Assembly (NCBI GenBank): GCA_002686595.1
Contig: NYXZ01000014.1
Location: 1-36,536, forward strand
Reading direction: 5' to 3'
Origin: Planctomycetota bacterium
GTDB taxonomy: Bacteria; Planctomycetota; UBA1135; GCA-002686595
Length of the DNA stretch: 36,536 nucleotides
Shown here in pieces: positions 1 through 36,536 of this stretch; position 1 is the stretch's first letter; each line of letters begins with the position of its first letter. The notes under the pieces are model-generated. The model was not told the DNA's origin. It did no database searches and saw only the letters and a list, made by a program, of their open reading frames with translations. The translations under genes were made by a program, and so were the position numbers.

Positions 1-690
1 GCCAACTCGGCCCTGGAACGCCTTGCCGGCCACGCCTTCAAGCCCTCCATGGGTGGAGTTGCTTTGGCGAATATGCTCCAGCGCTCCGGATTGTTCTACG
101 AGGCGCTCCTGGGGCGCCTACCCGGGGGACGCGGAAGCGCGAGTGGATCCGCCCCGGCCCTCGAGTCGGCGGGGGATTTGAAGGGCCTCCTGCTCGGTTT
201 GCTCACCGAGACAGGTTCGCCGAGGGAGGGCGTTGAACGCCTCTTGGCGGGCAAGGAACTGGAGCAAATGGTCAATCTTGCGCGCAGGCAATCCGGGGAG
301 GGCTTTCATTGGAGTTTGCCCGTTGCGGACGGCAGCGGCTGGACCACTGCAACCTTGTTGGTGCATGAAGAACAGGAGCAGGGGCAGGCCGGGGGCGACA
401 AGGAAGCGACACGCATCACAGTGGGCGTGTCCTTCTCACGCTTGGGGCCCGTGCGTGCTGACTTGCTGCTGGTGGGCGGGGAACTGACCGTCCGTGTGGC
501 GGCCAGCCGCGGGGCGACTCTGCGCAAGCTCGTGGAGCGACGCGAGGAACTCAGCGCGGTCCTGGCCAACTCGGGACTGGCGGTTCATCTGGCCATTGTC
601 CCCGGTGCGGAAGAGGATGTGTCCATGGACCGCGAGGTCCTCGACGTGTCCTTGCTGAGGGATAATCACCTACTCGATGTGCGCGGCTGA
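1..690 (+). CDS. FliK/YlqG-like protein, C-terminal part (5'-truncated by window)
   Basis: The frame is open from base 1, so this is the 3' part of a longer gene; the ATG at 49 in the ORF track is internal. The last ~110 residues have the pattern of the flagellar hook-length control (Flg_hook) C-terminal domain: 'SRLGPVRADLLLVGGELTVRVAASR' strands followed by a helix with 'LRKLVERREELSAVLANSGL'. Such domains bind the type III export switch protein FlhB. The next gene is a small FlhB-C-terminal-like protein that overlaps the end of this one, the same pairing as ylqG-ylqH in Firmicutes (family knowledge). The middle of the visible part is Gly/Gln-rich and poorly conserved. I infer a role around flagellar or type III export, but no other flagellar gene is in view, so it may be an orphan pair. 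Confidence 0.6.
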   Translation, partial: ANSALERLAGHAFKPSMGGVALANMLQRSGLFYEALLGRLPGGRGSASGSAPALESAGDLKGLLLGLLTETGSPREGVERLLAGKELEQMVNLARRQSGEGFHWSLPVADGSGWTTATLLVHEEQEQGQAGGDKEATRITVGVSFSRLGPVRADLLLVGGELTVRVAASRGATLRKLVERREELSAVLANSGLAVHLAIVPGAEEDVSMDREVLDVSLLRDNHLLDVRG

Positions 691-991
691 GATGACCGGC
701 AAAAAACAGCCCGAGGAGCCCGTGCGCGCCGTTGCCCTACGCCATGACCGCAGCGTCCCTGCGGCCCCGGAGGTCTTGGCCCAGGGAACCGGCGAGGTGG
801 CCAAGCGCATTTTGGAACTGGCCGCCGAAGAAGGCATTCCCGTGCGCCAGGATCCCGACCTTGTGGAGCTCCTAGCGGCGGTGGAGATCGGGCAGGAGAT
901 TCCGGTCGAGCTTTATGAGGCCGTGGCGGCTCTGTTGGCTTTCCTCTACCAGCTCAGTAGCGCCGGAGAGGCCGGAGACTGCGAGCATTAA
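677..991 (+). CDS. FlhB C-terminal-domain-like protein (EscU/YscU/FlhB cytoplasmic family)
   Basis: This 104-aa protein matches the cytoplasmic C-terminal domain of FlhB alone, without the four membrane helices of full-length FlhB. The signature is 'VRAVALRHDR', then 'VAKRILELAAEEGIPVRQDPDLVELLAAVEIGQEIPVELYEAVAALLAFLY', matching the FlhB block 'A..I...A.e..iP...d..La..L...v..g..Ip..ly.avA.iL'. The NPTH autocleavage motif of true FlhB is absent. The ATG at 677 overlaps the preceding stop by 14 bases; an alternative in-frame ATG at 692 lies one base after that stop. Neither has a well-spaced Shine-Dalgarno site, which suggests translational coupling. Related stand-alone proteins are known as FlhX or YlqH. 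A hairpin terminator follows. Confidence 0.8.
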   Translation: MCAAEMTGKKQPEEPVRAVALRHDRSVPAAPEVLAQGTGEVAKRILELAAEEGIPVRQDPDLVELLAAVEIGQEIPVELYEAVAALLAFLYQLSSAGEAGDCEH

Positions 992-994
992 GAA

Positions 995-1031
995 GCCGTG
1001 CGACCCCGAAGGTCCGCACGGCGTCTTGTTC
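995..1031. terminator. Hairpin terminator between convergent genes, probably bidirectional
   Basis: GCCGTGCG(-)ACC, loop CCGAA, GGT(C)CGCACGGC forms an 11-bp stem with one bulged base just after the FlhB-like stop. It is followed on the plus strand by 'GTCTTGTTCATTT' and on the minus strand by 'TTCTTAA'. It therefore fits an intrinsic terminator serving both the plus-strand gene pair and the minus-strand small membrane genes. Confidence 0.65.
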
Positions 1032-1048
1032 ATTTGGTGTTGCCTGGG

Positions 1049-1294
1049 CTAGGCCTCACCAGATGCATCTCCTGGGCGAGCATCGCGGCGGAAAAGGGCT
1101 AGGAACAGCAGCAGGGCGATCATGCCCGCCAGGCCTTGTTCCGAGAACTGTCCCACGAGAGTGCCGATGGAGGCCATTACGCCGGTGGTGCCAGGGAAGA
1201 GGATGTCCACCACCAGGAAGGTGATGATCAGGCCGATCCCGAACTGGGTGAAGTCACGCATCCAGCCGTTGATGGTGTTGAGTGAGTTCCGCAT
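1049..1294 (-). CDS. Small membrane protein, paralogue A
   Basis: I do not recognise a named family. From the ATG at 1294 the product is 81 aa. It begins with a short amphipathic segment (MRNSLNTINGWMRDFTQ), then a first hydrophobic helix ('FGIGLIITFLVVDILFPG'), a short loop, and a second ('GLAGMIALLLFLALFRR') ending in a basic cluster. The track start at 1384 would add 30 residues without hydrophobic or conserved character. A weak AAGGA lies 11 bases upstream of 1294. The protein aligns over its whole length with the product of the gene upstream on the same strand (shared N-W, LFPG, G-L-G, ALFRR/AIFRR positions), so the two are a tandem duplicate pair. Function unknown; a two-helix inner-membrane protein is inferred. 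Confidence 0.7.
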   Translation of the reverse strand: MRNSLNTINGWMRDFTQFGIGLIITFLVVDILFPGTTGVMASIGTLVGQFSEQGLAGMIALLLFLALFRRDARPGDASGEA

Positions 1295-1354
1295 TGGGCT
1301 TCGTTTCCTTGTGCTAACTAGATGGATATGGGAGAACCGCCGGACCAGGGAATG

Positions 1355-1389
1355 GCCGGGTGCCACCGTCCGGCACGGTGGCACCCGGC
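1355..1389. terminator. Perfect 15-bp hairpin between the paired small membrane genes
   Basis: GCCGGGTGCCACCGT, loop CCGGC, ACGGTGGCACCCGGC: a perfect 15-bp stem with a 5-base loop, starting 9 bases after the stop of paralogue B. No T run follows on the minus strand, so it may act as a pause, an attenuator or an mRNA-stabilising end rather than a classic terminator. Confidence 0.55.
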
Positions 1390-1397
1390 GTATTCAC

Positions 1398-1634
1398 TTA
1401 GCGGCGGAAGATGGCCACGAAGACCATCAAGGTGATCAGCCCCGTGAGACCCGCGCCGGTGAAGCTGTTCACCAGGTTGGAGACATTGCCGACTATGTCG
1501 CCCGAGGCGAACAAGGCGGAACCGGGGAAGAGCACCTGCACCACGAGGGCGACGCAGGCCAGTGTCAGACCGAGGGCGACGACATCACCGAGCCAGTCGT
1601 TGACCGTTGACATCGCTTCTTTGAAACCAGACAT
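1398..1634 (-). CDS. Small membrane protein, paralogue B
   Basis: The start is the ATG at 1634, which has a strong Shine-Dalgarno (GGAGGT, about 6 bases upstream). This gives 78 aa and excludes the longer track ORF from 1796. The layout copies paralogue A: an amphipathic N-terminus ('MSTVNDWLGDVV'), a hydrophobic helix ('LGLTLACVALVVQVLFPG'), a loop with 'SNLVNSF', and a second helix ('GAGLTGLITLMVFVAIFRR') that ends the protein on two arginines. The family is not recognised. Its good ribosome site and first position suggest it is the better-translated member of the pair, with the hairpin at 1355-1389 separating the two messages. A small structural or regulatory membrane protein is inferred, nothing more specific. 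Confidence 0.75.
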   Translation of the reverse strand: MSGFKEAMSTVNDWLGDVVALGLTLACVALVVQVLFPGSALFASGDIVGNVSNLVNSFTGAGLTGLITLMVFVAIFRR

Positions 1635-2088
1635 GAGATACCTCCAGGAGGATGAGCCGCCAGAACCAGTGGTCCCTTGCCGGCGCAGGGAAGCGACCGG
1701 CGGATCTTGGACAGCCAGAACATCGTTCGTAGGTTGGGAGTGAGGCCGCAGACTATTGCCGCGGCCAACCACGGGGGGACCATCGGTGCGAGGCACGCCT
1801 GCCCGACCCGCAATCTGGCGGCTAAAGCGCGGCCGGTGGTCCTAACTGCTTGCTCTGAAAGCTCTTTGGGCGATCCTTGTGGGCCAGTCCGAGGTGGCGT
1901 CTGAAAAAGCCCCTCTGGCGTGCTTATAGAAGGCGCTAGAGGTCCAGGAATATGCGAATAGGAAGTGAAGGGGCGGGCACGTATTCCCATATTCAGGAAA
2001 GTGCAAAAGGCGGGGCGAATGTCTGGCCAGCTCCGCCATTTGTCAGTTGCCCGAGCCGCGAACTAGGCCACAACTAAGGAAAGCGCAA
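1635..2088. other. 454-bp divergent intergenic region with two dyads
   Basis: No convincing ORF. It separates the minus-strand small membrane genes from plus-strand pdxA and must hold both promoters, though I see no clear -35/-10 pair. It contains an imperfect hairpin (CCTCTGGCG at 1912-1920 with CGCTAGAGG at 1934-1942) and a pair of inverted 13-mers (GAATATGCGAATA at 1948-1960; TATTCCCATATTC at 1982-1994, 12 of 13 matching). The latter is AT-rich against a GC-rich background, as expected of a regulator binding region. Confidence 0.5.
1948..1994. promoter_or_regulatory. Inverted pair of 13-bp AT-rich elements upstream of pdxA
   Basis: GAATATGCGAATA and the reverse complement of TATTCCCATATTC (GAATATGGGAATA) differ at one base and face each other with centres 34 bp apart. 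Position and AT content suggest paired sites for a dimeric regulator, or a stem in a leader RNA. Inference only. Confidence 0.35.
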
Positions 2089-3198
2089 ATGTCTAGAAAA
2101 AATGGGGCCGACGGCGAGATCAGCCGGGTGGAGCTGGCCTTTTGTGGTCTCGTTCCTAGACTCAAGCGGTCCATGGGAGCGCGCCTAAAGAAGCGCCCGC
2201 GGTTAGCCTTGACCGTGGGAGATGTGGCCGGGATCGGGCCGGAGGTTACGCGCTCTGTGCTGGGAGAAGAGCGTCTCTTGAAGACGGCCGATTTGATGGT
2301 GTTTGGGCCCGCGGCGGCCTGTCCAGAGGGTGTCGAGGTGCATGCCGGGAGCTGGAGAGACTGCCCGGAAGGGGCTGCCCAGTGGGTGGACACCGGGGAT
2401 CCCGGTGAGTTCAGTTTGGGGCGGGCCAGTGCTGGATGCGGGCGTGCTGCGCTAGCTGCCCTGGAGGCTGCCCACGAGGCCGCCCTCGCGGGGGCGGTGG
2501 ACGCTCTTGTCACGGGCCCCGTGTCGAAGACTGCCCTGCACCTGGCGGGGGAGCCGGTGGAGGGGCAGACCGAGTTGTTTCAGCGTTGGTGTGGCTTGGA
2601 GCGGGTTCAGATGGTGGCCCTGGCCGGGCCGTTGAGGGTGGGCCTGGTCACGCGGCATCTGGCCCTGAGGGATGCTATTGAGGCTTTGAATGGGCCCTTG
2701 GTCATGGCGCACTTGGAGCTGTTGGCGTCCTTCCTGGGGACGTTGGGCCTGGGGAAACCGCGCATCGGATTGGCGGGCCTCAATCCCCATGCCGGAGAGG
2801 GTGGGCGCTTTGGACATGAGGAGCTCGATTTCCTGAATGACGCGGTTGTCTGGGCGCGTGGACAGGGCGTGGATGTGCGCGGCCCGCTCTCACCGGATGC
2901 CGTCTTCCGGGACGCCCTGGAAGGCCGTTTGGATGGGGTTCTGGCGCTCTACCACGATCAGGCCTTTATTCCCCTGAAGCTCATCGGAGGCGAGCGTGCT
3001 GTTACGGCCTTGGCTGGCATGCCCTACCTGCGCCTGAGCCCGGTCCACGGGACCGCCTTCGATATCGCCGGGCGCGGCCTGGCCTCCCATGAAAACCTCC
3101 TGGAGACCCTGTTGTTGGCCGCCGATTGGGCGGGCCCTCAAGCAGGCGGCGCTACTCCGGCAGCCGGGGCTTCTGAAATGAGCGCGGCCGGCCGATGA
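2089..3198 (+). CDS. pdxA: 4-hydroxythreonine-4-phosphate dehydrogenase PdxA
   Basis: PdxA oxidises 4-phosphohydroxy-L-threonine with NAD(P) in pyridoxal 5'-phosphate synthesis (DXP-dependent route). Family motifs are present in order: 'LALTVGDVAGIGPEV' at the N-terminus, 'VDALVTGPVSKTAL', the metal-ligand region 'GLVTRHLALRDA', 'GLNPHAGEGG', 'GPLSPDAVF', 'LYHDQAFIPLKL' and 'VHGTAFDIAGRG'. Histidines of TRHL, YHDQ and the NPHAGE loop are the expected zinc and substrate ligands. The ATG at 2089 has AAGGA eight bases upstream and gives 369 aa, about 30-40 longer than usual; the ATG at 2173 would give the standard N-terminus but has no ribosome site. The track start at 2047 is unlikely. A GAGAGA-TGT-TCTCTC hairpin (3197-3211) overlaps the stop. 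Confidence 0.93.
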   Translation: MSRKNGADGEISRVELAFCGLVPRLKRSMGARLKKRPRLALTVGDVAGIGPEVTRSVLGEERLLKTADLMVFGPAAACPEGVEVHAGSWRDCPEGAAQWVDTGDPGEFSLGRASAGCGRAALAALEAAHEAALAGAVDALVTGPVSKTALHLAGEPVEGQTELFQRWCGLERVQMVALAGPLRVGLVTRHLALRDAIEALNGPLVMAHLELLASFLGTLGLGKPRIGLAGLNPHAGEGGRFGHEELDFLNDAVVWARGQGVDVRGPLSPDAVFRDALEGRLDGVLALYHDQAFIPLKLIGGERAVTALAGMPYLRLSPVHGTAFDIAGRGLASHENLLETLLLAADWAGPQAGGATPAAGASEMSAAGR

Positions 3199-3211
3199 GA
3201 GATGTTCTCTC
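3197..3211 (+). terminator. Short hairpin at the pdxA stop
   Basis: GAGAGA-TGT-TCTCTC, six perfect pairs, begins inside the TGA stop. No U tract follows, so termination is uncertain; it may only mark the 3' end of the pdxA message. Confidence 0.3.
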
Positions 3212-3294
3212 CCCGCACCGACCCCTGATCCAAGTCGATGGTGCTACGCTGCGGTCAAGTCCGGACCGCCTTCGGCCTCTCCACTGACCTACCC

Positions 3295-4941
3295 ATGATT
3301 CAAGCGCAGAAGAGGATCGTCCTCTACCAACCGCAGCAGGTGAACGAGTCCCTTGGCCTGCCGTCCAGCAAGGACATGCTGCCCCTGGAGATGCTGGCCA
3401 TCGCCGCCTGGCCCCTGGAGGACGGCTATGAGGTGCAGATCATTGATGGCAGCCTTTACAGTCCGGAGGAAGCCCAGCGGCGCGTGGTGGAGGCCTGTGC
3501 CGGTGCTTTGCTCTACGGCACGACGGGGATTCTGGGATACATGATCAACGATGGACTGGCTTGCACCCGGGCGGTCAAGGCTGCCCATCCCCATTTGCCT
3601 TCGTTCATCGGTGGCTGGTTCGCCTCCGTGCGGCCCGAGTTGCAGTTGGGGACGGGGCTCTACGATGCTGTTGTCCTGGGCCAGGGGGAGCTGACCTTCC
3701 GCGATGTGGTGCGGGCCGTTGACTGCGGGGAAGCGCTAGATGGCATCCCCGGACTGGCCCTCTGGCGCGAGGGCGAGATGATTCGCACGGAACGCCGGCC
3801 CGTGGTTGGCTGGGACAAGTTGCTCAACATGCCTTGGCATTTGATCGACATCGCTCCCTACCGTGACCATCAAATGCGCGCCACAAGTTGTGGCGATGTG
3901 CTGCGCATGCCGGCGCCTTTTTCCATGGGGGAACGCAAGCCCTACTTCGGCATCACGTACTTCTCGAGCTTCGGTTGCCCAGAGCCATGCACATTCTGCT
4001 GTTCACCGGAGGTCACCAGTCGGCGCTGGAAGGCCATGCCGGCCGATCGCATGCTCGATGACCTGGAGGATCTGAAGCAACGCTGGGGTTTCGATGTGGT
4101 GCGTTTTCACGACGCCAATTGGGGGGTGATGGAAAAACGCTCGCGCGCCTTCGCCGCGGGCATGTTGGAGCGCGGACTGGACTTTTCCTGGAACGCATTT
4201 ATGGAGACCCACTCCATCCTGCGCTACGACCCGAGCACGTTGGACCTGATTGCCGAATCAGGCATGTATGTGGCGGAGATCGGCGCCGAGGCAGGGACCG
4301 ACGAGATGATGCGCAAGATCGGGAAACCTATTAATGGTGATGACAACATCACTGCGGCCATTGAAATGGATCGCCGCGGCATCCAGGGCTCGATCACCTA
4401 TATCATCGGCTATCCCGGCGAGGAACCCGCCTCGATGATGGCAACGCTGGATCAGTGTCGGCGCTTGCATGTGGCCTGCCCTCTGGCGCGCCCCACGGTT
4501 TGGCCCTATCGGCCTATCCCCGGCACCGTCATGTGGGATGAAGCCCTGGAGCTAGGTTACCAACCGCCGCGCAAGCTAGAGGAGTTTGGCTCCATCGGCG
4601 AGTACCACATGGAGGAGACCTGGCCCGGCAAGATTCCTCCCCATGTGGCCACGGCGCGCAAGATGTACCAGCACTATGTGACCTTGGACTACGGATTGGC
4701 CCGCGGCATGATCGGGTTCTGGGAAAAGCGTGCGGGAAAACGGCTAGAGAGAGGCGACTACCATTCCAACGGAGCGCGGGTGGAGGCCAAGGCCTTTGAC
4801 CTGTGCAATCGACTGGCGCGCAAGCTGCGCCCGCGGGCGGAGCTGTCGCGTTCCTGGGTGGATCCGGGGCACAAGACGGGTTCGTCTTCCCGCAACGATC
4901 GGGATTCCACCGATGCCACAGAGCCGGCGAGCCGTGCCTGA
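3295..4941 (+). CDS. B12-binding-domain-type radical SAM protein
   Basis: The N-terminal ~170 residues have the Rossmann-like pattern of B12-binding radical SAM proteins ('RIVLYQPQQ', 'GYEVQIIDGS', 'ALLYGTTG', 'FIGGWFASVRPE', 'DAVVLGQGELTF'). The radical SAM core follows with the cluster motif C-PEP-C-TF-C (Cys228, 232, 235 from the start used), then the strands 'VVRFHDANWGV', 'YVAEIGAEAGTDEMM' and 'SITYIIGYPGEEP', matching the family's 'GxESG' and 'I.G.PGET' positions. The cobalamin-ligating DxHxxG motif is not evident, so cobalamin use is uncertain. The ATG at 3295 just precedes the first conserved strand; the track start at 3238 adds 19 residues of little character. The stop overlaps the downstream methyltransferase start, implying coupled expression. 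The substrate is unknown; such enzymes modify lipids, natural products or cofactors. Confidence 0.85.
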   Translation: MIQAQKRIVLYQPQQVNESLGLPSSKDMLPLEMLAIAAWPLEDGYEVQIIDGSLYSPEEAQRRVVEACAGALLYGTTGILGYMINDGLACTRAVKAAHPHLPSFIGGWFASVRPELQLGTGLYDAVVLGQGELTFRDVVRAVDCGEALDGIPGLALWREGEMIRTERRPVVGWDKLLNMPWHLIDIAPYRDHQMRATSCGDVLRMPAPFSMGERKPYFGITYFSSFGCPEPCTFCCSPEVTSRRWKAMPADRMLDDLEDLKQRWGFDVVRFHDANWGVMEKRSRAFAAGMLERGLDFSWNAFMETHSILRYDPSTLDLIAESGMYVAEIGAEAGTDEMMRKIGKPINGDDNITAAIEMDRRGIQGSITYIIGYPGEEPASMMATLDQCRRLHVACPLARPTVWPYRPIPGTVMWDEALELGYQPPRKLEEFGSIGEYHMEETWPGKIPPHVATARKMYQHYVTLDYGLARGMIGFWEKRAGKRLERGDYHSNGARVEAKAFDLCNRLARKLRPRAELSRSWVDPGHKTGSSSRNDRDSTDATEPASRA

Positions 4942-5551
4942 CTGTTGTTGCGGTAGTGAGCCGGATTGGGCGGCGCGCTATCGCGACGGAGAAACCCCGT
5001 GGGACTTGGGCTGCGCCCACCCTGAACTGCGGCGGCGAATTGATGCGGGAGAGTTGCAACCCAGGGGTAGCGGTCGCGCCTGGGTGCCTGGGTGCGGGCG
5101 TGGTCACGATCTACGTCAACTGTCCCACGCCGGTTGGCAGGTGACGGGCCTGGACATCGTGGAAAGCCTGCGCGGAGAAGTGGCTTCCTACTGTGAAGCC
5201 AGTGGCGGCGCGTTTCTGCTAGGCGATGCCCTGGCCTGCGGAGCGCCGGAGCCCGTGGACTTGATCTTCGACCACACCTTCTTCTGCGCCCTGCCGCCAA
5301 CTCGGCGTGCGGAGTTCGGTGCTTGGGTGCGCTCCGTATTGGCCCCAGGAGGGCGGGTCTGTTCCCTGGTGTTTCCCGTCGATCGTCCCCCCGACCTGGG
5401 GGGGCCGCCGTTTCCCATGACCACCGGGGACCTGTCCGAGGCACTTGGCCAGGACTTCCTTTTGCTCCTCGACGAGGCTGTCAAGCGGCCCGGAGAAGGA
5501 CGTGCTTGGGGCGAGCGTTGGGCTGTTTTTGAGCGCCGGGATCAGGGCTGA
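4913..5551 (+). CDS. Thiopurine S-methyltransferase (TPMT)-family SAM methyltransferase
   Basis: Class I methyltransferase of the TPMT / halide-thiol methyltransferase group. It shows 'WAARYRDGETPWDLG' (family: W..RY..g.tPWD.G), the SAM-binding 'VPGCGRGHDLRQLSHAGWQVTGLDI', the acidic loop 'LLGDAL', 'VDLIFDHTFFCALPP' and 'LAPGGRVCSLVFP', then 'GGPPFPM'. These are very characteristic. Members methylate small thiols, thiocyanate, halides or metalloids; the substrate here is unknown. The ATG at 4913 overlaps the radical SAM gene by 29 bases and gives 212 aa, normal for the family; the track start at 4796 lies deep inside the upstream gene and is rejected. It has an unusual CCC near the N-terminus ('PDCCCGSEPD'). 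Operon partner of the radical SAM gene. Confidence 0.88.
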   Translation: MPQSRRAVPDCCCGSEPDWAARYRDGETPWDLGCAHPELRRRIDAGELQPRGSGRAWVPGCGRGHDLRQLSHAGWQVTGLDIVESLRGEVASYCEASGGAFLLGDALACGAPEPVDLIFDHTFFCALPPTRRAEFGAWVRSVLAPGGRVCSLVFPVDRPPDLGGPPFPMTTGDLSEALGQDFLLLLDEAVKRPGEGRAWGERWAVFERRDQG

Positions 5552-5806
5552 CGGATAGTCCGCCGCCTTCCCGATTCGCTGAGGTGAGTGCCGCGTCGGC
5601 GGAGACCTCGGGACATGAAGGTGCAGAGGTGCTGACTGTAATGCCCACTCACAGCCCCTAGAGGCCCGTATTGTTGGCGCTCTCCTAGAGGGGCTTTACG
5701 GATTGTGGGTTCTGTGGGATACAAGGGCACGCGTGCGCGGGTGTCCAGTGCCGAGCCCGGGCGCCTGTTTCCATCCCCAGTCCCGCCACCGCAAGAGGCA
5801 AGACAT
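5552..5806. other. 255-bp intergenic region after the methyltransferase gene
   Basis: No supported ORF. It holds one interrupted hairpin (5653-5695) and the Shine-Dalgarno site of the next gene (AGAGG about 8 bases before the ATG at 5807). No convincing promoter hexamers. Confidence 0.4.
5653..5695 (+). terminator. Candidate hairpin, AGCCCCT/AGGGGCT
   Basis: AGCCCCT pairs with AGGGGCT, with an inner AGG/CCT pair separated by a 2x2 mismatch and a long loop. It lies about 100 bases after the methyltransferase stop and is followed by only two further Ts. Weak terminator candidate for the pdxA-radical SAM-methyltransferase run. Confidence 0.3.
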
Positions 5807-7288
5807 ATGAGTTGTGCCGGTGTTCTCCTCCTGACCGCCCTTCTGTTTCCCGCGCCCCAGCAATCCTCCCGCATCCAGGTTGAAGGTGAATTCGCCTACG
5901 GCGAGCTGCTGAGCAATCCCACCACCGACAGCATCATGCTCAGCGTGATGCCGCGCCTAGACCTCGAAGTCTATGTGGAATACGGCCGCGCCGCGGGTGA
6001 GATAAACCGTCGCACGCGAGTCTACAACGCCCCGCCCAATAAGCGCTGTAGCATTGGCATCAAGAGTCTGGAACAGGGTCGTCGCTACAACTACCGCCTG
6101 CGCTATCGCGCAGTGGGCGCAGCATCCTTCAAGTTCGGTGAACAACACAGTTTCAGGACCTTGCGTGGGCCTGGACGCACCGTGAGGTTCGCCTTCGGCG
6201 CCGACAGCCACTTGTATAAGAACTGGGCCAATGATGTTTGCAGCCCGCGCCCCACGGGCTCCACCGCCTACTTCCGCCAGACCATTAGGAACATCATGTC
6301 ATGGGAGCCGGATTTCTTTGTAACCGCCGGCGACGAGGCCATGACCCATTGTTTGGGCTGCGCCCCTTGCACGGTGGACGGCAGCTACTCCGGCGCGAAT
6401 ACCGTGCAGAGTATCGAGCAGGCCCGCTTGCGCTATCGCCGAATCATGCAACGCGATCTCTACGGCGCCATGACACACTCAGTCCCGTTTTTCATGGCTT
6501 TGGGAAACCACGATGGGGAGATGACCTGGGGTGGCGTCAATGGATTCTGCGAACACTTTGCCACCACCGATCCACAGAGCGAGTCGGCGCGATTGGATGT
6601 CATGCCGAATCCCTTTTTTACCTACTCAGGCAGCCCGACCGGCAACTACTACTCCTTTGAGACCGGGGACATGTTGATGGTCGTAATCGACTCCCATAAG
6701 ACCATCGCCGACTTCCCCATGGTGGTAGAGGATTGGACTCTGGGCCAGGAGCAGCTGGCCTGGCTCGACCAGACTCTGGCGAACAGTGATAAACATTGGA
6801 AGGTGATCGTCTCGCCTCACATCATCGGCGGCCAGGATGGAGCCAACTGCTATTACTACGGGCGCGGGGGCGTGCGCTCCACGGTGGATGGCACGCCGCG
6901 CAGCGCCTTCCTCGGTGAGCAAGAGACCATTCACCAGATGATGAAGCAGCACGGTGTGCAGGCTTTCCTCTACGGACACGATCATGTGGCGGTGGCGGGG
7001 GAGAAGCAGAACGCAGCGGGGGAAGGCGAGGGTGTGCATTACATCCTCGGCGGACAGCTGGCCCTGAATGCCAGTCCCTGGCGCGGGGAACCCTGGTTCC
7101 AAAACGAAATGGACTGGGACGAGGATGGCGTGGCCGACTATGACAACGGCTACAGCGGCAGTCGTTCAGTGGGCTTCTACCGCGTCACCGTTTTTGACAA
7201 GGAGGCCATGGTCTTCGAGTACATCTGTTCGGACCCGGATGACCCCACGGCCAACAATGTCGTGGAGTTCACCTACACAATTATGTGA
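5807..7288 (+). CDS. Secreted purple acid phosphatase-like metallophosphoesterase
   Basis: Starts at ATG 5807 with AGAGG 8 bases upstream, giving 493 aa. The hydrophobic N-terminus 'CAGVLLLTALLFPAP' is a likely signal peptide, so the enzyme acts outside the cytoplasm. Residues ~25-125 look like the fibronectin-like N-terminal domain of purple acid phosphatases ('VYVEYGRAAG', 'LEQGRRYNYRLRY'). The metallophosphatase core follows with its five metal blocks: 'FGADSH', 'TAGDEA', 'ALGNHDGE', 'VSPHIIG' and 'YGHDHV'. Near the C-terminus 'DWDEDGVADYDNG' resembles a calcium-binding Asp loop. Predicted to hydrolyse phosphomonoesters or diesters with a bimetal centre; substrate unknown. Convergent with the PDZ-repeat gene, which ends 12 bases downstream. 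The larger track start at 5705 lacks a signal peptide and is rejected. Confidence 0.87.
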   Translation: MSCAGVLLLTALLFPAPQQSSRIQVEGEFAYGELLSNPTTDSIMLSVMPRLDLEVYVEYGRAAGEINRRTRVYNAPPNKRCSIGIKSLEQGRRYNYRLRYRAVGAASFKFGEQHSFRTLRGPGRTVRFAFGADSHLYKNWANDVCSPRPTGSTAYFRQTIRNIMSWEPDFFVTAGDEAMTHCLGCAPCTVDGSYSGANTVQSIEQARLRYRRIMQRDLYGAMTHSVPFFMALGNHDGEMTWGGVNGFCEHFATTDPQSESARLDVMPNPFFTYSGSPTGNYYSFETGDMLMVVIDSHKTIADFPMVVEDWTLGQEQLAWLDQTLANSDKHWKVIVSPHIIGGQDGANCYYYGRGGVRSTVDGTPRSAFLGEQETIHQMMKQHGVQAFLYGHDHVAVAGEKQNAAGEGEGVHYILGGQLALNASPWRGEPWFQNEMDWDEDGVADYDNGYSGSRSVGFYRVTVFDKEAMVFEYICSDPDDPTANNVVEFTYTIM

Positions 7289-7300
7289 GCGCGGCGGCCG

Positions 7301-9724
7301 TCAACGGTCGATGAAAACGCCGTGTTCAGGCTGTAGGCGTTCCTGATTGTTGCGGTCCTCGCCGGCGTAGGCATCGTCGTCGCCGCCCTCCTCAAGAAAG
7401 ATGGAGAGGCTGGTGCCCCCGTGGTAGTCGTTGCCGCCGGCGCGCGCCTCTCCTTCACGCAGGTAGGTGTCGCGCCCGTTGCGTTCGTGGAAGACGCAAA
7501 TTCCGTTGTGAGCCGAGGCCCCCAAGGAGAAGCCGCCGCCTCGGTAACGGTCGTCGCCTCGTTCATCTATGAAGAAGGAAACGGATTCGTCCCAGGCCAA
7601 GCCGTGGGCCACGGAGTTGCGCGTTTCGTAGTTGTCGTCGCCCCCTTCCTCCAGGAAGAAGCCGGCGGCCTGGTGAGCCGAAAAGGCCTGGTTGTAGCGG
7701 GATCCGATGTAGAGGTCATCATCTCTGCCACGATCGAATAGGGCGCCAAAGCCGAAGTAGTAGCCGCCGCCCTGGGCGAAGTTCCCGGCCTCATAGATGT
7801 CCTTCCCGGCGCCATCGATGAGCAGGCCCACGCCGCCGGAAGCGTTGCCGCGGAAGCCAATCCCACAACCTTGGCCCCAACCTTCAAAAACACCTGGGGT
7901 GCCGTAACCGGTGGGCCAACGCCCCTTGCAGTAGTACTCGTCGGCTCCGGCTCGATCCGCCAACACACCCGTACCCCCGGCCAAGCCGACGGCCTGTCCG
8001 TAGCGCAGGGCGCGATAGGAATCCTGGCCAGAGCTGTCCACCAACAATCCCAGGCCCCAAGCGCCAATGCCCTGGGCCAGGGTTTGGGCGTTGAAACGAT
8101 CGTCCCCCCCTTCGTCCAACAGGATTCCGACTCCCATCCAGCCGGCGCCCTGGCACCAACGCCCGGCGGTATAGCGGTCGTCCCCGGCCAGGTCGCGCAC
8201 CACTCCCAGGCCCAGAACCCCGGCCCCCTGGGATCCGTCCTGGGTCCCTTCGTAGGCATCGTTTCCGGCCAGGTCGATCAGGATGCTGGCGGGCAGAACC
8301 GGGCGCCCCAGGGCGTTGGTCGTGGTCCCTCCGGCGGTGTGCAAGTCATCGCCACCCAAGTCAATCAGGAGTGCATCCAAATCGGCTGCCGCTGCATCGG
8401 TGAACTGGTCTCCCCGCCGGTGGAAATCGTCCCCGGTGCCGGCGATGCGGATGCGGCCCAGGGATGTCTGGCGTTCGAGCACCGTGGCCAAACTCGTGTC
8501 GAGGCCGGCTGCTTCGAGGTCAGCCTGCAGGCTATCCAGCCAGTCCCCCATGACCAGCGGTAGGGCGGCGACCGCTGTCGCCAGCATCCCTTGTCGATCC
8601 ACTTTTTCACCGATGCGCAGGGTTTGCTCGTTGCGCGCTGCCCGTTCCGAGTCGGCGTCGTTGTAGAGATAGATGTCATCTTCGAAGCGGTCGATGACAG
8701 AGCGCCAGTGGGTTTCCCCATGGGTGCGTTCGGTCGCGGACAGCCGGGCGAGGCTGGCCTCCCGTAGGGCGGCGATGTATTCGAGATGCTGTTCGAGGAT
8801 GTCGAGCAAAGCCTCCGGCGCCAGGCCGGGGACCGGTGGCGGCGGAGCGCCGTCTTGAACTGGCAGGGGAGCGAGTCCTTCAGTGGCGGCGGCGTGTTCG
8901 AGGAGTCGGCCCAGGCCGGCTCCTGAGCGCCGGGCGAGGTCCCTTTCCTCAAAGCCACGGGCGAGATAATCAGCCAGCTGCGGCAGGGCGAAGGGGCGCC
9001 GGTGAATGTGCGTCATGGCGTGCGAGCGGGAGGCGTCGCCCCGTTCCGCCAAGCGCGCCAGGCGGGCGAGCAGGTCTTGTTGATCCTCTTCCAGGGCGGC
9101 CGTGGCCAGGCGCTTTTCCACTAGGGCGACATGGGGCCAGGAGCGCAGTTGGCCGCCGGGAAACAGGTCTGCGGTTTCGCTGAGGCGCGCACCAGATGTG
9201 CCCGGGCGCTGCCCGATGGTGGCCACCAGGAGTAGGGGGTGCCATTTCTTGGAGGCGCTTACGGCCAGGGAGCTGCCCGGCGGTAGGCCATCCAGGATCT
9301 TGCTGAAATGACGGGCGGTTTCGGCGGCGTCGTCCGTCTCCTCCCCGTTGCGAGTTCCAGAGAAGATCACGGTCGGGCGCAGTATTTCCAGGGCCAAACG
9401 GTCACCCACCGCGCTCTTCCCCAGGCGTTCCATGAACCCCGCCAGAGCGCCCTCCGGCGTATTCCCAAAGGGAACCGTGTCGAGGGCCAGCAGGATGTCT
9501 CCCGTGGCGAAGCCGCTGCGGTGGCAGGGGCCACCGTTGACGACCCGGACCAGATGCACGCCTGCGCGCCGGCCCGAGATGGCGGCCGCGGAATCGTCGA
9601 GAGCTACTCCCGCCAGCTGGGCGCCGAACCAGACCTGTTCATCAGGCCCCGGTTGCGGCTGGAGCGGAGGGGCTGATGCTATGGTCAGGAGCGGGGCCAG
9701 GAGCGGGAGAAGGCGGATATCCAT
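7301..9724 (-). CDS. Exported PDZ protein with about twelve GDDxY repeats
   Basis: 807 aa starting with a signal peptide ('MDIRLLPLLAPLLTIASAP'). Residues ~40-115 form a PDZ domain: 'GVHLVRVVNGGPCHRSGFATGDILLALDTVPFG' is the usual carboxylate-binding core. A mainly helical middle section (to ~450) has no motif I recognise. From ~450 to the end come about twelve units of ~24-28 residues with the pattern hG-hLhD-xxG-(D/N)D-x-Y, then a QGxG segment (e.g. 'VGILLDEGGDDRF', 'LGVVRDLAGDDRY', 'VGLLIDGAGKDIY'). The spacing suggests a solenoid, probably beta-helical, with a ladder of Asp pairs able to hold calcium; it resembles RTX repeats but has a longer period. Function unknown. It lies downstream of two SPFH genes on the same strand (126-base gap) and is convergent with the phosphatase gene. 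Confidence 0.85.
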   Translation of the reverse strand: MDIRLLPLLAPLLTIASAPPLQPQPGPDEQVWFGAQLAGVALDDSAAAISGRRAGVHLVRVVNGGPCHRSGFATGDILLALDTVPFGNTPEGALAGFMERLGKSAVGDRLALEILRPTVIFSGTRNGEETDDAAETARHFSKILDGLPPGSSLAVSASKKWHPLLLVATIGQRPGTSGARLSETADLFPGGQLRSWPHVALVEKRLATAALEEDQQDLLARLARLAERGDASRSHAMTHIHRRPFALPQLADYLARGFEERDLARRSGAGLGRLLEHAAATEGLAPLPVQDGAPPPPVPGLAPEALLDILEQHLEYIAALREASLARLSATERTHGETHWRSVIDRFEDDIYLYNDADSERAARNEQTLRIGEKVDRQGMLATAVAALPLVMGDWLDSLQADLEAAGLDTSLATVLERQTSLGRIRIAGTGDDFHRRGDQFTDAAAADLDALLIDLGGDDLHTAGGTTTNALGRPVLPASILIDLAGNDAYEGTQDGSQGAGVLGLGVVRDLAGDDRYTAGRWCQGAGWMGVGILLDEGGDDRFNAQTLAQGIGAWGLGLLVDSSGQDSYRALRYGQAVGLAGGTGVLADRAGADEYYCKGRWPTGYGTPGVFEGWGQGCGIGFRGNASGGVGLLIDGAGKDIYEAGNFAQGGGYYFGFGALFDRGRDDDLYIGSRYNQAFSAHQAAGFFLEEGGDDNYETRNSVAHGLAWDESVSFFIDERGDDRYRGGGFSLGASAHNGICVFHERNGRDTYLREGEARAGGNDYHGGTSLSIFLEEGGDDDAYAGEDRNNQERLQPEHGVFIDR

Positions 9725-9850
9725 GCACCCATTCTGTGCGTTGGCTCTAGGTCAAGCCAGGATGCCGTGGCCCGTGGCCCGTGAACTGGTTGAGGGTTCG
9801 CTGCAAGGCTGGGCCAGCTTCCCTTGGCCGCACTCTGTGGATGCGGTGGG

Positions 9851-10723
9851 CTAGTTCGCGCTGCCCGCCCGCTTCCGCAGGGCCGTCGTTCTCTTATCTC
9901 GCCTCGCCAGCCGCCCTTGGCGCGCGTGAAGTTCCCCGGATTCCAGATCGCGCAGCAGCTCGCGGGTCTGCTGCGGCGTGAGTCCCCTGGGGCGCAGCAA
10001 GCTCCTGTGGCGCCTGTGGCGCCGGCTGCGCTCCTCCAGGCTGCGCAGGTGGCGTGTGCGGGACCTGGCCTTGGTGCGCGTCCCCACCAAGGTAAAGGCA
10101 GTGCCAAGCGTTTCTCCAGACCTTGTGAACTGGGCCAGGGCGCGGCCGCGTTCTGCGGTGGCGTGGCCGAGTTGTGTCAGGCGCATGGTCTCGCGCGTGG
10201 GAGTAATGGTCGTGAAGCCGGCCTGTTCGACAGATACGCCCCAGGCTTCCAGGCGGCGGGAGAGGTTTTCGGTCAGCAGCCGGTCGAGGGCCGGGCCGCC
10301 GCGGGCTTCCCGTTGGCTCGCCGAGCGCAATACTTCCTGGACACCCAGTCCCAGCATCTGCCCCATGCCCTTCTCCAAATCGTCGATCTCAACCAGCGCC
10401 CGGCGCAGGTCGCTGATTCGATAGACCAGGTTGGCATCGACGGTGAAGACGAAACCAGCCAGGGTCGTAACCCGTTGGGCGGGCAGATCGAGAGTGCGCG
10501 AACGGGTGGGCAGGGGCTTGGCCACTTGCAAAAACGGAATCAACCAGTGGAAGCCGGGGTCGAGCACGGCCCCGGCGCGACCGCCGGGGAAACGCAGGGC
10601 CCGTTGCCCGCTCTGAACCGTGATTCCCATGGCGCGCACGATAGTGCCCCCCAAGGCGAAGAGCGCCATCATCAGGTCCCGCCGGTGCTCCTCGAAGAGC
10701 TCCTGCAGCCACGCGAAATCCAT
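9851..10723 (-). CDS. SPFH/Band-7 domain membrane protein, second of a tandem pair
   Basis: 290 aa from the ATG at 10723 (the track uses the TTG just before it). Near the N-terminus is a hydrophobic stretch ('DLMMALFALGGTIVRAMG'), then the SPFH pattern: 'ITVQSGQRALRFPGGRAGAVLDPGFHWLIPFLQV', 'RTLDLPAQRVTTLAGFVFTVDANLVYRISDLRRALVEIDDLEKGM'. SPFH proteins (stomatin, prohibitin, flotillin) oligomerise on membranes and organise microdomains or regulate proteases. The C-terminal ~80 residues are unusually Arg-rich ('RTKARSRTRHLRSLEERSRRHRRHR'), unlike its neighbour's acidic tail, so it may touch RNA, DNA or anionic lipid. It follows the other SPFH gene by 60 bases and is probably cotranscribed with it. 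Confidence 0.82.
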   Translation of the reverse strand: MDFAWLQELFEEHRRDLMMALFALGGTIVRAMGITVQSGQRALRFPGGRAGAVLDPGFHWLIPFLQVAKPLPTRSRTLDLPAQRVTTLAGFVFTVDANLVYRISDLRRALVEIDDLEKGMGQMLGLGVQEVLRSASQREARGGPALDRLLTENLSRRLEAWGVSVEQAGFTTITPTRETMRLTQLGHATAERGRALAQFTRSGETLGTAFTLVGTRTKARSRTRHLRSLEERSRRHRRHRSLLRPRGLTPQQTRELLRDLESGELHARQGRLARRDKRTTALRKRAGSAN

Positions 10724-10783
10724 CAAGCACGCTTTCGGTGGAGTCCGAGGGAGGTGTCCGTGGCGCTAGCGCTACCCATGGCG

Positions 10784-11542
10784 CTAGTCATCATCGGCAC
10801 TCTCTGAATCCTGTTCCCCAGCCTCGTTTTTCTGCTCCCGCTCTTGGCGCAGACGCTCCTCCTCCATGCCGTCGATGGAGCGCGAAAGGGCCTCTTCCTC
10901 GCGGCGCATCCCTGCTCGGGAGGGCGGGGACTCATCTGGCGCGAGGGATACCACCGCTCCAGCCAACAGAGCCACGGCCGCTTCCTCCCCCAGGCCGCCG
11001 GTGCGCATGGTGCCGAATAGGCGCAGTTTCTCCCGGGCGAGCAGCTCCATTTGGGTGATCTCCAACGTGGCCGGGGACGGCGAGATGTTTGAGAAGCCGA
11101 ACTGCAGGATGCGCACGCCCCACTGTTCTTCAACCGGTGCGAGGGCTTGTTGAATCTCCAGTGAGAGAGCCTGGGTGTCCTTGATGGACTCGCGGTCCTG
11201 GGCACGCAGAATGGTCTGTACCGCCAAGACCACGCGGTTCTGCAGCCCCGTGACCAGGTCATCGATTTCGATGATCGCCTTGCGCAGGTTGACGATCTGA
11301 TAAACGACCTTGGCGTCCACTTCGTAGACCAGGTCGTCCTTCAACTGGATCACCTGCGGTTCCAGGTCCAGAGTAGTGTGCTTGGTCTCCTCCGTGCGGA
11401 AGGTCTGCACGATGGGCAGCTTGAAATGGATGCCCGGGGGCACGACCGACTTGGCGCGGCCAAGGGTGAATTTGAGGGCATGCTGGCCGTCGTAGACAAC
11501 GACAAAGATGCCCGTGACGGCCTGGAGGAGTTCGAGGAACAT
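10784..11542 (-). CDS. SPFH/Band-7 domain protein, first of a tandem pair
   Basis: 252 aa. The short hydrophobic N-terminus ('FLELLQAVTGIFVVVY') leads directly into an SPFH domain: 'DGQHALKFTLGRAKSVVPPGIHFKLPIVQTF', 'TTLDLEPQVIQLKDDLVYEVDAKVVYQIVNLRKAIIEIDDLVTGL', 'VRILQFGFSNISPSPATLEI'. The paralogue downstream shares VTVDA/YEVDA-VVYxI-LRKA-IEIDDL. The final ~45 residues are charged and mostly acidic ('EEERLRQEREQKNEAGEQDSES'), likely a coiled-coil or disordered tail, opposite in charge to the partner's tail. The two proteins may therefore form a mixed assembly (inference). The ATG at 11542 has no visible Shine-Dalgarno site. The gene is divergent from fusA. Confidence 0.84.
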   Translation of the reverse strand: MFLELLQAVTGIFVVVYDGQHALKFTLGRAKSVVPPGIHFKLPIVQTFRTEETKHTTLDLEPQVIQLKDDLVYEVDAKVVYQIVNLRKAIIEIDDLVTGLQNRVVLAVQTILRAQDRESIKDTQALSLEIQQALAPVEEQWGVRILQFGFSNISPSPATLEITQMELLAREKLRLFGTMRTGGLGEEAAVALLAGAVVSLAPDESPPSRAGMRREEEALSRSIDGMEEERLRQEREQKNEAGEQDSESADDD

Positions 11543-11823
11543 GTGGTGGCGTGGATTGGGTGGTGGGCTGGGGGGGCTTCAGGCGGGCTAAATCGCAGCC
11601 ATAAAATGACGCGCTGGCGTCCCCGGCGCCGATGATAATAATGAAGATCCCGCAGGAACCCTTGACGGGGACATCAATATCCGTAGCCTTTTACGGCTCG
11701 AAATCTTCCGGAGCCGTGCTGGGCCGGTAAAACGCCAGTGCCGCTGCTCTGGAGATCCGTTTCCGGCCCGCAGGCCACTTTCACTTCTCCTCCAGTTGGG
11801 GGAGCATTCCACTCCGATAGATC
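11543..11823. other. 281-bp divergent region between the SPFH pair and fusA
   Basis: No supported ORF. The plus strand carries a candidate fusA promoter (11662-11689). The minus strand must carry the SPFH promoter, but I see no clear hexamers within normal distance of 11542. Confidence 0.4.
11662..11689 (+). promoter_or_regulatory. Candidate sigma-70 promoter of fusA
   Basis: TTGACG, 16-base spacer, TAGCCT. The -35 is a five-of-six match; the -10 keeps T1, A2 and T6. It would give a leader of about 125 bases before the ATG at 11824. Alternative start sites cannot be excluded. Confidence 0.4.
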
Positions 11824-13932
11824 ATGACCGCCGTCCTCAAGACCGAATCCCCTCCCCGTACCAACTCCCAAAAGGGAGGCCACCTGCGCCGCAACATCGG
11901 CATCATGGCGCACATTGATGCGGGCAAGACGACCGTGACCGAGCGCGTCCTGTTCCTGACCCAGCGGATCCACCGCACGGGTGAGGTGCACGATGGTGCC
12001 GCCACCATGGACTATCTGGAGGAGGAGCAGAAGCGGGGCATTACGATCCAGTCCGCGGCGACCACCTGCGAATGGCTGGACCATACGGTTAGCATCATCG
12101 ATACTCCCGGGCACGTGGACTTCACCGCCGAGGTGGAGCGCTCGCTGCGTGTGCTCGATGGGGCGGTGGCCGTGTTCGATGCTGTCAGTGGCGTCGAGGC
12201 CCAGTCTGAAACAGTCTGGCGCCAAGCCGACCGCTATGAAGTGCCGCGCATCTGCTTCATCAATAAGATGGATCGCGTCGGGGCCGATTATTGGGCTGCC
12301 GTACAGTCGATTCGTGACCGCCTGGACGCCCGTCCGATTTCATTGCAGATGCCGGTGGGGTCTGAGAAGGACTTTCGGGGCTTCGTGGATCTGGTGCGCA
12401 TGAAATACATCGAGTTTCCGGATGATGGTGATGGCCACTCATACAATGAGAGCGAAGTGCCCGCTGAGTGTCTCGAGGAGGCCCGGGCTCGCCGCCATGA
12501 CTTGTTGGAAGCAGCCGCGGAGAATGATGAGGATTTGCTCGACATCTTCGTGGAGGATGGCGAGGTCAGTGAGCAACAACTCGTTGCCGCCCTGCGCAAG
12601 GCGACTCTTGAGCTGTCCCTGACGCCGGTCGTGTGTGGCTCTGCCCTCAAGCACAAGGGCGTGCGTTTCGTGCTGGACGCGGTCATCGATTACCTGCCTT
12701 CGCCCCTGGATATCAAGCCTTTGGAAGGGGACAACCCGGACCGCCCCGGCGAGACCGCCGTGCGCAGGCCTGATGAATCAGAGCCGGTCAGCCTGATGGC
12801 CTTCAAGACCATCGCAGAGCCCACCGGCGATTTGACCTTTGTGCGCGTGTACTCGGGCGTGCTGCGCAAGGGCGAGAAGCTGCTGAATCCGCGCACGGGC
12901 AAGACCGAGCGCGTGGGGCGCATCGTCCAGATGCACGCTGATAAGCGCGAGGCTCTCGATAGTGTGCCCGCCGGAGATATCGCCGCGGTGATTGGCCTCA
13001 AGCGCACTGTGACCGGCGACACCCTCTGCGACCAGGACCAGCCCATTGCGCTGTCTAAGATCGAGTTTCCAGACTCAGTGATTTCCATGTCCATGGAGCC
13101 CAAGCGCTCCGAGGATCGTGACAAGCTCTCTGAAATTATCGGGCGCATGATGCGCGAAGACCCGACCTTCCGCGCCACCACCAACGAGGAAACCGGCGAG
13201 CTGGTCATCTCGGGCATGGGCGAACTCCACCTGGAGGTTGTCGTGAACCGCATCCAGGGCGATTACAAGTGTGGTGTGCAGACCGGCAAGCCCAAGGTGG
13301 CCTACAAGCAACGCCTCAGGAAAATGCGCGAGGTCGAAACGCGCTATGTGCGCCAAAGTGGTGGCCGGGGCCAGTTCGCCGTCATCCATGTGCGCTATGA
13401 GCCCTTCGAGACGGAAGACGGCGGCCTGGAGTTCGAGGACAAGATCCGCGGAGGCAATGTGCCCCGCGAGTACATTCCGGCCGTGGAGGCCGGTCTGCGC
13501 GAGGCTTTCGCCGGTGGCGGCACCACGGGCTTCCCGTTTGTGAATGCCAAGGCGACCTTGTACGACGGCAAGTCCCACGACGTGGATTCCAGCGAAATGG
13601 CCTTCCACAGCGCCGGCGTCTTCTCATTCCGCGAGGCTACGGATCACAACACGGTTCTGCTCGAACCGGTCATGAAGGTGGAAGTGCGCGTGCCCGAGGA
13701 ATTCCTGGGTGCCGTGGTGGGGGACCTCAACTCGCGCCGGGGGGAAGTCTCGGAAGTAGATAGCCAAGGCAACCTGCGCATCGTGCGCTCGATGGTGCCG
13801 ATTGCGGAGATGTTCGCCTATTCGTCGTCCCTGCGTGGCGCGACCCAGGGGCGCGGCAACTATTCCATGGAGCTGGCCGAATACCGCGATGTGCCTGCGG
13901 CCATCGCGGAGAAGGTCCTCAAGGAAGAGTAG
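11824..13932 (+). CDS. fusA: Translation elongation factor G
   Basis: EF-G drives ribosomal translocation and, with RRF, ribosome recycling. The 702-aa length is normal. The G domain shows 'AHIDAGKTT' (P loop), '[11 protein letters not shown]', 'DTPGH' and 'NKMDR'; then domain II ('[20 protein letters not shown]'), domain III ('[28 protein letters not shown]'), domain IV with '[11 protein letters not shown]' and '[25 protein letters not shown]', and domain V ('[14 protein letters not shown]', '[19 protein letters not shown]'). It is not flanked by rpsL, rpsG or tuf, so it lies outside a str operon. It could be the only EF-G or a second paralogue (EF-G2 / spd-type); the sequence alone does not decide. 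The ATG at 11824 lacks an obvious Shine-Dalgarno site. Confidence 0.95.
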
Positions 13933-13941
13933 CCCCGGGAA

Positions 13942-13955
13942 TCAGCCTTGGCTGA
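13942..13955. promoter_or_regulatory. TCAGCC-TT-GGCTGA dyad after fusA
   Basis: Six perfect pairs around TT, 9 bases after the fusA stop and 8 bases before the -35 of the next gene. It could be an operator for that promoter; as a terminator it would be weak, because the loop is only 2 bases and no U tract follows. Confidence 0.3.
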
Positions 13956-13963
13956 GAACTTGG

Positions 13964-13992
13964 TTGGCAGAGCTCCCGCCGGTGCCTAGGAT
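13964..13992 (+). promoter_or_regulatory. Sigma-70-like promoter, leaderless arrangement (gene at 13999)
   Basis: TTGGCA, 17-base spacer, TAGGAT, then exactly 6 bases (TGGTCC) and the ATG. Transcription would start at or next to the start codon, and no Shine-Dalgarno site is present. Both hexamers and their spacing fit the housekeeping consensus. Confidence 0.65.
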
Positions 13993-13998
13993 TGGTCC

Positions 13999-15024
13999 AT
14001 GACCAGCACGGCCAGAAGGCGTTGGACGCGTGAAATCCGCAGCGAGGTGGATGGCATTGCCATTCACCCCCAGGGCCCCGTCCTGCTCCACGGCTATGAC
14101 CCGCCGGCCGGGGGCATGTGGTTGGACGATGTCATTCCTGGGAAGCTGGGAGCCCTCGATCGGAATACCGGGGAGACGCTTTGGTTGGCCCCCTGTGAGG
14201 TGGGCTATGGCCGCGGCTTCGGTGCTGGCTTCGGCGCGGAAAACGACTTGGTGGTGCTCGGACCCAGCGCCAATGGCCATCGCATCGTGCGCATGTCGCT
14301 GATCGATGGTCAGTTGATGAGCGCGGCTACCATCGAGCCCTTTGATGTGGCCGTGGTGGAGCAGGATGTCTGTATTTGCCTGACGCCCAACCGCATCTTC
14401 GGCCTCGCCACCGATTCCCTGACCGAGGTCTGGGAGTATTCACGAGAAGGGGAGCGTTTTCACCACATCGGCCGTTGGGGGCAGCTCGTCTTTGTCGTCT
14501 ATACGAACACCAACACCGGCAAGCAGGGAGTCCTGTGCCTCACGGCGGACAGCGGAGAGTTTTCCCATGTGCTCCTGAGCCCGGTGCAGGATGTGATCCA
14601 CGAGCTGGCCGTGGGGGCCGGAGGCCTGGTTGTCTCCTCGGCTGACATTCTCGGGTTATTGGCGCCGGATGACATGCAAGCCTATCTCTCGGCCCTGGCT
14701 GTCCACGACGAGAGCGCCACCGCCGACACCCTGTCGCTGGTGGCCTTGCGACATGACCACCAGAGCGGGGATGGCCCGCTCTGGCATGAGGTGCTCAGTT
14801 GCGCACCAGTTGATGAGCTGCCGGATCTGCGTGTCCACAGCAACAACGACAAGCTCTACCTGATGCGCGGGGCTTGGTTGGAGGTGCGAGACATCTTGAC
14901 CGGCAGGGCCCTGGGCGATTGGACCGTGCCGGGCTTGGATGAGAGTGTGGCCTGGACCGTCTGCGACGGTGCCGGGTTCCTGGCGGAGGAAACACGCGTC
15001 TCCATCTTCGAATTGCCGGCCTGA
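13999..15024 (+). CDS. Beta-propeller-like (PQQ/WD-type) protein of unknown function
   Basis: 341 aa, not a family I can name. It consists of repeated beta-strand blocks with the rhythm of a PQQ-type or WD propeller: 'GKLGALDRNTGETLWLAP', 'HRIVRMSLIDGQLMSAATI', 'NRIFGLATDSLTEVWEYS', 'QGVLCLTADSGEFSHVLL', 'AWLEVRDILTGRALGDWTV'. The 'ALDRNTGETLW' type block is typical of PQQ-like repeats, though no cofactor or metal site is evident. There is no signal peptide, so it is probably cytoplasmic, which is unusual for PQQ enzymes and favours a scaffold or sensor. The ATG at 13999 is fixed by a promoter 6 bases upstream (leaderless). A short U-tract hairpin ends the gene. Confidence 0.7.
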   Translation: MTSTARRRWTREIRSEVDGIAIHPQGPVLLHGYDPPAGGMWLDDVIPGKLGALDRNTGETLWLAPCEVGYGRGFGAGFGAENDLVVLGPSANGHRIVRMSLIDGQLMSAATIEPFDVAVVEQDVCICLTPNRIFGLATDSLTEVWEYSREGERFHHIGRWGQLVFVVYTNTNTGKQGVLCLTADSGEFSHVLLSPVQDVIHELAVGAGGLVVSSADILGLLAPDDMQAYLSALAVHDESATADTLSLVALRHDHQSGDGPLWHEVLSCAPVDELPDLRVHSNNDKLYLMRGAWLEVRDILTGRALGDWTVPGLDESVAWTVCDGAGFLAEETRVSIFELPA

Positions 15025-15035
15025 TCTCTGGCGGC

Positions 15036-15053
15036 GCCGGCGTCCGGCTTTTT
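15036..15053 (+). terminator. Intrinsic terminator GCCGG-CGT-CCGGC-TTTTT
   Basis: Five perfect GC pairs, a three-base loop and five Ts, 12 bases after the stop of the propeller-like gene. The next gene's -35 starts 11 bases later, so the two genes are transcribed separately. Confidence 0.6.
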
Positions 15054-15063
15054 CCAGGCGGGC

Positions 15064-15093
15064 TTGACGAATGCGGGATGCTGGGGGCAAGCT
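15064..15093 (+). promoter_or_regulatory. Candidate promoter, leaderless arrangement (gene at 15100)
   Basis: TTGACG (good -35), 18-base spacer, CAAGCT (weak -10, keeping A2 and T6), then 6 bases and the ATG at 15100. Same geometry as the promoters at 13964, 28012 and 31619, with a weaker -10. Confidence 0.4.
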
Positions 15094-15099
15094 AATCCC

Positions 15100-15702
15100 A
15101 TGGCCAAATCCAAAGAGCAACCAGCGGACGACGCTCCCGCCGTGGACGCGGACGGGCTTCCCATCTTGGACTATCCCGCGTCGGTGCTGGTAATCGTTCC
15201 CCCGGAGGCCTTTGACGAACAGGTGCTGCGCCATGTGCGATCATCCCTGGAAATGCTGCATGTCTCCACGCGCTGCGTGTCTTCCCGCTCGGAGGAGGCC
15301 CTCAAGGGGAGCCTGCAGGACGAGTTCCTCGTGGATGGCTCCGTGGCTGACCAAGCTTTGGAGGGCTATGTGGGTTTGGTGTTGGCCGGTGGAGATTCCG
15401 CGGAGAACATGGCCTCTGACCCCGATGTGCTGCGCCTGCTGCGGGCCGCGGTCTCCGCATCCATGCCGGTGGGGGCCTGGGGACGCGCAGTGGCGGTCCT
15501 GGCCCGCAGCGGCCTCCTGGAAAAACGCCGCGTGGCGGGGGCTGCAGAGCTGGCTGGGGAAATCATGGCCGCCGGCGGACGCTACTCGTCGCGTCCACTC
15601 GTCATCGACGGGCAGCTGATCACAGGCAAGGACGAATCCGCCGGAATGCGCTTTGCAAAGGCCTTTTCCGGGGCCGTGCCGCTCTCCGCCAGGATTGCCT
15701 AG
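15100..15702 (+). CDS. DJ-1/PfpI-fold protein lacking the nucleophilic cysteine
   Basis: 200 aa from the ATG at 15100. After a charged N-terminal tail the DJ-1/PfpI (class I glutamine amidotransferase-like) pattern appears: 'SVLVIVPPEAFDEQVL', 'EGYVGLVLAGGDSAENMASDPDVLRLLRAAVSASMPVGAWGRAVAVLARSGLLEKRRVAG' and 'VIDGQLITGKD', corresponding to the family's 'LvlPGG', 'iaAIChGp.vLa..GlL.gr..T' and 'v.dgnliTa'. At the nucleophile elbow, where members have Cys, this protein reads GAWGRA, with Trp at the Cys position. Hydrolase, glyoxalase or deglycase chemistry through that Cys is therefore excluded; a binding or structural role is inferred. It has its own promoter and follows a terminator. Confidence 0.72.
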   Translation: MAKSKEQPADDAPAVDADGLPILDYPASVLVIVPPEAFDEQVLRHVRSSLEMLHVSTRCVSSRSEEALKGSLQDEFLVDGSVADQALEGYVGLVLAGGDSAENMASDPDVLRLLRAAVSASMPVGAWGRAVAVLARSGLLEKRRVAGAAELAGEIMAAGGRYSSRPLVIDGQLITGKDESAGMRFAKAFSGAVPLSARIA

Positions 15703-15814
15703 CGGCGGCCGGGTAGCGCATGCCCTGCCATTCGGGGTAGGATTCCCCCAGCGCTTGGCGCCGGAGCCCAGGCCATCCCGATAACCCAAACACATTTCCT
15801 TTGGGGGATCTCCA

Positions 15815-18800
15815 GTGACTGCCACACACATTCTCGAAGCCCTTGCCAGGGAGTTTTCCTCTAGTCCCGAACGCGTCCATGCCGTTCTGGAGATGCTCGA
15901 TGCCGGCCTGACACCGCCCCTGATCGGGCGTTTTCGGCGCGCTGACACCGGGGAGCTGCCCGAGAGTGTGATCCGACGCATTCAGCGAGATCGCACGCAG
16001 CTCGAGGAAATGGATCGCCGGCGGGCGACGATCCTGCGCACGCTTGAAGGTTCGGAGGGCGTCGGAGAGAAGGATTTGGAAGGGGTACGCAAGAGTGTCG
16101 ACCGCTTCGAATTAGAGGATCTGCTCCTGCCCCATAGGAGGCCAGAGCCCGAGGTGCAGTTGGCCCTGGATCGTGGATTGGGCGAACTCGCTGATCTGCT
16201 CGTCGCTCCCTATCGCAAGAGCGGGGCCAAGGAGATGCCGGAGCCTGGGGACGTGCAGGCTGCACCCGAGGTACAGGCGCCGTCGGAAGCGGCGGCAGTT
16301 CCCGAGACCGGAACCGCTGGCCAGGCGGAGCCCGCTCAGGAAACGGATGGGGAAACTCAAGCCCAGGAACCGGGCGAGGAAGCTACTTCGCAGGACAGCG
16401 CCGACGGTACTCCGTCGCCAGCAACGGAGCCGGAATCCGCGCCCGTTGCCCCGGCGGGGCAGCCAACAGAAGAGGCGCGGGACACTCAGGATAAGCCGGC
16501 TACTTCCAGCGTGGCTCTCAAGACTGACGAGATTCTGACCCCTGAGCTGGCCCGTGCCTGCCAGGAGTTTGTGCGCCCGGACCGCGGCATTCACACAGAG
16601 GCCGAGGCCCTGGCCGGGGCCATGCGCATCCTGGCTGATCGCCTCTCCCGTGATCCTCGCCTGCGGGGGCTGATCCGCCGCATGCTGCGCAAGCGCGGCG
16701 TTTTGAGCGTGCGGTCCCTGGTGCCGGATAACAAGGCCGGCCGGCATCGCTCGCTGATGAAACTGCGCCAGCCCATGCGCCAACTCCAGGGCCATCGCCT
16801 CCTGGCCCTGCGCCAGGCCCAGAAGGAGCGCGTGCTCACCACGGCGATTTCCCTTGAGCGCGAGGTGGCCATGCCCAAGGTGCTGGCCGCCCTTTCGCGC
16901 CACCGCAATCCCGCCTTCGAGGGTGTCTTGGGCGAGGTGGCCCGCAGGGCCCTGGAGGTGCGCATTCTGCCCATGCTCGAAGGGGACATCCGCTTGGAGT
17001 TGAAGGAGCGGGGCGATGACGAAGCTCTGCGCTTTCTCGCCCAGCACCTGCGCCAGGTTCTGCTGACGCCACCCTGTGGACGTCACCCGGTGGCGGCCGT
17101 GGATGTCAGCGCCCGCGGCGACTGGCTACTCGTCACCGTGGATGAGTCAGGAGAGCCGGCGGGCTCCGGCACGTTGATCGAAATCGCCGACAAGGATGCT
17201 GCCGCCCTAGGAGCCGAGCTCAAGACAGCGCTCGGTGAGAGCCGAGCCCGCACCCTGGCCGTGGGCCATGGGAAGGTGCCGCGGGCCGCGGTCCCCGGTC
17301 TGCGGGCAGCCCTGGCCGCCGCCGGTCTGGACCTGGTCGTGCATGTCGTTTTTGACTCTGGCCTGACCCACTACGCGAATTCCGAAGGCGCCCGCAAGGA
17401 GCTCCCGGACGCCAGCGTGGCCGGGCGCGTGGCCTTGGCCCTAGCCCGTCGCCTCCAGGATCCTCTTCAGGAGTTGCTCAAGGTGGAGCCCCGTTACCTG
17501 GGCCTCGGCGTTGAACAGGGCTTTGTCAGCAAGGCCAATCTGAAACGAACCTACCGGGAAGTGATCGAGTCCTGCGCGGCCCTGGTGGGCTGCGATGTGA
17601 ACCGGGCTTCGGCCTTCTTCCTCGGTTTCATCCCCGGACTGACCAAGGAAGCCGCGGGCAAACTGGCGGAACGCGCCAAGCAGACGCCCTTCAAGAACCG
17701 TGAGGAATTGCGGGGCGAAGGCCTCCTCAGCGAAGCCGAGTGGGCCAATGCGGTGGCTTTCCTGCGCGTGCCTAACTCAGATGAACCCTTGGACCGGACG
17801 GGCCTTCACCCTGAACAGTATCCCCTGGCGCGGCGCCTGTTGGAGGCCGCCGGAGTGACTGCCCAGGAAGGCCTGGGGCGCTCGGGGCTGACCCGTGGCC
17901 TGCGGCGGGACGCCTTTGAGGTGGATGAATACACCTGGCGCGATCTGATGCGCGAGATCTCCCATCCCGGTCGCGATCCTCGGCCGCGTCTGCCCCTGGT
18001 GCGCCTCTTGGAGGGCCCGGTGGATCCTGTGCGCATGACCAAGGACCGTGTACTCGAAGGCGTGGTCACGAATGTGGCCAGCTTCGGTGCTTTTGTGGAT
18101 GTGGGCCTCGAACAGGACGCCATGGTGCACATCAGCGAAGTCTCGGGGCACTATGTCCGCGACGCCCGCGAGGTGCTCAGCGTCGGTCAGGTGGTGCGCG
18201 GGCGCATTCTCGAAAAGCCCGGGCCGCGCTTGGCCATTTCACTCAAGAACGTGCCCCATCCCTCCCGTGCCAGTTCCGGCGGCGGCGGCGGTGGCGGCAA
18301 GGGCGGTCGTTCCGCTGGCCGCGGTGAACGCGGTGAACGGGGCGAGCGTGGTGAGCGGGGTGCCGGTCGGGGACGGCGCGAACGCACGCCCCAGTCGAAT
18401 GTGCGCGCAGCCCAATCGCGCCGCGATGGTCTCGGGGGGGCGGGCCGCGGTGGTCGCGGCGGCGGCGGCGGCGGTCGCGGAGGCGGTGGCGGTGGTCGCG
18501 GCGGTGGCGGTGGATTCATTGGCCGCAAGGGCCGTGGCGGGCGCGAGGAGCGCGATGAACGCGTCGACCTGCGCAAGTTGGATGTGGCCGGTTCCCAGGC
18601 GGGTTCCTGGAGCCCCTTCGCCGCGTTCTTCGACGCCGATCAGAAGGCCGAGGCTCAGGCTCCCAAGGCAGTACCGGTGGCAAAGAAGCCGAAGAAGCCC
18701 AAGCAGTCGCCCGTGGCGGATGATGCGGCTCAAGCGGAAAAGCTTCAGGCTGCCGGTGAGTCTGCCGCTGCGCAGGTCACCGAGGTCGTCGCCCCGGCGG

Positions 18801-18937
18801 CAGCTGGTGAAGGAACAGCCCTGGAGACTGAAAAAACTGAAGTCGGTAAAGCGGCTGGTGCTGCCACTGGCTCAGAGCCTGAGACCCCGTCAGCGACGCC
18901 TGATTGTCAGGCGGAGGAAGGGGCAGCTTCCGAGTAG
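15815..18937 (+). CDS. tex: Tex-family RNA-binding transcription accessory protein with RGG tail
   Basis: Tex proteins contain a helical N-terminal domain, a YqgF/RNase H-like domain, HhH motifs and an S1 domain, and bind RNA or nucleic acid near transcription complexes. Here the Tex N-terminus ('VLEMLDAGLTPPLIGRFRRADTGELPESVIRRI'), the YqgF region ('PVAAVDVSARGDWLLV'), the HhH block ('ASAFFLGFIPGLTKEAAGKL', 'LDRTGLHPEQY') and S1 ('LEGVVTNVASFGAFVDVGLEQDAMVHIS') occur in order. At 1040 aa it is about 270 longer than usual. The excess is a Pro/Glu/Ala-rich insertion at ~135-235 and a C-terminal tail from ~815 with an RGG/GER-rich segment and then an Ala/Glu/Lys-rich stretch. Start is GTG 15815, preceded by GGGGGA. 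The canonical 'GQYQHDV' of Tex reads GVEQGFV. Confidence 0.92.
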   Translation: MTATHILEALAREFSSSPERVHAVLEMLDAGLTPPLIGRFRRADTGELPESVIRRIQRDRTQLEEMDRRRATILRTLEGSEGVGEKDLEGVRKSVDRFELEDLLLPHRRPEPEVQLALDRGLGELADLLVAPYRKSGAKEMPEPGDVQAAPEVQAPSEAAAVPETGTAGQAEPAQETDGETQAQEPGEEATSQDSADGTPSPATEPESAPVAPAGQPTEEARDTQDKPATSSVALKTDEILTPELARACQEFVRPDRGIHTEAEALAGAMRILADRLSRDPRLRGLIRRMLRKRGVLSVRSLVPDNKAGRHRSLMKLRQPMRQLQGHRLLALRQAQKERVLTTAISLEREVAMPKVLAALSRHRNPAFEGVLGEVARRALEVRILPMLEGDIRLELKERGDDEALRFLAQHLRQVLLTPPCGRHPVAAVDVSARGDWLLVTVDESGEPAGSGTLIEIADKDAAALGAELKTALGESRARTLAVGHGKVPRAAVPGLRAALAAAGLDLVVHVVFDSGLTHYANSEGARKELPDASVAGRVALALARRLQDPLQELLKVEPRYLGLGVEQGFVSKANLKRTYREVIESCAALVGCDVNRASAFFLGFIPGLTKEAAGKLAERAKQTPFKNREELRGEGLLSEAEWANAVAFLRVPNSDEPLDRTGLHPEQYPLARRLLEAAGVTAQEGLGRSGLTRGLRRDAFEVDEYTWRDLMREISHPGRDPRPRLPLVRLLEGPVDPVRMTKDRVLEGVVTNVASFGAFVDVGLEQDAMVHISEVSGHYVRDAREVLSVGQVVRGRILEKPGPRLAISLKNVPHPSRASSGGGGGGGKGGRSAGRGERGERGERGERGAGRGRRERTPQSNVRAAQSRRDGLGGAGRGGRGGGGGGRGGGGGGRGGGGGFIGRKGRGGREERDERVDLRKLDVAGSQAGSWSPFAAFFDADQKAEAQAPKAVPVAKKPKKPKQSPVADDAAQAEKLQAAGESAAAQVTEVVAPAAAGEGTALETEKTEVGKAAGAATGSEPETPSATPDCQAEEGAASE
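18277..18543 (+). repeat. Low-complexity coding repeats for the RGG/GER tail of Tex
   Basis: Within tex, four consecutive 9-base units encode Gly-Glu-Arg, followed further on by runs of GGN and CGN codons encoding RGG and polyglycine. Synonymous third-base variation between units indicates selection on the peptide rather than very recent slippage. Confidence 0.7.
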
Positions 18938-18940
18938 GGC

Positions 18941-19108
18941 TCAGTTGGAACTGGGAGGAAGATCCTGATCTTCCTCGTCCAAATCCACGCTGATGACCCA
19001 ATCCTCGTCCTCCTCCTCTGGGGGAGCGGGGGGTATGTCCATGTCCCAGGAATCTGAAATGGGCCTCGGCAGCCAATCGAGGGGGGCTTGTTCCCGGGGG
19101 TGATTCAT
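18941..19108 (-). CDS. Small acidic protein, hypothetical
   Basis: A 55-aa ORF in the gap between tex (convergent) and ptsI (divergent), from the ATG at 19108. It has a basic-aromatic N-terminal half ('MNHPREQAPLDWLPRPISDSWD') and a very acidic C-terminal half ('PPEEEDEDWVISVDLDEEDQDLPPS'). The track's 107-aa version starts inside ptsI on the opposite strand and is rejected. The Trp-rich, Asp/Glu/Pro composition is unlike the Arg/Ala/Gly shadows elsewhere in the track, which argues for a real gene, but no clear Shine-Dalgarno site or promoter supports it. Function unknown. Confidence 0.45.
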   Translation of the reverse strand: MNHPREQAPLDWLPRPISDSWDMDIPPAPPEEEDEDWVISVDLDEEDQDLPPSSN

Positions 19109-19198
19109 GGCCCTTCGTCGGGAGAATCCAAGCCTGTCCTTGAGCCCAATCGGTCTGTGGTGCGAAACAGCCCCCGAGGAGGTACTCTTACCAAAGCC

Positions 19199-20974
19199 AT
19201 GTTGACCAAGCGTCTCGTCAATGGAGTGGGCGTGGCCCCGGGCCTGGCCCTGGGGGCTGCCCATGTGGTGCGGAGCGGCTCAGGCTCCGTGCCGACCTGG
19301 TCCGTGGCGGCGGATGAAGTGGAGCCCGAGGTCCAGCGACTGCGGTTGGCGGTGGAGGAGGCGGCCCTTGAACTAACGCGCCAGCAGGAAGCAGTGGCCA
19401 GCGCCTCCGGTGAGCAGGAGGCTGGCATCTTCGGTGTGCATCGCGCTGTGCTGGAGGATCCCGGTGCCCTGAAGCGAGCCATGGAGACGATCCGCGAGGA
19501 ACGCATCAATGCCGAAGCGGCGGTGCAAAACCTGGTCAATCGCCTGCGCCAGACCATGCAGAGCATGGAGGGCGAGTCCTTGCGCAGTTTCAGCGCGGAC
19601 TTTACAGAACCCTGGGAAATCGTGCTCGACTATCTGATGCAGAAGAACCGCGAGAGAATTCTCTCCGGCGCGTCGGCTGTGATTCTCGCGGCGGAGGAAT
19701 TGACTCCCAAGCTCGTCACCTATTTGGCTCGGGAGAAAATCCTGGCAGTGGTGGCGGAGAAGGGAGGCCGCTTTTCACACGGCGCCGTTCTGGCGCGGTC
19801 GTTTGGTATTCCCTGCATCGTGGGCTTGCCCAATTTATTGGCGCGCCTGGAACAGGGCATGCAGTTGTGGGTTGATGGCGACGCGGGCACGGTGCAGCTC
19901 CGGCCCGGCAAAGAGGATGTGGACCTGTTTCTGGAGCGCCGCGCGCGGCGGGAAACGCGCCAGGCCTACTTGCAGCTGCACGCTGGCCTGCCGGCCGTCA
20001 CCACCGATGGAGAGGAACTTGAGGTGGAGGTCAATGTGGAGAGTGTCCGCGACCTGGAGACCTTCTCCAAGGAGCATTGCGATGGCGTGGGCCTGCTGCG
20101 CACGGAGTTCCTCTATATGGAGCGCAGCCAGTTTCCATCGGAGGAAGAGCAGTATCGGCTCTACCGCAGGGTCCTGGAACACATGGACGCCAGGCCCGTG
20201 ACCCTGCGCACGCTGGACATCGGTTGTGACAAACAACTGCCGTACTTCCAGACTCCCCAGGAGCCGAATCCGGCCCTGGGTTGGCGCGGCCTGCGCATCT
20301 CCCTTGAATGGCAGGATCTCCTGCGTGTTCAACTGCGGGCCGCCCTGCGGGCCAGCGTCCATGGATCCCTGCGCCTCCTGTTGCCCATGGTTACCTCTAT
20401 TGAGGAGATTCGCACGGTGCGCACCGTCTTCGACGAGGTGCGCGGACAGCTCCTGAATCAGGGCTATGATGTGGCCGAGAACATCCCCGTGGGCATCATG
20501 GTCGAGGTGCCGGCCACGGTCTTCACCCTGGAGACGATTCTGGCGGAAGTGGACTTCATCAGCGTGGGAAGCAATGACCTGGTCCAGTACATCCTGGCGG
20601 TGGATCGAGACAATTCACTGGTCGCCAAGCTCTACGACCCCTATCACCCGGCGGTCCTCAAGGCCCTGTCCCAAATAGCCCTCGCGGCGCGGGCAGCGGG
20701 CAAGCCGGCCAGCGTCTGTGGGGAGTTGGCCGGTGACTACGCCACTGCCCTGGCCCTGCTGGGCATGGGGTACAGCGGGGTCAGCGTGGCTCCCAACTTC
20801 CTCGGGGAGATCAAGGTGGCGGTGCGCGAGACAAGTTTCGCCGACGCCCGCAATCTCGCCGGAAGCCTTTGCCATGCAACGACTTCCGCAGATGCCTTGG
20901 AAGCCCTCCAGAGCCTGCGCCGCAGGCTTCACACGCGGCGCCTGGCCAGTGAAACGGAGACCGGCGGAGCCTAA
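19199..20974 (+). CDS. ptsI: Phosphoenolpyruvate-protein phosphotransferase (PTS enzyme I)
   Basis: Enzyme I autophosphorylates from PEP on a histidine and passes the phosphate to HPr. 591 aa, the usual size. The phosphohistidine loop is 'GGRFSHGAVLARSFGIPCIVG' (His of SHG). The PEP-binding barrel shows 'GVGLLRTEFLYM', 'PVTLRTLDIGCDKQLPYF', 'NPALGWRGLRISL', 'GIMVEVPAT', 'DFISVGSNDLVQYILAVDRDN', 'YHPAVLKAL' and the active-site Cys in 'VCGELAGD'. In the barrel the usual 'DIGGDK' reads DIGCDK. No HPr or permease gene is in the window, so it may serve a regulatory PTS. The start at 19199 gives the standard N-terminus ('VNGVGVAPGLALG'); a TACTCT 10 bases before it may be a -10. A terminator overlaps its stop. 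Confidence 0.93.
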   Translation: MLTKRLVNGVGVAPGLALGAAHVVRSGSGSVPTWSVAADEVEPEVQRLRLAVEEAALELTRQQEAVASASGEQEAGIFGVHRAVLEDPGALKRAMETIREERINAEAAVQNLVNRLRQTMQSMEGESLRSFSADFTEPWEIVLDYLMQKNRERILSGASAVILAAEELTPKLVTYLAREKILAVVAEKGGRFSHGAVLARSFGIPCIVGLPNLLARLEQGMQLWVDGDAGTVQLRPGKEDVDLFLERRARRETRQAYLQLHAGLPAVTTDGEELEVEVNVESVRDLETFSKEHCDGVGLLRTEFLYMERSQFPSEEEQYRLYRRVLEHMDARPVTLRTLDIGCDKQLPYFQTPQEPNPALGWRGLRISLEWQDLLRVQLRAALRASVHGSLRLLLPMVTSIEEIRTVRTVFDEVRGQLLNQGYDVAENIPVGIMVEVPATVFTLETILAEVDFISVGSNDLVQYILAVDRDNSLVAKLYDPYHPAVLKALSQIALAARAAGKPASVCGELAGDYATALALLGMGYSGVSVAPNFLGEIKVAVRETSFADARNLAGSLCHATTSADALEALQSLRRRLHTRRLASETETGGA

Positions 20975-20989
20975 ATATTCCGCCGTTTT
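20962..20989 (+). terminator. Intrinsic terminator of ptsI
   Basis: CGGCGGA at 20962-20968 pairs perfectly with TCCGCCG at 20979-20985 around a 10-base AT-rich loop that contains the TAA stop, followed by TTTTA. Confidence 0.6.
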
Positions 20990-21040
20990 ACCCCCTGGGA
21001 TCAGCCACGCAGGGTAAAGGCGGCAATTTGCTGAGTTCTT

Positions 21041-21048
21041 GGTATAGT
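21041..21048 (+). promoter_or_regulatory. Extended -10 promoter of the Myb-repeat gene
   Basis: TGGTATAGT gives a TGn extension plus a TATAGT -10; no -35 match stands 16-18 bases upstream, as is usual for extended -10 promoters. The leader to the GTG at 21073 would be about 18 bases and includes GGAG. Confidence 0.5.
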
Positions 21049-21072
21049 GTGGGCCAAGAAGAATGGAGTTCC

Positions 21073-21795
21073 GTGCAACACACAAACTGGGGCGGCGACA
21101 AGCCCTCTAAGCCGCGCCGGGGCCGTTGGTCCCAGGCGGAAATCGCCAGGTTCCGCGAGACCTATGGTCTGCGGGATGATGCTTCCGTAGCCCGGGAGCT
21201 GAATCGTTCCGTCAGCAGTGTTCGCAAGATGGCCGAGCAGGTCTTCAACGAACCCCTCCGCAGCGGGCCCTGGACACCCTTGGATGGGAAGCTGCTTAAG
21301 AAGTACCTGGGGGCCACCACTCCGGAGGTCATCGCCAAGATCATGGCCCGTCCGGTGGATCAAGTGCGGCGGCAAATCGAAGCCCTGGGCCAGGACCGCC
21401 TTGAGGGCTCCGCCACCTGGAGCCAGGAGGAGAGCGCTGAGCTCAAACGCGTGTTCGGCACGCGTACGGACGAGGATCTTTCGTTGATTTTTGGCCGGCC
21501 GGTGCAGTCCCTGCTAGATGAGGCTGAGCGCCTTTGCCTCGCAAAGGACAAGGCCTTTGTGCGTCGCGTCACCGGCGAGGCAACCACGCGCATGCCGCGC
21601 TGGAAAGATAGTGAGTTGGAGATTCTCAGGGAGCTCTATCCCCTGGAACCCAACCTGTCCATCGCCAAGAGTTTGGGGCGCTCGGTGAAGAGCGTGGTAT
21701 CCAAGGCCCATAACATGGGCCTGAAGAAGAACCCGGAACGCTTGCAGCAAATGGGTCAACAGAACGTCAGCCTGCGCTATAACCGCAAGGGTTAG
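21073..21795 (+). CDS. Protein of four tandem Myb/SANT-like helix-turn-helix repeats
   Basis: The track begins at TTG 21028, inside the promoter. GTG 21073 has GGAG about 5 bases upstream and gives 240 aa. Nearly the whole protein is four units of ~45-60 residues with one plan: 'GRWSQAEIARFRETYGLRDDASVARELNRSVSSVRKMAEQV', 'GPWTPLDGKLLKKYLGATTPEVIAKIMARPVDQVRRQIEAL', 'ATWSQEESAELKRVFGTRTDEDLSLIFGRPVQSLLDEAERL' and 'PRWKDSELEILRELYPLEPNLSIAKSLGRSVKSVVSKAHNMG'. Each has the W of helix 1, an L/Y-G turn, a short I/V-A helix and an R-(S/P)-V recognition-like helix, as in Myb/SANT or GcrA-like HTH modules. The C-terminus is basic. DNA binding is inferred, probably to an extended or repeated site. 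The named family is not recognised. Confidence 0.72.
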   Translation: MQHTNWGGDKPSKPRRGRWSQAEIARFRETYGLRDDASVARELNRSVSSVRKMAEQVFNEPLRSGPWTPLDGKLLKKYLGATTPEVIAKIMARPVDQVRRQIEALGQDRLEGSATWSQEESAELKRVFGTRTDEDLSLIFGRPVQSLLDEAERLCLAKDKAFVRRVTGEATTRMPRWKDSELEILRELYPLEPNLSIAKSLGRSVKSVVSKAHNMGLKKNPERLQQMGQQNVSLRYNRKG

Positions 21796-21903
21796 GCGCC
21801 TGCATTCTTCAGGTCAGTGCGTGGGTGACCCGCGGGCGATGTCTCGGATTCTCGAGGTTGAGCGGCCTCATCTTGCAGGTCTGAGCGCGGGAGAGCATCC
21901 AGC

Positions 21904-22806
21904 TCAGAACTGCAGTTTCATGCAGAACAGCGAGCCGCCGCCCTTGAGGAATTCAGAAGTGTCCAGCTCCCGCAGGGCGTAGTTCCAGGAACGCAGTCCC
22001 CGCGCAGATTCCGGGCAGTTAGACGGCAGCAGTACCGTGTGTCCATCGGGGCAGAGAAGATTGCAGGCCAGACGTCGGCGGGCCTCGTCTTCCGGGGCGA
22101 CCAGGCGTTTTGGGAAGGCGAGCTCCACCAACCCTCGCCCCGCTGCGTCGAAAGCCTCCGGGAACCAGAGACAGTGCTCTTCGTCCAGCAGCGCCAAGCA
22201 GGTGTCCAAGTGATAGAAGTCAGGGTCAGCCAGGTTCAGGAGGATGATTGGCAGGTCATAACGCTCGGCCAGCTCCGCCCAGGCGCGCTCGTCAGAACGG
22301 GGGCCAACGCCGGCCCACAACAGGCGGCGTCCGGGATGCCAGAGGCCGTCGCCGGTGCCTTCAAGGGGAGCGGCTGATTCAAGCGCGGGGGCGCAGGTGA
22401 CGCCCCGGGAACGCAGAAACTGCAGCATGTGGTGCACCTCGTCGGCTCGCTCTGAACTAGCCATTTGTGACGGCAGCACAGCCGCCTCCGGACCCTCCAG
22501 GCCCGGGGGCAGGGGCAGGGCCGGATTGGCGCAGAACACCAAGTCCGGGTGCTGTGCCAGGGGCGGCATCACCATCAGTTCGACATCCAATTCAGAGCAG
22601 GCCCGGTGCAGGGCCTGCCACTGTTCCCGGGCCAACTCCCGATCCACGACCTGCAGCTCGCCATCCTCATCCACCATGTGTGGATTGATCGCATAGTGCA
22701 CATCGTAGTCCCGGGGATCGGCCAGCAGGATGCGCTTCGGGCGGGGAGTGCGGGGCAGTTCAGTCGGGCTGAAATCGAGCTCGGTTGCCGTTCTGATCAG
22801 GGGCAT
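21904..22806 (-). CDS. Amidinotransferase/dimethylargininase-fold enzyme
   Basis: 300 aa of the guanidino-group-modifying superfamily (arginine deiminase, DDAH, glycine amidinotransferase). Matches include 'RILLADPRDYDVHYAINPHM', 'HPDLVFCANPAL', 'EGTGDGLWHP', the catalytic His in 'DFYHLDTCLALLD' and, at the C-terminus, 'EFLKGGGSLFCMKLQF' holding the nucleophilic Cys. Reaction by family knowledge: hydrolysis or transfer of an amidino group from arginine-like substrates; the exact one is unresolved, with DDAH- or ornithine-forming types closest in layout. It starts 9 bases after the dnaE2-like gene's stop, with a GGTGAG ribosome site, so it is in the same operon, although nothing links it to DNA repair. 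Confidence 0.84.
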   Translation of the reverse strand: MPLIRTATELDFSPTELPRTPRPKRILLADPRDYDVHYAINPHMVDEDGELQVVDRELAREQWQALHRACSELDVELMVMPPLAQHPDLVFCANPALPLPPGLEGPEAAVLPSQMASSERADEVHHMLQFLRSRGVTCAPALESAAPLEGTGDGLWHPGRRLLWAGVGPRSDERAWAELAERYDLPIILLNLADPDFYHLDTCLALLDEEHCLWFPEAFDAAGRGLVELAFPKRLVAPEDEARRRLACNLLCPDGHTVLLPSNCPESARGLRSWNYALRELDTSEFLKGGGSLFCMKLQF

Positions 22807-22815
22807 GTTCTCACC

Positions 22816-25800
22816 CTACCAGATCCGTTCAGCACGCAGGGTGTGTGCTCCGAGGTGTTCATCCACAACACCGGTGATGCACAGGGCACCGCGTTCCGCC
22901 AGGCGTTGACCGTCCCGGCGATAGACATCCGGGAAGAGCACCGCTTCCGCCACACCGGACTCGTCCTCCAGCGTCACGAAACGCATCCAGTCTCCCTGCT
23001 CTGTTTGCAGGCGCCGGGTGGCCGCCGGCCAACCGCGCAGGGTGATGCGCCCACCGCGAAACTTGGCCAGCCGGGCACAGGGCGTGGGGCGGGGCGGTCG
23101 GCGGCCGCTGGCGGCGGCTCGTTCGTCTGCTGGGCAAGGGAAGATCCGCAGGGGGTGGTCGGTGAGGGTGAAGCCGAGCAACTCGAACTCCAGTTGCCCC
23201 CTGGTTTGACGATCCGTATCAGGCAGCCCCGGGAGAACCACGGCGGAGAGTGGAGGGGCGGGAAACAGGGAGCGCGTTCCGTGTCTGGACGGGGGAGTGT
23301 CCCCAAACCCCAGCCCCGCCTGTCCCCAAGCGCCGCTCCGAGCCGCCTCAACTTTCTCCGTCCGGCGGCTTTTCGGCGTGGCGTTGCAGGAATCCAGGAC
23401 ACCCATGTCCAGGGGACCTGCCTCGTGGACCGCTGCCCCTTGGGGCAACCGTTGGCGCGGGGTGCGCAGCAGGTGCAGCCGCCAGAGGAGTTCCGGCCGC
23501 GTGCGGTCGAAGTCATCGAGGGCTCCGCACTGGATCAGGTTCTCGGCCTCGTCACCGTGGGCGCCGCTGCGTTCCATGAGGTCCGGCAGGGAAGTGAAAG
23601 CGCCGCCTGCGGCACGGGAAGTGAGTATGCGTTCGAGGGTCTGTTGGGAAAGACCTTTCACCTGGCTCAGTCCCGTACGCAGGGTGGGTTGTGGATCATC
23701 CTCGTTCGATTGCTGACCAGCTTTGGCGGTGTTCCATTCCACCGCGAAGCTGCGGGCACTGCGGTTCACACTGGGCCCGAGAATGGGGACGCCCAGGCGT
23801 CGAGCCTCTTCCACATAGACGCGGCGTGGGTAGTAGCCGGTTTCGCTGGCCAGGAAAGCGGTCATGAAAACCGCCGGGTAGTGGGCCTTCAACCAGGCTG
23901 TGCGGTAGGCGATGCGTCCGTAGGTGACCGCATGGGCTTTGCAGAAGGCGAAGGAGGCGAAGTTGGCGATCAGTTCCCAGGTGCCGCGCACTTCGCTCCA
24001 GGGCAGGCCCTCTTCCGTGCAACCGCGCTGAAACTGTGCGCGGAGATCGCCGGTATCCCGCCCACGCCTGTTTTGCAGGGCGCGTCGCAGGAGGTCGGCC
24101 TGGCCCAGGTCCATGCCGGTCAAGAGCGACACGGCCTGTAGCACATCCTCCTGGTAGAGCATGATGCCGTGGGTGTCCCAGAGCAGCTCGGTCAGGCGTG
24201 GATGGGGCGGTGTGGCCGGCTCTAGACCGCGGAAGCGGCGCACATAGGCGTCCTTCATGCCGGCGCCCGCCGGTCCGGGCCGAATCAGGGCAATGGCCTG
24301 GATGACATCATCCATGGTCTGGGCACCGCTCTGTTGGAGCAGGCCGCGCATACCCGGAGATTCGATTTGAAAGCACCCGATGGTGCTGCCCGTGGCGAGC
24401 AGACGCGCCGTGGCGGGATCGTTTTCGGGGATCGTTTCCAGTTCGAGCTGGCACTCCTGTTCGGCGAGCGTTGCGAGGGAGTCGGCGAGGACTGTCAGGG
24501 CTCGATTGCCCAGCAGATCCATCTTCACCAGGCCGACAGCTTCAACCGGGTCCTTGTCGAACTGCGTCACCACCATGCCCGCCGCGGCCCGCTGGCAGGG
24601 TGAGAAGTCGGTGATCGGTCCGGGGGAAACGACCACTCCTCCGGGGTGCAAACCGAAATGGCGCGGCGCGTCCAGCAGGCCCGCCGCCGCTACCAGGACC
24701 TTTCGCCAACGCTTGTCTTCGAACGGAAAGGCGCGGGCCTCCGGGGCGCTGGCCAGGGCGCCCGCCACGGGATTGTTCGCCAGTCCAGGTGCTGGGACAG
24801 CGAGGCCGGGGGACGATTCATGATGATAGTGGGGCAGGCGCTTAGCCCAACGGTTCACCAGGGCCGGGGGCTGTCCCAGGGCCAGGGCCGCCTCGCGGAA
24901 GGCGGAGCGCAAACCGAAGCGGTTCAAGGTGCAGATCATGGCCGTGCGCTCGGCGCCGAACAGTTCGTAGACATGTTCGAGCACCTCTTCCCGTCGCCGC
25001 CAACAAAAGTCGAGGTCGATATCCGGGCGGTCGCGGCGCTCGGGGTTCAGGAAGCGTTCGAAGGGCAGACGATAACGCAGGGGATCGGCGTCGGTCAGGT
25101 ACAGGCAGTGGGCCACCAAGCTGTCCGCCGCCGAACCGCGCCCGACACAGGGAATGCCACGCCCGCGGGCGAAGTCGGCGATGTCCTTGACCAGCAGGAA
25201 GTAGGGGGCAAAGCCCAGGTCGTTGATCGTGGAGAGTTCCTGGGCGAGGCGCCGCAGCACTTCCGGTCGCAGGGGGCGATAGCGTTTGCTGGCACCTGCG
25301 AAGGCCAGGGCTGACAGGCGCGAATAGGCGCTTTCACCGGCGGCCAGGGCGACTTGTGGAAAGTGGACACCGCCTAGGGGCGGCGTGTAGCGGCAACGCC
25401 GGGCCACGGCCAGGGTGCGCGCTAGGGCGCCCGGAAGCTGGCGCTCTTGCGGCGAGGCGTCGCTGGTGTGTGACCAGGGCCCAGCTATCTCTTCCAGCTC
25501 CGCGTAGAGGGCGACCATCTCCGCCGCGGAGAGCAGGTGCGCCGGGGCCTGTGCCAACCATTTGGCTGGTACCTGCTCGAGTAGGGAACGGGCGCCGATG
25601 GCCACGCGCAAACGATGTTGGGCGTGGTCCTCGGCCCGGGCGTGATATACATCTGGAACAGCCACCGTCGCCACGCCCGTGGCCCGGGCTGCCTCCAGCA
25701 TGACATGGGCGGCCACGGCCTGGCCTGGCCCGACGCGCTCTGGTTCGCTGGCAGTGGTGCCGCTGCCTTCATCCGCTCCCAGCGGCGCGCGCGGGTCGCG

Positions 25801-26343
25801 TTCAATGGGGTTCAGGTGCGCGTTGCGCGTGGTGCCCGTTCCGCGGCGTTGGCCCGTGTCCTTGGCCAGGGAGGCCGGCGAGATAGCGGCCAGGACATTG
25901 CGCGCCGGGACGCGCTCGTGGAGTTCGATGAGCAGGCGTGGATGATCGGCGAGAAAGATCAAACCCTCCTGGTACCGGGCCGCCTGTCGCGCCAGATCGA
26001 AGTCCTCCAAGGCCGGTAGGGTGTTCCCGTGGCTGCCGGGGTCGCCGCCCAGATGCCGCGCGGATAGCAAACGGCACAGGTTGCGATAGCCGGTTTCGCT
26101 CTCCACCAGGGCGATCAGGCGTCCGGGAGCGCCGTTCACCTCCGAGAGTTCCGCGGCGACGATGGGGCGTGGGCCTCCGTCGCCGGCGGCTTGCAGGAAC
26201 TCCACCAGACCCGCCAGGCTGTTCACATCAGCCAGGGCCAGGGCCGGCAGGCCCAGTTCCCGGGCCCGCTCCAGCAGGGCGGCTGGCCGATCGACGCCGC
26301 AGAGCAGGGAATGGTGCCCGTGGGTTCGCAGGGGGACATACAC
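22816..26343 (-). CDS. dnaE2: DnaE2/ImuC-type error-prone DNA polymerase III alpha subunit
   Basis: 1175 aa, the size of DnaE2 rather than of the replicative DnaE1. The PHP domain at the N-terminus is degenerate: 'THGHHSLLCG' keeps histidines, but the usual 'TDHDG' reads ADVNS. The polymerase core is intact: 'CVGRGSAADSLVAHCL', 'RPDIDLDFCWRRREEVLEHV' (catalytic Asp pair, ~residue 440), 'HPGGVVVS', 'VTQFDKDPVEAVGLVKMDLLG' (third Asp, ~607), 'FCKAHAVTYGRIAYRTAWLKAHYP' and a C-terminal OB fold ('GDWMRFVTLEDESGVAEAVLFPDVY'). DnaE2 works in translesion synthesis and damage-induced mutagenesis. Start is GTG 26343, 7 bases after the Y-family gene's stop, so the two are cotranscribed, as in imuB-dnaE2 cassettes. 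imuA is not present. Confidence 0.9.
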   Translation of the reverse strand: MYVPLRTHGHHSLLCGVDRPAALLERARELGLPALALADVNSLAGLVEFLQAAGDGGPRPIVAAELSEVNGAPGRLIALVESETGYRNLCRLLSARHLGGDPGSHGNTLPALEDFDLARQAARYQEGLIFLADHPRLLIELHERVPARNVLAAISPASLAKDTGQRRGTGTTRNAHLNPIERDPRAPLGADEGSGTTASEPERVGPGQAVAAHVMLEAARATGVATVAVPDVYHARAEDHAQHRLRVAIGARSLLEQVPAKWLAQAPAHLLSAAEMVALYAELEEIAGPWSHTSDASPQERQLPGALARTLAVARRCRYTPPLGGVHFPQVALAAGESAYSRLSALAFAGASKRYRPLRPEVLRRLAQELSTINDLGFAPYFLLVKDIADFARGRGIPCVGRGSAADSLVAHCLYLTDADPLRYRLPFERFLNPERRDRPDIDLDFCWRRREEVLEHVYELFGAERTAMICTLNRFGLRSAFREAALALGQPPALVNRWAKRLPHYHHESSPGLAVPAPGLANNPVAGALASAPEARAFPFEDKRWRKVLVAAAGLLDAPRHFGLHPGGVVVSPGPITDFSPCQRAAAGMVVTQFDKDPVEAVGLVKMDLLGNRALTVLADSLATLAEQECQLELETIPENDPATARLLATGSTIGCFQIESPGMRGLLQQSGAQTMDDVIQAIALIRPGPAGAGMKDAYVRRFRGLEPATPPHPRLTELLWDTHGIMLYQEDVLQAVSLLTGMDLGQADLLRRALQNRRGRDTGDLRAQFQRGCTEEGLPWSEVRGTWELIANFASFAFCKAHAVTYGRIAYRTAWLKAHYPAVFMTAFLASETGYYPRRVYVEEARRLGVPILGPSVNRSARSFAVEWNTAKAGQQSNEDDPQPTLRTGLSQVKGLSQQTLERILTSRAAGGAFTSLPDLMERSGAHGDEAENLIQCGALDDFDRTRPELLWRLHLLRTPRQRLPQGAAVHEAGPLDMGVLDSCNATPKSRRTEKVEAARSGAWGQAGLGFGDTPPSRHGTRSLFPAPPLSAVVLPGLPDTDRQTRGQLEFELLGFTLTDHPLRIFPCPADERAAASGRRPPRPTPCARLAKFRGGRITLRGWPAATRRLQTEQGDWMRFVTLEDESGVAEAVLFPDVYRRDGQRLAERGALCITGVVDEHLGAHTLRAERIW

Positions 26344-26350
26344 GGGCCAG

Positions 26351-27880
26351 CTACTTGTTCAGGGAGGGTGTGCGCAGGCGGAAACCGTCGGCTTCCAGGG
26401 GCAGGGTGCCTAGGAGCTCCAAGCTCGGGCCGCGCAGGATGCGGCCAAACCCGTGACGGGCGCGCAGGGAGTCCACGGCCAGGTCCAGGGCCCGGTGATG
26501 TTTGGGACGCCCTGGGCCTTGGGGCTGTTCAGAAGTTCCGTCGCCGAAGAGTTGTCCCTGCCAACCGCCATTGGCGGTGAGCTTGAGCAAGGTGACGCCC
26601 ACGGTTTTCACGAGGGTGCGACGCTGATGTAGTTCGCGCAGCAGGGTACGAGCGTGCTGCCACAGTTCCGCTGTGCAGTCAGTTGGAGTGTTGAGCTTGC
26701 GCCGCTTGCGTTGGCGGCGCCCGCTGTCCGGCGGCACGCTTTCCCCGCTCGGCGACCGGGTGTCCACATGGGCCAGGTGCACCTCCAGGGAGCCGGCCCG
26801 CAGGTTGAACTCGCGCAGGCTTTGGGCCGCCCGTTCGATCAACCAGGCCAACATGGCCGCGACCCGTTCACGGCTGGCCTCCTCCGGCTCGAAGGTGCTG
26901 TCACGGCTGATCGAACGGGGGGCGCGGATACTGAGCAGTTCGCCGCCGTCCGCCTCGCGGGTCAGTTCATGGGTGGGTTCCACGGGACGGCGGTCGATGC
27001 CCCGGGCCCGTTCGTGGAGCACGAGCCCGAGGGAGCCAAAGCTGGCGAAGAGCACCTCCCGTGAGACCTGGGCCAGATCGCCCACGGTGCGCAGGGCGAA
27101 GCGTTCGAGGAGTTTTTGTGTCGCGTGTCCCACGCCGGGCAGGCGGGCGACGGGCAGGTTGCGCAGGAAGGCCGATTCGTGTCCCGGCAGGAGTTCAGCC
27201 AGGCCCCGGGGAGCGGAGCCGGCCGGGCGCGGCGAGGTTTCCTTGGCCACCTTGCCGATGATGCGGGCCAGGGGGATGTTGGTGGCGATGCCGATGGTGA
27301 GCGGCAGGTGCAGTTCCTCGTGGACGATGCGGGCCATGGCCAGGGCTGTGTCCCAGGCCGAACCGTGTAGGCGCGTGGTCCCCGAGAGATCCACCAGGAA
27401 GTCGTCGATGGAGGCCACTTCCACCCGTGGGCTGAAACTGAGCAGGCGCCGCAGAACCGCTTCCCGCAGGCGGCTGGCCGCCCGGGAGTCCCCGCGGCGA
27501 AAGACGGCCTCTGGGCAGCGGCGGGCGGCCTCGCCCAGGAACATGCCCGGCCACACGCCGCGTGTACGCGTCTCGTAGGAGCAGGACATGACCAGGTTGC
27601 GGTCGCCGGGCAGGCCGCCGACGATCACCGGCCGGCCGCGCAGTTCCGGGTGCAGGGCCTGTTCGACGGAGGCCAAAAAGGCGTCCACATCCAGGTGCAG
27701 GATGCGGCGGGTACGGGGTGAAAGGTGGCTGTCGCGGTGGGCACCACCGGCGGAGATGCGAGGAGAACCCGAGGAACTGATGTCGCAGCTTCCCGAGTCG
27801 CTTATCCGTTGCCGTGGCGCAGCAGCGGGGTCGTCTCGGCCGTCCCGTTCGAGGTGGTTTGATGTGGCGTCAAGGGGCAT
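26351..27880 (-). CDS. Y-family DNA polymerase (DinB/Pol IV-like) with N- and C-terminal extensions
   Basis: Lesion-bypass polymerase. From the ATG at 27880 (the track uses TTG 27925) it is 509 aa, against ~350 for Pol IV. After a ~55-residue low-complexity leader come 'RRILHLDVDAFLASVEQ' (catalytic Asp), 'RPVIVGG', 'SYETRTRGVWPGM', 'VEVASIDDFLVDLSG' (second carboxylate motif, normally S-I-D-E, here S-I-D-D), 'LTIGIATNIPLARI' and the HhH 'LPGVGHATQKLLERF'. The little-finger domain is followed by a ~150-aa tail with 'GQLFGD', which resembles a sliding-clamp-binding motif. Catalytic residues are kept, so it is not a classic inactive ImuB even though its operon partner is DnaE2-like. No recognisable SOS box is upstream; a 14-bp palindrome lies 112 bases before the start. 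Confidence 0.87.
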   Translation of the reverse strand: MPLDATSNHLERDGRDDPAAAPRQRISDSGSCDISSSGSPRISAGGAHRDSHLSPRTRRILHLDVDAFLASVEQALHPELRGRPVIVGGLPGDRNLVMSCSYETRTRGVWPGMFLGEAARRCPEAVFRRGDSRAASRLREAVLRRLLSFSPRVEVASIDDFLVDLSGTTRLHGSAWDTALAMARIVHEELHLPLTIGIATNIPLARIIGKVAKETSPRPAGSAPRGLAELLPGHESAFLRNLPVARLPGVGHATQKLLERFALRTVGDLAQVSREVLFASFGSLGLVLHERARGIDRRPVEPTHELTREADGGELLSIRAPRSISRDSTFEPEEASRERVAAMLAWLIERAAQSLREFNLRAGSLEVHLAHVDTRSPSGESVPPDSGRRQRKRRKLNTPTDCTAELWQHARTLLRELHQRRTLVKTVGVTLLKLTANGGWQGQLFGDGTSEQPQGPGRPKHHRALDLAVDSLRARHGFGRILRGPSLELLGTLPLEADGFRLRTPSLNK

Positions 27881-27991
27881 CTCGTCGGAGCTGGTCGGGT
27901 CTCCTTGCCCGCACAACCCTAACAAAGCCCTAACTGACGATCCAGTGGAGAACGCCCCGCGCCCGGGCTTTGGATCCCAGTTCCCAACCCC

Positions 27992-28005
27992 TTGCGCCGG
28001 CGCAA
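27992..28005. promoter_or_regulatory. Perfect 14-bp palindrome TTGCGCCGGCGCAA
   Basis: A perfect dyad between the divergent Y-family polymerase operon and trmL, overlapping the -35 region of the trmL promoter (TACAGT begins 6 bases after it). Well placed as an operator for a dimeric repressor acting on trmL, the polymerase operon or both. It does not match the LexA boxes I know. Confidence 0.5.
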
Positions 28006-28011
28006 CTTGGG

Positions 28012-28017
28012 TACAGT
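28012..28017 (+). promoter_or_regulatory. -10 element of trmL, leaderless arrangement
   Basis: TACAGT followed by exactly 6 bases (GCTCCG) and the ATG at 28024; no Shine-Dalgarno site. A TTGCGC 14 bases upstream is too close for a standard -35, so the promoter may rely on an activator at the overlapping palindrome. Confidence 0.5.
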
Positions 28018-28023
28018 GCTCCG

Positions 28024-28566
28024 ATGGAAATCGTCCTTGTCCAACCTGAAATCCCCCACAACACCGGATGCGCCGCGCGTCTGGCGGCGGCCCTGGGGCT
28101 GACCCTGCACCTGGTGGAGCCCCTGGGGTTCTCCCTGGAGGACCGCTATCTGAAGCGGGCCGGCCTGGACTACTGGCCCCTGGTTGAGCTCGCGGTCCAC
28201 CGCAACTGGACGGCCGCCGCCGCCGCCCTAGGGGAGCTCAGCCAGCGTCCCCTGGCCCAGCGCCTGCACCTTTTCTCGGCCCGCGAGGGGACCTCCCTCT
28301 TCGAGACAGACTTCACATCTGACGCGGTGTTGGTCTTCGGCGCCGAGGGCAGTGGGCTGCCGGCGCAGCTCTTGGCTGAGTTCCCGCGGCGCCGCGTGCG
28401 CATCCCCATCCGTTCCGGCGTGCGCAGCCTGAACCTGGCCAATGCGGTGGCCGTCTCCGTCTACACGGCCCTGGACCGCAGCGGAGCCGGCTTTCCCGAT
28501 GGCGATGGAACCTACCACGCCCACCCGGACGCGGCGCGGGATGTGCGTCCCGCCGATCGGTCGTAG
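28024..28566 (+). CDS. trmL: tRNA (cytidine(34)-2'-O)-methyltransferase TrmL (SPOUT family)
   Basis: TrmL methylates the ribose of the wobble base (C/U34) in certain leucine tRNAs. The trefoil-knot motifs are all present: 'MEIVLVQPEIPHNTGCAARLAAALG' at the N-terminus, 'LVEPLGFSLEDRYLKRAGLDYW', 'VLVFGAEGSGLP' (SAM-binding loop) and 'VRIPIRSGVRSLNLANAVAVSVYTAL'. 180 aa, slightly longer than the ~157 of E. coli because of a C-terminal tail ('GTYHAHPDAARDVRPADRS'). The ATG at 28024 begins exactly at the conserved N-terminus and sits 6 bases after a -10 hexamer, so the mRNA is probably leaderless; the track start at 27970 would lie upstream of the promoter. It is divergent from the polymerase operon and convergent with the next gene. 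Confidence 0.93.
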   Translation: MEIVLVQPEIPHNTGCAARLAAALGLTLHLVEPLGFSLEDRYLKRAGLDYWPLVELAVHRNWTAAAAALGELSQRPLAQRLHLFSAREGTSLFETDFTSDAVLVFGAEGSGLPAQLLAEFPRRRVRIPIRSGVRSLNLANAVAVSVYTALDRSGAGFPDGDGTYHAHPDAARDVRPADRS

Positions 28567-28575
28567 GGAATCGCC

Positions 28576-30258
28576 TCAGGGACCGAAGCCGCGCCAGAAA
28601 TCACGGGCGACTTGTTTGTCGTCCGTGTGCTGCAAGAGGATCAGTGAAGAGCCTGCGGTGGACTGGCCCTCGGCTGGCAGGGGATAGGCCACGGCCTGGG
28701 TGCAGTCGAGCAGCGCCGCCTCGTTCCCGTCGGCGAACACGCGTCCGTGCAAGACCGCGGTTGCGCGGCGGAAAGCATCGAAGCGACCACCGGTAATTTC
28801 GTGGTCCACGAAGAGCACCTCGTACCAGGTCGGTTCGTCGGCGATAAAAAATGAACGCGGCACGCGCTTGTCATGTCCGGCGGAGCGCGTGTCAGTCACC
28901 TGGCCGTGGGCGACACGCCGTTCCACCAAGCCGTTGCGGTCCAGGATCCGGGCGCCGGAGTAGTAGCCCAGGGCGCCGATGGCGCCGGCCACCAGCGTGG
29001 CATCGCCGCGCTCGAGTTGGGCCAAGCCGCGTCCGATGCGGGTGAAGTTTTCCACATTGCGCTGGCCGGTTTGCCAGCGCTCCAGTTCGGACTGATAGCC
29101 CGTGCGGAAGGTGCGGAAGTTCATGGCCTCGCGCAGCTCCAGCGGGATCGGATGCAGGCCGAAGGCCGGTGCCAGGGACAGGCCGCAGGCGAACAGGCCC
29201 AGGGGCCAGGAGCCGAATCTGGCGCTGGATCCGGGCACGGCCGGGGAAGCCAGGGCCAGCGCCAGGATCAGGGCCAGGAAAGGACCGGCCGGGGCGAGGA
29301 AACGGAAAAACGGCATCCAGTCGCCGCCCACGAACACGGTCCAGGCGGCCAGGCCTCCGAGCAAGAGGCCGGCGGAGCGCGCCTGGGAGGCGCCGGGACC
29401 GCGCCAGGTCAGGGGCATGAGCAGCAAGATCAGGGGCACGGACAGGTGCACGAGCCCGAAGGAGGCCAGGGTGCGCAGGCCCCTCTGGAGAACTTCAAGG
29501 TTGAAGCCGGACTTGGCGTGGACCGTGTTGGGCAGGGCCTCGCCAAACCAATGGAGGCGGGCGGCGGTCAAGAGCACTCCGGACGCGATGGCAACCCACA
29601 GGAATGTGCGTCGGCGGCGGGCGGGCGGCGCGTCCCCGGCTGGGTTTGCGCGGATCGTCACGAGAAAGAGCCCCAGGGCCCAGGCCAGGCCTTCCACGCG
29701 CAGGCCCACGAGCAGGGCGGGCAGCAGTACCGCGAGCAGGCCGGCGCGGGTGGAGGGGAGTGCCAAGAGGCGCCAACTGGCGAAGAGCGTCAGGGAGAAG
29801 GCGGCGGTTTCCAGGCCGCCGGTGGCCCAGACGGCGGCGGGCGTGAAGGTGGCGAGGCACAGGGTTCCGAGGAAGAGGGCGCCGCCGCCGAGGTTCAGGT
29901 CTCGGCGCAAGGTGTGCCACAGGAGCACCAGGCTGCCCAGGGCGCAGGCGATCGAGAGGGCGAGGGAGGCGATTTCCGGGGCGCAGCCCAGGAGCTTGCC
30001 CAGGGCCAGGGCGGCGATCCAAAGGGGATCGCTGAAGCCTTCCACGGGCCGCGGGTTGTCCAGGTGATAGCGCAGGCCCTCGCCCGTGGCCCAATGGACC
30101 GCGTAGCGGAAGGCGATGAAGGCATCGTCGACCAGAAAGTTGAAGCGCCAGATGAGCCCCAGGAAAACCGCCAGGGGCACGAGTAGAGCCAGGGCTTGGC
30201 GCGCCCCGAAGGCATGGGTGCCTGGGGCTTGGGACCTGAGGGTGGGAGGGGAGGACAT
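28576..30258 (-). CDS. GT-C superfamily membrane glycosyltransferase (AftB-like layout)
   Basis: 560 aa, about ten hydrophobic helices in the first ~370 residues and a soluble C-terminal domain. The first extracytoplasmic loop has 'VDDAFIAFRYAVHWATGEGLRY' with the Asp pair typical of GT-C enzymes, then 'PVEGFSDPLW'; later come 'NTVHAKSG' and 'GGDWMPFFRFLAP'. This set ('DDA.I.fRYa', 'EGf..PLW', 'GGDwmp.fRfl.P') is shared with mycobacterial AftB and related uncharacterised transferases that use polyprenyl-phosphate sugar donors. It probably adds a sugar to a cell-surface polymer or lipid; donor and acceptor are unknown. It lies on the same strand as dgt but 157 bases away, with a tandem repeat between, so it may have its own promoter. 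Confidence 0.75.
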   Translation of the reverse strand: MSSPPTLRSQAPGTHAFGARQALALLVPLAVFLGLIWRFNFLVDDAFIAFRYAVHWATGEGLRYHLDNPRPVEGFSDPLWIAALALGKLLGCAPEIASLALSIACALGSLVLLWHTLRRDLNLGGGALFLGTLCLATFTPAAVWATGGLETAAFSLTLFASWRLLALPSTRAGLLAVLLPALLVGLRVEGLAWALGLFLVTIRANPAGDAPPARRRRTFLWVAIASGVLLTAARLHWFGEALPNTVHAKSGFNLEVLQRGLRTLASFGLVHLSVPLILLLMPLTWRGPGASQARSAGLLLGGLAAWTVFVGGDWMPFFRFLAPAGPFLALILALALASPAVPGSSARFGSWPLGLFACGLSLAPAFGLHPIPLELREAMNFRTFRTGYQSELERWQTGQRNVENFTRIGRGLAQLERGDATLVAGAIGALGYYSGARILDRNGLVERRVAHGQVTDTRSAGHDKRVPRSFFIADEPTWYEVLFVDHEITGGRFDAFRRATAVLHGRVFADGNEAALLDCTQAVAYPLPAEGQSTAGSSLILLQHTDDKQVARDFWRGFGP

Positions 30259-30327
30259 GGCCTAGCGTGTGAGTATGGCGAGCTCGTGGCGGTGGTGGAA
30301 GGAAGGGGGCCGCCACCTTGAGGGCTG

Positions 30328-30363
30328 CACCTGTTTCACTTGGCCCACCTGTTTCACTTGGCC
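30328..30363. repeat. Perfect tandem duplication of an 18-bp unit
   Basis: CACCTGTTTCACTTGGCC occurs twice, back to back, without a mismatch, in the 157-base gap between dgt and the GT-C gene (both minus strand). It may be a recent duplication or a double binding site in the GT-C upstream region. Confidence 0.75.
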
Positions 30364-30415
30364 CAGGGCAAACCCCGCTGGCCCGGCCCTACTCCGCTGC
30401 CCCGGCGCTGGCCCA

Positions 30416-31591
30416 TTACTCCTGTTTCATCAGGCGCGCGTGCTCGAGCTCCGCGAAACGGTCCGTCATACCCGCCAGGTAGTCGCAGACGGCGCGCGTC
30501 ACGCCCACTTCATCGACCCAGGAGACATACCAGGGGGCCATTTCCGCGGGGTCGGCGACGTACTTCTCGAAGATGGCGGAGAGGGTGCTTTCCGCATGGA
30601 CGGAGAACTGCTGTAGGAACTCGTGGCGGTAGAAATGCGCCCAGAGGAAGGCCTGTAGTTCGGCTACGCGCGGCCCCATGGTCGCGCCGTGGGCCAGGGA
30701 AGGGCGGGCTGCGGAGCGCGCCGCATCCGCGTTGGTGATCTGCGCGGCGGCCAGGCGGGCTTGGGTCGTCTCGATCAGGTCGTTGATCGTGAGGCCGAAG
30801 AGTTGGTTGATGATGCGCTTGTTGCGCAGGTTCGTGTCCCTCGTCTGTTTCAGGAAACCCGGGTGGCGTTCTTCCACCTGGGAACGCGCTTCGCGCCATA
30901 GATCGACGCCGCCATACACATCTTCTTCAGTGAACATGCCGGCGAAGAGACCGTCCTCCAAGTCGTGCAGGTGGTAGGCCGTGGAGTCAGCCAGATCGAC
31001 GACCTGGGCCTCCAGCCAAGGCTGCGTGGGGGGCGAGCCGAACTCGGCGGGCCAGTCAACGCGTTTCTCGTGCTTCAACAGGGACTCGCGCAGTTCCCGT
31101 GTCAGGTTGAGGCCCGCGTAATCCGGGCTGCGTCGTTCCAGGAGGTCGACCACGCGCAGCACCTGGGCGTTGTGGCGGAAGCCTCCGTGATCCGCCATGA
31201 CATCGTTCAGGGCCGCCTCGCCGCGGTGTCCGAAGGGCGGGTGCCCGATGTCGTGGGCCAGGGCCAGGGCTTCGCAGAAGGTCTCGTTCAAGCCCAGGGC
31301 CGTGGCCACGCTGCGCGCCACTTGGCTTACCTCTAAACTGTGGGAGAGGCGCGTGCGCAGGTGGTCGCCCTGATGGTTGACGAAAACCTGCGTCTTGTAC
31401 ATCAGGCGCCGGAAGGCGGTGCAGTGCACGATGCGATCCCGGTCGCGTTCCCAGCAGGTGCGCAGGTCGTCTTCGGGCTCGGGGTGGCGCCGGCCCGAGC
31501 TACGCGCCGAGCGCAGGGCCCAGGGGGCCAGTTCCTGGTCTTCGCGCAGTTCACGGGTTGCGCGATCGAGGGGCATTGTAGTGTGTGACAT
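30416..31591 (-). CDS. dgt: Deoxyguanosinetriphosphate triphosphohydrolase-like protein (HD domain)
   Basis: dGTPase-family HD hydrolases cleave dNTPs to nucleoside and tripolyphosphate, controlling dNTP pools. Motifs: 'RDRDRIVHCTAFRRLMYKTQVFVNHQGDHLRTRLSHSLEVSQVARSVA' with the first metal histidine, 'LALAHDIGHPPFGHRGE' with the HD pair, and 'HNAQVLRVVDLLE'. The later Asp ligand is in the 'VVDLADSTAYHLHDLEDGL' block. 391 aa, normal for the shorter type-2 dGTPases. ATG 31591 is used; a second ATG at 31576 ('MPLDRATREL') is possible. The upstream region is shared with the divergent lipoprotein gene, and a TAGTAT on the minus strand could be its -10. Confidence 0.92.
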   Translation of the reverse strand: MSHTTMPLDRATRELREDQELAPWALRSARSSGRRHPEPEDDLRTCWERDRDRIVHCTAFRRLMYKTQVFVNHQGDHLRTRLSHSLEVSQVARSVATALGLNETFCEALALAHDIGHPPFGHRGEAALNDVMADHGGFRHNAQVLRVVDLLERRSPDYAGLNLTRELRESLLKHEKRVDWPAEFGSPPTQPWLEAQVVDLADSTAYHLHDLEDGLFAGMFTEEDVYGGVDLWREARSQVEERHPGFLKQTRDTNLRNKRIINQLFGLTINDLIETTQARLAAAQITNADAARSAARPSLAHGATMGPRVAELQAFLWAHFYRHEFLQQFSVHAESTLSAIFEKYVADPAEMAPWYVSWVDEVGVTRAVCDYLAGMTDRFAELEHARLMKQE

Positions 31592-31617
31592 GGTGTGGGA
31601 TCTCGGGCGAGGCCAGG

Positions 31618-31624
31618 ATACTAT
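31618..31624. promoter_or_regulatory. Overlapping divergent -10 elements (ATACTAT)
   Basis: Plus strand: TACTAT, 6 bases, ATG at 31631 (leaderless layout, no Shine-Dalgarno). Minus strand: the same bases read TAGTAT, 26 bases before the dgt start. No good -35 is visible in either direction. Candidate bidirectional promoter. Confidence 0.45.
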
Positions 31625-31630
31625 GGCTTC

Positions 31631-32203
31631 ATGGAACAGACTCTTCGACCCCGCTTTGGTTTCACCTATTCCCTCCTGATCATCCTGGGCCTTGGCGGCC
31701 TAGGAGCCTGCGGCGATGCGCCCCAGCATTTGAGCGGACCACCGCCGGCGGCTCACCTCCCGGCCTCGCCCCATGGAGTAACCCCCACGGGAGCTGAAGA
31801 TCAGGTGGCCCTGGCCAATCCCCATGGGGGCACGGGCGAGGAGCCTGGCGAGCCCCTCTATGGGGGAACGCTGCTCCTTGAGGGCTCCCTGGCAACGGCG
31901 GAAACCGGCGGCATTTTTATTATCGGGCGCCAGGTGGAGAGCGGCGTGCTGACACTGGTGCGCAAGTACGAAATCGCCGAGGCGCTTCCCAGCGAAGATG
32001 GCACGGTGCGCATGTTGGAGTTCAGCCTCGACAACACCCACGGCATGGGAGGGGCGAGTGCCGCCCTGGCCCAGGAGATTCAACTGGTCGTGCGCTTCGA
32101 TCCGGATGGCCTGGTGGAGAGCAAGGAGGGCCAAGTGGAAGAGAGTCAGGTGGTGGCCACGGGCACCCTCGACCTTGAAATGACGCTCTCCGCCGGCGAC
32201 TGA
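31631..32203 (+). CDS. Predicted lipoprotein of unknown function
   Basis: 190 aa from the ATG at 31631. The N-terminus is a lipoprotein signal: a basic residue, the hydrophobic core 'SLLIILGLGGLG' and the lipobox L-G-A-C followed by Gly-Asp. A Pro/Ala-rich linker leads to a ~120-residue beta-rich domain ('GGTLLLEGSLATAETGGIFIIGRQVESGVLTLVRKYE', 'QLVVRFDPDGLVESKEGQVEESQVVATGTLDLEMTL'), which resembles a small sandwich fold, but I recognise no family. The track start at 31595 would lie upstream of the -10 element. The stop overlaps the next gene's start (TGATG), so the two are translationally coupled. Confidence 0.8.
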   Translation: MEQTLRPRFGFTYSLLIILGLGGLGACGDAPQHLSGPPPAAHLPASPHGVTPTGAEDQVALANPHGGTGEEPGEPLYGGTLLLEGSLATAETGGIFIIGRQVESGVLTLVRKYEIAEALPSEDGTVRMLEFSLDNTHGMGGASAALAQEIQLVVRFDPDGLVESKEGQVEESQVVATGTLDLEMTLSAGD

Positions 32204-32988
32204 TGGGGGCGGCGCGGGCGCCCTGGTTTGTGGAGGCTTTCCGCGCCTCCTACCGGGCCGTTTATCCGCACCGCGACCTGCAGGCGGCGCGCCGCGAGGT
32301 GGCGCACTTGTGTGGCCGTGGATTGAGTGGGCGCGTGCTGGATGCGGGCTGTGGATTTGGGCGCCACGCCATCGCCATGGCGGAACAGGGGTTGGATCCT
32401 TGGGGCCTGGATCTCTCGGAGGAGTTGCTGGCGGAGGCGCCGGGGGAGGAGGGCGGAGAGCGCCTGGTTGGCCGCTTGTTGCGGGGCGACCTGCGGCGCT
32501 TGCCCTGCGCCCACGATGCCTTTGATGGGATGACCCTGCTCTTTTCCTCTTTTGGCTACTTCTCGGATGATGAGAACTGGCAGGTGTTGGAGGAGGCGGC
32601 GCGCGTCCTGCGACCCGGAGGCCTGCTCTTTTTGGACCTCATGAATCCCCAGTTGGTGCGCGGCACGCTCGTGCCCCACAGCGAACGGCACCGGGCCGGC
32701 TGGACGATTACCGAACGGCGCAGCCTCAGCTCCGATGGGCGCCGCGTGCGCAAGCAGGTCAGGCTGCGGGACGCCGAGGGCTTGGAGCGAAGCTGGCGGG
32801 AGGATGTGCGCCTCTACGGGACGGAGGAACTCCTGGAGCTGGCCGAGGCCGCTGGCCTGGAGCTGGTGGGCGTCGAGGGGGACTACCTGGGGGGCATCTT
32901 CGACGCTCAGGCGGAGCGCCAGATCGTGTGCCTGCGCTCCGGACGCTATACTGATCGGGACCGAGCCGCGCCGACTATCATCCAATAA
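32203..32988 (+). CDS. Class I SAM-dependent methyltransferase
   Basis: 261 aa. The SAM-binding motif I is 'GRVLDAGCGFGRHAIAMAEQGLDPWGLDLS', with the acidic end of strand 2 in 'GLDLS'. Motif III/IV region is 'LRGDLRRLPCAHDAFDGMTLLFSSFGYF', and the post-motif is 'EEAARVLRPGGLLFLDLMNP'. The layout matches Methyltransf_11/25-type small-molecule methyltransferases; the substrate is unknown. The ATG shares bases with the lipoprotein stop (TGATG). The C-terminal half ('ERRSLSSDGRRVRKQVRLRDAEG...WREDVRLYGTEELLELAEAAGLELV') is the usual lid and C-terminal strand region. Cytoplasmic; no membrane segment. Probably in one operon with the lipoprotein gene and perhaps the acyl-CoA dehydrogenase gene. Confidence 0.86.
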   Translation: MGAARAPWFVEAFRASYRAVYPHRDLQAARREVAHLCGRGLSGRVLDAGCGFGRHAIAMAEQGLDPWGLDLSEELLAEAPGEEGGERLVGRLLRGDLRRLPCAHDAFDGMTLLFSSFGYFSDDENWQVLEEAARVLRPGGLLFLDLMNPQLVRGTLVPHSERHRAGWTITERRSLSSDGRRVRKQVRLRDAEGLERSWREDVRLYGTEELLELAEAAGLELVGVEGDYLGGIFDAQAERQIVCLRSGRYTDRDRAAPTIIQ

Positions 32989-33007
32989 ACCAGGCACCTC
33001 AAGAACC

Positions 33008-34246
33008 ATGCAGGACATTATCTTCAGTGAGAAGGCCCGTGAGCTGCGGGCCCTCGCCCGCCAAATCGCCGACGAACATGTGCGCCCCAAGGCCGCCCAG
33101 TACGACAAGGCCCAGGAGTACAACTGGGAAGCGAAGGAAGCGGTGGCCCAGGCTGGCCTGTTCCGGACCTGGATCCCGGAGGAGTACGGCGGGCACGGCG
33201 CCGGAGTGCTGGCCCTGGCCGGCGTGACCGAGGAACTGGCCAAGGCCGATTCCGGTTTTGGCGTGGCCTTTGCGGTGAATGCCCTGGGCTCCTTCCCGAT
33301 CATCCTCGGCGGCACGGAGGAGCAGAAGAAGAGATGGCTGCCCCAAGTGGCCTCTGGTGAGAAGATGGTGGCCTTTTGCCTCTCGGAGAAATTCGCCGGT
33401 TCCGATGCCAGTGGCTTGGCCGTGCGCGCCTATGAAGACGGCGACGAGTGGGTCATTTGCGGGGAGAAGAAGTGGACAACCAACGGGGGCGTGGCGGACA
33501 TCTACTCCGTTTTCTGTGTCACCGATCCGGACAGCAAATCGCGGCGCATCAGCGCCATTGTGGTGGAGAAGGGAACGCCGGGGTTTGAGGTAAAGAAGGT
33601 CGAAGACAAGATGGGGATTCGGACGGTGCCCGTGGTCGAGACGCACTTCGACAACGTGCGCGTACCCAAGGACAACCTGATCGGTGGGCGCGCGGGACTG
33701 GGCTTCCGGCATGCCATGGCGACCCTGGACTATGCCCGCCCGGGAGTAGCGGCCCAGGCGGTGGGGGCGGCCCAGGGCGCTCTCAACCTGGCCAACGTTT
33801 ACGCCAATCGCCGCCAGCAGTTCGGCAAGCCCATCTCCGGCCACCAAATGGTGACCAAGATGCTGGCGGACATGGCCATGAAAACCGAGGCGGCGCGTTG
33901 GCTGGTGTATGCAGCGGCGGCCTCCATCGACTCCACTGGTCCGGGTCCGACGGCGAGCAAGATGGCCGCCCTGGCCAAGTGCTATGCCACGGATGTGGCC
34001 ATGGATGTGGCCACGGATGCGGTGCAGGTCTTCGGGGGCTACGGCTTCATGGAGGACTATCCCATCGCCAAGTACTTCCGCGATGCGAAGATCCTCCAGA
34101 TCTACGAGGGCACCAACCAGGTGCAGCGCATGGTCATCGGGCGCCATCTGATACGTGAGGCAGCGGAGCTCGAGCCCCTGCAGGAGTTCATTCCCCAGGA
34201 GACGCAGGAGGAATACGCCCCCAAAGGGGTGGCGGCGGATGCCTGA
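33008..34246 (+). CDS. Acyl-CoA dehydrogenase
   Basis: FAD enzyme that introduces the alpha,beta double bond in acyl-CoA during fatty-acid or branched-chain amino-acid breakdown. 412 aa. The N-terminal helical domain ('LRALARQIADEHVRPKAAQYD'), the middle beta domain with the signature 'AFCLSEKFAGSDASGLAVRA' and 'GEKKWTTNGGVADIYSVF', and the C-terminal helical domain with 'RRQQFGKPISGHQMV' and 'VFGGYGFMEDYPIAKYFRDAKILQIYEGTNQVQRMVIGRHL' are all present. The Glu of IYEGT is the expected catalytic base. The track start at 32735 runs through the upstream methyltransferase in another frame and is rejected; the ATG at 33008 begins at the family's normal N-terminus. No Shine-Dalgarno site is evident, and the substrate chain is not predictable here. 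Confidence 0.93.
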   Translation: MQDIIFSEKARELRALARQIADEHVRPKAAQYDKAQEYNWEAKEAVAQAGLFRTWIPEEYGGHGAGVLALAGVTEELAKADSGFGVAFAVNALGSFPIILGGTEEQKKRWLPQVASGEKMVAFCLSEKFAGSDASGLAVRAYEDGDEWVICGEKKWTTNGGVADIYSVFCVTDPDSKSRRISAIVVEKGTPGFEVKKVEDKMGIRTVPVVETHFDNVRVPKDNLIGGRAGLGFRHAMATLDYARPGVAAQAVGAAQGALNLANVYANRRQQFGKPISGHQMVTKMLADMAMKTEAARWLVYAAAASIDSTGPGPTASKMAALAKCYATDVAMDVATDAVQVFGGYGFMEDYPIAKYFRDAKILQIYEGTNQVQRMVIGRHLIREAAELEPLQEFIPQETQEEYAPKGVAADA

Positions 34247-34539
34247 GGGCCGGCGCCCGGGCCGGGATTGGGCCGGGGCACCGGAGGTGGTGAGCGAGGC
34301 CAGCGGGCGCTAAAAGCCCCCGTGAGGGCCAAGGACCGATTATTAGGCCAGCAGGTTGCTTTCTTGGCCCCGTGTTGTACCCTTACGCAAGCGTAAGAGT
34401 ACAGCTGCGATGGGCTTTGCGGCGCGATGAGCGCGGCTCGAACTTGGGAATCTCAAAGTTCGGTCGGTGGGCATTTACGGCTCAGGCACGGTGCTGACCG
34501 GTGCCTCAGGATGCCCCCCCTCACCCCGGAAAGCTGGCC
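34247..34539. other. 293-bp leader/intergenic region rich in dyads before the sigma factor
   Basis: No supported ORF. Elements in order: GGGCCAAG/CTTGGCCC perfect 8-bp stem with a 29-base loop (34326-34370); a 28-bp near-perfect palindrome (34376-34403); GAACTT/AAGTTC stem (34440-34461); and a strong hairpin AGGCACGGT-GCTG-ACC(G)GTGCCT (34484-34506). The last lies 33 bases before the chosen start. This suggests transcriptional and possibly post-transcriptional control of the sigma factor. Confidence 0.5.
34376..34403. promoter_or_regulatory. 28-bp operator-like palindrome upstream of the sigma factor
   Basis: Half-sites TGTAC-n-CTTACGC and GCGTAAG-n-GTACA flank a central AA; only one position per arm fails to pair. 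A TTGTAC (34375-34380) and a TACAGC (34400-34405) at its edges could be -35 and -10 elements (19-base spacer), so a bound dimer would block the promoter. The regulator is unknown; TetR-family sites often have this form. Confidence 0.55.
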
Positions 34540-35748
34540 ATGCGCAGGCGATTTTGCCGCGTGACCATCACCATGAACTACGAGGGAAACAGTTTGAGAC
34601 AAACAGTCATCAGCCACGGGGACCTGGATGACAGGATTCGGGTCCTGGTCGAAAAAACCAGTGATGCAGGAGATGTTAGCTTGGCCGATCTGGCCAGGGA
34701 AATCGGCGCCGCGGGAGCGCAGTTAGAGGTGCGGGGGCATTGGCAGTGGCGCGACGAAGAGCGCAAGCAGCGTCCCTCGACCACGGCTTCAGTGGAGGAA
34801 CAGCTGCGCCAGGAAGTCGATCGCATCCGGCCCCTGTCACGGGAGGAAGAACAGGGTCTGGCCCGTCGCATGGAGGTCGCCCGCTTGCTCCTGGCCCAGG
34901 CCTTGGACAGTGAGAACCTCACCCACGAGGACCTGGAAGCGGCTTGGTGCTTTGTGCCCGAGCGCGGTTGGGAACAGTCCTGCGAGGAGTGCTCTGTGCC
35001 CCCCTTGGTTTGCCGCCGTTGGAAGGAGCTCCATGCCCTGCGCACGGAAATGGTGGAGCGCAACCTCTATCTCATTCTGCTCAATGTCGACCGCTATGCG
35101 CGCAATGCCGCCCAACGCTTGGATTTGATTCAGGAGGGTTCAATTGCCCTGTTCCGGGCAGCGGACGGTTTCGAATGGCGCCGGGGATTGCTTTTCCGCA
35201 CCTATGCTGTCCATTGGCTGAACCAGGCCTTCCGCAGCTTCTTGTACAACTTCGGGCGCACGATTCGAGTGCCGGTGTACTTGCAGAAGGCCAGCAAGCA
35301 TGTGCAGCGGGCCGCAGAGAAACTGGGTCCTGATCCCAGCGTCGATGCCATTGCCGAGTGCACTGGATTGACGGAGAGCGTGGTCGAATCGACGCTCAAG
35401 GCCCAACGCCCCACCTACTCTCTGGACCGTGCCCTGATCGATGGCGAAGAGGGTCACGACCTGGCCAATGCCATTGGGTATGAGGCCGAAGATGGGCCCT
35501 ATGACACATCCCTGGAAGACACCTCCCTGGAGGATGGGCTGCGCGGGGCCCTGGGCCGCTTGAATGAGCGTGAGCGCTTTGTGCTCGCCATGCGCTTCGG
35601 CTTGGAACGGGAACGGGATCACACCCTGGCGGAGGTGGCCCGGGAAATCGGTGTCAGCCTGGAGCGCGTGCGCCAAATCCAGATGCGCGCCATTGCCAAG
35701 CTGGACACGCCCTCCCTGCGCCGTGCCGTGGCCCCCTTTCTGAGTTAG
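34540..35748 (+). CDS. Sigma-70 family RNA polymerase sigma factor (group 2-like) with Cys-bearing insertion
   Basis: 402 aa from the ATG at 34540, which has GGAAAG 6 bases upstream; ATG 34573 is the alternative, and the track's GTG 34501 falls in a hairpin. Region 1.2 is 'IRPLSREEEQGLARRMEVARLLL'. Region 2 is 'YLILLNVDRYARNAAQRLDLIQEGSIALFRAADGFEWRRGLLFRTYAVHWLNQAFRSFLY', followed by 'GRTIRVPVYL', region 3 'DPSVDAIAECTGLTESVV' and region 4 'LNERERFVLAMRFGLERERDHTLAEVAREIGVSLERVRQIQMRAIAKL'. Between 1.2 and 2.1 lies a ~60-residue segment with 'SCEECSVPPLVC'. In 2.4 the consensus 'YATWWIRQAI' reads YAVHWLNQAF, so -10 recognition may differ from that of the housekeeping sigma. No anti-sigma gene is adjacent. 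Confidence 0.9.
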   Translation: MRRRFCRVTITMNYEGNSLRQTVISHGDLDDRIRVLVEKTSDAGDVSLADLAREIGAAGAQLEVRGHWQWRDEERKQRPSTTASVEEQLRQEVDRIRPLSREEEQGLARRMEVARLLLAQALDSENLTHEDLEAAWCFVPERGWEQSCEECSVPPLVCRRWKELHALRTEMVERNLYLILLNVDRYARNAAQRLDLIQEGSIALFRAADGFEWRRGLLFRTYAVHWLNQAFRSFLYNFGRTIRVPVYLQKASKHVQRAAEKLGPDPSVDAIAECTGLTESVVESTLKAQRPTYSLDRALIDGEEGHDLANAIGYEAEDGPYDTSLEDTSLEDGLRGALGRLNERERFVLAMRFGLERERDHTLAEVAREIGVSLERVRQIQMRAIAKLDTPSLRRAVAPFLS

Positions 35749-35762
35749 CCAACGGAAGATGA

Positions 35763-35779
35763 CCGGACGAGCGATCCGG
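35763..35779 (+). terminator. Short hairpin after the sigma factor gene
   Basis: CCGGA, 7-base loop, TCCGG, 15 bases after the stop. There is no U tract, so termination is doubtful. Confidence 0.25.
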
Positions 35780-35895
35780 CGGTGAAAGCAGACAAGCGGA
35801 GGGCGCTATCCACTTGTTTTCATGGGGGAAGATAGGGATCGGTGGGCAGACCACGGTAGCGTAGGCGTGCTATCCTGCTGCGCTGTTTTTCAGCC

Positions 35896-36536
35896 ATGGT
35901 CACACAGGAAGCAACAAACGAGAGCGTCGGCAGTGGGGAGCTCGGGCGCAAGCCCGCCTGGCTCAAGGTCCAGTTGCCCGCTGGCCAGGAGTACAAGAGG
36001 CTCAAGGATCTGGTGGCAGAGCTCGGTCTCAACACGGTCTGTGAAAAGGCACGCTGTCCCAACTTGGGAGAGTGTTGGCGTGGCTCCTCCGCCACCATGA
36101 CGCTCATGGTGCTCGGCGATGTGTGCACACGGCGCTGCCGCTTCTGTGCCGTGGAGACTGTCGAACGCGGCCGTGCCATTGACCCGCAGGAACCGAACAA
36201 TGTGGGCCGCGCCGTGGCGCGCCTGAACCTCTCCTATGTGGTCATTACCAGCGTTGATCGCGACGATCTGGTGGATGGCGGAGCCGCGCATTACGCGGCC
36301 TGCGTGGAGTCCGTGCGCGCCCACGCGCCGCGTACCGCCCACGCGCCGCGGACTATTGTGGAGACGCTGATCCCTGACTACCAGGGCGCGCAGCTGGAGA
36401 CGCTAATGGCTGCGCGACCGGCGGTCCTAGGGCACAATGTCGAGGTCGTCGATCGCCTGCAGCGCAAGGTGCGCGACGCGCGCTGTTCCCTAGAACGTTC
36501 GCTGGAAACCCTGCGCGGCGCCCGTGAACTGGCTCC
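35896..36536 (+). CDS. lipA: Lipoyl synthase LipA, 5' part (cut by window end)
   Basis: LipA is a radical SAM enzyme that inserts two sulfurs into octanoyl groups on E2/GcvH proteins. 213 residues are visible. The auxiliary-cluster motif is 'VCEKARCPNLGECW' (CX4CX5C) and the radical SAM motif is 'CTRRCRFC' (CX3CX2C), preceded by 'TLMVLGDV'. Then come 'YVVITSVDRDDLVDGGAAHYAAC', 'IPDYQG' and 'LGHNVEVVDRLQRKVRD', all in family order. The frame is open to the last base, so the ORF track missed it. ATG 35896 gives a normal N-terminus but has no Shine-Dalgarno site. An in-frame 18-base tandem duplication encodes AHAPRT twice just before the 'IVETLIPDY' strand; the usual family sequence has a single short turn there. 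Confidence 0.94.
   Translation, partial: MVTQEATNESVGSGELGRKPAWLKVQLPAGQEYKRLKDLVAELGLNTVCEKARCPNLGECWRGSSATMTLMVLGDVCTRRCRFCAVETVERGRAIDPQEPNNVGRAVARLNLSYVVITSVDRDDLVDGGAAHYAACVESVRAHAPRTAHAPRTIVETLIPDYQGAQLETLMAARPAVLGHNVEVVDRLQRKVRDARCSLERSLETLRGARELA
36321..36356 (+). repeat. In-frame 18-bp tandem duplication inside lipA
   Basis: GCCCACGCGCCGCGTACC is followed directly by a copy differing at three bases near the end (GCCCACGCGCCGCGGACT), adding one extra AHAPRT unit to the protein. The reading frame is preserved. Confidence 0.75.

Follow-up and report, generated by a model that had tools for sequence, protein, structure and literature searches.

What is known of iron-sulfur homeostasis has come mainly from the regulators IscR and SufR; in the type-1 motif of IscR, the half-sites are separated by seven bases, not six. 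Classical activators of the MerR family have their operator within an overlong spacer of 19-20 bp between the -35 and -10 elements, and the [2Fe-2S] cysteine motif of SoxR is CX2CXCX5C. To our knowledge, very little is known about regulation in the Planctomycetota. The SoxR box, CCTCAAGTTAACTTGAGG, is an 18-bp dyad (PMC4411124).

Here we describe a palindrome from a planctomycete genome bin (G000; 3.38 Mb in 150 contigs, 86% complete), found in a stretch of 36,536 nt that was analysed as a whole and is hereafter called the window. Judged from sequence comparison, and with a probability that we put at about 0.8, the palindrome serves as the operator for a conserved regulator of the MerR family, which governs an iron-sulfur and thiol regulon that includes an alternative sigma factor. 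The motif, its conservation, its set of targets, the cysteines of the regulator and the co-occurrence of the motif with MerR were computed directly.

The palindrome and its setting

A preliminary description of this DNA had pointed to a nearly fully symmetrical palindrome in a comparatively AT-rich region, following an acyl-CoA dehydrogenase gene and preceding an alternative sigma factor. The position was exact: TGTACCCTTACGCAAGCGTAAGAGTACA occupies the 28 bp at 34376-34403, with a central AA and 12 of 13 arm pairs matching, a symmetry far beyond chance. No second palindrome of the same geometry was found in the window; a first-order simulation produced on average 0.05 per window with exactly this geometry and 0.56 with gaps of 0-8, and for the intergenic region by itself, gaps of 0-8 allowed, it gave p = 0.005. 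The genes on both sides were as described (dehydrogenase end at 34246; sigma-factor start between 34501 and 34594), and the region was mildly AT-rich (GC 54-58%, compared with 65% for the window). The core, CTTACGCNNGCGTAAG, occurred only once in the 3.38-Mb genome, and no exact copy was found in the other 391 genomes of the phylum searched (392 in all). At first this suggested a chance palindrome standing alone; the lack of exact repeats is explained by the degeneracy of the motif described below. At the other sites of that motif, the outer TGT and ACA positions were not conserved.

The operator lies 132 bp beyond the stop codon of the dehydrogenase gene, which is probably not its target. Several start codons are possible for the sigma factor (GTG 34501, ATG 34540, ATG 34573 or TTG 34594; stop 35748); with the 34543 reading, orthologs align from about residue 20 onwards. 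The protein reached no RpoD-type NCBIfam equivalog cut-off; its nearest named relatives belong to Planctomycetota such as Poly30, Pla86 and Pla163, of which the cultured Pla86 also encodes the MerR protein described below. The lipA gene that follows may be co-transcribed with it. At least 19 of the 36 family genomes preserve the order acyl-CoA dehydrogenase then sigma factor, and several have lipA downstream as well. Features of the locus and the motif sites of the genome are collected in Table 1. The strongest hairpin of the window, at 1355-1389, has perfectly matching 15-bp arms (GCCGGGTGCCACCGT / ACGGTGGCACCCGGC) around a 5-nt loop and is probably terminator-like.

Table 1. Features around the palindrome, and high-scoring motif sites of the genome
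Feature	Position	Strand	Remarks
Acyl-CoA dehydrogenase	33008..34246	+	Pfam Acyl-CoA_dh_1/M/N; start inferred at MQDIIF
28-bp palindrome	34376..34403	none	outer 3 bp per side (TGT/ACA) outside conserved motif
22-bp operator ACCCTTACGCAAGCGTAAGAGT, predicted MerR-family site	34379..34400	none	symmetric; best PWM match in window
RpoD-like alternative sigma factor, downstream of operator	34573..35748	+	Pfam Sigma70_r2/r3/r4
lipA, lipoyl synthase (radical SAM, iron-sulfur enzyme)	35896..36534	+	147 bp 3' of sigma factor; continues past window end
Motif site before sigma factor	contig C19		one of five in genome
Motif site before B12-binding radical-SAM gene	contig C11		one of five in genome
Motif site 32 bp before merR	contig C12		one of five in genome
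Motif site 139 bp before IscR-like rrf2, then cysteine desulfurase (iscS)	contig C21		one of five in genome
Motif site before bacilliredoxin/'disulphide isomerase' gene	contig C136		one of five in genome

A motif shared by merR and sigma-factor upstream regions

Two imperfect copies of the palindrome were located upstream of MerR-family genes, one in this genome (C12:9168) and one, with one mismatch, in a relative (G036). For this reason, a symmetric motif search, not seeded by the window, was run on sequences taken upstream of 26 orthologs of the one MerR gene in this genome. The resulting motif, AncCTnaCgctagcGtnAGgnT, had a log-likelihood of 103, compared with 41-53 in 12 dinucleotide-shuffled sets. 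When the position weight matrix (PWM) was built without this genome and G036, the window site scored 21.6 bits and the next place in the window 10.7. A search of 42 sigma-ortholog upstream regions, with the window left out, yielded AatCTnACGTnnACGTnAGatT; minus-strand loci were in the wrong orientation in this set, which could have contributed nothing but noise. This is the same motif as that found before merR (the columns correlate at 0.77 in register and at no more than 0.07 when offset by 1-4), and its PWM, likewise lacking the window, gave the window site 18.0 bits against 5.3 for the next place. The window site therefore ranked first in the window with either matrix. The consensus is the symmetric 22-bp sequence AnCCTnACGynnrCGTnAGGnT, of which this genome has five copies; at the score of the window site, 0.013 matches would be expected per genome by chance.

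That an operator stands upstream of the alternative sigma factor, as had been proposed, is strongly supported. Among the 36 family genomes, with all loci read in the correct orientation, about 15 had a clear site, at a distance of 164-369 bp upstream of the aligned sigma start; the site was also present in a genome of another family (G039). It was absent in the remaining family genomes, so that control of the sigma factor would be frequent but not universal. For the sigma sites alone the link to MerR was weak (p = 0.06), and two incomplete bins (G022 and G019) kept the sigma site with no MerR detected.

Genes preceded by the motif

The five sites in this genome scored 21.7-24.4 bits, each expected at most 0.05 times by chance; the next match scored 15.2. 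Many low-scoring matches in the genome (ACGCCGACGGCGGCGTCAGGCT and similar strings) were set aside as repeats or chance occurrences. Near-identical strings resembling ACGCCGACGGCGGCGTCAGGCT occur on six contigs of the genome (C20, C25, C39, C79, C123 and C124) and represent a repeat, not the operator. In relatives, the motif also preceded genes for Mrp, for iron-sulfur assembly proteins of the SufT/DUF59 type, for ferredoxin and for rhodanese proteins that carry a GGCSSC motif, as well as for a protein of the lysine-2,3-aminomutase type and more radical-SAM enzymes. Targets were named by inspection of neighbouring genes after pattern searches of this genome and its relatives, with Pfam confirmation for representatives. 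Distinct sites with scores of 19.5 or more numbered 34, and 32 of these lay within 480 bp before an iron-sulfur, radical-SAM or thiol gene, merR, rrf2 or the sigma gene; about one third to half of the 32 are the very locus that supplied the representative protein, and the rest match the representative of another genome. None of 34 matches scoring below 15 preceded such a gene. The motif sites thus mark out a predicted iron-sulfur/radical-SAM/thiol regulon, unrecognised before, in Planctomycetota of a little-studied group. Among the high-scoring sites, no fatty-acid or TetR gene was identified as a target, and no efflux genes were among the motif targets.

Some arrangements recur around these sites. 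In G000 and G036, merR is divergent from a gene resembling zinc neutral metallopeptidases, with the operator in the common intergenic region (L131 and L046); in G036, merR is followed by a cysteine desulfurase gene. In several genomes a small protein of about 70 aa with two CxxC pairs (for example, MASLSCITCSNPIQDPP...CPACRDRAL) has its gene on the other side of the operator from rrf2, in divergent orientation (L240:1560-1769, L242, L245 and L184 are examples); it had no Pfam match.

The MerR protein

The genome encodes a single MerR protein (C12:8665-9132; 156 aa), the winged helix-turn-helix of which scored above the Pfam cut-offs (PF13411, 62.1 bits; PF00376, 52.0 bits). An AlphaFold2 model (mean pLDDT 87) has a helix at 82-124 followed by a four-cysteine segment, and its top fold matches in the PDB were MerR-family structures. 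As modelled, the protein would have the dimerisation coiled-coil helix and short effector domain of the family. Among 25 aligned orthologs, C124, C127, C138 and C141 (CX2C-X10-CX2C) were invariant in all 25, and the orthologs share a tail of the form G-x2-LP...AL. The four-cysteine segment is likely to be a metal or iron-sulfur site.

Candidate binders and other explanations

The preliminary description had looked to a second copy near a regulator gene, and related copies do stand before two such genes of this genome, 32 bp from merR and 139 bp from rrf2. Since both are preceded by the motif, either could be the autoregulator. If the IscR-like Rrf2 were the binder, merR would be merely a target in a classical IscR control of isc and iron-sulfur genes; the position of the motif before rrf2-iscS in most genomes, a regulon theme that matches that of IscR and the conserved cysteines of Rrf2 are all in keeping with this. 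The distribution of the two proteins points the other way. Nearly all family genomes retain rrf2, but not MerR. With PWMs whose training had included no rrf2 regions, a site was found before rrf2 in 23 of the 24 MerR-containing genomes, as compared with 2 of the 7 lacking MerR (Fisher p = 0.0007); given that these held-out counts differ with the presence of MerR, the motif tracks MerR and not rrf2. Five genomes (G007, G009, G023, G027 and G029) have kept rrf2, lack MerR and have lost the motif, with scores of at most 3.2 (the 99th percentile of shuffles is 12.3). The two exceptions are G035, where MerR is degenerate, and G033, where none was detected. On the sigma-factor tree the MerR-less genomes were partly clustered, which reduces the losses to few independent events, perhaps two to four. 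The even dyad of 18-22 bp, with six bases between half-sites, also suits the MerR frame and not that of IscR. We therefore consider Rrf2 an unlikely binder; the sequence comparisons favour MerR, which probably fills this role.

Two further explanations concern the palindrome at its own locus. The suggestion that the neighbouring dehydrogenase gene points to a TetR-type regulator, and so to an operator for that gene or for fatty-acid genes, had in its favour the adjacency itself, the palindromic site and the three TetR genes of the genome. The motif analysis did not support it: the site follows the dehydrogenase stop, on the far side from the start of the gene, no fatty-acid gene was found at any of the other motif positions, the regulon is an iron-sulfur one, and the motif is that of the upstream region of merR itself. 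Nothing connects the three TetR genes with the palindrome, and we give this explanation almost no weight. It is also very improbable that the palindrome acts in RNA, as a hairpin or terminator behind the dehydrogenase gene, and not as a DNA operator. The RNA could fold into an inner stem of 6 bp capped by a 4-nt loop, together with an outer stem, and the 91-nt region was more stable than its shuffles (z = -2.25), but there was no U-tract or terminator call, and an Rfam scan returned no match. Moreover, the same symmetric sequence precedes unrelated genes, at rrf2 with a fixed distance to a -10 element, and many of its copies are imperfect as RNA stems.

Promoter geometry and proposed mechanism

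A TANNNT element follows the operator by 35-39 bp in 21 of 22 rrf2 promoters, where 0.87 were expected and at most 5 were obtained in 500 shuffles; in many of these promoters, TANNNT is itself preceded, at about 17 bp, by a TGGC-like element. Both elements, at a fixed distance behind the operator, can be seen at rrf2 loci L276 and L277-L304. They may represent the promoter type of the housekeeping sigma factor or of the regulated one. The TANNNT spacing places the centre of the rrf2 operator at about -60 relative to the presumed transcription start, which, read from sequence, is the position of an upstream activator. The operator is thus found upstream of the promoter, not within the -35/-10 spacer of MerR activators. 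At the window site, the preliminary description had proposed a promoter overlapping the palindrome, which a scan with the sigma-70 consensus did not bear out. No promoter could be placed there, so that activation of the sigma factor is a guess carried over from rrf2.

We infer the binder (MerR), together with its cofactor, its signal and its activating action, as follows. A MerR dimer would bind the 22-bp dyad and govern, as one regulon, the sigma factor (possibly with lipA), the B12-radical-SAM gene, merR itself, rrf2-iscS and the bacilliredoxin gene. The protein would probably sense iron-sulfur, redox or metal status through CX2C-X10-CX2C and turn on iron-sulfur and thiol functions; control of the sigma factor would spread its signal. 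A site upstream of the promoter puts the usual MerR mechanism in question. The sigma factor gains its first functional context, and an exact 22-bp target is now available to experimenters.

Comparison with known systems

In the literature outside subscription journals, we found no MerR regulator of iron-sulfur genes and no such regulon in Planctomycetota. Among named regulators, the closest NCBIfam profiles to this MerR were ZntR (69 bits), CadR, MerR, CueR and SoxR, all far below their cut-offs. ZntR, CadR and CueR resemble it most in profile, the closest PDB sequences being CadR, MerR and CueR, and are also among the closest folds; however, no curated cut-off was reached, both the cysteine layout and the regulon are unlike theirs, and efflux targets are missing.

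The SoxR box shares with the motif the same CCT...AGG in an 18-bp frame, and the two regulators have in common the MerR fold, a C-terminal cysteine site, a redox theme and autoregulation. They differ in the cysteines, CX2C-X10-CX2C in this case (the NCBIfam SoxR profile scored 47 bits against a cut-off of 117), in the regulon, which here comprises iron-sulfur assembly and radical SAM, and in the position of the site, upstream of the promoter at rrf2 but between -35 and -10 for SoxR.

With IscR the likeness is one of regulon, in that the rrf2-iscS operon and iron-sulfur carriers and users are included; the difference is that the predicted binder is MerR, that the IscR-like Rrf2 is itself a target, and that the motif follows MerR, not Rrf2. 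It is conceivable, though we hold it only tentatively, that in this planctomycete family a MerR whose CX2C-X10-CX2C segment is a metal or iron-sulfur site took over the role of IscR, acting as a class-I-like activator from about -60, commanding the IscR homolog and signalling through a dedicated alternative sigma factor. Iron-sulfur homeostasis would then be wired in a new way, and the mode of action would be an unusual one for a MerR protein. With a MerR regulator set over an IscR homolog, iscS, radical-SAM enzymes and a sigma factor, iron-sulfur homeostasis would be achieved by other means than those known from IscR and SufR.
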